The translations under genes and the position numbers were made by a program. The notes beneath the pieces are model-generated. The model did not search any database. It was not told the DNA's origin and worked only from the letters and a program-made list of their open reading frames with translations. A DNA stretch of 38,794 nt from assembly GCA_022563315.1 (NCBI GenBank), contig JADFNO010000014.1, positions 1 through 38,794 of the forward strand, read 5' to 3'. Below are positions 1 to 38,794 of this stretch, in pieces (within the stretch, counting starts at the first letter, position 1; every line of letters begins with the position of its first letter). The DNA comes from Planctomycetota bacterium. Its GTDB lineage: Bacteria > Planctomycetota > Phycisphaerae > Phycisphaerales > SM1A02.

Positions 1-2
1 TC

Positions 3-71
3 TTCGCCCTCCAACTCGCCTCAACCTGCCCCATCGAACGCGAATTCAAGACCGGCGTTTTGCAGACATAA
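3..71 (+). CDS. C-terminal end of an unidentified upstream gene (partial)
   Basis: One plus-strand frame is open from the left edge to a TAA at 69-71 and reads as about 22 ordinary residues ending in FKTGVLQT. It stops 49 bases before the ATG of the sigma-factor gene, a natural position for the end of a preceding gene. The piece is too short to assign to a family, and an open frame of this length can occur by chance. It is therefore a tentative call. Confidence 0.3.
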   Translation, partial: FALQLASTCPIEREFKTGVLQT

Positions 72-120
72 TTCATTGAACCGACCGGCAAGGCCAGGCG
101 ACTCTAGGATCGGTGTGACG

Positions 121-699
121 ATGGCACGGTCCCTTGAATCCATCCAGGACGAGCTGCTGGTTCTACGCTGTCAGAGCGGCGAAACCGAAGCGCTGGAGGA
201 GCTGATCGGAAGTTGGCAACCGCGGCTCTGGCGCCACGCTCGGCGTCTGACCGGCCGGCGCGACGCTGCGTGGGATGTGCTCCAGGAAACCCTGCTTGCG
301 ATCGTGCGCAGCCTACATCGTCTTGACGACCCGGCACTGTTCCGCACCTGGGCCTATCGCATCGCTACCAACAAATCCGCTGATTGGACACGCAAGCAAC
401 AACGCGATCGCAAGCTTGCCGAAGCGGTCGCCAATGACGGCGATCCTCGATCCTTGGGCGTCCAACAACAGCGAGATTTCCAATCGACAAATGAACCCGA
501 CGACGACGTGAAGCGACTCCATAGTGCCATGCGAAAGTTATCCGGCGACCGACAGGCGATCCTGGCCATGCACTATCTGGAAGGCATGGGTATGGCTGAG
601 ATTTCCGTCGCGCTGGATATACCCGCAGGCACGGTGAAGTCCCGTTTGTATCACGCGCGTCAACAGCTCAAAGAGCTATTAGAAAGGAAAGAATCATGA
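121..699 (+). CDS. ECF-type RNA polymerase sigma factor
   Basis: This is a 192-residue sigma-70 family protein of the extracytoplasmic-function type, which would direct RNA polymerase to a small regulon. Region 2 lies in the first half, with WDVLQETLLAIVRSLHRL (the helix that melts the -10 element) and FRTWAYRIATNKSADWTR. Region 4 ends the protein, with LEGMGMAEISVALDIPAGTV followed by KSRLYHARQQLKELL as the -35-recognition helix-turn-helix. The frame opens at a TTG at 76, but I chose the ATG at 121 because AGGA lies upstream and the protein then begins at the usual distance before region 2. Its stop overlaps the start of the DUF6768 gene by 4 bases (ATGA), so the two are almost certainly co-translated, and the partner is the likely regulator. 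The ECF subgroup cannot be set by eye. Confidence 0.93.
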   Translation: MARSLESIQDELLVLRCQSGETEALEELIGSWQPRLWRHARRLTGRRDAAWDVLQETLLAIVRSLHRLDDPALFRTWAYRIATNKSADWTRKQQRDRKLAEAVANDGDPRSLGVQQQRDFQSTNEPDDDVKRLHSAMRKLSGDRQAILAMHYLEGMGMAEISVALDIPAGTVKSRLYHARQQLKELLERKES

Positions 700-1073
700 G
701 TAACATCGACGCGAAAATTAAACGAGCGTTGGAAGCGACCGATACCGATCTCGCCGACGAGTTTGACGGCGATCAATCCATGACGGAAATGGTCTTTGAC
801 GTCTTCCGCGGCACACAGAAGTGGCTGACGTTCCTTGCGATCTTCTGCAGCATTGTGTTCATGGCGGCGAGCGTCTTCGGCATCATTCAGCTTTTCAAGG
901 CCCAAGAACTGCACGAACACATCCTTTGGGGTCTCGGCGTCATGTTCTGCTTCAGTGCGGTCTCGCTGATGAAGATCTGGTTCTGGATGCAAATGAACCG
1001 CAACTCGATCCTGCGCGAGATCAAACGTGTCGAACTGCAAGTCGCTCGATTGGCAGCGAAACTTCAAGGATAG
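696..1073 (+). CDS. DUF6768-type membrane protein, candidate regulator of the sigma factor
   Basis: A 125-residue protein begins MSNIDAKIKRALEATDTDLA and has two membrane segments, near residues 42-66 (WLTFLAIFCSIVFMAASVFG) and 74-96. It ends in a basic, helical tail with a heptad-like pattern (ILREIKRVELQVARLAAKL). The N-terminal pattern and two-TM layout match my memory of the DUF6768 family, which often sits directly after ECF sigma genes. The ATG overlaps the sigma stop codon. By position it could act as an unusual anti-sigma or signal-transfer protein, with its N-terminal helix holding the sigma factor at the membrane. That role is inferred from context, and no classic zinc-binding anti-sigma motif (HxxxCxxC) is present. 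Confidence 0.82.
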   Translation: MSNIDAKIKRALEATDTDLADEFDGDQSMTEMVFDVFRGTQKWLTFLAIFCSIVFMAASVFGIIQLFKAQELHEHILWGLGVMFCFSAVSLMKIWFWMQMNRNSILREIKRVELQVARLAAKLQG

Positions 1074-1121
1074 ATCGCGACGTTGTCACGAACCAATTCG
1101 CGGGGCATGAGCTGACGTGCT

Positions 1122-1961
1122 ATGGTCCGGTTCATGCCCCGCGATCTCACCGATCAAGTCATCATCATCACCGGCGCCAGTTCGGGTATCGGCGCTGCGA
1201 CTGCGATCCAATGCGCCAAGGCCGGGATGGATACGGTGCTCAACGCCCGCCGTGCTGATCGTTTGGAGCAGGTCGCCGACGCTGTGCGCCAGTGTGGCCG
1301 AAAGGCTGAGATCGTAGTCGGTGACGTTACGGCCGAGGGGATGTCGCAGCGCATGCTTGATGCTGCACAGGACGCCTTCGGTCGGTTCGATGTCGTCTTT
1401 GCCAACGCCGGGTACGGTTTCGAACGCTCGGTCGTGCAGATGGACGATCAAGAGTTGCGACAGATCTTCGATGTGAATTTTTTCGCATCGTTTGATCTGA
1501 TTCGCGAAGCCGCCAAGCGGCTGATCAGCGACGAACGGCCCGGGCATCTGCTGATGTGTTCGAGTTGCCTGGCGAAATTTACCCTTCCATTCTTTTCAGC
1601 CTACTCCGCGACAAAGGCAGCGCAGAACCACTTCTGCCGGGCGATGCGATTGGAATTGGCGCGGTACAACATCGAAGTTTCGAGCGTTCATCCGATCACT
1701 ACGACGACCGAGTTCTTTGAGGTCTCCAACCAACTCAGCGGTAAGGCGGATAAGACGTCCACCGTTCCGGATCATGCGTCGAAGATGTTCGTGCAAACGC
1801 CGGAAAGGGTCGCCCGCGCGATCGTTCGCTGCCTTGGTAAGCCGCGACCGGAGGTTTGGACGAGCCACATTGTGCGCAGTGTGGCCGGCGTCATGACCGC
1901 CTTTCCTTGGTTCTTCGATCTGGTGGTTCGCAAGCAGGCGAAGGGTCGGCGAGACCTTTAG
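1122..1961 (+). CDS. Short-chain dehydrogenase/reductase (SDR) family oxidoreductase
   Basis: A classical SDR of 279 residues. The nucleotide-binding glycine motif TGASSGIG is near residues 18-25, NAG (VFANAGYGF) lies in the middle, and the catalytic YSATK motif with an upstream serine (MCSSCLAKF) follows. These show an NAD(P)-dependent oxidoreductase with a Rossmann fold. The substrate cannot be told from sequence. A second ATG at 1134 would give a start four residues later (MPRDLTDQ) and is equally plausible because neither has a strong ribosome binding site. The C-terminal tail after residue 240 contains an aromatic, hydrophobic stretch (GVMTAFPWFFDLVV) that could associate with the membrane. 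The gene ends six bases before the convergent TPR gene. Confidence 0.9.
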   Translation: MVRFMPRDLTDQVIIITGASSGIGAATAIQCAKAGMDTVLNARRADRLEQVADAVRQCGRKAEIVVGDVTAEGMSQRMLDAAQDAFGRFDVVFANAGYGFERSVVQMDDQELRQIFDVNFFASFDLIREAAKRLISDERPGHLLMCSSCLAKFTLPFFSAYSATKAAQNHFCRAMRLELARYNIEVSSVHPITTTTEFFEVSNQLSGKADKTSTVPDHASKMFVQTPERVARAIVRCLGKPRPEVWTSHIVRSVAGVMTAFPWFFDLVVRKQAKGRRDL

Positions 1962-1967
1962 GCCACG

Positions 1968-4712
1968 TTAGTTGGATCGCTGAGCGATCAGTCGATCGAT
2001 CGCTTCAAGGCGCTGGCGATGGCGGGGTTGGTCCGGCTCGATAAGCGTCAACGCCAGGATGTGCTGCCGCGCCGCCTCAAGTCGATCGGCCTCGACCGCA
2101 ATAGCAGCCGCCAGCTCACGGTTGTCGGGATCGTACGGATTGATTTGCAACGCCCGCGTCGCTTTCTCCAGCGCCTTATCAAGCGCACCGGATTGGCGGT
2201 AGAGCCGGGCCAGGTTCACCGCATACACGGGCGTTTTTTCTTCTCGGCGATCGATCTCCTGGAGGTGGGCGACCGCGGCTTGGGGCTTATCGCTGTGCAG
2301 ATAGATGTCAGTCAGCCGTTTGTGAGGGAACAGATCGACAGGTCGCGCTTTGGCATACTGCTTCAACAACGGGATCAATGACTCGTCTCGAGGGCCGACT
2401 TCTTTGATGCGACGGCGCAGGCGCAGCTCCAACAAGTCGGGGTGATCCGGGTATTGCACAAGCCAATCGCCTAGCGTTTCGTCGCCAATCTCGACCGGTG
2501 GGCGGATCAGGTCCGGCCAGCGATCGGCGGTGAAGGGGCGCGATCGGGCCTTGGCCGGTTGACCGACACGCTGCAGCATCACCTGTACGATTGCGTCGAT
2601 GCGAGCCTGTTTTGACGCGATCAATGCCGCGGCAAGCTCGGGGTCGGCCATCCGCAACTGATCCTTGAGTTCTTCAAGCGGGGGTTGCGGCGCTAGGCCC
2701 CATTGTGTGATCTGACCACCGGCCCAGTCGAGGAAGTCACGGAAGAACTGCTCGCGTTCCACCCCCAATGCCCGAGGCATGGCCTCACGTTCGCGCACGC
2801 CTTCGAAATAAAGCCCGAGCAGTCGTACCAGGGCCGAGTCTCCGTAGCGCTGGTTCATGTACTGGACCATCCAATGGCCCTGGGCGTACGCCAGCGCGCG
2901 GTCGCTGGGGCGCCTCGGCCGCACGAACGCCCACTTGATGTCCTGCAGATCGAACAGTTCGTCGTTGCGATACGCATTGGCCAGGAGGCGGGACGTTTCA
3001 TAATCGCGCGGAGCACGCTCCATGCTGACAGCGGCGGCTTCCGTGAGCCAATGCGGGATGCGGTTTTGCGTCTGACTGAGCGTGATGGTGTGCGTGTATT
3101 CGTGGCCGATGACGCGCACCCAATCGAAGGGGCCTTGGTGTTGTGAAGGCGGACCTTCGCGCGGTACTTCGACTGCGATCACAGGCCCCGTACAGGCTGC
3201 GATGGTGTGGATCCACGGCATCCCGGTGATGCGCACCGAAAACCGCTCGTGATCGGGCATCAGCTCGATGATGGTTTTTCGATCCGGCTCATGCCCGAAT
3301 CGAGCGGATACCTGTTCGTGAATCCGCTCCAACGGATCGAGCATCATGTCCACCATGACCTGATCGATGCCCGGCTTGAAACGGATGATGAAGTGCTCGG
3401 ATTCCACGCGGCTGTACCCGGCCAATTCCTCAAGAAGGAAGTAGCTGTTGGCAGCGCGTTTGTTGAAGGGGTCGAGCGCGACCACGGCCTGCAGGGCGTC
3501 GAGGGCGTTGGCATCGCGCCCGGACTGCAGCTCCATAAGTCCCAGCTCGATCTGCGGGGCCGGCCACGCGGGCTGACGCCGAATCGCCTCTTCCAGCATC
3601 TCGGCTGACGCCTCATATTGCCGATTCAGCGACAGGTGTCGTCCGACCACGTAGTATGGCACGGCGCTTCCCGGTGAGAGGTCTTCGTACCGTTTGATGG
3701 CAGCGCGCAGTGCGTCGTCGTCATACCGCAGCGCTTGGGCGGCGGCGATCAGCGCCTGAGCTGGGCGAAGCTTGGGCAGGCGATGAATCATCGGCTTCAG
3801 CAGCTCCATTGCGCCGTCCGGATCGTCCTGAACGAGCCTCGCCTCGGCCAACAGCAATTGGGCCAAGGGGTGGGTTGGATTGAGTTTTCTCAGCCGTTGC
3901 ACCACCAGGTCGACCGAATCGAAGTCAAATCGACTCAAGGCGACTTGGCCTAGGGTGAACCACGCATCGGCGCAGCGAGGGTTGAGCGCGAGCGTCTCGT
4001 GCAGGGCCTCGATCGCTTCCTTCTCGGCATCCTTATCGATCAACAAGCGGGCCTCGGCGAGTTTGGCCGGCCAGTAGAGGCGATCGAGTTGCTGGTGCGC
4101 CCGGCCCAGGAGTGTCATCATCGTTTGGTAGTCACGGCCGGGTTGACCCTGGAGCCGAGCGCGCACCACCAGAGCCCGGACACCTTCGGTGAGATCCGCC
4201 GGGTCGTCCGTGGTCTGGCGCAACAGGCGCTTCACCGGTGCGTCAACGGCCGCTTCGGCGGACTTGTGATCGCCCAATGATTCGTAGGCCTCGGCGAGGA
4301 TGCGAGCAGCACGGTTGGAGTTGACGCCGTCGAGCAGCGCGATGGCTTGGCGCAGCTCGCCCTGGCGCAGTTTGGCCTCGGCCCGCAGCTCAGCGGCGAC
4401 GGATTCATCCTGCAAGGCTGGGTCGGAAAAATCCCATGCGTTGAGGGCAACGGCAGCCCGGGCCTGGGGCGAGAGGAGATCGCGCTGGTCCCAGACGCCG
4501 TGGAACAATCGCAAGGCGCTGCGCTCTTGGTCGGTAGCCCAGGGCGCGTTGATGGCGGCTTGGGCCGACTCGTGCAATTGAAGGGCCGCGGGAACCAGTG
4601 GCTGGCGGTCTTGCGCAGACGACAGTCCAGCGGGCATCAGCACCGTCGCCACCACGAGAAGGCGCTCAAAACATGGTCGATTGCTCGAGTATCGCCTGGT
4701 GAAGCTGGACAT
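1968..4712 (-). CDS. Exported TPR protein with an internal gluzincin-type metallopeptidase domain
   Basis: A 914-residue protein with an N-terminal signal sequence (LLVVATVLMPAGLSSAQ). Tetratricopeptide-like helical repeats run over roughly residues 60-430 and again from about 690 to the end (AVNLARLYRQSGALDKAL, ATRALQINPYDPDNRELA). Between them sits a peptidase-MA-like domain with HEYTH at residues 537-541 and a glutamate 17 residues further on in WLTEAAA, the HExxH...E layout of gluzincins. It is probably an envelope protease or a protease-derived scaffold; the substrate is unknown. The frame is open to 4763, but the start at 4712 has AGGAG six bases upstream and puts the signal peptide at the N-terminus. 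It diverges from the cysteine dioxygenase gene across 180 bases that must hold both promoters. Confidence 0.85.
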   Translation of the reverse strand: MSSFTRRYSSNRPCFERLLVVATVLMPAGLSSAQDRQPLVPAALQLHESAQAAINAPWATDQERSALRLFHGVWDQRDLLSPQARAAVALNAWDFSDPALQDESVAAELRAEAKLRQGELRQAIALLDGVNSNRAARILAEAYESLGDHKSAEAAVDAPVKRLLRQTTDDPADLTEGVRALVVRARLQGQPGRDYQTMMTLLGRAHQQLDRLYWPAKLAEARLLIDKDAEKEAIEALHETLALNPRCADAWFTLGQVALSRFDFDSVDLVVQRLRKLNPTHPLAQLLLAEARLVQDDPDGAMELLKPMIHRLPKLRPAQALIAAAQALRYDDDALRAAIKRYEDLSPGSAVPYYVVGRHLSLNRQYEASAEMLEEAIRRQPAWPAPQIELGLMELQSGRDANALDALQAVVALDPFNKRAANSYFLLEELAGYSRVESEHFIIRFKPGIDQVMVDMMLDPLERIHEQVSARFGHEPDRKTIIELMPDHERFSVRITGMPWIHTIAACTGPVIAVEVPREGPPSQHQGPFDWVRVIGHEYTHTITLSQTQNRIPHWLTEAAAVSMERAPRDYETSRLLANAYRNDELFDLQDIKWAFVRPRRPSDRALAYAQGHWMVQYMNQRYGDSALVRLLGLYFEGVREREAMPRALGVEREQFFRDFLDWAGGQITQWGLAPQPPLEELKDQLRMADPELAAALIASKQARIDAIVQVMLQRVGQPAKARSRPFTADRWPDLIRPPVEIGDETLGDWLVQYPDHPDLLELRLRRRIKEVGPRDESLIPLLKQYAKARPVDLFPHKRLTDIYLHSDKPQAAVAHLQEIDRREEKTPVYAVNLARLYRQSGALDKALEKATRALQINPYDPDNRELAAAIAVEADRLEAARQHILALTLIEPDQPRHRQRLEAIDRLIAQRSN

Positions 4713-4892
4713 GAGCAACTCCTGCCGATGCGTGTCTGCTGGGCACGTTGATGGGGCAGACAAGTCGTTCTTCGGCTGGTCTACGACTGTAGGCTCAGGT
4801 TTTTGCGCTCGCTTGGGGGACGATTACCCGGTATATTTGGGTGGAGCCAGGATCGTTCGTCCGATCCGGCTACCCGTACCCGGAGCGACGCT

Positions 4893-5480
4893 ATGAATCC
4901 ATCACCCATGCCCCAATCGGTGGAGGCGACCTTTCCCAAACTCCAACCGCTGCTGGAGTATCTTGATTCGCTCGGTCAAAGAGCGGATTTGGACACGCTG
5001 CGCCGGCTGCTGGCGGAGCTTGACATCACGCGAGACGATCTCGCGGGGGCCTGCACCTTTGACGACGACGGGTATCGACGGAATATGATCAGGCAGACCC
5101 AGTGGTACGAGGCGGTCAGTATCTGCTGGAAGAGCGGTCAACGGACGCCGATTCACGATCATAAAGGCGCGAGCTGCGCGTTTCGTGTGATCGACGGGAT
5201 TGCGACGGAGACGAGGTTCGAGCGCTCGCCTTCGGGGCTGGTCTATCCAACGAGCACCGAGCATCAGGAACCAGGGTACGTGTGCGCCTCAAGCGAGGCT
5301 GACATCCACCAAGTCGCCAACATCCAGGGCGACGGCGCCGAGCTGATCAACTTGCACATCTACTCGCCGCCGCTGCGCAACTTCAACGTTTACAGCCTTG
5401 ATACGCGGACGGCTGACGACCCCAAGGCCATGCGCCCCAATGATCTGAAGTTCGCGCCGGTCGGCGCGGCCTGCCCTTAG
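4893..5480 (+). CDS. Cysteine dioxygenase (thiol dioxygenase, cupin fold)
   Basis: This 195-residue iron enzyme should oxidise cysteine to cysteine sulfinate. The three iron-binding histidines are visible: H88 and H90 in TPIHDHKGASC, and H139 in ADIHQVAN. R63 in YRRN corresponds to the arginine that binds the cysteine carboxylate in cysteine dioxygenase (Arg60 in mammals); 3-mercaptopropionate dioxygenases usually have glutamine there. C95 aligns with mammalian Cys93, and Y157 in IYSPP aligns with Tyr157, so the Cys-Tyr crosslink may form. Most bacterial homologues have glycine at the cysteine position. The frame opens at 4803, but the ATG at 4893 gives the family length. It appears to be monocistronic and divergent from the TPR peptidase gene. 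Confidence 0.92.
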   Translation: MNPSPMPQSVEATFPKLQPLLEYLDSLGQRADLDTLRRLLAELDITRDDLAGACTFDDDGYRRNMIRQTQWYEAVSICWKSGQRTPIHDHKGASCAFRVIDGIATETRFERSPSGLVYPTSTEHQEPGYVCASSEADIHQVANIQGDGAELINLHIYSPPLRNFNVYSLDTRTADDPKAMRPNDLKFAPVGAACP

Positions 5481-5502
5481 AAACCTTCGGCCGGCGCGTG
5501 TC

Positions 5503-6369
5503 CTACTGCCCCTCCCAGGGGTGGATGTTGATATCCCACTCGCGCTTGTCCGGCTCCTCGATACTCAACATCGCCTCATCGACGCCTTGGTTGCGCTTCA
5601 GATTCGTAAGCAGCACCATCTTGCGGTTGTGGCTGTTGGGATCGTCCGGATCAATCGCATCGGCGGCGACTGCGTTGATACCGATCGGAAGCATCGTCTC
5701 GCGGTCGTAGAAAAGTTCGACGCGCTGGAACTTTTCGGCTTCGGGCGTGTTCGGCTTCGGAAACAGCACCATTCCTTGTACGTCTCGATCGGTCAGCATC
5801 TTGGCAAGGAACGGATCGCTGGGGGTATCGAGCAACTTCACGTCAAAGCGAGCCAGCACCTCTTTTTTGGGTTGCCCGATGGGAAGTGGAAACGGCCCCT
5901 CGCCGAGCTTCAGCGGATCGAAGGTCTTGCCGGGGGCGACGATCTGTCGCTTGATGAACTGTTTGCGCTCGTGGTCGATCTCCACGAGCCAGCCGTCGGC
6001 GAAGATGTAATGCTTCGCTTCCTTTTCTTGCCGATTGCCGAAGATGAACGTGTCGAAGAGGATCGCGAAACGCTTTGCACCGTCATCAGGGTCAACCTGA
6101 TAGATCAGCTCGCCGCTACGGATCTGTTTTTCCTCCGTGACCGCGTCCCAAATGTCGTAGCGGATCTTCGCCTGAAAATCGCGAAGGTCGGCCGAGCTGC
6201 GCTCAAGCCGATCCAAAAGATCCTCGACCGGGTCAGGCTCCGCTTCGGGTTGCGACTGTGTGGTTGGCGGCTCGTGCGGCAATGATGTGCTGATGTTTTG
6301 GGAACAACTGACCACACTTAGGACCAGTTGAACAATAAGGAGCTTCATGCCGAGCAGGATCGTTGCCAT
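5503..6369 (-). CDS. LolA-like lipoprotein
   Basis: The protein has 288 residues and an N-terminal hydrophobic segment ending in a lipobox (LSVVSC), so it should be a lipid-anchored envelope protein. After a proline- and glutamate-rich linker, residues 45-288 look like the LolA-like half-barrel that carries lipids or lipoproteins: a repeated pattern of LRDFQAKIRYDIWD, YIFADGWLVEIDHERKQF, KFQRVELFYDRETMLPIGI and a C-terminal LTNLKRNQGVD. Planctomycetes have many such LolA-like proteins of undefined role. The start at 6369 is supported by a strong ribosome binding site (GAGGAAAGG), although a later ATG at 6348 would give a more typical short signal. It is convergent with the cysteine dioxygenase gene. 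Confidence 0.75.
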   Translation of the reverse strand: MATILLGMKLLIVQLVLSVVSCSQNISTSLPHEPPTTQSQPEAEPDPVEDLLDRLERSSADLRDFQAKIRYDIWDAVTEEKQIRSGELIYQVDPDDGAKRFAILFDTFIFGNRQEKEAKHYIFADGWLVEIDHERKQFIKRQIVAPGKTFDPLKLGEGPFPLPIGQPKKEVLARFDVKLLDTPSDPFLAKMLTDRDVQGMVLFPKPNTPEAEKFQRVELFYDRETMLPIGINAVAADAIDPDDPNSHNRKMVLLTNLKRNQGVDEAMLSIEEPDKREWDINIHPWEGQ

Positions 6370-6458
6370 ACCTTTCCTCGCGGGTGGGGGGCCTCACTAG
6401 AGACACACCGTCAGTTGGTTGCTTCCATGTATGAATCGGCCTTTAGGCCTGGGGCGCT

Positions 6459-6977
6459 CTATTTCTTCGCTCCGACGGCGCTGATGAGTTCGTGAACGAT
6501 CTGACAGGCCTTGGCCAGCCTTTCATCACCGTCCGCAAGTTGCAGCGCTCGTTGAGCCTTCCCGATCAGTTTCGTCCGAGCCGCCTCCGTCTCCGCGTCA
6601 CTTAGATTGTCATAGACATCAGCCAGCTTCACGAGCCGTGCTTCCCACGGACCTTCCGCGAGCTGGGCGTCATACGCGGGTTCGCGTTTGGATTCGATCA
6701 AACGCATGTCTTTACTAAGTGCAGCAACGATGTCCGCAATGTCTTTGCCAAAGTGATGCAGCACATCATCGTAGTCAACGGTTGTATCTTCAATCACATC
6801 ATGAAGTAGCGCAGCGGCAAGGATTTTTTCATCGGTGCAGCCGAACTTCAATGCGACCGTTAGCGCAACCCGCACACAATGGCTGAAGTAAGGCGTCTTG
6901 CCATCGCGACGCAATTGATGCAGATGTGCACGAGCAGCAAAGGCGCACGCTTCCTGCCATAGGTAGGTGTCGAACAT
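6459..6977 (-). CDS. HD-domain hydrolase, MESH1/SpoT-like
   Basis: A stand-alone 172-residue HD hydrolase like metazoan SpoT homologue 1 and bacterial small alarmone hydrolases, which remove pyrophosphate from (p)ppGpp. Metal ligands are visible at H33 (YFSHCVRVA), H59-D60 (ALLHDVIEDT) and D120 (KLADVYDNL). E63-D64 match the catalytic ED pair of this family, and N124 follows in the last motif. No synthetase or regulatory domain is present. The family assignment is strong; the natural substrate could be (p)ppGpp or another nucleotide (MESH1 also acts on NADPH). It is divergent from the zinc-ribbon membrane protein, with about 53 bases between starts. Confidence 0.85.
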   Translation of the reverse strand: MFDTYLWQEACAFAARAHLHQLRRDGKTPYFSHCVRVALTVALKFGCTDEKILAAALLHDVIEDTTVDYDDVLHHFGKDIADIVAALSKDMRLIESKREPAYDAQLAEGPWEARLVKLADVYDNLSDAETEAARTKLIGKAQRALQLADGDERLAKACQIVHELISAVGAKK

Positions 6978-7030
6978 GTGAGTATGCTAGCGGGGTTTTT
7001 GTGCTTGAGAGGGACTATCTCGGATATGAT

Positions 7031-7762
7031 ATGGATATGAAGCGCCGCATCGTAAGCATTGTTCTCTGCCTCGTGCTAGGCGCTGTGATTAACGTTGCTG
7101 TGGCCTGGATATTTGCATGGTTCATTAGTCAACCCATCCAGAATCGACAACCGGGTCTTCTTGGCCGCGATAACTATTACTTTGGTATTGGCGATATTGT
7201 GCAACCGAGTTGGTATGTCATGACATGGTGGGAGATCGGATCAACTCAAATCTGTTCAGAGCCATTCCAACGACTTGAGGAAGACATCGGCCCCGAGTTC
7301 AGCAACGTGCTCCGCGAAGATGGAGGTGTTGAATTGTTCAATTTCCCAAGCGATATACGACCAAACCATCCACTTGATATGACTGAGCGAGCACAAATCG
7401 AGCCATTAGTTGAGGATTTCAGAGGTTGGCCGCTCTATTCAATGCGGTGTTCGTTTTCGATTCGCTGGCTAGGCAGACCGCCCGGCGCCCGTACACATGA
7501 CGGCATTGAACTTGAGTTCAAGTCCCAACAGGGCTACGGATACGGATGGATGGGTGTACGAGCATTGCCACTTCGCCCCATCTGGTCGGGCTTCATTATC
7601 AATACGCTGTTCTATGGGGTATTTGTGTGGCTCGCAGTGCCTGGTCAATTCGCGCTGCGCCGGCTTCTTCGCGCGAGGCGCGGGTTGTGCATGAAATGCG
7701 CGTACCCGATCGGGACGGGTGAGGTTTGCACGGAATGTGGGGCAGCGGTAACGCGGCGCTGA
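7031..7762 (+). CDS. Planctomycete-type membrane protein with C-terminal zinc ribbon
   Basis: A 243-residue protein with one membrane segment near residues 6-26 (SIVLCLVLGAVINVAVAWIF), a long extracytoplasmic middle, and a second membrane segment after LPLRPIWSGFIINTLFYGVF. A short basic stretch (RRLLRARRG) leads to a cytoplasmic four-cysteine ribbon (CMKCAYPIGTGEVCTEC). The pattern of LPLRPIW, a TM segment, an arginine-rich stretch and a CxxC...CxxC ribbon is very common in Phycisphaerae and relatives, usually as CGYDLRG...CPECG. Function is unknown. The frame opens at 6926, but that would overlap the divergent HD gene; ATGs at 7031 and 7037 are the sensible starts. The DNA here is visibly less GC-rich than on either side. 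Confidence 0.75.
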   Translation: MDMKRRIVSIVLCLVLGAVINVAVAWIFAWFISQPIQNRQPGLLGRDNYYFGIGDIVQPSWYVMTWWEIGSTQICSEPFQRLEEDIGPEFSNVLREDGGVELFNFPSDIRPNHPLDMTERAQIEPLVEDFRGWPLYSMRCSFSIRWLGRPPGARTHDGIELEFKSQQGYGYGWMGVRALPLRPIWSGFIINTLFYGVFVWLAVPGQFALRRLLRARRGLCMKCAYPIGTGEVCTECGAAVTRR

Positions 7763-7807
7763 TCCGGAAATCCTTTGCGTGACCCCACGGTGGGTCAAGC
7801 CCACCGG

Positions 7808-8335
7808 CTAAACGGGGGCGGCGGCGCTGGTGAGTAGTACGACGGCGTGAACTTCGATTGCGCGGCCTTCGCCGATGGCGTCCACCTGCTCGTGCGTTTT
7901 GCCCTTGAGGTTCACCTGTGACGAGTCGCAGCCGAGCAGGTGGGCGATATTTGCGATCATCTGCTTCTTGTGCGGGCTGAGCTTGGGCCGTTCGCAGATC
8001 ACGGTGATATCGAGATTGCCCACGGCATAGCCCGCCTCGCGCATTTTCTGCGCGGCCGCTTCGACGAACACCCGCGAATCCAATGCCTCATTCTGCGGGT
8101 CGGTGTCGGGAAAAAGCTGGCCAATGTCCGGCTCGCCCAGCGCCCCCAATATCGCGTCCGTCACTGCGTGGTAGACCGCGTCCCCATCAGAGTGACCCAC
8201 CGGCCCCTTGGGGTAATCGAGCGTGACGCCGGCCAGGATAAACGGCCGACCGGGCCCGTCCGGAGCGATCGCGTCCAGCCGATGGAGGTCGTAGCCGTGC
8301 CCGATGCGGCATGGCCGCTTCGATGAGCCGGTCAT
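7808..8335 (-). CDS. ispF: 2-C-methyl-D-erythritol 2,4-cyclodiphosphate synthase
   Basis: IspF of the non-mevalonate (MEP) isoprenoid pathway closes CDP-ME 2-phosphate into the cyclic diphosphate and releases CMP. The 175-residue protein has the zinc ligands in GYDLHRL and VGHSDGDAVYHA, the loop FPDTDP, and the C-terminal signature GKTHEQVDAIGEGRAIE. Length is normal for the trimeric enzyme; it is not fused to IspD. The frame includes a GTG at 8341, but the ATG at 8335 is preferred. It is convergent with the zinc-ribbon membrane protein, 45 bases away, and diverges from the lipoprotein at 8548. Confidence 0.96.
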   Translation of the reverse strand: MTGSSKRPCRIGHGYDLHRLDAIAPDGPGRPFILAGVTLDYPKGPVGHSDGDAVYHAVTDAILGALGEPDIGQLFPDTDPQNEALDSRVFVEAAAQKMREAGYAVGNLDITVICERPKLSPHKKQMIANIAHLLGCDSSQVNLKGKTHEQVDAIGEGRAIEVHAVVLLTSAAAPV

Positions 8336-8547
8336 GGCCACACTCTACCGCAGGAGCCGTCGGACCACCGGAGCACGGCGGGGTCCGAGAATATGCGCGG
8401 CTTGGCGGATTTCGACGGACGCAGGGGCGTACCTGGCCGATATCTGATCCGTCCCGATTGGCGTTCCTCGGAGGTGCGGGTATCGTGAACCGCTTGCCGC
8501 CGGGTGGAGTACCTCCTTTTGTTGCAGACGTGAGCAGGAGCGATCAG

Positions 8548-9051
8548 ATGTTGAAGTCAGCCGGAATCTTGGTCCTTAGCGTTATGACGATGCTCGCGTC
8601 GGCCGGATGCCATCTGCCGCAGGGCGGGTTGTTCCGGCACACCGGCGGCTCGCACACCTATTACTCCACGGAAACGCGGCCGACCACCATCACCCTCGTC
8701 GATGTTCGTACCGGCGAAGCGCTGTTTGCGATGGACATCCCCGCCGGGAAGCAGCTCACGATCGACTTCGACGAAGGCGAGGGCGACGACCCGGTGTATC
8801 GCCCCGACCTGCTGCGCTACCAGATATTCGACATCGGCACGAGGATCGGGAAGCTCCGAAGCTCGCTGACGGTGCCTCCAGCCAACGTGCTGCGCATCGA
8901 CGTGTCCTTCCGCGAGGGCAACGAGCTGCGGCCGGCCCCGTACAACCCTGAACTCCGCGCCGATCAGACGGCGAATCTCCCGGACTGGTGGACACCCGAG
9001 GGTGGCCCGCTGCCCGACGAAGACGTCAAGGCGACAATGTACGACGACTAG
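8548..9051 (+). CDS. Small planctomycete lipoprotein, unknown function
   Basis: A 167-residue protein with a signal peptide and lipobox (TMLASAGC), followed by a glycine-rich stretch. A compact beta-rich domain then starts TTITLVDVRTGEALFAMDIP and runs through KQLTIDFDEGEGDD, and the end is proline-rich and acidic. The start at 8548 has AGGAG eight bases upstream; the frame is open back to 8311 without a better site. I do not recognise a named family. Its stop codon lies inside the left arm of the repeat element at 9048-9172, so the C-terminus may have been trimmed or extended when that element arrived. Confidence 0.75.
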   Translation: MLKSAGILVLSVMTMLASAGCHLPQGGLFRHTGGSHTYYSTETRPTTITLVDVRTGEALFAMDIPAGKQLTIDFDEGEGDDPVYRPDLLRYQIFDIGTRIGKLRSSLTVPPANVLRIDVSFREGNELRPAPYNPELRADQTANLPDWWTPEGGPLPDEDVKATMYDD

Positions 9052-9172
9052 GCTCTGTCTGATGGATTACCAGGTTGCGCTCATTGCTTGGCGGGACGGG
9101 CTTCCAGCCCGTCCGTTTGACTGTTTCAGACGGGCAAGATGCCCGTCCCACTATCCATTAGACAGAACCTAG
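9048..9172. repeat. MITE-like element with 20-base terminal inverted repeats
   Basis: CTAGGCTCTGTCTGATGGAT at 9048-9067 is matched in reverse complement by 9153-9172 with only two differences. Inside are two further hairpins: an ACGGGCTTCCAGCCCGT-like palindrome near 9093-9117 and a GACGGGCAAGATGCCCGTC palindrome near 9128-9147. There is no transposase. TA next to each end would fit a TA target duplication, as in IS630-type elements, but that is a guess. The left arm contains the stop codon of the lipoprotein gene. Confidence 0.72.
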
Positions 9173-9198
9173 CGGCCTGAACAGACCACACGATTCCT

Positions 9199-9237
9199 CC
9201 CCGCCTCGCCGGACACTGGTGGGGCGGTTTTCGTTTT
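9199..9237 (+). terminator. Possible rho-independent terminator
   Basis: CCCCGCC at 9199-9205 can pair with GGTGGGG at 9218-9224, leaving a 12-base loop. It is followed within a few bases by TTTTCGTTTT. It would end transcription from the lipoprotein gene and insulate the mutase gene. The stem contains a G-T pair and the T-run is interrupted, so confidence is moderate. Confidence 0.42.
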
Positions 9238-9357
9238 GATCGGCCGACCTAGCAACCAAGAGGCTCAGCGACCGGGTCGCCGGGTCACGCTAGGATAATC
9301 GTGAGCGCGGACCTGAACACGCGCCTGCATCTGGCATCTGAACACCTGAGGTTTCCT

Positions 9358-11025
9358 ATGAGCACGCTACAAGAGCCTTCGGTCGCCTCGAAGCCCAAGG
9401 TCGTCGATTCCGAAACGGTGACGATCTCCGGCTATGCCGTCGATGAGCGGTACGGCCCGGGCTCGGTACAAACAACTGATCCCAACCACGCGGGCAGCCC
9501 GCACCCACGCATCGGCGAACCGGGGCAGTTCCCCTATACCCGCGGAATCCATAAGAACATGTACCTCGGCCGACGGTGGACCATGCGACAGTTTGCCGGC
9601 TTCGGTTCGGCTGACGACACCAACCAGCGCTTCAAGTATTTGCTCGAAAACGCCCGCGGCGCTCAAGCCAACACCGGACTTTCCACCGCGTTCGACCTGC
9701 CCACGCTGATGGGGCGCGACAGCGATGATCCACTCTCGGCCGGCGAAGTCGGACGATGCGGCGTGGCCATCGACACCATCGACGACATGCACCGGCTCTA
9801 TGCCGACATCCCGTTGGAAGAGGTAACGGTCAGTCAGACGATCAACGGGCCGGCGGCGGTGATCTGGGCGATGTATCTCGCCATGGCCAAGCAGCGCAGC
9901 TTCGATTGGTCAAAGCTCGGCGGCACGCTCCAGAACGACATCCTCAAGGAGTTCCACAGTCAAAACGAGTTCATCTATCCACCCGAGTCTTCGGTGAAGC
10001 TCGTCATCGATACGATCGAGTTTCAGACGAATCACGTCCCGCGCTGGAACAGCGTTTCCATTAGCGGATATCACATTCGCGAAGCCGGCTCGACCGCAAC
10101 GCAGGAACTCGCGTTTACCCTGCGCGACGGGATGGAATACGTCGAAGCGTCGATCGCACGAGGGTTAGACGTCGATGCGTTCGCGCCGAGGCTGAGCTTC
10201 TTCTTCAACAGCCATAACGAGTTCTTCGAGGAGATCTGCAAGCTGCGGGCGGCGCGCCGGATTTGGGCCAACACCATGCGCGATCGCTTCGGCGCGAAGA
10301 ACGAACGATCGTGGTTGATGCGCACCCACGTGCAGACCGCGGGCTGTTCGCTCACCGAGCAACAGCCGTTGAATAATGTCGTTCGCGTGGCGTATCAAGC
10401 GATGGCGGGTGTGTTGGGCGGGTGTCAATCGCTACACACCGATTCGATGGATGAAACGCTGGGACTGCCGACGGAAACGGCCGTGCGCATAGCGCTGCGA
10501 ACACAGCAGATTTTGGCGCACGAAACCGGCGTGCACCGCACGGTCGATCCGCTGGGCGGGTCGTGGTATGTCGAAGCGCTGACCGATCAGATGGAAAAGG
10601 ACGCCAACGTGATGATTGCCGAGATCGACGACATGGGTGGGGTCGTCGAGGGTATCCACAAGGGGTATTTCCGCCGATCGATCGCTGAGGCAAGTTATCG
10701 TTTCGGACAGGAGATGGAAGCGGGCGATCGCATCATCGTCGGCGTGAATGCGTACGAAGAAGGCAACGACGAGCAGCAGGTGCCGATCCTGCAAATTCCG
10801 CACGAGGTCGAGACGCAACAGTGCGATCGTTTGTCCCAGTTCAAGCGGGATCGTGATGATGACGGCGCGCAGCGCGCGTTGGATGACATTCGCAAGACGG
10901 CGCGCGACGGCACGAACGTCATGCCCGCGCTGATCGAAGGTTCGCTCACAAGATGCACCCTCGGCGAAATGGTCCAAGCCCTCGCCGACGTCTACGGCCG
11001 CTACACCGGCGGCCCGGAGTGGTGA
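9358..11025 (+). CDS. Coenzyme B12-dependent acyl-CoA mutase, large (catalytic) subunit
   Basis: The 555-residue protein is the TIM-barrel half of the methylmalonyl-CoA mutase family and lacks the cobalamin-binding domain, as in split mutases such as isobutyryl-CoA mutase. Family motifs include MYLGRRWTMRQFAGFG, NTGLSTAFDLPTLMG, GTLQNDILKEF, SVSISGYHIREAG (containing the catalytic histidine), FAPRLSFFF and GGCQSLHTDSMDE. Residue Q202 in KEFHSQNEF occupies the place of the arginine that holds the free carboxylate of methylmalonyl-CoA (Arg228 in human, in EFMVRNTY). Glutamine there is what isobutyryl- and 2-hydroxyisobutyryl-CoA mutases have, so the substrate is probably not methylmalonyl-CoA. 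The B12-binding subunit and MeaB-type chaperone must lie elsewhere. The ATG at 9358 has GAGG six bases upstream; a GTG at 9301 is less likely. Confidence 0.93.
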   Translation: MSTLQEPSVASKPKVVDSETVTISGYAVDERYGPGSVQTTDPNHAGSPHPRIGEPGQFPYTRGIHKNMYLGRRWTMRQFAGFGSADDTNQRFKYLLENARGAQANTGLSTAFDLPTLMGRDSDDPLSAGEVGRCGVAIDTIDDMHRLYADIPLEEVTVSQTINGPAAVIWAMYLAMAKQRSFDWSKLGGTLQNDILKEFHSQNEFIYPPESSVKLVIDTIEFQTNHVPRWNSVSISGYHIREAGSTATQELAFTLRDGMEYVEASIARGLDVDAFAPRLSFFFNSHNEFFEEICKLRAARRIWANTMRDRFGAKNERSWLMRTHVQTAGCSLTEQQPLNNVVRVAYQAMAGVLGGCQSLHTDSMDETLGLPTETAVRIALRTQQILAHETGVHRTVDPLGGSWYVEALTDQMEKDANVMIAEIDDMGGVVEGIHKGYFRRSIAEASYRFGQEMEAGDRIIVGVNAYEEGNDEQQVPILQIPHEVETQQCDRLSQFKRDRDDDGAQRALDDIRKTARDGTNVMPALIEGSLTRCTLGEMVQALADVYGRYTGGPEW

Positions 11026-11065
11026 GAAGAAGGCGCTTGGCATTAGGACCGGAGCGAGTTGGCGC

Positions 11066-11383
11066 GTGAACGAACTTATCTCAAGCAATCTTGATCAACT
11101 GAAAGGGCTCTGCAAAAGACATCACGTCAAGGCGCTTTATGTCTTTGGTTCGGCGACGCGGGACGACTTCGATCCCACCGGGAGTGATCTTGATTTTGTG
11201 GTTGAGTTCCTGCCGCAGCAGCGCCGCGGATTTGCCGATGTGTACTTTCAGCTCGTGGATGATCTCACAGCACTCTTCGGATGCGACGTCGACCTTCTCG
11301 AACGAGAACCGCTGGAGAAATCAACGAACCACATTCGCCGCCAGAGCATTCTCAGCTCGATGGAGCGGCTGTATGCGGCATGA
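11066..11383 (+). CDS. MNT-type nucleotidyltransferase (antitoxin of a HEPN/MNT pair)
   Basis: A 105-residue minimal nucleotidyltransferase with the signature GSATRDDFDPTGSDLDFVVE, which includes the GSxxR turn and the two metal-binding aspartates (SDLD). A third acidic strand follows in CDVDLLE. Such MntA proteins neutralise a HEPN-domain RNase toxin, in known cases by adding AMP residues to it. It starts with GTG, with GGAG about a dozen bases upstream. The expected toxin gene overlaps the 3' end in another frame, but only its first codons survive, so this may now be an orphan antitoxin. Active-site residues look intact. Confidence 0.85.
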   Translation: MNELISSNLDQLKGLCKRHHVKALYVFGSATRDDFDPTGSDLDFVVEFLPQQRRGFADVYFQLVDDLTALFGCDVDLLEREPLEKSTNHIRRQSILSSMERLYAA

Positions 11384-11483
11384 TGATGATGCCTGGCTGC
11401 TGGACATGCATCAGGCGGCCATGAAGGCCCGAGCTTTTGTCCATGGCCCTGCATCTCGAAGCGAACTGCTCAATTGGCGTTGA
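11373..11483 (+). pseudogene. Truncated HEPN toxin (HepT/DUF86) remnant
   Basis: An ATG at 11373, overlapping the end of the MNT gene by 11 bases, opens a frame reading MRHDDDAWLLDMHQAAMKAR and then AFVHG. This is the conserved start of HepT (DUF86) proteins, which normally run to about 110-140 residues. After about 23 residues the similarity stops, and the frame ends at 11481-11483 inside the antisense 3' end of the GIY-YIG gene. The catalytic RxxxxH motif, which lies near the C-terminus of HEPN toxins, is absent, so no active toxin can be made. The break falls at about 11450-11465. Confidence 0.72.
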
Positions 11484-12270
11484 GTCCGAATGCTCTCGAA
11501 CCGAGCTTGCGCTTGGCCATCGTTTCGTGATCGACAACCGCCTCCTTCGTTATGCCGGGCTCAAGCACCCTCAAGAGAGCAAATTGGAACTTCTTGTAAC
11601 GATCGGGGTGTTTCGCGAGCAGCTCTTTCAGCAGGATGTTTCCACCGGATGGCGATTTGGCGTACCGGCTCCATCGCGCCCAGATTCCTCTTGCCCCGTA
11701 AGCGCTACCGATGTATTGACGGCCACTGACTGTGTCCAGGATGACATATACACCACTAACCGAAGAGAGCATTCGGTACCACTCTCGGTTGGATTCTTGG
11801 TTGTTCACCATGCGGACAAGCTGATCGTGTCTTAGCACAAAATCGTAGTAGCCTGGAAAATCCGCGACATAATCGGGAGGCAATATCTCGCTGATATCCT
11901 TGTTGCCAGCTCGGTGGAGCCACTGGGCCCACGATCGGGTTCCTTTACCCCAATGCACGACGAGTCGCCCCTCCATATCTTTGAAACCTGGCAACTCCCG
12001 AGTCACATAGCGGAATCCTTTGCCACGAGGTTTCTTTGATAGAACCTCCCATACGCCGACGAACTTTCCGAATTTCTGGCGCTCTGCAATGAAGCTGAAG
12101 ATGAACCGGGCGCTTCCGAACACATCCCAACTCTGGCCGTTCTGGTACTTGACAAACTCCCGTGTCCCGCGCATAGCCCAGAGATCGAGGTTCGTATCTT
12201 TGTGGCGAAGAACCTTCACATCGCGGCGGTCACGGAAGCGAGCGAATAATTCAAGTTCAAGTAGCTTCAT
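11470..12270 (-). CDS. GIY-YIG nuclease domain protein with a novel N-terminal region
   Basis: A 266-residue protein. The C-terminal part, from about residue 165, is a GIY-YIG nuclease: SGVYVILDTVSGRQYIGSAYG has the paired GVY and YIG strands, an arginine follows in GIWARWSRYA, the probable metal-binding glutamate is in VDHETMAKRKLG, and the closing GLN motif ends the protein. The first 160 residues (LWAMRGTREFVKYQNGQSWD, KFVGVWEVLS) form a separate domain I do not recognise, possibly for DNA binding or target recognition. The gene lies antisense to the broken hepT, in DNA that is AT-richer than its surroundings, which suggests it was acquired. It could be a stand-alone defence or restriction nuclease. 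The enzyme class is clear; the role is not. Confidence 0.8.
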   Translation of the reverse strand: MKLLELELFARFRDRRDVKVLRHKDTNLDLWAMRGTREFVKYQNGQSWDVFGSARFIFSFIAERQKFGKFVGVWEVLSKKPRGKGFRYVTRELPGFKDMEGRLVVHWGKGTRSWAQWLHRAGNKDISEILPPDYVADFPGYYDFVLRHDQLVRMVNNQESNREWYRMLSSVSGVYVILDTVSGRQYIGSAYGARGIWARWSRYAKSPSGGNILLKELLAKHPDRYKKFQFALLRVLEPGITKEAVVDHETMAKRKLGSRAFGLNAN

Positions 12271-12524
12271 ATGTAAGTCCAGATCGAAAATACACGTGCC
12301 TCAGATGTTGCGATACCATCATAGGATCATCGCGCACACGTACCGTAATAAGGAGCTTGAGACATTCTGTCTCGCGCATTGCACTTGGAGCAATCGCTCT
12401 CTTGCTAGCACTCTTGTGCAATATCATAGCATGCATCTAATGCGTCTTCCAAAGACGAGGCGGATCTTCGATGTGCCGTTGTGTAAATTCAAATCCCAAC
12501 TAGGCTTATAGCAAATAATCAACT

Positions 12525-13343
12525 ATGAAACTCGCGCTAGTTCAACAATCGGCAACGGATGATCGCCGGGCGAATCGCGAGACGGGGCTTGGGGCGGTGC
12601 AACGCGCCGCTTCACAGGGCGCGGACGTCATCTGCTTTGCGGAACTCGCGTTTGATCCGTTCTATCCGCAAGAACCCGCCACACCCGAAACGCTCGCATT
12701 GGCCGAGCCCGTGCCGGGGCCGACCACGGATGCGTTCGCCAAACTCGCAACCGAGCTCGGCGTCGTCATCGTCCTCAACGTCTTTGAGCGCGACGGCGAT
12801 CACACCTACGACACTTCGCCTGTGATCGACGCTGGCGGAACACTCCTCGGCAAAACGCGCATGGTGCATATCACCGATTACGACTGCTTTCACGAACAAG
12901 GCTACTACGCCCCCGGAAATACCGGTGCGCCGGTATACGACACGAAGTATGGTCGAATTGGTGTCGCGATCTGCTACGACCGCCATTACCCGGAATACAT
13001 GCGCGCGCTTGCGCTCAACGGCGCGCAGCTGGTCGTCGTGCCCCAAGCCGGCGCAATAGGCGAGTGGCCGGACGGGCTTTTCGAAGCCGAGCTGCGCGTC
13101 GCGTCATTCCAAAACGGTTATTACAGCGCCCTGTGCAATCGTGTCGGGCCCGAGCCGAAGGTGACGTTCGCCGGGCAATCGTTTGTGTGCGATCCCGCGG
13201 GAAACGTCGTCGCTCAAGCCGGAGAAGGCGCCGACGAGATTCTTCTGTGTGATCTTGATCTAACGAAAGTCGAATCTTCACACGCAGCGAAACTGTTTCT
13301 CCGCGATCGCCGACCGGAGCTTTACAGCGAATGGCTGAGTTGA
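12525..13343 (+). CDS. Carbon-nitrogen hydrolase (nitrilase superfamily, amidase-like)
   Basis: A 272-residue cytoplasmic amidohydrolase with the catalytic triad E40 (CFAELAF), K110 (LLGKTRMVHI) and C150 (AICYDRHYPE). Features near the active site (HEQGYYAPGN, IGVAICYDRHYPEYMRALAL, GAQLVVVPQA) resemble the N-carbamoylputrescine amidase / beta-ureidopropionase branch, which splits carbamoyl amides to amine, CO2 and ammonia. The exact substrate cannot be decided. No polyamine or pyrimidine catabolic genes flank it, so context does not help. Length and start are typical. It is convergent with the membrane-protein gene at 13357, with 13 bases between. Confidence 0.9.
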   Translation: MKLALVQQSATDDRRANRETGLGAVQRAASQGADVICFAELAFDPFYPQEPATPETLALAEPVPGPTTDAFAKLATELGVVIVLNVFERDGDHTYDTSPVIDAGGTLLGKTRMVHITDYDCFHEQGYYAPGNTGAPVYDTKYGRIGVAICYDRHYPEYMRALALNGAQLVVVPQAGAIGEWPDGLFEAELRVASFQNGYYSALCNRVGPEPKVTFAGQSFVCDPAGNVVAQAGEGADEILLCDLDLTKVESSHAAKLFLRDRRPELYSEWLS

Positions 13344-13356
13344 ACCTGCTGACCGA

Positions 13357-13884
13357 TCACGCGGCTCCCTGCCACGTCGGAAGTGTTGCCAGAAAGTCCG
13401 GATGGGCGCGCTTGAACCAGCCGTAGTAATCATCGATCTTTCGCGGTGTCAACACCGGCACGAAGATGACGGCATAGAACAGGCCGGCAAGGAGGCTTAC
13501 CACGCCGGCCAGTGCGAGCCATCCGTTTTGAACGTAAAACCCTAGTACAAACAGTCCCGGCAACCCAAGGACAAGCAGCCAAGCAATCGCGATATGCAGA
13601 CGGCGACGACTCTTGTGCCGCGGGCACATGTAGTAGTACAGGCGCACCTTCTTTCGCAGAACCAGTACAAGTATCACATAGATCAGCAATGCTGCAAGAA
13701 TCGACAAGTAGATTGCCGGATGATGCCAGTAGATGTCTTTCTTCTTAGGCTTACCTTCCACAGGCGCATTGCAATGAATGCAACGCGCGGGCAGTCGCAC
13801 TTCCCTCCCTGTCACCAAGAATTGTCCTGATTGCCAGACCTGAACTTGTGGTTGAGGGGAAGACGTTGGGGGATGCATTGGCAT
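13357..13884 (-). CDS. Membrane protein with two CxxC/CxxH-type motifs, unknown function
   Basis: The protein has 175 residues from the ATG at 13884; the frame stays open to 14037, and an alternative ATG lies at 13878. After a proline-rich start comes a metal-ligand-like motif (ARCIHCNAPVEG), a membrane segment (IYLSILAALLIYVILVLVL), a second motif (MCPRHKSRRR), and two further membrane segments (IAWLLVLGLPGLFVLGF and LALAGVVSLLAGLFYAVIF). A cytoplasmic-type tail follows (DDYYGWFKRAHPDFLATLP). This layout recurs in planctomycete hypothetical proteins. The cysteine pairs suggest a small zinc site next to the membrane. No function is known. Confidence 0.62.
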   Translation of the reverse strand: MPMHPPTSSPQPQVQVWQSGQFLVTGREVRLPARCIHCNAPVEGKPKKKDIYWHHPAIYLSILAALLIYVILVLVLRKKVRLYYYMCPRHKSRRRLHIAIAWLLVLGLPGLFVLGFYVQNGWLALAGVVSLLAGLFYAVIFVPVLTPRKIDDYYGWFKRAHPDFLATLPTWQGAA

Positions 13885-14014
13885 CTGGAGCGGATTCAAC
13901 GCTGGCGCCTTGTTTGTCAAGCTACTGTCACTCTCACAGCGTACGAGAGTCTGACTTGGGAAGTCAGGGTCGAACCTAGAGTACAGCCTGGTCGTATCAA
14001 TGCAAGCCAGGGGC

Positions 14015-14101
14015 CTACCTCTGAGGCTTGCGCACAAGAATGGCTAGGAGCGCAAGAGCTACAACTCCAATGAGACCAAGCGCGTTTAATGATCCTGCCA
14101 T
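14015..14101 (-). CDS. Possible 28-residue single-TM membrane peptide
   Basis: A minus-strand frame from ATG at 14099-14101 to TAG at 14015-14017 encodes a peptide starting MAGSLNALGLIGVVALALLA and ending ILVRKPQR. It has one uninterrupted hydrophobic helix followed by a positively charged end, the usual design of bacterial membrane micropeptides. It lies upstream of the membrane-protein gene on the same strand and partly overlaps that gene's longest open frame. A weak GGA lies nine bases upstream of the ATG. The evidence is composition and position only. Confidence 0.4.
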   Translation of the reverse strand: MAGSLNALGLIGVVALALLAILVRKPQR

Positions 14102-14204
14102 ACTTTAGGTCCACGCTCGACAGGCGCTATCGCCCAATGGGTACACTATACGGCTCCATCATCGAGTGGGTTCGGAACGCATCGCGCGGTAGGATGATGG
14201 GCTT

Positions 14205-15215
14205 ATGAAGGCCTGCGTGTTAGATAAGCCCAAACTTGTCCGCGACCAACCGCTGGAATATCGGGATGTCGACACGCCTCAGCCGGGTCCCGGCGAGCTT
14301 CTGATCAGAATCCGAGCGTGCGGTGTGTGCCGAACTGATCTGCACGTCGTCGAGGGTGAGCTGCGCGTGCGCAAATCACCGATCATTCCCGGCCATCAGA
14401 TCGTGGGCGAAGTTGTCGAGCTTGGCCAAGGTGTGCGTAAGCCGAAGGTTGGTGAGCGTGTCGGCGTGGCGTGGCTCAATAGCACCTGTGGCGAATGTGC
14501 GTATTGCTCAACCAGCCGGGAGAATCTTTGCGACAAAGCCGAGTTCACCGGCTGGACGCGCGACGGCGGATTTGCTGAATACGTCGTCGCCCCGGCCGAC
14601 TTCGTGTACGAACTTCCCGAGACGTTTGACGATCATCAGGTTGCGCCGCTGCTCTGCGCGGGGATCATCGGCTACCGCTGTTTGCATCGATGTGAGATTC
14701 GAGATTGGCGCGGCGCGAAGCTGGGGATTTACGGCTTCGGCGCGGCTGGTCACATCGCGATCCAGATCGCCAAAGCGCGTGGAGCGGATGTCTATATCTG
14801 TACGCGCGATAAGGAACGCCATCAAAGCCTGGCTGAGGAACTTGGGGCAACGTGGGTGGGCACAACCACCGAACCTCCGCCGGCTGCGCTTGACGCCGCG
14901 ATCGTTTTCGCCCCGGCTGGGGAAATCGTGCCGGCAGCGTTGCAAGCCCTGGACAAAGGTGGAACGCTCGTGCTCGGCGGTATCCACATGAGCCCGATCC
15001 CGCAGCTTCAGTACAAGGACCTCTACTGGGAGCGCGTGATTCGGACCGTGGCCAACAACACCCGCGAAGACGGGCGGGCGTTTCTCAAGGAAGCGGCCCG
15101 CGTGGGTGTGCAGACGCATGTGCAGATGTTTGGGCTGCACGAGGCGAACGACGCGCTGATCGCGCTGAAGCATGATGCGATCAAAGGAGCAGCGGTGCTG
15201 GTGGTGGACCGGTGA
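14205..15215 (+). CDS. Zinc-dependent alcohol dehydrogenase
   Basis: A 336-residue medium-chain dehydrogenase that should oxidise alcohols or reduce aldehydes with NAD(P). Catalytic zinc ligands are C42 (CGVCRTDLH) and H64 (PGHQIVGEV), with a third cysteine in PLLCAGIIGY. The structural zinc site has four cysteines at 95, 98, 101 and 109 (CGECAYCSTSRENLC). The Rossmann glycine motif is YGFGAAG. The glutamate usually following the second ligand (GHE) is glutamine here; this occurs in some AdhP-like members and may affect the zinc cycle. The layout resembles the AdhP / zinc-binding alcohol dehydrogenase subfamily. The start at 14205 is the first ATG of the frame and fits the family N-terminus (MKACVL). 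Confidence 0.92.
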   Translation: MKACVLDKPKLVRDQPLEYRDVDTPQPGPGELLIRIRACGVCRTDLHVVEGELRVRKSPIIPGHQIVGEVVELGQGVRKPKVGERVGVAWLNSTCGECAYCSTSRENLCDKAEFTGWTRDGGFAEYVVAPADFVYELPETFDDHQVAPLLCAGIIGYRCLHRCEIRDWRGAKLGIYGFGAAGHIAIQIAKARGADVYICTRDKERHQSLAEELGATWVGTTTEPPPAALDAAIVFAPAGEIVPAALQALDKGGTLVLGGIHMSPIPQLQYKDLYWERVIRTVANNTREDGRAFLKEAARVGVQTHVQMFGLHEANDALIALKHDAIKGAAVLVVDR

Positions 15216-15232
15216 GAATGTCATGGGAAAAA

Positions 15233-15342
15233 GGGTGCCACTGACAGCGAGTCTCGGCCGCCGAGACGAGTCGTCAGTGTGTTTGGAAGCGAGTCGCACA
15301 ACGAGCACGCACGACTCGCTTCACTCGCTGTGCGTGGCACCC
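15233..15342. repeat. Nested palindromic element upstream of hisS
   Basis: GGGTGCCAC at 15233-15241 is the reverse complement of GTGGCACCC at 15334-15342. Inside are two more hairpins. CACTGAC (15239-15245) pairs with GTCAGTG (15273-15279) around an inner GTCTCGGC/GCCGAGAC stem at 15251-15267. GAAGCGAGTCG (15286-15296) pairs perfectly with CGACTCGCTTC (15312-15322). The whole could form a cruciform or a branched RNA. It fills most of the space between the alcohol dehydrogenase and hisS. It could be a mobile palindromic repeat or a leader structure for hisS. Confidence 0.7.
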
Positions 15343-15366
15343 GATGGATCGCTACACTGTCCGGCG

Positions 15367-16722
15367 ATGGCCGTCTCGACGCACACCTTTCAGGCCCCCA
15401 AGGGCACCCGCGATTTCTACCCGCATGATCTCGCGGTTCGCCGGTACATCGAAAGTGTCTGGCGTGAAGTCTCGATCAACCACGGCTTCGACGAGATCGA
15501 CGGCCCGACGTTCGAGCATTTGGATTTGTATACCATCAAGTCCGGACCGGGCATCGAGTCGGAACTCTTCAGCTTTCGGCGATCGGGTGGTGATACCGAC
15601 TACGCATTGCGTCCGGAGTTCACGCCGACGTTAGCGCGGATGTACGCAGCACAAGCGGGGTCGCTTGCCAAGCCGACGAAGTGGTTTTCGATCGGGCCAT
15701 TCTTCCGAGCCGAGCGCCCCCAGCGCGGACGACTGCGTGAGCATGTTCAGTTGAATGTGGACATTATTGGAGATGACTCGCCAGCGGCCGATGCGGAGGT
15801 GATCGCTGTCGCGGTCAGGCTCCTCGATAAACTTGGGTTTACGTCCAACACGATCCAGATCAAGATCAACGACCGTGGCGCGGCATCTGCGTTCCTCATC
15901 GATCACGGGGTTCCTAGTGGCAACGTAGACCTCGCGCTCGATTTGATCGACAAGCTGGATCGACTTTCGCCTGAGACGATTAAGGAGCGGCAGGATGAAT
16001 TGGAAGTCTCCGACTTCGTACTGGGAGCGTTTGGCTCGAACGTAATAGACGTACCTTTCGGCGACTTCGATTCCTTCTACGCCAACGCTCCAACTCCACT
16101 TCAGGAGGCCCTAGATAGCTCTGCGCCGTTTCACAAACCGATGCGACAGGAGCTTGATTCGTTGGGAATCGCTGATTGGTGCAGGTTCAATACGAGTATC
16201 GTCCGCGGGCTCGCTTACTACACCGGTACGGTGTTCGAAATTCACGAAGCGAGCGGCAAGGAGCGCGCGATCGCGGGCGGCGGGCGATACGACAATCTCG
16301 TCGAGCTGTTCGGCGGCCCTCCGACCCCCGCTTGCGGCTTCGCGATGGGGGACGTCGTGCTTCGGCTGGTACTCGAAGATCACGATCTCCTGAAGCCCGC
16401 CGAGCAGTACATGCCCGCACCGGATGTGTTTGTCATCACCGCGCGGGATGAAGAGCCGCAGACGAACCTCACGCCATTGATTTCTGAGCTGCGCCAGGCT
16501 GGTCTGCATGTGCGCCACAGCTACAAAGCCACGCGGAACGTCGGCAAGCTAATGAGCGAAGCGAACAAGGCCGGCGCGCGGTTTGCGGTGATCCTCGGCA
16601 AGGAGCTGGATGAAGGGAACGTCGTCCTGAAGGATCTACGAAGCGGCGAACAGGAAGAAATCGCGCGCGAAACGTTGATCGAAGTGCTGCGAACAAAGCT
16701 CGCGGCGTGCGAGGGAGGTTGA
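15367..16722 (+). CDS. hisS: Histidyl-tRNA synthetase
   Basis: A 451-residue class II aminoacyl-tRNA synthetase that charges tRNA-His. Visible features are the N-terminal QAPKGTRDFYPHD, motif 1 region, motif 2 (FFRAERPQRGRLREHVQLNV), the histidine-specific loops GLAYYTGTVFEI and AIAGGGRYDNL, and the C-terminal anticodon-binding domain from about residue 345 (PDVFVITARDE ... VRHSYKATRNVGKLMSEANK). The frame is open from 15172, but the ATG at 15367 gives the family N-terminus and lies just after the palindromic element. The stop is two bases before the next start, so hisS and the DUF1080 gene form an operon. Confidence 0.96.
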   Translation: MAVSTHTFQAPKGTRDFYPHDLAVRRYIESVWREVSINHGFDEIDGPTFEHLDLYTIKSGPGIESELFSFRRSGGDTDYALRPEFTPTLARMYAAQAGSLAKPTKWFSIGPFFRAERPQRGRLREHVQLNVDIIGDDSPAADAEVIAVAVRLLDKLGFTSNTIQIKINDRGAASAFLIDHGVPSGNVDLALDLIDKLDRLSPETIKERQDELEVSDFVLGAFGSNVIDVPFGDFDSFYANAPTPLQEALDSSAPFHKPMRQELDSLGIADWCRFNTSIVRGLAYYTGTVFEIHEASGKERAIAGGGRYDNLVELFGGPPTPACGFAMGDVVLRLVLEDHDLLKPAEQYMPAPDVFVITARDEEPQTNLTPLISELRQAGLHVRHSYKATRNVGKLMSEANKAGARFAVILGKELDEGNVVLKDLRSGEQEEIARETLIEVLRTKLAACEGG

Positions 16723-16724
16723 AG

Positions 16725-17471
16725 ATGAACGGGATTCGACATAAGCATTGGATTGGATTGGCTGTCCTTGCCGTGTGTTCTGTTGCGTTGAGCGCGAAGC
16801 CGCAAAGCGGTGCGGAGGCGACGACGCAGCCGATGGCGGGCGACCCGGGTCCTTCGGCCACACTGGGCGCAAAGCCCTCTCAAGCGGACGACAAGACAGC
16901 CATACTGTTCGATGGCTTATCATGGCGCGGGTGGCAGCGCAAGGACGGGCCTGAAAGCCAATGGATCGTCCGAGATGACGGCTCAGTGCAGGCCAGCGGC
17001 GGCGATGCGGTCACCAATTCCACGTTCGGGGATTTTCAACTTCATGTGGAGTTCTATTGCCCCAAGATGTCGGGCAAGCAAGGTCAGGCGCGCTCCAACT
17101 CTGGCGTCTATCTACATGGGCGGTACGAAATCCAGGTCCTGGATTCGTTCGGCGACCCCCCAACCGGCAACGGATGCGGCGCGCTGTACTCCATCGCGGC
17201 GCCGATGGTCAACGCATCGCGCCCGCCGGGCACGTGGCAAACGTATGACATCATCTTTCGTGCGCCGCGCTTTGATGATCAGGACAAGATCACTGAACTG
17301 CCGCGCCTCACCGTCCTTCACAACGGCATCGTGATTCACAATAACCTGGAGCTTCCCAGCACAACGCCCGGCGGGCTGGATCGCACGATGGTCGACGTCG
17401 GACCGCTTCTGCTGCAATTCCACGGCGACCCGGTGCGGTATCGCAACATCTGGCTGAGAACACTGGATTGA
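16725..17471 (+). CDS. Exported DUF1080 (3-keto-disaccharide hydrolase-like) protein
   Basis: A 248-residue protein with a signal peptide (IGLAVLAVCSVALSA), a low-complexity linker, and one DUF1080 domain from about residue 60: ILFDGLSWRGWQRKDGPESQ, FGDFQLHVEFYCPK, ARSNSGVYLHGRYEIQVLDS and PGTWQTYDIIFRAPRFD. The domain has a concanavalin-like fold; relatives act on or bind sugars, including 3-keto-glycosides, in the periplasm. Planctomycetes and Bacteroidetes have many copies. GGGAGG lies eight bases before the ATG and overlaps the end of hisS. The pairing with hisS is probably only transcriptional. The domain call is strong; the substrate is unknown. Confidence 0.88.
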   Translation: MNGIRHKHWIGLAVLAVCSVALSAKPQSGAEATTQPMAGDPGPSATLGAKPSQADDKTAILFDGLSWRGWQRKDGPESQWIVRDDGSVQASGGDAVTNSTFGDFQLHVEFYCPKMSGKQGQARSNSGVYLHGRYEIQVLDSFGDPPTGNGCGALYSIAAPMVNASRPPGTWQTYDIIFRAPRFDDQDKITELPRLTVLHNGIVIHNNLELPSTTPGGLDRTMVDVGPLLLQFHGDPVRYRNIWLRTLD

Positions 17472-17488
17472 GCGAGCCACGATAAGTG

Positions 17489-18121
17489 ATGCGAATGCTG
17501 ATCGTGACATCCGTGCAAGCGGAAGCTGAGGCGATCGGCTTGATCGACGATGCGGTCATTGCGGTTTCCGGGATTGGCCGAACGAACGCCGCCGCGGCGA
17601 CGACCGAAGCGATCATTCGTGACGGTCCGTTCGACCTGGTGGTCTGCGCCGGGGTGGCGGGTGTGCTGCCTGGGGGTGGATTGTCGATCGCCGAGACGGT
17701 CGTGGCGACTTCGTGTGTGTATTACGAGGAGGGTGTGATGACGCCCGGTGGTTTTGAGGATATCACGGCGATGGGGTTTGCGCTGGGCGACTTCGGGGGC
17801 AATGTGGTGCCGGTAGATACGGACGCTCTCTCCCGGCTGGGCGATCATTTCCCCCGCGGCCCGATTGCCACGGTCGCGACGTGCTCCGGGAGCGACGAAG
17901 CGGCGCGCGAGGTCGTGCAGCGAACCGGCGCCGTCGCCGAGGCGATGGAAGGCGCAGCCGTGGTGCATGCCGCGCATCGACTGGGCGTCGGGGCGATCGA
18001 GCTTCGAACCATCAGCAACACGACGGGCGATCGCCAGCAACAAGTTTGGAGATTGGACGACGCTTTGGCGGCGCTAGGCTCGGCCGTTCGTGAGATGGCC
18101 GGGATACTGCGCGGGAATTGA
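17489..18121 (+). CDS. mqnB: Futalosine hydrolase
   Basis: A 210-residue nucleoside phosphorylase-fold enzyme that cleaves futalosine (releasing hypoxanthine) in the futalosine pathway to menaquinone. Family features: VTSVQAEAEAIG at the start, ISGIGRTNAAAATTEA-like loop (here VSGIGRTNAAAAT), CAGVAGVLPGGGLSIAETVV, and the nucleoside-binding VAEAMEGAAVVHAAHRLGV followed by ELRTISNTTGDR. The AEAMEGAA and ISN motifs separate MqnB from general MTA/SAH nucleosidases. Possible starts are GTG 17486, ATG 17489 and ATG 17495. It follows the DUF1080 gene by 17 bases and is likely the third gene of the hisS operon. No other mqn genes are in the window. Confidence 0.85.
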   Translation: MRMLIVTSVQAEAEAIGLIDDAVIAVSGIGRTNAAAATTEAIIRDGPFDLVVCAGVAGVLPGGGLSIAETVVATSCVYYEEGVMTPGGFEDITAMGFALGDFGGNVVPVDTDALSRLGDHFPRGPIATVATCSGSDEAAREVVQRTGAVAEAMEGAAVVHAAHRLGVGAIELRTISNTTGDRQQQVWRLDDALAALGSAVREMAGILRGN

Positions 18122-18361
18122 CCTGTGTCCGGCCGGTAACTAGCGCACCGTCCGATGCATCGTGCTCGTTGAGTTCGACGAGTGTTATCGGTCAAGGGGA
18201 AGCGACTCGGGGAACTGGGCGGAATCCTGCATTACTAGCTTGTGGTTCATAGGGTTGGAGCCTCAACCTATTTGATGATGGGGTCGATGGTGGGGTGGTG
18301 TCCTCGCTGTCGGGGCGGGGCCGATGTGTGCGCCTTGGAGTGGCAAGGAATGGGATTCTCA

Positions 18362-19618
18362 ATGTTTGGCGCCCAGTCGTCGCCTATTGCGATCGACTTC
18401 GGCACGTCGTCGGTGAAGCTGCTGCAGCTGAGCCTTGGCGACCGGCCGACGGTTGTTGCCGCCGCGGAGCTGGCCATTCCCGACGCGATCCGCCAGGACA
18501 AGCAGGCGCGGCTTGACTTCTATGCCAGAAAGCTTCCCGGGCTGTTGCGCAAGGCCGCGTTCAAAGGGCGTCGGGCGATCTGCTCGGTCCCCAGTGCCCA
18601 GACGTTCATCCAGCACATGCAGATTACCGCCCCCGACGGCGCCGCCCGGGAGGAAATGGTTCACGCGCAGCTCTCGTCGCAGACCGGATGCCTGCCGCAG
18701 TCGATGGTCATTCGGACCGTGGATGTGGCCGAGGTGATCCGCGAGGGGCAGACACGATCGGAGTTGATCTGCTTCGCCATTCCGCGGGCAGTGGTGATGC
18801 GCCATGTCGAGCTTCTCAACCGGTGCAAGATTCAGGTGATCGGCGCCCACAGCGAGCTGCTGGCGATGGTCCGCTCCTTCGCACAACTGTACGCCGACGG
18901 CGCTGATGAGAGTCGGACAACGCTGTATGTCGATCTCGGTTGGGGTAGCACGAAGGTCGCGATCAGTCACGGGAACGAGCTCGTGTTCGCGCGGTGTATC
19001 CAGGTCGGCGGGCGACACTTCGATCAGTGCATCGCGGATGAGATGCAACTGGATATTGCCGAAGCGCGGGCACACCGCCTATCGCACGACGTCTTCTCGT
19101 CCGCGGCGGTGGAAACGCCCGGCGAGACGGTGGGCGTCGAAGCTGAATCCGGGCCGGCCCTGCTTCGCGCCGGCGCGGAACAGGCCGTCCGCGAGGGGGG
19201 TGATTCGTTCGACCACGCGGGACTTGGCTCGACCGCGGATCAGGGTGTTGGGATCGAGTCCCACGACCGGATGGCAGAGGCTGCCCTCGGTGAGGACCCC
19301 GCATCGGATCAGGGTCACGACGGCGTCTGCGAGTTGCTCGATGCGATCACTGACGAACTGTCGATGTGCCTGCGATATCACCACAGTGTCTTCCGCGAGC
19401 GGTCGGTTGATCGGATGATTTTCCTCGGAGGGGAAGCAAGGCAAAAAGGGTTGTGTCAGCATGTCGCCAAGGCGCTGCGCCTCCCCGCCCATCTGGGGGA
19501 TCCTCTGGCAAGCGTCGCGGCTGAGGGCTCGTTGAATACGCCGGGGGTCAAGCTCGACGAGCCGCAGCCCGGGTGGGCGGTGGCTTGCGGCTTGAGCACT
19601 TCGCCGGCCGAATTGTAA
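18362..19618 (+). CDS. pilM: Type IV pilus assembly ATPase-fold protein PilM-like
   Basis: A 418-residue actin-like protein that, as PilM, binds the N-terminus of PilN in the cytoplasm and helps build the alignment complex of type IV pili or type II secretion. The actin-fold phosphate loops are IAIDFGTSSVKLLQL near the start and TLYVDLGWGSTKVAI around residues 190-204. The C-terminus has MIFLGGEARQKGLCQHV. Between about residues 244 and 326 lies an unusual acidic, Gly/Ala/Glu-rich insert (GETVGVEAESGPALL, HAGLGSTADQGVGIESHD) not typical of PilM. The frame is open from 18242; the ATG at 18362 matches the family start and has AAGGA about 12 bases upstream. It is the first gene of a five-gene pilus operon. 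Confidence 0.88.
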   Translation: MFGAQSSPIAIDFGTSSVKLLQLSLGDRPTVVAAAELAIPDAIRQDKQARLDFYARKLPGLLRKAAFKGRRAICSVPSAQTFIQHMQITAPDGAAREEMVHAQLSSQTGCLPQSMVIRTVDVAEVIREGQTRSELICFAIPRAVVMRHVELLNRCKIQVIGAHSELLAMVRSFAQLYADGADESRTTLYVDLGWGSTKVAISHGNELVFARCIQVGGRHFDQCIADEMQLDIAEARAHRLSHDVFSSAAVETPGETVGVEAESGPALLRAGAEQAVREGGDSFDHAGLGSTADQGVGIESHDRMAEAALGEDPASDQGHDGVCELLDAITDELSMCLRYHHSVFRERSVDRMIFLGGEARQKGLCQHVAKALRLPAHLGDPLASVAAEGSLNTPGVKLDEPQPGWAVACGLSTSPAEL

Positions 19619-19630
19619 GGAACCAAACGA

Positions 19631-20428
19631 ATGACGAACGCGAGCTTCCTGCCCGAAGACTACCTGGAGGAACGAGCTGAGCGCCGCACGAACTTGATCA
19701 GCCTGGTCCTGTTTGGTGTCGTGATGATCGCCGTCTTCGCGGCGTTCCTCGTGACGAACCGCGAGTGGACGCAGGTGCGGGCCGCACAGGAGGCGATCAA
19801 CAGTCAATACCAGCTGGCCGCCCGCCAGATCGATGAGCTTACCGAGCTTGAGCAGCAGCGGGAACAGATGCTGAACAAGGCCGAACTCGCCGCGGCTCTG
19901 GTCGAGCGCGTGCCCCGAAGCATTCTTTTGGCGGAACTGATCAACCGTATGCCCCCGCGCCTGAGCCTGCTCGAGTTCGAGCTCAAATCGGAGAAGGTTC
20001 GAGCGCCTCGACAACTCCCGAAGAAGCGGAGGGTCGGGCGACAGAGCGCCCCCAAGCGCGCCCCGACGCGGGAGCAGGCCTCCGCGGAGCAGCAGAAGAT
20101 CGAGCTGCCACGCCAGGTTGTCACGATCTCGATGGTGGGCGTGGCCCCGACCGACGTGGAAGTGTCGCGCTTCATGAAAGCACTGACCTCGTATTCCCTC
20201 CTGAGGAATGTCACCCTCGATTATTCAGAGGAGCGTGAAATGGACGGCCGGATGATGAGGCAGTTCGGCATCAGGATGAAGCTCGCTCGCAACGCCGATG
20301 TCCGCCGTGTCGAGTCCTTGCTCAAACCGCAGGATCTCAGGAACCCGATGACGGACGAGTTGCAGTTTATCTCGCCGGACTGGAAGAAAACCGCCTCCGT
20401 GCCGAACGCTGCGAACAGAGGAGACTGA
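19631..20428 (+). CDS. pilN: PilN-like pilus assembly membrane protein
   Basis: The protein has 265 residues: a short cytoplasmic N-terminus (NASFLPEDYLEERAERRTN), which should contact PilM, then one membrane helix (LISLVLFGVVMIAVFAAFLV), a coiled coil (QLAARQIDELTELEQQREQM) and a periplasmic ferredoxin-like domain. The usual PilN opening (INLLPW) is replaced by SFLPEDY. A basic proline/lysine-rich insert (LPKKRRVGRQSAPKRAPTRE) interrupts the periplasmic part. Identification rests on the layout and its place between PilM and PilO. It begins 12 bases after pilM and ends three bases before pilO. Confidence 0.82.
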   Translation: MTNASFLPEDYLEERAERRTNLISLVLFGVVMIAVFAAFLVTNREWTQVRAAQEAINSQYQLAARQIDELTELEQQREQMLNKAELAAALVERVPRSILLAELINRMPPRLSLLEFELKSEKVRAPRQLPKKRRVGRQSAPKRAPTREQASAEQQKIELPRQVVTISMVGVAPTDVEVSRFMKALTSYSLLRNVTLDYSEEREMDGRMMRQFGIRMKLARNADVRRVESLLKPQDLRNPMTDELQFISPDWKKTASVPNAANRGD

Positions 20429-20431
20429 ATC

Positions 20432-21019
20432 ATGCGCTTTGGATTTCGCGAACTCATTTTCCTCGTGGTGTTGCTGGCGGTGCCCGTGGCCTCGTGGTGG
20501 TACGTCTTCAAGCCGCGCAACACCGAGATCGCGCAGGCCCGGATGGAGATCGAGATCAAGCAGGTCAAGCTCGACAAGCTGCGCGAGGTTGCCAAGCGAA
20601 TCGACGATATTGGCTTGGCCATCGAGCAGGGTCGCGAGGCCGTCGAGCTCATTGAAGCCAAGCTGCCCAACCGCGACCAAGTCGAGGACATTCTTGCGAA
20701 CGTCTGGGAACTGGCCAAGCGCAACCACTTGAACTTGAAGTCGGTCAAGAGCGAGAAGCCCGTTCTGGCGACGCTGTACATGGAGCAGCCGTTGCGGGTG
20801 AGTATGACCGGCCGGTTCGACGGGTTCTATCAATTCCTCTTGGAGATGGAGAACCTTTCTCGGATCACGCGCGTGCCTCGGATGAAGCTGGAACGAATCA
20901 TGGAGACCGGCGGTCTGAACGACGGTGAGCTTGACACCGGCTTGATGCGGGCGGACTTCACACTGAGCATCTACTTCGAGCAGCCAGCGGACAACGAAGG
21001 ATTGGAGCGACCGTCGTGA
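20432..21019 (+). CDS. pilO: PilO-like pilus assembly membrane protein
   Basis: A 195-residue inner-membrane protein with a single N-terminal helix (LIFLVVLLAVPVASWWYVF), a coiled coil (IEIKQVKLDKLREVAKRID) and a periplasmic PilO-type domain: KLPNRDQVEDILANVWELA, then PLRVSMTGRFDGFYQFLLEM and LSRITRVPRMKLERI. PilO pairs with PilN to form the platform between the cytoplasmic ATPases and the secretin. The length is normal. Its TGA overlaps the GTG start of the next gene (GTGA), indicating coupled translation. Confidence 0.87.
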   Translation: MRFGFRELIFLVVLLAVPVASWWYVFKPRNTEIAQARMEIEIKQVKLDKLREVAKRIDDIGLAIEQGREAVELIEAKLPNRDQVEDILANVWELAKRNHLNLKSVKSEKPVLATLYMEQPLRVSMTGRFDGFYQFLLEMENLSRITRVPRMKLERIMETGGLNDGELDTGLMRADFTLSIYFEQPADNEGLERPS

Positions 21020-21783
21020 GTGAGCACGAGCACGAGCACTTTGACACCGACTCGGCCGACCTCGTGGAGGCGGGGGACTTGGTGGCCGAAGCCACGGTGC
21101 CTCTCGGGACCGGGACGTTTGCCGCCGAAGACGGCGATCTCGATCTGCTGGACGGATCGGCCAAGAAACGCCGGACCGGCCCGTTGGTCTTGATTGCGGT
21201 CGTGGTGTTGGCGGTGGGCGGACTGTTCTGCATGCACGCCCTTTCCAAGATCACTGCGGCATCTCGGGGTGATACCGCCATCGAGAAGACGATCGATCTG
21301 TTCCTCACTTCGGTGACCAAATCCCAGGCTGGCGGTTCGTCACAGTCCGCAGGTGACCTGGTCAGGAGCCATCGCGCCGTCGTCGGTGTTCTGAGTGATG
21401 ACTACACCGCACTCCAGATTCCCCTTACCGACGTCCAGTTCAACCCGTTCGTGATCCAACGAAATGCTCGGCCGGTTCACCAGGCCGTTCCTGATTCCGG
21501 GGACGACGAATCAAGGCGGCTGGCAAGAAGCCGCGCCAAGCGGCGCGAAGAAATCGAGAGCGCTTGCCACAGCCTCCGCTTGAAATCCGTGATCATGGGC
21601 AGCGTGCCGCTGGCCAACCTCAGCGGTCTCATCGTTCGGTTGGGTGAGGTTGTCCCGATCGAGACCGAAGGCATCGAGATTCGCGTGACCTCGATTACGC
21701 ACGATTCGATCACGCTGACGGCCAACGAGCCGTCACTCAAGCTGAAGGTCGACGTGGTCCTCGAGCTCAACCGTGGTCGATAG
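21016..21783 (+). CDS. PilP-like membrane protein of the pilus operon
   Basis: A 255-residue protein from a GTG start overlapping the pilO stop. It opens with a His/Glu cluster (MSEHEHEHFDTDSADLVE), has an acidic cytoplasmic region of about 50 residues, then one membrane helix (PLVLIAVVVLAVGGLFCM). The C-terminal 60 residues (GSVPLANLSGLIVRLGEVVP, SITHDSITLTANEPSLKL) look like the small beta domain of PilP/GspC, which contacts the secretin. Unlike canonical PilP it is not a lipoprotein and has a long cytoplasmic N-terminus, so it may be a distant equivalent closer to GspC in layout. Position supports the role; sequence similarity by eye is weak. Confidence 0.62.
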   Translation: MSEHEHEHFDTDSADLVEAGDLVAEATVPLGTGTFAAEDGDLDLLDGSAKKRRTGPLVLIAVVVLAVGGLFCMHALSKITAASRGDTAIEKTIDLFLTSVTKSQAGGSSQSAGDLVRSHRAVVGVLSDDYTALQIPLTDVQFNPFVIQRNARPVHQAVPDSGDDESRRLARSRAKRREEIESACHSLRLKSVIMGSVPLANLSGLIVRLGEVVPIETEGIEIRVTSITHDSITLTANEPSLKLKVDVVLELNRGR

Positions 21784-21835
21784 CGTCGGCATCCCATGAT
21801 GGTTCGCTAGAAGAAGCACGAGAGCAGGATTAGGC

Positions 21836-23647
21836 ATGAGTGATGAGCTGAGCAAGGTTGGCCACAAGAAGGCGAAGTCATCGGCTCCCGCGCCCTGTGA
21901 CGCCTTGTCGAGCCTCTACACGCCGGAAGAGGCCGGTGGCGTCGGCGATGGTGGTGATATTGGTCAGCAACTGCTCAAACGAGGTGTTGTTGAGTCAGAA
22001 CAGTTGGACGCGGCGCAGCGCGTTCTCAAGCAGACCCCGGGTCGGCACCTCTCGGAAATCCTGATAGAAATGGGTGTTGACGAGGCCGCGGTCCAGGAGG
22101 TTGTAGCCTCGGAAAGCCGGCTGCCCTTCGCCCGTGCAGAGATTGATGATTCCGATTCCTTTGACGCCAAGCTGCTCAACCGGCTCGGGCCCGAATACTG
22201 CAAGGAAAACCTGGTGCTGCCCCTGCGCAAGGAAGGATCGCGACTGCTCATCGGCACGGCGAGCCCCGACGACGTCTTCCTGCTCGATGACGTCAAGCGC
22301 CGCCTCGGCGTCACCTCGGTCAAGCACGTGCTCGTAACCGCCGGCGACATCCGAGGCATCGTTGAAGCGATGACCGAGGACGACGCAGACGAGTACAACA
22401 TTGACGAGATTCTCTCCGACGTCGACGAGGACGACGTCGAGGTCGTGCAGGAGAAGGAGGACAACGCGGACGCTGAGGAAGCCGCGTCCTCGCCCGTCAT
22501 CCGTTTCGTGAACCACATCATTCAGACGGCGATGAAAGAAGGCGCCTCGGATATTCATATCGAGCCGGAGGAGAAGGCCCTTCGCGTCCGGTTCCGGATC
22601 GACGGCGTGCTGTTCGATGTGATGAATCCGCCCAAGCGCATGCACGCCGCCATCACTTCGCGCATCAAGATCATGGCCAACCTGGATATCGCCGAACGCC
22701 GCCTGCCGCAAGACGGCCGAATTCGCGCGACGGTCATAGGCAGGAAGATCGACCTGCGTGTCTCGACCGTTCCCACGCCAAAGGGCGAAAAGACCGTACT
22801 GCGTATCCTCGATACGCGGTCGATCAACGTCGGTTTGGACGAGCTGGGGTTTGCTCCGGACACGTTGACCATCTGGAAGAACCAGGTCGCCCTGCCGCAC
22901 GGGATCGTGCTCGTGACCGGGCCTACCGGATCGGGAAAAACCACGACGCTTTACTCATCGATCCAGCAGATGAATATCCGCAAACTCAACATCTCCACCG
23001 TTGAGGATCCCGTCGAGTACAACCTCGATGGAATCACGCAAATCCAGGCGCACGAGAAGATCGGGATGACCTTCGCCACTGCGCTGCGAGCGCTGCTCCG
23101 TCAGGACCCGGACGTGATCATGATCGGCGAAATCCGAGACCTCGAGACGGCCACCATTGCGATTCAGGCCGCGCTCACCGGGCACCTCGTGCTCTCGACC
23201 CTGCATACAAACGACGCCCCTTCGTCGATTACGAGACTGATCAACATCGGCACCGAGCCGTTCCTCATTGGGGCTGCCGTGAACTCAGTGCTGGCCCAGC
23301 GACTCGTCCGACGCATCTGCAAACACTGCAAGGCCGAGCTTACCGTGACGCCGGAGATCGAGGAGTTCCTCACCATGCATGGCATCCCGGCTTCCCAAGT
23401 GATGAAGGGCAAAGGCTGTCCGCGCTGCCGGGAGACCGGCTACAGCGGCCGAGTCGGACTGTACGAGCTGCTTCTGTTGGACGATCACCTTCGGGACGCC
23501 ATCGCCCGCAACCCCAACGTCACCGAGTTTCGGCGCATGTGTATCGAGCGCGGCATGGTGACGTTGCGCGAAGATGGTTTCCAGAAGGTCGCCGCAGGCT
23601 CCACCACCGTCGAAGAAGTCCTGCGCGTCACCGAAGCGACAATCTGA
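21836..23647 (+). CDS. pilB: Type IV pilus / type II secretion assembly ATPase (PilB/GspE family)
   Basis: A 603-residue hexameric ATPase that powers pilus extension or type II secretion. It has an MshEN-type N-terminal domain (GQQLLKRGVVESEQLDAAQR), an acidic linker (ILSDVDEDDVEVVQEKEDN), the N2 domain (GASDIHIEPEEKALRVRFRI) and Walker A GPTGSGKT at residues 362-369. The Walker B region is DPDVIMIGEIRD, the His box HLVLSTLHTNDAP, and the zinc tetracysteine CKHC ... CPRC. The first 35 residues (KVGHKKAKSSAPAPCD) are an extra low-complexity tail. AGGA precedes the ATG by about eight bases. PilB and GspE cannot be fully separated by sequence; the upstream pilMNO set favours pili. The pilin, PilC, PilT and secretin genes are not in the window. 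Confidence 0.95.
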   Translation: MSDELSKVGHKKAKSSAPAPCDALSSLYTPEEAGGVGDGGDIGQQLLKRGVVESEQLDAAQRVLKQTPGRHLSEILIEMGVDEAAVQEVVASESRLPFARAEIDDSDSFDAKLLNRLGPEYCKENLVLPLRKEGSRLLIGTASPDDVFLLDDVKRRLGVTSVKHVLVTAGDIRGIVEAMTEDDADEYNIDEILSDVDEDDVEVVQEKEDNADAEEAASSPVIRFVNHIIQTAMKEGASDIHIEPEEKALRVRFRIDGVLFDVMNPPKRMHAAITSRIKIMANLDIAERRLPQDGRIRATVIGRKIDLRVSTVPTPKGEKTVLRILDTRSINVGLDELGFAPDTLTIWKNQVALPHGIVLVTGPTGSGKTTTLYSSIQQMNIRKLNISTVEDPVEYNLDGITQIQAHEKIGMTFATALRALLRQDPDVIMIGEIRDLETATIAIQAALTGHLVLSTLHTNDAPSSITRLINIGTEPFLIGAAVNSVLAQRLVRRICKHCKAELTVTPEIEEFLTMHGIPASQVMKGKGCPRCRETGYSGRVGLYELLLLDDHLRDAIARNPNVTEFRRMCIERGMVTLREDGFQKVAAGSTTVEEVLRVTEATI

Positions 23648-23648
23648 C

Positions 23649-23684
23649 CAACGAGCCTTGGCCCGGGTCGTTGTGTTTCTTTTC
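23649..23684 (+). terminator. Likely terminator of the pilus operon
   Basis: CAACGAGCC (23649-23657) pairs with GGGTCGTTG (23665-23673) with one internal mismatch and a seven-base loop, followed by TGTGTTTCTTTT. It begins two bases after the pilB stop and lies between convergent genes, where a terminator is expected. Confidence 0.5.
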
Positions 23685-23686
23685 CA

Positions 23687-24235
23687 TCACGGCCAGAACG
23701 CCGCCACACACAACACGATCCACACCGCCAGCGCGATGCCCACCTTGCTCATCGACGCGATGATCCGCCCGATCGACGCGCCGATCGCCGGCTTCACCGA
23801 GCCTTTGAGCGTTTGTGGTTGGTGGCCGGTCATTTCGCCCACAATCGCTCCGACGAACGTGCCAACGACCGCGCCCACCAACGCGCCAAAGATCGGAATC
23901 GGCACCGCCACTTGGAACACGATCGCGCCCGCGATCCCGCCGATCAACGCCCCCCACATGCCTCGCTTGCTCGCCCCGCCCTTCTTCGCGCCGACAATGC
24001 CCGCAACGAGTTCAATCAGCTCGCCTATCCCAAGCAGGGCCGCACACCCCCCCAGCCACCACCATCCGAACGTGACCGCCGGCTCGTCGGAAAGATACCA
24101 GTGATCAAACAGCTCGATCACCACCGCCAGCGCAAGCATGATCCACGCCCCCGGAAGCTGAAGCATGACGAGCCCGACACACATCAGCCCAATGAGCGCA
24201 AACACCGACGCGACGACATACAGCATCCAATCCAT
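23687..24235 (-). CDS. DUF456 family membrane protein
   Basis: A 182-residue integral membrane protein with the DUF456 pattern. Two N-terminal helices (YVVASVFALIGLMCVGLVML and WIMLALAVVIEL) contain the LPGAW turn, followed by LLGIGELIELVAGIVGAKKG. Glycine-zipper helices come next (GALIGGIAGAIVFQ, IFGALVGAVVGTFVGAIVGE), and the last helix is ALAVWIVLCVAAF. The glycine-rich segments suggest tight helix packing or oligomers. Function is unknown for the family. The frame opens at 24292; the ATG at 24235 (MDWMLYVV) gives a normal N-terminus. It is convergent with pilB. Confidence 0.82.
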   Translation of the reverse strand: MDWMLYVVASVFALIGLMCVGLVMLQLPGAWIMLALAVVIELFDHWYLSDEPAVTFGWWWLGGCAALLGIGELIELVAGIVGAKKGGASKRGMWGALIGGIAGAIVFQVAVPIPIFGALVGAVVGTFVGAIVGEMTGHQPQTLKGSVKPAIGASIGRIIASMSKVGIALAVWIVLCVAAFWP

Positions 24236-24290
24236 CGTGTATATCTTCGGGTTTTGACGGCAATACTTCCAGTCGGGCAAGGGAGGAATC

Positions 24291-24320
24291 ACAGATCAAC
24301 ACGAATGGACACAGATGTGG
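24291..24320. repeat. Degenerate 10-base tandem repeat
   Basis: Three consecutive 10-base units, ACAGATCAAC, ACGAATGGAC and ACAGATGTGG, keep an AC-GAT core at a 10-base period. They lie in the 283-base region between the DUF456 gene and the Crp/Fnr regulator. A short hairpin (TCCCGAT/ATCGGGA) follows at about 24352-24368. Similar ACACAGAT strings recur in intergenic DNA of planctomycetes and relatives as far as I recall. Confidence 0.4.
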
Positions 24321-24518
24321 AAGACCGCGATAGCCGTCCCGGTTTCACGAGTCCCGATTCCATCGGGATCGAGAGCAACCAGTGGATTCGCTCAAACCCT
24401 TTCAACGATCCGCCGCGCCACAGGCCCGTTTAGCCGCGAGCTGAAGGCGATCTCTCCGGTGAGCGCATACACTCGGTCGCACGGCAACGCGCCGGTCGAT
24501 GGCCACGTAAAAGTTTTC

Positions 24519-25130
24519 ATGATTGGCATATGCATGCCTGCCAAGATTTCCGCTCATGTCCAGCAACGGTTTCGAGAGGCGATGGAGCAGGGAACCGCGA
24601 TTCCCGAGCCCGAATGGCAGCACCTGATGGAACATGTGGGTGTGACGATTCTACCTTGCGGTTCGATGCTGTTTCGTGAAGGCGATGTCGTTCGTCGCCT
24701 GTACTTCATCGCGCGCGGACTTCTGCGCTTGTTCTGGACGAACAGCAACGGACGCGAGATTAATTCCGGGTTCGATTACGAAGATCGTTTCATGACCGAC
24801 GTAGCGAGCTTCTTCACCGGCGTTCCCGCCCGATTCGCTATTCAGGCGCTGGAAGACTGCGAATTACTGTATCTTGACCATGCAACCTACGAACATCTGT
24901 TGACGCGTCACGTGTGTTGGGAGCGACTGTGGCGTCGCCAGCTTGAGACACAATTCGTGCGCAAAGTGGACAAGGAATGTCGCATCCGTACCTTGACTGC
25001 TCAGCAGCGGTATCGCTTACTGGTGAACCAGGCGTCACCGTTGCTCGAACGTGTGCCACAGTATCACTTGGCGTCGTATCTCGGCATCGCGCCGGAGACA
25101 CTGAGCAGAATCAGGGCGAGGAACTGGTGA
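24519..25130 (+). CDS. Crp/Fnr family transcriptional regulator
   Basis: The protein has about 203 residues. A cyclic-nucleotide-binding-type beta barrel covers residues 30-130 (ILPCGSMLFREGDVVRRLYF, FIARGLLRLFWTNSNGREIN, RFAIQALEDCELLYLDHATY). A C-terminal DNA-binding part follows, with TLTAQQRYRLLVNQASPLLE and the recognition helix region YHLASYLGIAPETLSRIRAR. There is no cysteine cluster for an iron-sulfur centre and the cAMP-contacting residues are not conserved, so the ligand is unknown. The frame opens at 24315; ATG 24519 or 24534 fits the family. It ends 77 bases before a serine hydrolase on the same strand, its nearest candidate target. Confidence 0.87.
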   Translation: MIGICMPAKISAHVQQRFREAMEQGTAIPEPEWQHLMEHVGVTILPCGSMLFREGDVVRRLYFIARGLLRLFWTNSNGREINSGFDYEDRFMTDVASFFTGVPARFAIQALEDCELLYLDHATYEHLLTRHVCWERLWRRQLETQFVRKVDKECRIRTLTAQQRYRLLVNQASPLLERVPQYHLASYLGIAPETLSRIRARNW

Positions 25131-25207
25131 TCTTGACCAAAATCAAGCGACCGGTTCGGAACAAGCATGTAGGATTCGACGCAGTCATATGCAATGGAGA
25201 TTACCTC

Positions 25208-26665
25208 ATGCGCGCTTACAGGACGATTTCATTCGTCGCGAGTGGTTTGCTTGCCTTTTGTGTGACTTTCTCGACCAGTGCCGCAGAGGATCCTGGTCGC
25301 AATGCGTGGCGGCAGTACGCCTCACCGGAAGAAGCAGGCTTCTCGAGCGAACGTCTGGAAGAGGCATACGCCAGCGCCGAAGAAGCTGGCTCGGCGGCGA
25401 TCATGGCCATTTACAACGGTCGCGTCGTCGTGGCATGGGGCGACATCGAACGACCGTTCAAGTGTCACAGCGTGCGCAAGAGCATTCTCAGCGCACTCTA
25501 TGGAACACACGTCGCGGCCGGGCGGATCGATCTCAACGCGACGCTGGCGGACCTCGGCATCAATGACATCGAACCGCTGTCGGACGAGGAGAAGACGGCC
25601 CGTATCGCCGACCTGCTCACTGCGCGCTCGGGTGTATATCATCGCGCCGCCAAGGAGCCGGCGGGAATGAGTCGCAATCGCCCGGCGCGGCATTCGCACA
25701 AGCCCGGCGAGCACTTCTGGTACAACAACTGGGACTTCAACACGCTCGGCACGATCTATCATCAGCTCACTGGTGAGCCCGTGATCGAGTCGTTTCAACA
25801 GCATTTCGCAGACCCACTGGGCATGCAGGATTTCATCCCCGAGCACGGTTCGTACGAGCTGGAGCCGAGGCGCTCGAAACACCCCGCTTATGCATTTCGT
25901 CTCTCAGCGCGCGATCTGGCACGATTCGGTCTGATGATCGCCCAAGGGGGGCGGTGGGGCGATGAACGGATCGTTCCCGAAAGTTGGATCACCCAAAGCA
26001 CACGCACGCACTCGACCTTCGATAATTTGCGTGGATACGGATACATGTGGTGGATCTACCCCGCCGGGTCGACCTCAAGCTACGAAACGGTCAACAAATA
26101 CGATGTGTTCTCGGCGATCGGTACCGGTGGGCAATTGGTGATCGTAATACCGGAAGCGAAGTTCGTGTTGGTCCATCGCGGCGACACCGACAATCGTCGT
26201 AAACGAGTCACCGACGGACTTGTCTGGCAGATTCTAGAGATGATTCTGAGCGCCAAGACAGGCGACGCCAAGACAGCCCCGGCGCTGACCGATGTCACCC
26301 CGGTACCGTTGCCTGGTGCGCTCCCGGCGCCACCGACGCGAACAGCCATCGACCTCGATCCTGCGAAAATACGGGAGTACATCGGCACGTATGCCAACGA
26401 GGAGACGATGACGATGGAGTTGTACGAGTATGCCGGTCGGCTGTTCGGGCAGACGAATGATGGAAGGGAAGCCGAAATCTTCGCCGAGGCTGCGGATAAG
26501 CTCTTCCTCAAGAACGCCGATGTTCAACTACGAATCCTGCGCGATGAGACCGGTCGCATCACTGATGCTGAGGTCACCATGATGGGTCAGACCCTGAAAC
26601 TTCCTAGAGTATCTTCGGGAATCGACGACTCGCTTTCCAGTCTGGGTAACTCGGCCGCTAAATAG
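25208..26665 (+). CDS. Exported serine hydrolase, beta-lactamase/class C family
   Basis: A 485-residue protein with a signal peptide (TISFVASGLLAFCVTFSTSA). The class C/DD-peptidase-like catalytic domain has S88-x-x-K91 (CHSVRKSILSALYG) and Y172-N-N174 (WYNNWDFNTLG), and a KTG-equivalent region near GTGGQLVIVIPE. Such proteins act as esterases, peptidases or amidases in the envelope; true beta-lactamase activity is not implied. A C-terminal region after about residue 390 (IREYIGTYANEETMTMELYE) is a small beta domain often found behind these catalytic domains. GGAG precedes the ATG by eight bases. The frame is open upstream to 24977, overlapping the regulator, but that part is not protein-like. 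Confidence 0.88.
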   Translation: MRAYRTISFVASGLLAFCVTFSTSAAEDPGRNAWRQYASPEEAGFSSERLEEAYASAEEAGSAAIMAIYNGRVVVAWGDIERPFKCHSVRKSILSALYGTHVAAGRIDLNATLADLGINDIEPLSDEEKTARIADLLTARSGVYHRAAKEPAGMSRNRPARHSHKPGEHFWYNNWDFNTLGTIYHQLTGEPVIESFQQHFADPLGMQDFIPEHGSYELEPRRSKHPAYAFRLSARDLARFGLMIAQGGRWGDERIVPESWITQSTRTHSTFDNLRGYGYMWWIYPAGSTSSYETVNKYDVFSAIGTGGQLVIVIPEAKFVLVHRGDTDNRRKRVTDGLVWQILEMILSAKTGDAKTAPALTDVTPVPLPGALPAPPTRTAIDLDPAKIREYIGTYANEETMTMELYEYAGRLFGQTNDGREAEIFAEAADKLFLKNADVQLRILRDETGRITDAEVTMMGQTLKLPRVSSGIDDSLSSLGNSAAK

Positions 26666-26763
26666 TCGCGATTCCGCCCGTTTGGCGGGTGACGCACACC
26701 GTCCCGGCACCATGATGCTCTGCCAGGGTTGATTTTTGGGCTCCGGCGCAGACCCTGTGTCGA

Positions 26764-27336
26764 ATGACGCAGGACAAAGAGCGATACGCCGATCCACGCA
26801 GCGACGCCCAACTCGTCGACGCGGCCGATACCGGTGATCTCCAAGCCTTCGCCGCGCTGTACAACCGCCATCGACGGTGGGTCGTTGATCTTGCTTTTCG
26901 ATTCACAAATGACCCTGAGCAATCGCTGGATGTGCTTCAGCAGACCTTCGAGTATTTTCTGCGCAAGTTCCCCGGCTTTCAGCTGCAGTCGAATATGAGG
27001 ACATTCCTCTACCCGGTCGTACGCCACATCGCGATTTCAATGCAACGCCAGGCTCGTCGAATGACGTACCTGCGCGACCTTCCTCCAACGGCGGCCGCAT
27101 CCACCAATCCTGACGCAGCCGAAGTTCGCGAACAGCTCGCTGCGATCGTCAACAACCTTCCTCCCGGTCAACGCGAGGTTGTGTTCCTCCGTTATGTTGA
27201 TTGTCTTTCGCTTCAAGGAATCGCCACCGTGATGAATATCCCGCTGGGGACCGTCAAATCGCGGCTACATCACGCTTTGACCGCCCTTCGAGCCGACGAA
27301 ATTACAAAAAAATATTTTGAGGAGTTCCGGCAGTGA
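26764..27336 (+). CDS. ECF-type RNA polymerase sigma factor heading the dockerin/VWA operon
   Basis: A 190-residue sigma-70 family protein. Region 2 includes LYNRHRRWVVDLAFRFTNDP, SLDVLQQTFEYFLRKFPGF and RTFLYPVVRHIAISMQRQ. Region 4 includes LPPGQREVVFLRYVDCLSLQ, GIATVMNIPLGTVKSRLHHA and a lysine-containing end. The ATG at 26764 follows a 98-base gap after the serine hydrolase and presumably its own promoter. The next gene, 53 bases on, encodes a one-TM protein whose cytoplasmic half could hold the sigma factor, so this is likely the output of a surface-sensing operon. Confidence 0.92.
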   Translation: MTQDKERYADPRSDAQLVDAADTGDLQAFAALYNRHRRWVVDLAFRFTNDPEQSLDVLQQTFEYFLRKFPGFQLQSNMRTFLYPVVRHIAISMQRQARRMTYLRDLPPTAAASTNPDAAEVREQLAAIVNNLPPGQREVVFLRYVDCLSLQGIATVMNIPLGTVKSRLHHALTALRADEITKKYFEEFRQ

Positions 27337-27389
27337 ACCTTTCGGCCAGTTCGGCGCTTCATATACGGAGGCCCCCGGAGTAACCACCA

Positions 27390-27860
27390 GTGGACCAGCT
27401 CTCACCACAGGATCTAGAACCAAAAGGCGAGCAGCTTCAACAGTTCCGCAAGGACCTTACGTCCCTCACATCCGGTCATATCAAGATTCCGCAGGAAGTG
27501 GACCAAGCTGTGCTTCGAAAGGCGGCTACAGCGCTCGCTCGGACCGAGCGCACCCGGTTCACCTATGGCAAGCCCATCGCTTGGCTCGCTGCCGCCGCTT
27601 CATTGACTCTGGTCGTCTGGATCAGCGGGCTGTTTCGATCATCGACCACAACGCCGTTGCAGGCGACCGTCGCTTCTACACCCGGCGATCTCGATCGCAA
27701 CGGCCGGGTGGACATCCTCGATGCGTTTCAACTCGCTCGGGAACTCGATAACGACATCGCTCCGACCGCCGGCGACATCAATGCCGACGGCGTCATCGAT
27801 CGCGCCGATGTCGAAGCGATCGCGATGAAAGCCGTCACATTGGAGCAGGGAGCAAGCTGA
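27390..27860 (+). CDS. Single-TM protein with an extracytoplasmic dockerin-like calcium-loop pair
   Basis: A 156-residue protein from a GTG start (GGAG about ten bases upstream). Residues 1-60 are a charged, helical cytoplasmic part (LQQFRKDLTSLTSGH, VDQAVLRKAATALARTERTR), in the place where an anti-sigma domain would sit. Residues 62-82 are a membrane helix (PIAWLAAAASLTLVVWISGL). Residues 99-150 hold two EF-hand-like loops, DLDRNGRVDILD at 100-111 and DINADGVIDRAD at 129-140, each followed by a helix: the layout of type I dockerins. Its stop overlaps the next ATG by one base. Dockerins bind cohesins on partner proteins. The union of a candidate anti-sigma N-terminus, TM helix and dockerin is unusual. 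Confidence 0.8.
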   Translation: MDQLSPQDLEPKGEQLQQFRKDLTSLTSGHIKIPQEVDQAVLRKAATALARTERTRFTYGKPIAWLAAAASLTLVVWISGLFRSSTTTPLQATVASTPGDLDRNGRVDILDAFQLARELDNDIAPTAGDINADGVIDRADVEAIAMKAVTLEQGAS

Positions 27861-28306
27861 TGCGAACGCTCGCACCCATTTGCATCGCTGCACTCTTGGC
27901 TGTCACCATCGTGTGCGCTCAAGACGATGTGCAATCAGTTCGCTTCGACGCCATTGACGTTTACGTTCAGACTGGTGACCGACCGTTGGCAGCGTATCAA
28001 CTCGATCTCTCGGCCGCGAAAGGGGATGTCACAATCGTCGGCATCGAAGGCGGCCAGTCGGAGGTCTTCACCGCTCCGCCCTACTACGACCCCGCGGCAA
28101 TACAAAATGATCGCGTCATCATCGCCTCCTTTTCAACCGCGGCTGCCGACGCACTGCCGCGCGGAAAGGTGCGCATCGCCACGATCCACGTGCAAATCGT
28201 CGGCGATATCGAGCCGGAGTATGACGCAACGATCACCGTCGCCGCAACAGTCGATGGCGAACCAATCGACGCTGAACTCATCCTTGAAACGGGACCAACG
28301 CAATGA
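27860..28306 (+). CDS. Small exported beta-rich protein, possibly cohesin-like
   Basis: A 148-residue protein with a cleavable signal peptide (LAPICIAALLAVTIVCAQ). The mature part is a series of beta strands: VRFDAIDVYVQTGDRPLAAY, QLDLSAAKGDVTIVGIEGG, a turn PPYYDPAAI, VIIASFSTAA and GKVRIATIHVQIVGD. This order (hydrophobic strand, AYQLDL, VTIVGIEGG, YDP, ASFST, G.VRIATIHV) resembles the cohesin/CBM jelly-roll used in dockerin partners, but I would not assign it without a structure or profile match. It overlaps the dockerin gene by one base and the VIT/VWA gene by four, so the three products are probably made together and may bind each other. Confidence 0.65.
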   Translation: MRTLAPICIAALLAVTIVCAQDDVQSVRFDAIDVYVQTGDRPLAAYQLDLSAAKGDVTIVGIEGGQSEVFTAPPYYDPAAIQNDRVIIASFSTAAADALPRGKVRIATIHVQIVGDIEPEYDATITVAATVDGEPIDAELILETGPTQ

Positions 28307-30489
28307 ACAAGTTGTTTGAGTTTCTCTCAATGGCGTTCCTGTTGCTAATGCTGAACGCAGTCTTACTCCTTACTGGATGTGCGGTGGATTCCCATTTCGA
28401 CCCTTCCCTTTCAAAGAGCAGTCGGAACTACGAACGAGGCTTGGTGGATTCAAGGGCCAGCAGACAGGTTGTGGTCCGCTCGCAGATTGAGTTGCTTTTT
28501 GGTGGCGGCGGAACGAGCAAGAGACTTGCGGAACAGGCTCCCCCCGGCTCACTCCCGTCGCTCGATGAAGAAGTCTGGGTGATCGTCAAGCCCAAACGGA
28601 CCGCACAACCTACCAAGACCGACGACATCCCCGGCTCCGGCGTACTCATGTGCCGCATACCGGTCAATAATGTCATCACCAACGTCGCGTTGCCGCTCAG
28701 TCACACCGATGTCGCCGTCTCCATCAGTGCGTACATCGCGTCCGTTGAAGTCACCCAGGAATTCCACAATCCCTACGACGAGAAGATCGAAGCGGTCTAC
28801 GTCTTCCCCCTGCCGCAAAACGCAGCCGTCAACGGCTTCATCATGACCATCGGCGAGCGCAAGATCCGCGGCATCATCCGTGAGCGCGAGCAAGCGCAGC
28901 GCATTTACAACGAAGCGAAACGCCAAGGCTACGTCGCCTCACTGCTCACTCAAGAGCGAGCCAACATCTTCACGCAGCATGTTGCCAACATCGAACCGGG
29001 CAAGCGCATCGACGTCAACATCACCTACTTCCATACGCTCACCTATGACGACGGCTGGTACGAGTTCGTCTATCCAATGGTCGTCGGCCCGCGCTTTAAT
29101 CCGCCCGGCTCCACGCAAGGCGTCGGTTCCGTCGCGCGCGGTAGAGTCGGTATCTCCGGCCAACAGACCGAACTCCAGTACCTGAGCCCCAATGAGCGCA
29201 GCGGACATGACATTTCGCTTGCTGTGGATATCAACGCAGGCGTCACCATCGAAGAAATCAATAGCGTCAATCACAAGATCAATGTCAGTCGTGAAATGTC
29301 TGAGCAAATGCGCGTCGAGCTCGATCCCAACGATGCCATTCCTAACAAGGATTTCGTGCTGCGTTACCGAGTGGCCGGCGATCAAGTCAAGACCGCCCTG
29401 CTCACGCATCGTGATCCCTCTGGCGGGGGTGGATACTTCACGTTCATGCTCTATCCGCCGCAGGATATCTCCAATCGCCCACGACAACCGATGGAGATGA
29501 TCTTCGTCATGGATTGCTCCGGCTCCATGTCAGGTCAACCCATCGCGCAGTCCAAGGACGCTGTGCGGCACGCGCTTGGATGTCTTGAGCCACAAGACAC
29601 CTTCCAGATCATTCGTTTTTCCAACAGCACGTCTCAGCTCGGCCGTCAACCTCTGCCCGCCACGGCGAAGAACGTTCGTCGCGGCAAACAGTACGTCGCC
29701 AACCTTTCCGGGGGCGGCGGCACGATGATGATCAAAGGCATCAAGGCTGCGTTGGACTTCCCCCATGATCCTGAGCGACTACGCTTCGTCACATTCCTGA
29801 CTGATGGATATATCGGAAACGAATCTGAAATCCTTGCGGCTGTTCACGATCAACTCGGTTCGGCTCGCGTCTTCAGCTTCGGCGTCGGTTCGTCGCCCAA
29901 TCGTTATCTGATGAACCGCATGGCCAAGCTCGGCCGAGGCGCGGTCGCCTACCTCAGCCTTAATGACGACGGCGCGAAGGTCATGGACAACTTCTTTCAC
30001 CGGGTCAGCCAGCCGGTATTGATGGATATCACCATCGATTGGGGGAACATGCGTGTGGCCGACGTGATACCAGCGCGCACGCCGGACCTCTTTGTCGGTC
30101 GCCCCGTGATCGTCACTGGCCGATTCGATGGCGATGATCCCACAACCATTCGCATCAAGGGAAGAACCGCCCAGGGAATCGTCGAAGCGAGTTTTGACGT
30201 CAATCCGATCGACGCCGCTAACGAACACCGAGCGCTACCCGCAGTGTGGGCGCGCAATTACATCGCGCAGCTCGTCGACCGCGCAACTTACGATGCCAAC
30301 GTTGAACTGCCGCAACAGATCACGGAGATCGCGCTGAACTACAACCTGATGTCCGCCTACACGAGCTTCGTTGCCGTCGATTCCAAGACACGCACCGCCG
30401 GCGATCGCGGAACCACCGTCAACGTTGCTGTGCCTGTTCCCGACGGTGTTCGCTATGACACGACTGTGCGAAGCGACGGCACGCACTGA
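28303..30489 (+). CDS. VIT and VWA domain lipoprotein
   Basis: A 728-residue protein with a signal and lipobox (LLTGC at about residues 22-26), so it is probably lipid-anchored. A VIT domain spans about residues 125-245 (IASVEVTQEFHNPYDEKIEA, YVFPLPQNAAVNGFIMTIGE). A von Willebrand A domain starts near residue 398 with an intact metal site: DCSGS at 404-408, a threonine in GGGGTMM, and an aspartate in LTDGY. A beta-rich C-terminal region of about 150 residues follows. The VIT+VWA layout is that of inter-alpha-trypsin-inhibitor heavy chains and of bacterial surface proteins, where the domains mediate adhesion or protein assembly. It is the last gene of the sigma-dockerin operon, and overlaps its upstream neighbour by four bases. 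Confidence 0.92.
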   Translation: MNKLFEFLSMAFLLLMLNAVLLLTGCAVDSHFDPSLSKSSRNYERGLVDSRASRQVVVRSQIELLFGGGGTSKRLAEQAPPGSLPSLDEEVWVIVKPKRTAQPTKTDDIPGSGVLMCRIPVNNVITNVALPLSHTDVAVSISAYIASVEVTQEFHNPYDEKIEAVYVFPLPQNAAVNGFIMTIGERKIRGIIREREQAQRIYNEAKRQGYVASLLTQERANIFTQHVANIEPGKRIDVNITYFHTLTYDDGWYEFVYPMVVGPRFNPPGSTQGVGSVARGRVGISGQQTELQYLSPNERSGHDISLAVDINAGVTIEEINSVNHKINVSREMSEQMRVELDPNDAIPNKDFVLRYRVAGDQVKTALLTHRDPSGGGGYFTFMLYPPQDISNRPRQPMEMIFVMDCSGSMSGQPIAQSKDAVRHALGCLEPQDTFQIIRFSNSTSQLGRQPLPATAKNVRRGKQYVANLSGGGGTMMIKGIKAALDFPHDPERLRFVTFLTDGYIGNESEILAAVHDQLGSARVFSFGVGSSPNRYLMNRMAKLGRGAVAYLSLNDDGAKVMDNFFHRVSQPVLMDITIDWGNMRVADVIPARTPDLFVGRPVIVTGRFDGDDPTTIRIKGRTAQGIVEASFDVNPIDAANEHRALPAVWARNYIAQLVDRATYDANVELPQQITEIALNYNLMSAYTSFVAVDSKTRTAGDRGTTVNVAVPVPDGVRYDTTVRSDGTH

Positions 30490-30497
30490 CAACCGCA

Positions 30498-30521
30498 GCC
30501 CGCGGATATTCATCCGCGGCT
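30498..30521 (-). repeat. REP-like 24-base hairpin, single copy
   Basis: Read on the minus strand this is AGCCGCGGATGAATATCCGC followed by GGGC: a CCGCGGAT/ATCCGCGG stem with a four-base loop. It lies 9 bases after the VIT/VWA stop, between convergent genes. The same unit occurs twice at 35767-35814. There is no T-run on either side, so it is a repeat first and at best a weak terminator. Confidence 0.7.
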
Positions 30522-30543
30522 ACTACTCGAGCCTTCTTCGTTC

Positions 30544-31212
30544 TCATTGCCTGTCCACGACCATGATCTGCTCCAGCGATTTGCGCTGTAGATCGGGCAC
30601 GACGCAATCGTCCGCGGGATAACCGATGGGAATCAACAGGAACGGCCGTTCGTAGCTGGGGCGCTTGAGAATCGGGCCGAGGAACTTCATCGGGCTAGGT
30701 GTGTGCGTCAGCGCGACAAGGCCGGCAACGTGGGTCGCAGCGAGTAGCATCCCCACCGCGATGCCGACGGATTCGTTGACGTAATACACCTGATCCGAGG
30801 GATTGTTGGGATCGTCATCCTTCATCAGCTTGAAGACGACAATGAGCCAGGGGGCGATCTCCAGGAACGGCTTGTGCTCATCGGTGCCGATGGCGCGCAG
30901 ATCGTCTAGCCACTGCTCGTTGGCCCGGCGGTAATAGAACTCGCGTTCCTCGGCCTCGGCCCCTTCGCGAATCTCCTTTTTCAGAGCCGGGTCCTGCACA
31001 GCCACGAACCGCCACGGCTGTTTGTTGGCTCCGCTTGGCGCAGTCCCAGCCGCGAGGATGAGGTTCTCGATGACCTCACGCGGCAGCGCGCGATCGGAGA
31101 AGAACCGCACGGATCGGCGTTGGTTGAGGATTTCATAGAACCGCCGGGCCGCGTCGGCCGGATCGGTATCAGCCGGTTCAGGCTTGTATGGGATGAAGGT
31201 CAGTTCAGCCAT
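30544..31212 (-). CDS. Nitroreductase-family flavoprotein, iodotyrosine-deiodinase-like
   Basis: A 222-residue FMN enzyme. RRSVRFF near residue 32 and the segment AAGTAPSGANKQPWRFV bind FMN. E89, Y93 and K114 (AEEREFYYRR ... DEHKPFLE) have the same spacing (4 and 21 residues) as the Glu-Tyr-Lys lid that binds iodotyrosine in iodotyrosine deiodinases, and EIAPWLIVVFK follows as in bacterial members of that branch. It should therefore dehalogenate halotyrosines or act on a similar zwitterionic substrate; the real substrate in this organism is unknown. The frame is open to 31272, but the ATG at 31212 gives the family N-terminus. It diverges from the first 680-residue paralogue, 39 bases between starts. 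Confidence 0.87.
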   Translation of the reverse strand: MAELTFIPYKPEPADTDPADAARRFYEILNQRRSVRFFSDRALPREVIENLILAAGTAPSGANKQPWRFVAVQDPALKKEIREGAEAEEREFYYRRANEQWLDDLRAIGTDEHKPFLEIAPWLIVVFKLMKDDDPNNPSDQVYYVNESVGIAVGMLLAATHVAGLVALTHTPSPMKFLGPILKRPSYERPFLLIPIGYPADDCVVPDLQRKSLEQIMVVDRQ

Positions 31213-31251
31213 GCGTTGGGTACCATGTCTGGGGGAATCGAGAGGTCGCCA

Positions 31252-33294
31252 ATGCCGACATCGTATCCACAATCTCTACAGCACCGCCGATCGTGGGTGA
31301 TAAGAATCTTCATGTGGCGCTGGATCGGTGTATTGGTGATTCTCACTGCATTGATCGCGTCAAACGGTGTTCACGCCCAAAGCGCCAAGAACGCGGCGAC
31401 GTGGTACCGTCGCGCGATCGACGCGTATGAGTCGCTCCCCACTGACGTGAAGAAGTCACTTTGGGAGTTCGACTGGTCGAATCCGAACGCCCCGATCTCC
31501 GACGAATTCCGCCTGGCGTTGGCGCGGGTTCAGCCGGTGCTTCGCCTGGCGCATCGCGGCGCGAGACAGGGTTACAGCGACTTCGACCTGGATTACGCCC
31601 AGGGGGTCGAACTGCTGCTGCCGCACCTTTCATCGATGCGCGGCATCACCTGGGCTATGCACAACGACGCGTTGTTGCGCCTGCGCGACGGCGATACAGC
31701 GGGCGCTGCTGCCGCAGTGGCGTCGATCTACCGTATGGGTGGTCACCTCAGCAGCGATCGCATCATCATCAGCTCGATGGTAGGACAGGCGCTCTTCAGC
31801 GCGGGAGAGATGGTCGCCCAGGCGGGCGTGGACCGCGCCGCGTTCACACCCGATGACAGCGCGACGATGATGGAGGCACTGAGAGATTTCAGTGAGACCG
31901 ATCCCTTTGAGTATGTCGAAGCGATCGCGATGGAGCAGGAGATCATGATCGAGTGGATGGCGGAGAAGTACGCCGGTGAAGGCGGAAGGGAGCAGCTTGC
32001 CGACGACTTCGGCCTGGACGACGAGAATGCTGCGGAACAAAACGAACAACTCGCCGCGATGACCGAGGAGGAGTTCTACGGGTCGCTTGATCAGGTCGAT
32101 CAGCTCATGAACCGGGTCATCGAAGCGTTCAGCGATCCTGATCAGGACGCGGGCCGAGCCGCGATGGCAAAGATCACTGAGGAAATCAGCGCCGGTGAAC
32201 ACGGCGTTATGGCTACGGTGATGGTCCCAGCCTACAACAGGATCTTCGATAAAATGCACATGGCTGAGCAACGGCTCGCCGATCGAAGAGCTTCGTTGGC
32301 GCTGCTCATGACGGGCGAACTCTCGCCGAGAGCCGGGGCGAACGCGGTGATATTTTATCTGCGGGCGATCACGCTGCTGGAAGAGATCGACCCTGAGCAG
32401 CGCAAGCAGTGGCCCGCTTTGGCGGCGAAACCTGATGAACCGATCGACGAAGATGTGGTCAAGTCGCTCACCGACGCTGATCCGATTATTACCTTGCTGC
32501 GTGAGGCGTCGCACACGGCTCGTTGCGATTTCTCAGCGGTTCGAGGTCGCTGGGCGCTGGCCATCCCCGCCTATCTACCTGGTTTTCGGGAGCTGGCGAA
32601 CCTGCTCGTCGCCGATGCCGATCGTCTCTTGCAGGTTGGAGAAGCGGATGCGGCCGTCGATCGACTGGAGATTTGCTACCGCATGTCGGCCCACCTCGCG
32701 ACGGACGGCGTGATCACCAGCGCGCTGGTGTCGCACGACATGTTCAACGCTGCCGCTGCAATCGTGCAGCGAGAACTGACCCAGGCGTTCTTTGAGGATG
32801 TGCATCGGGAACTGCTGCATCAGGCGCTGGGGACGATGAGTCGAAAGGATCCATTTGGGTATATCGCGGGCATTACTAGTGCGCGCAAGAGAATTGAAGA
32901 ATGGCTCAGCGATCGGAGGCAAAGTAGCGCTGCGCCACAACTCGATCTTGGCGAATTCGCGCGTGGCAGGGACATCGATCAATTGCTGGCGTGGATGGTC
33001 GCGCTTCGGCACATTCAAGACGTCTTCGATTGGCCGGAAGCGACCACGGATTCGTTGGCGCCGCTGGATGGATTGCTTGCGCTTGACGCGGTCGCCGTGG
33101 TGGCTGAGCAATCGGCCCAGATCAGTGCAGCGATACAAGCCGGCAACGTCGAAGCGATTTTAGATCGCGAGTTCCCGCCGATCGCCCGGGTTCGCGAGCA
33201 ATTAGCCCGAGCGCGAGCTGATCTGCGCCGCAGCGTTGGGGTCGTCAAACCTGCTCGGGTGCGAACTGCGGCCGAGCCCGTGCTCGGCAATTAA
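31252..33294 (+). CDS. Large exported helical protein, tandem paralogue 1
   Basis: A 680-residue protein with a signal sequence (WIGVLVILTALIASNGVHA) and otherwise almost all helix. It has two homologous halves: VASIYRMGGHLSSDRIIISS plus DFSETDPFEYVEAIA in the first, and LEICYRMSAHLATDGVITSA plus TMSRKDPFGYIAGIT in the second. Each half begins with a variant of LRLAHRGARQGYSDFDLDYA / ITLLREASHTARCDFSAV. The repeated pattern is common in planctomycete hypothetical proteins and may form a solenoid. No catalytic motif is seen. Start: AGAGG six bases before the ATG. It is followed 20 bases later by a same-length paralogue. The role is unknown; a periplasmic scaffold is one possibility. Confidence 0.8.
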   Translation: MPTSYPQSLQHRRSWVIRIFMWRWIGVLVILTALIASNGVHAQSAKNAATWYRRAIDAYESLPTDVKKSLWEFDWSNPNAPISDEFRLALARVQPVLRLAHRGARQGYSDFDLDYAQGVELLLPHLSSMRGITWAMHNDALLRLRDGDTAGAAAAVASIYRMGGHLSSDRIIISSMVGQALFSAGEMVAQAGVDRAAFTPDDSATMMEALRDFSETDPFEYVEAIAMEQEIMIEWMAEKYAGEGGREQLADDFGLDDENAAEQNEQLAAMTEEEFYGSLDQVDQLMNRVIEAFSDPDQDAGRAAMAKITEEISAGEHGVMATVMVPAYNRIFDKMHMAEQRLADRRASLALLMTGELSPRAGANAVIFYLRAITLLEEIDPEQRKQWPALAAKPDEPIDEDVVKSLTDADPIITLLREASHTARCDFSAVRGRWALAIPAYLPGFRELANLLVADADRLLQVGEADAAVDRLEICYRMSAHLATDGVITSALVSHDMFNAAAAIVQRELTQAFFEDVHRELLHQALGTMSRKDPFGYIAGITSARKRIEEWLSDRRQSSAAPQLDLGEFARGRDIDQLLAWMVALRHIQDVFDWPEATTDSLAPLDGLLALDAVAVVAEQSAQISAAIQAGNVEAILDREFPPIARVREQLARARADLRRSVGVVKPARVRTAAEPVLGN

Positions 33295-33314
33295 GTGAAG
33301 TCGAAAGGTCGCCA

Positions 33315-35357
33315 ATGCCTACATCCGATCCGCAATCTCTACAGCGCCGCCGATCGTTCGTGAGGAGAATCTTCACGTGGCGACGCATCGGTGTGTTGAC
33401 GATCCTCACTGTGTTGATCGCGTCAGATCGTGTCCACGCCCAAAGCGCCAAAAACGGCGCGACGTGGTACGCCAAAGCTATCGCGCAATACGGTTCGATA
33501 TCCAATAACGACATCGAAACGATCGTCGACTTCGACTGGGGTGATCCAAGCGCGCCGATTACTGCTGAGTTGCGCGCGGCGCTGGCGCGGGTTCAGCCTG
33601 TTCTGCGGTTGGCGCAGCGTGGTACACGCCAGGAATATAGTGATTTCGACCTCGATTATAGCCAGGGATTCGACCTCCAATTGCCTCACCTTGGTCGGCT
33701 CCGAGGTCTTACCCAGCTCATGCGTACGGATGCGATGATTCGTATGCGCGATGGTGATGCCGCAGCGGCGGCGGCTGGGATCTCATCGATCTATCGCATG
33801 GGCGCGCATCTGAATAACGATCAGACCATCATCAGCTCATTGGTCGGCATGGCCATATTCGGTGCGGGCGATCATGTTGCCCAAGTTGGGATTGATCGAG
33901 GCGCATTCTCGGGAGACGACGCCCAGACAATCTTCAGCGCGCTGGAAAGTCTTAGTCCGACTGACCCATTTGATCTTGGTGAAGCGATCGGGATGGAGCG
34001 AGAGATCATGACGATGTGGATGGCGGACCAATTCGCCACCGAAGAAGGCCGGGCGAGAATTGCAGGATCATTCGTTCTCGGCGTCAATGATAATGAACTG
34101 CAAACCGAGCTCAGACTGATGGATCAAGAGACGTTTGACGAACAGCTCCTGGAAGTCGATAACTTGATGTCGCAAGTCGTGGGCGCCTTCATGGATCCGG
34201 ACCGAGATGCAGGCCGTGCCAAACTCAAGCAGATCACTGAGAAGATCGAAAACGGCGAGGTGGGATTGTTGGCGCGCGCGACCATACCAGCGCTCGATCA
34301 CGCATTCGACAACATGCTGGCATCGGAAGAGAAGCTGCGCAATCGCCTGGCGTCGCTTGCGCCGCTGATCACCGGCGCGGTGGCGCCGAAAGAAATCGCC
34401 AACGCGGCCGTGTGGTATCTGCGGGCGATCGAGATGCTGGCCGAGTTGGAACCGGAAGCTCGATTGCAATGGCACGCGCTCGGCGCGGACCCGGATTTCC
34501 AAATCACCAAGGAGGCTGCCACGTCGTTGGACGGTGTTGATTCAATCATCTCGACGCTTCGGGAAGGATCGCACATGACGCGCTGTGAGTTTACGTTGCT
34601 CCTGCCCAAACAAGTGGTTGCAATTCCCGTGTATCTGCCGGGCTTGCGCGAACTGGCGAATCTTCTTCACGCCGAGGCGGTGTATCGGTTCCAAGTCGGT
34701 GAGATTGAGTTAGCTGTAGATCGCCTGGAGATTTGCCTTCGTATGTCCGCGCACCTGGGAGGCGATCAGACCATTACGACCTCACTGATTTCCCATCTTC
34801 TGTTCGAGGGCGCGGCGAGGCTCTTGCAACACAAGCTGATGCTCGCGTTGCTGGAGGACGATCAATTCAGCGCGCTGCGCGCTGCGCTCGAACAAACCAG
34901 CCGTAAGGATCCGTTCGGATACATCGCGTCGATCATCGCCGCTCGGGAAAGTGTTCGCTATTGGTTCATCGGGATGCTCAGGGCTGATGATGAAACACAG
35001 AAGCGGGTGCGGGAGGTCACGCAGGAATGGGACGCACAGCGACTGCTAGCACTCTTGGCGATTCGTAACGCCGGCCCGTGGAAGATGACATGGGTCGCCG
35101 AGGCTGAACCCAAAAAGCTATCGCCGCTCGCGGATGTGATATCGCTCGACGCTTTTGCCGCAGCTGCTTCACATGTCGAGCCTGTCCAAGAGGCGCTTGC
35201 TGCCCGTGATGTCGAACCACTATCCAAGCGAGCGCTACCGCGAATCATGGGGTCGCTGCGACAACAGTTAACCAACGCCCGGCGCGACGTGCGTGAGGTT
35301 GCAAGGGCGCTTAAGGCACACCAACGAGAAGTGCAGCCCATCGATTTGGGCAACTGA
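33315..35357 (+). CDS. Large exported helical protein, tandem paralogue 2
   Basis: Also 680 residues and clearly a duplicate of the preceding gene. The leader (MPTSDPQSLQRRRSFVRRIF), signal region (VHAQSAKNGATWYAKAI) and the two homologous halves (ISSIYRMGAHLNNDQTIISS; LEICLRMSAHLGGDQTITTS) all align without large gaps. The last 90 residues are much less alike between the two copies than the rest. AAAGG sits six bases upstream of the ATG in the same context (GGTCGCCAATG) as in copy 1, so the duplicated unit includes the ribosome binding site. The two genes are probably co-transcribed. Function is unknown. Confidence 0.8.
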   Translation: MPTSDPQSLQRRRSFVRRIFTWRRIGVLTILTVLIASDRVHAQSAKNGATWYAKAIAQYGSISNNDIETIVDFDWGDPSAPITAELRAALARVQPVLRLAQRGTRQEYSDFDLDYSQGFDLQLPHLGRLRGLTQLMRTDAMIRMRDGDAAAAAAGISSIYRMGAHLNNDQTIISSLVGMAIFGAGDHVAQVGIDRGAFSGDDAQTIFSALESLSPTDPFDLGEAIGMEREIMTMWMADQFATEEGRARIAGSFVLGVNDNELQTELRLMDQETFDEQLLEVDNLMSQVVGAFMDPDRDAGRAKLKQITEKIENGEVGLLARATIPALDHAFDNMLASEEKLRNRLASLAPLITGAVAPKEIANAAVWYLRAIEMLAELEPEARLQWHALGADPDFQITKEAATSLDGVDSIISTLREGSHMTRCEFTLLLPKQVVAIPVYLPGLRELANLLHAEAVYRFQVGEIELAVDRLEICLRMSAHLGGDQTITTSLISHLLFEGAARLLQHKLMLALLEDDQFSALRAALEQTSRKDPFGYIASIIAARESVRYWFIGMLRADDETQKRVREVTQEWDAQRLLALLAIRNAGPWKMTWVAEAEPKKLSPLADVISLDAFAAAASHVEPVQEALAARDVEPLSKRALPRIMGSLRQQLTNARRDVREVARALKAHQREVQPIDLGN

Positions 35358-35392
35358 CTAGCGAATGAAGCGCAATCGCCCGAAATCGGGGA

Positions 35393-35625
35393 TGGCGCCG
35401 CTGGATGGTTCGCTTGCGCCTGACGCGGTCGCCGTGGTGGCCGAGCAATCGGCACAGATCCGTGTGGCGGCACAAAACGGCAACGTCGAAGCGATTTTAG
35501 ATCGCGAGTTTCCGTCAATCGCCCGGGTTCGCGAGCAGTTGGCCAGAGCCCGTGCTGATCTTCGTCGCAGTGTCCGCGTGCTGAAGCACCAAACGGCTTC
35601 GGACCTCGCTGTGGACGGGGGATGA
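35393..35625 (+). pseudogene. C-terminal remnant of a third paralogue
   Basis: About 75 codons reading MAPLDGSLAPDAVAVVAEQS and continuing AQIRVAAQNGNVEAILDREF match the C-terminus of paralogue 1, not of paralogue 2. At DNA level, 35479-35510 is identical over 32 bases to 33142-33173, and the surrounding 180 bases are about 85 percent alike by eye. An ATG at 35365 keeps the frame open, but the first nine codons are not homologous and there is no signal peptide. It is best read as what is left after deletion of most of a third tandem copy. Confidence 0.75.
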
Positions 35626-35764
35626 TCAGAGGTCCCGAAGACGGCGACAGTCTTGCTCCGTTGAATACTCGTGATCGCACAGCTGGCGACCATCTGGTTC
35701 AGCGGGTTATTGAGTCCTGTGAATGCAATGTTCGATGGCTACGTTTAGTCGATGCCAATCTCTC

Positions 35765-35816
35765 CCAGCCGCACATGAATATGTGCGGGCGCCCGCGGAT
35801 ATGCATCCGCGGCTGG
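35765..35816. repeat. Paired REP-like hairpins in head-to-head orientation
   Basis: Two copies of a 24-base hairpin unit face each other, 35767-35790 on plus and 35791-35814 on minus, with outer arms CCAGCCGC (35765-35772) and GCGGCTGG (35809-35816). The stems differ by compensating changes: CCGCACAT/ATGTGCGG in one, CCGCGGAT/ATCCGCGG in the other. The rest of the 311-base gap (35626-35936) shows no gene, only a T-rich stretch near 35921-35927. Confidence 0.78.
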
Positions 35817-35936
35817 TAGGACTGACCTCGCCGAACATTACGAACACAGGACTCAAGAGCTCTCCCGCCTCACCCCACGCATCGAATTCCGACAGTTTGC
35901 AACCGGCACGCCGTCTTATTCTAAAAGAGCTTCAGG

Positions 35937-36734
35937 TTAACCGGTCGTCGGCTCGGTTGACGTCGCAGACGACGACTTGATCTGATCGAGGATTTCTTGG
36001 AAGCGCTGCTCGACGGTTTGCTCGAAATTGCTCGCCTCGTCTTCGATCTGCTGCTTGAGCGCTTCCGCGTGCTCCTGAATGAGCAGCAGGTATCGGCCGC
36101 GAGCTTCGATGGATTGGCTGGCCTGCAACTGCACCAACGCATGCAGCTCGATCTCCAAGAGTTGGGCGTGGGCGGTGCTGCCGGTATCGAGCGCTTCGCG
36201 AAGCTGCGCCGTGACCCGCTGAATCTCCTCGCCTGTTTGCAATTCCCTCATTTTGAGGTCATACAGCCCGGGGTTGCGTTCACGGAGGCGCACCAGACCG
36301 ACCAGGTTTCGGGCGTTGCGGCGCATCGCCTGCTCGAACTGTGCTTCGGTGCTGTCGCGTCGAAGTCGTTCTAAGCGGGAGGCCAATAGAGGCTTCACCT
36401 CGCGGGCGACCTCGAGGCACTGCTCGATCAACTCAGGCGTCAGGCGGCGCATCGTGGTGCGGTGACGCCGTCCTAATGGATCGTGAAGGATGTCAGGGCC
36501 GAAGTCCGCATCGCGGACCAGGCGATCTGGTGTTCCCACTGCACCGGGCAAGGACGACAGCCCTTCGCTTCGCGTTGGGGCTTGATTGATTTTGTCTGCT
36601 GCAGCGTCAGATTGATCGGCGACGGTTTCCTGCGTTGGAGCGGGTTTGTCAGGCTGGTCAGGCGACCGAAGAGGGCTGGAAGCCATGAACGCCACGGTGG
36701 TGCTTGCGACAAAGATGGAGGCGAGCTTGATCAT
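35937..36734 (-). CDS. Exported helical protein of the third ECF locus
   Basis: A 265-residue protein with an N-terminal signal-like segment (LASIFVASTTVAFMASS), a flexible Pro/Gln/Asp-rich stretch, and a long all-helical region: MRRLTPELIEQCLEVAREVK, NLVGLVRLRERNPGLYDLKM, LLEIELHALVQLQASQSIEA and a coiled-coil tail (LKQQIEDEASNFEQTVEQRF). This resembles periplasmic helical-hairpin proteins of the CpxP/Spy/CnrX kind in shape only. The gene starts 22 bases after the anti-sigma candidate and is likely the third gene of its operon. It could be the signal receptor that releases the anti-sigma protein. No metal-binding cluster of His or Met was noticed. Confidence 0.68.
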   Translation of the reverse strand: MIKLASIFVASTTVAFMASSPLRSPDQPDKPAPTQETVADQSDAAADKINQAPTRSEGLSSLPGAVGTPDRLVRDADFGPDILHDPLGRRHRTTMRRLTPELIEQCLEVAREVKPLLASRLERLRRDSTEAQFEQAMRRNARNLVGLVRLRERNPGLYDLKMRELQTGEEIQRVTAQLREALDTGSTAHAQLLEIELHALVQLQASQSIEARGRYLLLIQEHAEALKQQIEDEASNFEQTVEQRFQEILDQIKSSSATSTEPTTG

Positions 36735-36756
36735 GTTCCGGGGGCGACCGCGCGGG

Positions 36757-37224
36757 TCACATCTCCAAGTCAGCGGCGAGCATCGCCAGTTCCACATCCA
36801 GATCGTCGATCGTCATGTCGCGGGTCACGAGCAGGTGCTCCATGTCGTTGAGCGTCCTTCCCACCACCTCGCGGTACACCGGCTGAATCTGGGTGTCGAT
36901 GCCCCAGACGAGCTGAGGCAACGTGGGCGTATGCACGATCCGAAGCGAGAGCGTGCAGGCCAGGGCGATCGACGCGGCCAAGGCGGCCCGGCTCCACCAC
37001 GAGTGCCGCAGCCCGATCCGGGCTACGACCTCGATCTGCGGGGTCTGGACCCTGCCCGGCAGCAACCCGACGGAAGCGTGGAAGACCCGATCGATCAGCC
37101 CGGCTGGGACTGGGACCCGCAGGCGGCGGGCCTGCCGTCCCAGCATGTCGTCCACCGCCTGCAACTGCGGCGAAAGATCACGGGCCGTCGATTCGGGATC
37201 GAAGGAGCTTGGGTCGCGTGCCAT
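36757..37224 (-). CDS. Single-TM candidate anti-sigma factor
   Basis: A 155-residue protein. The cytoplasmic part has a basic helical segment (QLQAVDDMLGRQARRLRVPV) and PAGLIDRVFHASVGLLP, a pattern (P.GL..RV...S...LP) often seen just before the membrane helix of planctomycete anti-sigma-like proteins. A membrane helix follows (WSRAALAASIALACTLSLRI), then an outside helical region rich in acid residues (NDMEHLLVTRDMTIDDLDVE). No zinc motif is present. I chose ATG 37224, with GGAG eight bases upstream; earlier starts at 37278 (TTG overlapping the sigma stop), 37263 and 37230 are possible. Its place directly after the sigma gene is the main functional evidence. Confidence 0.68.
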   Translation of the reverse strand: MARDPSSFDPESTARDLSPQLQAVDDMLGRQARRLRVPVPAGLIDRVFHASVGLLPGRVQTPQIEVVARIGLRHSWWSRAALAASIALACTLSLRIVHTPTLPQLVWGIDTQIQPVYREVVGRTLNDMEHLLVTRDMTIDDLDVELAMLAADLEM

Positions 37225-37274
37225 TGCCATTACTCCAATCAAACGGGCCACCGGCCGATCCATTGCCCGCCCAC

Positions 37275-37847
37275 TCAAGATTCCGCCTCGTCCGGCCCTA
37301 AGAGCTGCCGCAGCTTCTTCAGGGCCCGGTGCTGGCGGGCCAGGACCGTGCCCAGGGGCTGACCCAGCACTTGGGCGATCTGGGCGAAGCTCAGCTCGCC
37401 GTAATGCCGCAGCTGAATTACCCGCAGGTCAGCCTCCGATAACCGGGCCATCGCCGCTCGTAGGGCCTGCAGCTCATCCGAGTCGGCCACGCCGGCCTGG
37501 TTCGCCCCACCGCCAGCCACGGCCAGCCCCGCCAGCGTGTCGTCCCGCACCGGGTTGGCCTGCCGCTTGCGACGGCGCATCTCATCGCGGAGCCGATTCA
37601 TCGCGATGCGAAACAGCCACGATTCGAACTTGCCGACTTCGGTGTACTGGCCAATCTTCACCACCACGGTGCAGAACGTGGATTGGGTGATCTCCTGGGC
37701 CAGGTCCTCGTTGCCGCACTGGGCGCGGATGAGCCCGAAAACGCGGGCGGTGTAGGTCTCGACGAGCTCTCGCCACGCTGCGTCGTCGCCTTGGGCGGCG
37801 CGTCGCAAGGTCGCTTGGAGCGTCTCGCTTTGGTTCGATGGGGACAT
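37275..37847 (-). CDS. ECF-type RNA polymerase sigma factor
   Basis: A 190-residue sigma-70 family protein. Region 2 has LVETYTARVFGLIRAQCGNE, DLAQEITQSTFCTVVVKIGQ and KFESWLFRIAMNRLRDEMRR. A variable linker follows (AGLAVAGGGANQAGVADSDE). Region 4 has LSEADLRVIQLRHYGELSFA, QIAQVLGQPLGTVLARQHRA and LKKLRQLL. The glutamine-rich recognition helix start (GTVLARQHRALKKLR) differs from the usual GTVKSRL of the other two sigma factors in the window. An inverted repeat sits directly upstream of the start codon. It leads an operon with the anti-sigma candidate and an exported helical protein. Confidence 0.93.
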   Translation of the reverse strand: MSPSNQSETLQATLRRAAQGDDAAWRELVETYTARVFGLIRAQCGNEDLAQEITQSTFCTVVVKIGQYTEVGKFESWLFRIAMNRLRDEMRRRKRQANPVRDDTLAGLAVAGGGANQAGVADSDELQALRAAMARLSEADLRVIQLRHYGELSFAQIAQVLGQPLGTVLARQHRALKKLRQLLGPDEAES

Positions 37848-37851
37848 GACA

Positions 37852-37896
37852 GGGCGTTACCGCAATGCTAAACGTGCAGTTTAGGCCGCAACGCCC
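37852..37896. promoter_or_regulatory. Nested inverted repeat in the divergent promoter region
   Basis: GGGCGTT (37852-37858) is the reverse complement of AACGCCC (37890-37896). Inside it, CTAAAC (37868-37873) pairs with GTTTAG (37879-37884) around GTGCA. It begins five bases upstream of the ATG of the ECF sigma gene and lies about 60 bases before the exchanger gene. It could be an operator or a 5'-leader hairpin that limits sigma translation. Confidence 0.42.
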
Positions 37897-37958
37897 AAAG
37901 CCACACGCTCACCCGGGGGCCGCACCCGGCCGCCGCAACTACAATCGCCGGCCCTCAC

Positions 37959-38794
37959 ATGCTCAAGGCACTCGAAAACCTCGCAGAAAACCCGCTGGTC
38001 GCTTTGGCGTCTCTCCCCGTCGGCATCGTGGTATTACTGCTCGGTGGCCACTGGCTCGTCAACGGCGCCGCCGCCATCGCACGCCGCCTTGGCTGGTCCA
38101 CCCTGGTCATCGGCCTGACCATCGTCGCCTTCGGCACCAGCGCGCCGGAGCTCTTCTTCAACGTCATCGCCGCCCTCAACGACCATAGCGAGCTGAGCTT
38201 CGGCAATATCGTCGGCTCCAACATCGCCAACATCGGCCTGATCCTGGGCCTTACCGCCTTGTTCGCCCCGTTGGTCGTGCACGGGCGCATCGTGAGCAAG
38301 GAGCTGCCCTGGCTCATCGTCATTTCCCTCGTGTGCTTCGCCCTGGCGTGGTTCACGCTCAGCGGCGAGGGCCGGTCCTTTGACCGCTACGAGGGAATGG
38401 CGATGTTGGGGGCATTTACCGTCTTCATGGTCGCGTGGTATCGCATGGGAAAGCGCGAAGCATCCGACCCGCTTGTCAAGGAACTCGGAGCCTCCGCTGC
38501 CGACGAAAGCCACGCATCGCTGCGCGTAGCGTGGGTTTTGTTCTTCGTCGGCTTGGTGTTGTTGCTCTTGGGCGGAAAGATGACGGAGTTCGGTGCGGTG
38601 AAGGTTGCGGCACGGCTGGGGCTGAGTGACGCGCTGATCGGGCTCACGATCGTCGCTATCGCCACCAGTCTGCCTGAGCTGACCACCTGCGTCATCGCCG
38701 TCCGCAAAGGACATGACGACCTGGCGGTGGGCAACATCGTCGGATCTAACGTGTTCAATCTGCTGTTGGTGCTCGGGATCACGGCGACCATTAC
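37959..38794 (+). CDS. Calcium/sodium exchanger, CaCA family (3' end cut by the window)
   Basis: The open frame from ATG 37959 runs to the window end (278 codons) and encodes a multi-span antiporter that exports calcium in exchange for sodium, or a related cation. Both inverted alpha repeats are present: GLTIVAFGTSAPELFFNV with GNIVGSNIANIG in the first half, and GLTIVAIATSLPELTTCV with GNIVGSNVFNL in the second. The conserved acidic residues in each (APE, LPE) form the ion site. The cytoplasmic loop between them (EASDPLVKELGASAADESHA) is short, as in bacterial YrbG/CaxA-type proteins. Only the last few dozen residues should be missing. Confidence 0.93.
   Translation, partial: MLKALENLAENPLVALASLPVGIVVLLLGGHWLVNGAAAIARRLGWSTLVIGLTIVAFGTSAPELFFNVIAALNDHSELSFGNIVGSNIANIGLILGLTALFAPLVVHGRIVSKELPWLIVISLVCFALAWFTLSGEGRSFDRYEGMAMLGAFTVFMVAWYRMGKREASDPLVKELGASAADESHASLRVAWVLFFVGLVLLLLGGKMTEFGAVKVAARLGLSDALIGLTIVAIATSLPELTTCVIAVRKGHDDLAVGNIVGSNVFNLLLVLGITATI

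Follow-up and report, generated by a model that had tools for sequence, protein, structure and literature searches.

Described systems and the locus

The cohesin–dockerin clasp is familiar from cellulosomes, and, to our knowledge, almost every described pair of this kind serves to build enzyme complexes. In the SigI/RsgI systems of cellulosome clostridia, a membrane anti-sigma factor carries an outer recognition module, while cohesins and dockerins are used elsewhere in the cell (PMC4711584, PMC3413522). The locus described here likewise appears to encode a membrane anti-sigma factor with an outer recognition module, but the sigma type differs, the RsgI sensor (CBM, PA14, GH10) is covalent and binds polysaccharide, and the RsgI anti-sigma factors in these two papers are devoid of a dockerin. 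Planctomycete cohesin and dockerin modules were assigned, apart from cellulose degradation, to extracellular peptidase complexes in the proposed 'planctosome' (PMC6461901); our locus shares the non-cellulosomal cohesin and dockerin with it, whereas the cassette here is tied to a sigma/anti-sigma pair and the 'planctosome' is not. Like SigW-RsiW, RpoE-RseA and CnrH-CnrY, the locus sets a small two-domain sigma factor beside a one-TM protein with a predicted inner sigma-binding part, and it has in common with the SigW-RsiW class a zinc motif, present here in orthologues, and a compact sigma factor in a structural model. Unlike in that class, the membrane protein ends on the outside in a dockerin, to which a separate cohesin presumably attaches, and the window copy keeps only the end of the anti-sigma domain. 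Besides, the last gene product, which is adhesin-like, resembles the TIGR03788 VIT/VWA sortase targets along its full length (524 bits), but it falls below the curated cut-off of 551.65 bits, is a lipoprotein rather than a sortase target, and belongs to a sigma operon.

We assign a probability of roughly 64% to the reading that this locus encodes an ECF sigma/membrane anti-sigma pair in which a separate exported protein serves as the sensing half. An earlier note on this DNA had stated that no system of such composition was known to it, and no description of the four-gene system was found in the open-access papers searched. The window, i.e., the whole stretch of 38,794 nucleotides that was analysed, contains the following features:

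26764–27336, forward strand: ECF sigma factor, 190 aa (Pfam Sigma70_r2 5.6e-11, r4_2 7.9e-16; TIGR02937 2.4e-24)
27390–27860, forward strand: putative membrane anti-sigma factor with C-terminal dockerin, 156 aa, GTG start (Dockerin_1 3.4e-07; orthologues with Hx3Cx2C and NF052375 matches)
27390–27575, forward strand: cytoplasmic part, residues 1–62, putative anti-sigma remnant, zinc part absent (alignment A8 with zinc-bearing orthologues; L049 model)
27576–27632, forward strand: transmembrane helix, residues 63–81 (hydropathy 1.95 over 19 residues)
27681–27821, forward strand: dockerin domain with calcium loops at 27687–27722 and 27774–27809 (PF00404; loop check)
27860–28306, forward strand: predicted exported cohesin-fold protein, 148 aa, domain about 27932–28294 (profile matches; orthologue model against cohesins; PF00963 in 4/24 family members)
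28303–30489, forward strand: VIT/VWA lipoprotein, 728 aa, lipobox cysteine at residue 26 (VIT 3.6e-36; VWA_3 2.1e-16; TIGR03788 524 bits)
28699–29028, forward strand: VIT domain, residues 133–242 (PF08487)
29494–29943, forward strand: VWA domain, residues 398–547, intact MIDAS (PF13768; sequence)

Conservation of the operon and its VIT/VWA gene

The four genes lie on the forward strand, with one base (27860) shared by the dockerin and small-protein genes and four (28303–28306) by the small-protein and VIT/VWA genes, all as given earlier. The sigma product, which had been named as an ECF factor at the head of the operon, consists of regions 2 and 4 without region 3, and its Pfam r2, r4 and TIGR02937 matches are above the cut-offs. 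We inspected 49 loci from two phyla, planctomycetes and genomes labelled Verrucomicrobia. In 38/49 the sigma gene precedes the dockerin gene and shares its strand; it is divergent in two and absent in three, and six contigs end before it could be reached. A dockerin is present in 44/49 loci and a downstream VIT/VWA gene in 39/49. The order sigma, anti-sigma/dockerin, cohesin, VIT/VWA occurs in planctomycetes and in the phylum of L010 (labelled Verrucomicrobiales), and genomes with the cassette hold one cohesin copy each. Dozens of distantly related genomes show this order, which is therefore not due to chance, and the conservation that the earlier note proposed to look for in other planctomycetes is borne out. 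L099 and L100 were left out of the count, as the weak cohesin-profile matches there lie inside other proteins with no sigma or dockerin gene nearby. Inspection by eye of the regions upstream of the sigma genes in 32 loci revealed no evident common ECF promoter.

The last gene indeed encodes a lipoprotein with VIT and VWA domains and an intact MIDAS, as the Pfam matches, an LTGC lipobox at residue 26 and the MIDAS residues DCSGS (29512–29526), T474 (29722–29724) and D501 (29803–29805), read from the sequence, all attest. The operon-linked VIT/VWA proteins form a single clade (100/100), apart from 19 unlinked copies. The presence of a VIT/VWA gene alone was rejected as a marker of the system, because TIGR03788 matches in 365/392 planctomycete genomes (E 1e-3) and no dockerin or cohesin lies upstream of the VIT/VWA genes in 20 regions without a cohesin match. 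Moreover, the downstream VWA gene is missing in seven loci despite sufficient room (L057, L063–L065, L068–L070), and thus VIT/VWA is not obligatory. In the divergent group, L066 carries a different VWA family (YfbK) in the downstream position.

The dockerin protein and its predicted cohesin partner

The second product was said to be a one-TM protein with two dockerin loops outside, and it does contain a single hydrophobic stretch (residues 63–81), followed by a Dockerin_1 (PF00404) match over residues 98–144 (3.4e-07, above the cut-off). Both loops, DLDRNGRVDILD and DINADGVIDRAD, are complete at 6/6 positions and each is followed by a helix as in type I dockerins, a pair that is not kept in every orthologue. 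The small exported protein, described earlier as beta-rich and cohesin-like, yields no Pfam match by itself; PF00963 matches 4/24 members of its family at E up to 1 (best 0.0012), the window member not among them, and a PDB profile search by sequence gives weak, non-significant cohesin matches (E 0.35). A structural model of an orthologue fits the cohesin fold, a nine-stranded jelly roll: its residues 145–273 match cohesins with Z scores that reach 10.1 (rmsd 2.8 over 120); the first 46 rows in VIA-align are exclusively cohesins, with unrelated rows at 7.0 or below. The small protein is thus predicted to be a cohesin. Alignment A6 comprises five paired dockerin and cohesin rows; the MAFFT alignments A3 and A4, which mix dockerin-only with cohesin-only rows, were kept out of folding because the wrong domains were aligned to each other. 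Mirror-tree correlations (cohesin–VIT partial r 0.39, p 0.025; cohesin–dockerin 0.24, p 0.07) are weak and do not decide on dockerin–cohesin contact.

For the inner part of the dockerin protein, the earlier note gave a cytoplasmic stretch of 60 residues and an anti-sigma role. Residues 1–62 do precede the transmembrane helix and form two helices flanking a conserved P-x-x-V/L-D motif (IPQEVDQAVL), but they appear to equal only the last part of the N-terminal four-helix ASDI domain (three-helix bundle plus helix 4). Main-group orthologues (L052, L053, L097) and divergent-group ones (L064–L069) carry an Hx3Cx2C zinc motif, zf-HC2 is above its cut-off in L067 and L069, and the NCBI 'anti-sigma factor' model NF052375 matches L052 at 3.2e-11, the orthologue scores being under its 100-bit cut-off. 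The gene adjoins a sigma gene, as class I (ASDI) requires, on the same strand in the 38 loci counted above. Judged from these sequences, the dockerin protein probably descends from an anti-sigma factor, and its window copy has lost the zinc finger. This pairing is also supported by a model of L049, a read-through chain of sigma and dockerin protein with stop codons read as glycine and with low-confidence linkers (pLDDT about 50). The modelled sigma factor resembles the compact SigW-RsiW form (Z 12.3, rmsd 4.3 over 158) and CnrH-CnrY (Z 11.6, rmsd 3.5 over 151), compared with about 26 Å for most fits to RNA-polymerase-bound sigma factors, yet a model of an ECF sigma factor by itself might be just as compact.

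The dockerin protein could instead only tether the cohesin and the VWA protein to the inner membrane, with the sigma factor merely activating their transcription, and the inner part of the window copy, which has neither a zinc motif nor a family match, would fit such a role. We hold this to be highly unlikely, as the orthologues carry full anti-sigma domains that align with it through the same P-x-x-VD motif and the transmembrane helix, and zinc-free class I anti-sigma factors are common, at about 44% of the set (PMC7406223).

Probable nature of the docking and a proposed mechanism

In the earlier note, the outer part of the anti-sigma factor is read through calcium-dependent docking of the small protein, the VWA lipoprotein or both; on this view the signal itself would be the attachment of the cohesin to the dockerin and its release. 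The two canonical loops of the window protein and the location of the two halves on separate genes in most loci are in favour of this. However, L007, L050, L056, L059, L062, L064, L065 and L068 have lost one calcium loop and L097 has lost the other, whereas the helix DI(L/V)DA(F/Y)xLA persists where a loop is gone; calcium-gated reading is weakened because either loop can be lost. Furthermore, the anti-sigma factor is joined straight to the cohesin in L107 and L071, where the dockerin is gone, and L048 carries dockerin and cohesin on one chain as a natural fusion, so that the cohesin is covalently fixed in these three loci. Calcium gating therefore seems unlikely to us. The same three fusions would abolish a titration sensor, in which abundant other exported dockerin proteins draw the cohesin off the anti-sigma factor and thereby report their supply. 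About ten further dockerin proteins, on large ORFs, are present in the window's own genome, where PF00963 finds no other cohesin; other cohesins may nevertheless be hidden, since PF00963 also misses the cohesin of this very family, and we find titration quite improbable. Loop loss and the fusions together suggest that docking is more likely a fixed connection and that the sensed event lies further out. On this reading, docking would probably keep the cohesin permanently attached to the anti-sigma factor and would not itself be the signal.

For the sigma/anti-sigma pair with a separate exported sensing half, we propose the following mechanism. The inner part of the dockerin protein, of about 60 residues, would sequester the sigma factor at the membrane in an inactive state, as its descent and the model suggest. 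The cohesin from the next gene would occupy the outer dockerin and yield one standing transmembrane unit, for which the fold, the fusions and the gene order argue. The cohesin might then be the place where the VIT/VWA lipoprotein, or the ligand of its MIDAS, is felt; this is the weakest step, and for it we infer a contact between VIT/VWA protein and cohesin, with adhesion as the signal. Binding, loss or pulling of the partner would alter the anti-sigma factor, probably in such a way that it becomes accessible to regulated proteolysis like other one-TM anti-sigma factors, and the sigma factor set free would turn on its own operon and further targets.

We give even odds to the fuller proposal of a split sensor, in which the cohesin–dockerin pair clips an extracellular half onto the anti-sigma factor, sensors would be exchangeable in principle, and transcription would respond to the condition of a VIT/VWA surface protein. 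If true, this would be the first use of the cohesin–dockerin clasp in transmembrane signalling. The conserved operon would give a non-cellulosomal pair a concrete, testable job, namely the attachment of an exported partner to an anti-sigma factor, and it suggests what the VIT/VWA lipoproteins of planctomycetes may do. As read from the encoded chains, a few lineages have replaced the clasp by plain covalent fusion; separate genes, a dockerin–cohesin fusion and loss of the dockerin form a natural series, which may trace a route from a non-covalent to a covalent sensor link.

The four-gene cassette and its distribution

The positions that an earlier note, made from the sequence alone, had given for the four genes of the cassette were borne out when the coordinates were re-read; in the window the dockerin has two complete calcium loops and the VWA domain has its MIDAS residues, as that note held.

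26764-27336, sigma gene (Pfam and NCBIfam)
27390-27860, dockerin protein gene with a GTG start (Pfam and NCBIfam)
27860-28306, small exported protein gene
28303-30489, VIT/VWA lipoprotein gene (Pfam and NCBIfam)
30544-31272, next downstream gene, on the strand opposite to the cassette

The GTG start is shared by L001 and L002, related loci in other genomes, where another gene precedes the cassette than in the window; together with the opposite-strand gene downstream, this delimits the unit to these four genes. In the window, a Crp-like and a beta-lactamase-family gene (24315-26665) separate the upstream block from the sigma gene; both are missing from L001 and L002, where the sigma gene follows the same block after ~280 bases, a difference that is an insertion or deletion adjoining the operon. 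The window also carries a tandem paralogue pair (31120-35357) whose exported products, 724 and 680 aa long, are nearly identical at the N-terminus and match no Pfam family above cut-off.

Conservation of gene order, on which the earlier note had made its reading depend, was tallied over 49 loci (the window, L001-L011, L042-L071, L097, L098, L101 and L104-L107). The sigma gene lies upstream on the same strand in 38, is adjacent but divergent in two (L045, L057), would fall beyond a nearby contig end in six and is absent despite room in three (L004, L044, L063). A dockerin is present in 44 of the 49, the single repeat of L063 being judged by eye. A VIT/VWA gene follows in 39 and a YfbK-type VWA gene in two (L066 by Pfam; L067 by eye, the gene being cut by the contig end), while seven have no downstream VWA gene and one has no room for it. 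When the VIT/VWA protein served as scan query, eleven loci were returned, most in cassette order. The small-protein profile matched 31 of 392 planctomycete genomes, with one copy per genome, 16 of 61 relatives, and 5 of 241 genomes in the phylum of L010 (titled Verrucomicrobiales); of the latter, L099 and L100 proved to be unrelated contexts.

The dockerin protein as a probable anti-sigma factor

The ~62 inner residues of the window dockerin protein gave no family match. Same-position orthologues carry the zinc anti-sigma motif Hx3Cx2C, both in the main group (L052 HVDRCAEC, L053 HAEACGEC, L097 HVRECAEC) and in the divergent group (L064-L069), with zf-HC2 above cut-off in L067 and L069. The NCBI model NF052375 'anti-sigma factor' matched the inner part and TM of L052 (3.2e-11), L053 (1.4e-08) and L067 (2.1e-08), all below the curated cut-off. 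All these orthologues align with the window copy over the two helices that flank P-x-x-VD and over the TM. The window copy thus looks like a class I anti-sigma factor minus its zinc part, a class in which zinc-less and mixed groups are common (PMC7406223). By descent, these sequence relations indicate, the dockerin protein belongs with the anti-sigma factors, which supports the earlier proposal of that role. In the divergent group, the L067 and L069 proteins have a long insertion between TM and dockerin that is predicted to form a coiled coil and may bridge the periplasm as a spacer.

A structure model lends this role support, not proof. The folded chain was an in-frame read-through of the L049 sigma and dockerin protein, with the two intervening stops read as glycine (alignment A5; pLDDT 82.7, pTM 0.62). 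Its sigma adopts the compact shape of anti-sigma complexes, matching SigW-RsiW (Z 12.3, rmsd 4.3 over 158) and CnrH-CnrY (Z 11.6, rmsd 3.5 over 151), and fits most RNA-polymerase-bound sigmas only at ~26 A. Model residues 104-228 can be aligned with some LuxR-type DNA-binding domains, suggesting that sigma region 4 has an anti-sigma helix packed against it.

The small protein as a predicted cohesin

The sequence case for a cohesin is weak: PF00963 matched 4 of 24 family members (best 0.0012), and the top two matches of a PDB profile search were cohesins, both non-significant. A read-through model of the L045 dockerin and small proteins (alignment A6; pTM 0.70, pLDDT >90 over most of residues 161-273) agrees with the cohesin likeness put forward in the earlier note. 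Cohesins were the top PDB matches in Foldseek and filled the first 46 rows in VIA-align (Z 10.1 to 7.3; unrelated chains at most 7.0), and the dockerin part matched dockerin 8ajy chain B (Z 6.6). The small protein is accordingly a predicted cohesin, the models being those of orthologues of the window proteins.

The proposed docking, VIT/VWA partner and mechanism

Anti-sigma/dockerin and cohesin most commonly occupy separate genes, and two other arrangements exist. In L048 a single ORF runs from dockerin directly into cohesin; in L107 and L071, where no dockerin was found, anti-sigma and TM lead directly into cohesin, with sigma upstream and VIT/VWA downstream retained, and L058 may be a third such case. 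These natural fusions argue that the dockerin-cohesin clasp would serve to keep the cohesin attached to the anti-sigma factor. Consistent with a fixing link, L007, L050, L056, L059, L062, L064, L065 and L068 have lost calcium loop 1 and L097 has lost loop 2, and the helix motif DI(L/V)DA(F/Y/L)xLA or a close variant is kept in at least one repeat. Docking as a switched, calcium-read event, as the earlier note held, is less likely given these losses and the covalent fusions. Elsewhere in the window's own genome, ten contigs (C92, C193, C21, C41, C68, C103, C55, C145, C101, C183) have dockerin matches on large ORFs, possibly further partners of the operon's cohesin; a PF00963 search of this genome found no cohesin.

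VIT/VWA proteins are near-universal among planctomycetes, and those linked to the operon group in one clade (100/100) that takes in just two unlinked rows, 19 others lying outside it. In the divergent group the protein is missing or swapped for a YfbK-type VWA protein; that two VWA families fill the same slot suggests that a VWA partner is part of the cassette's function. The VIT/VWA protein may touch the cohesin; the partial correlation between cohesin and VIT distances is only suggestive (r 0.39, p 0.025).

For the cassette, gene order, family relations, predicted folds and natural fusions are observed, and it most likely represents a membrane anti-sigma factor with a separate cohesin protein as its sensor half, reporting on the VIT/VWA surface protein; binding, inhibition, what is sensed, proteolytic release and the regulon are inferred. 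SigI/RsgI is the nearest analogue in logic, but its sensing module is covalently carried (PMC4711584, PMC3413522), whereas a separate cohesin is proposed here. In line with the earlier note, no system of this composition was found described in the open-access papers searched on dockerin or cohesin with anti-sigma, ECF, VWA or planctomycetes.

Several loci vary around the VIT/VWA slot. L056 has an extra long lipoprotein, which looks like a second VIT protein, between its cohesin and VIT/VWA genes (reverse strand, 7981-11118 in strand coordinates). The cohesin gene is followed in L043 (1798-2787) and L065 (7315-8106, in the VIT/VWA slot; both strand coordinates) by lipoprotein genes that seem to belong to one family. 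In L077, L079 and L086 an unlinked VIT/VWA gene is preceded by a one-TM protein whose outer part is FecR-like and by an exported protein, possibly a second sensor arrangement with VIT/VWA.
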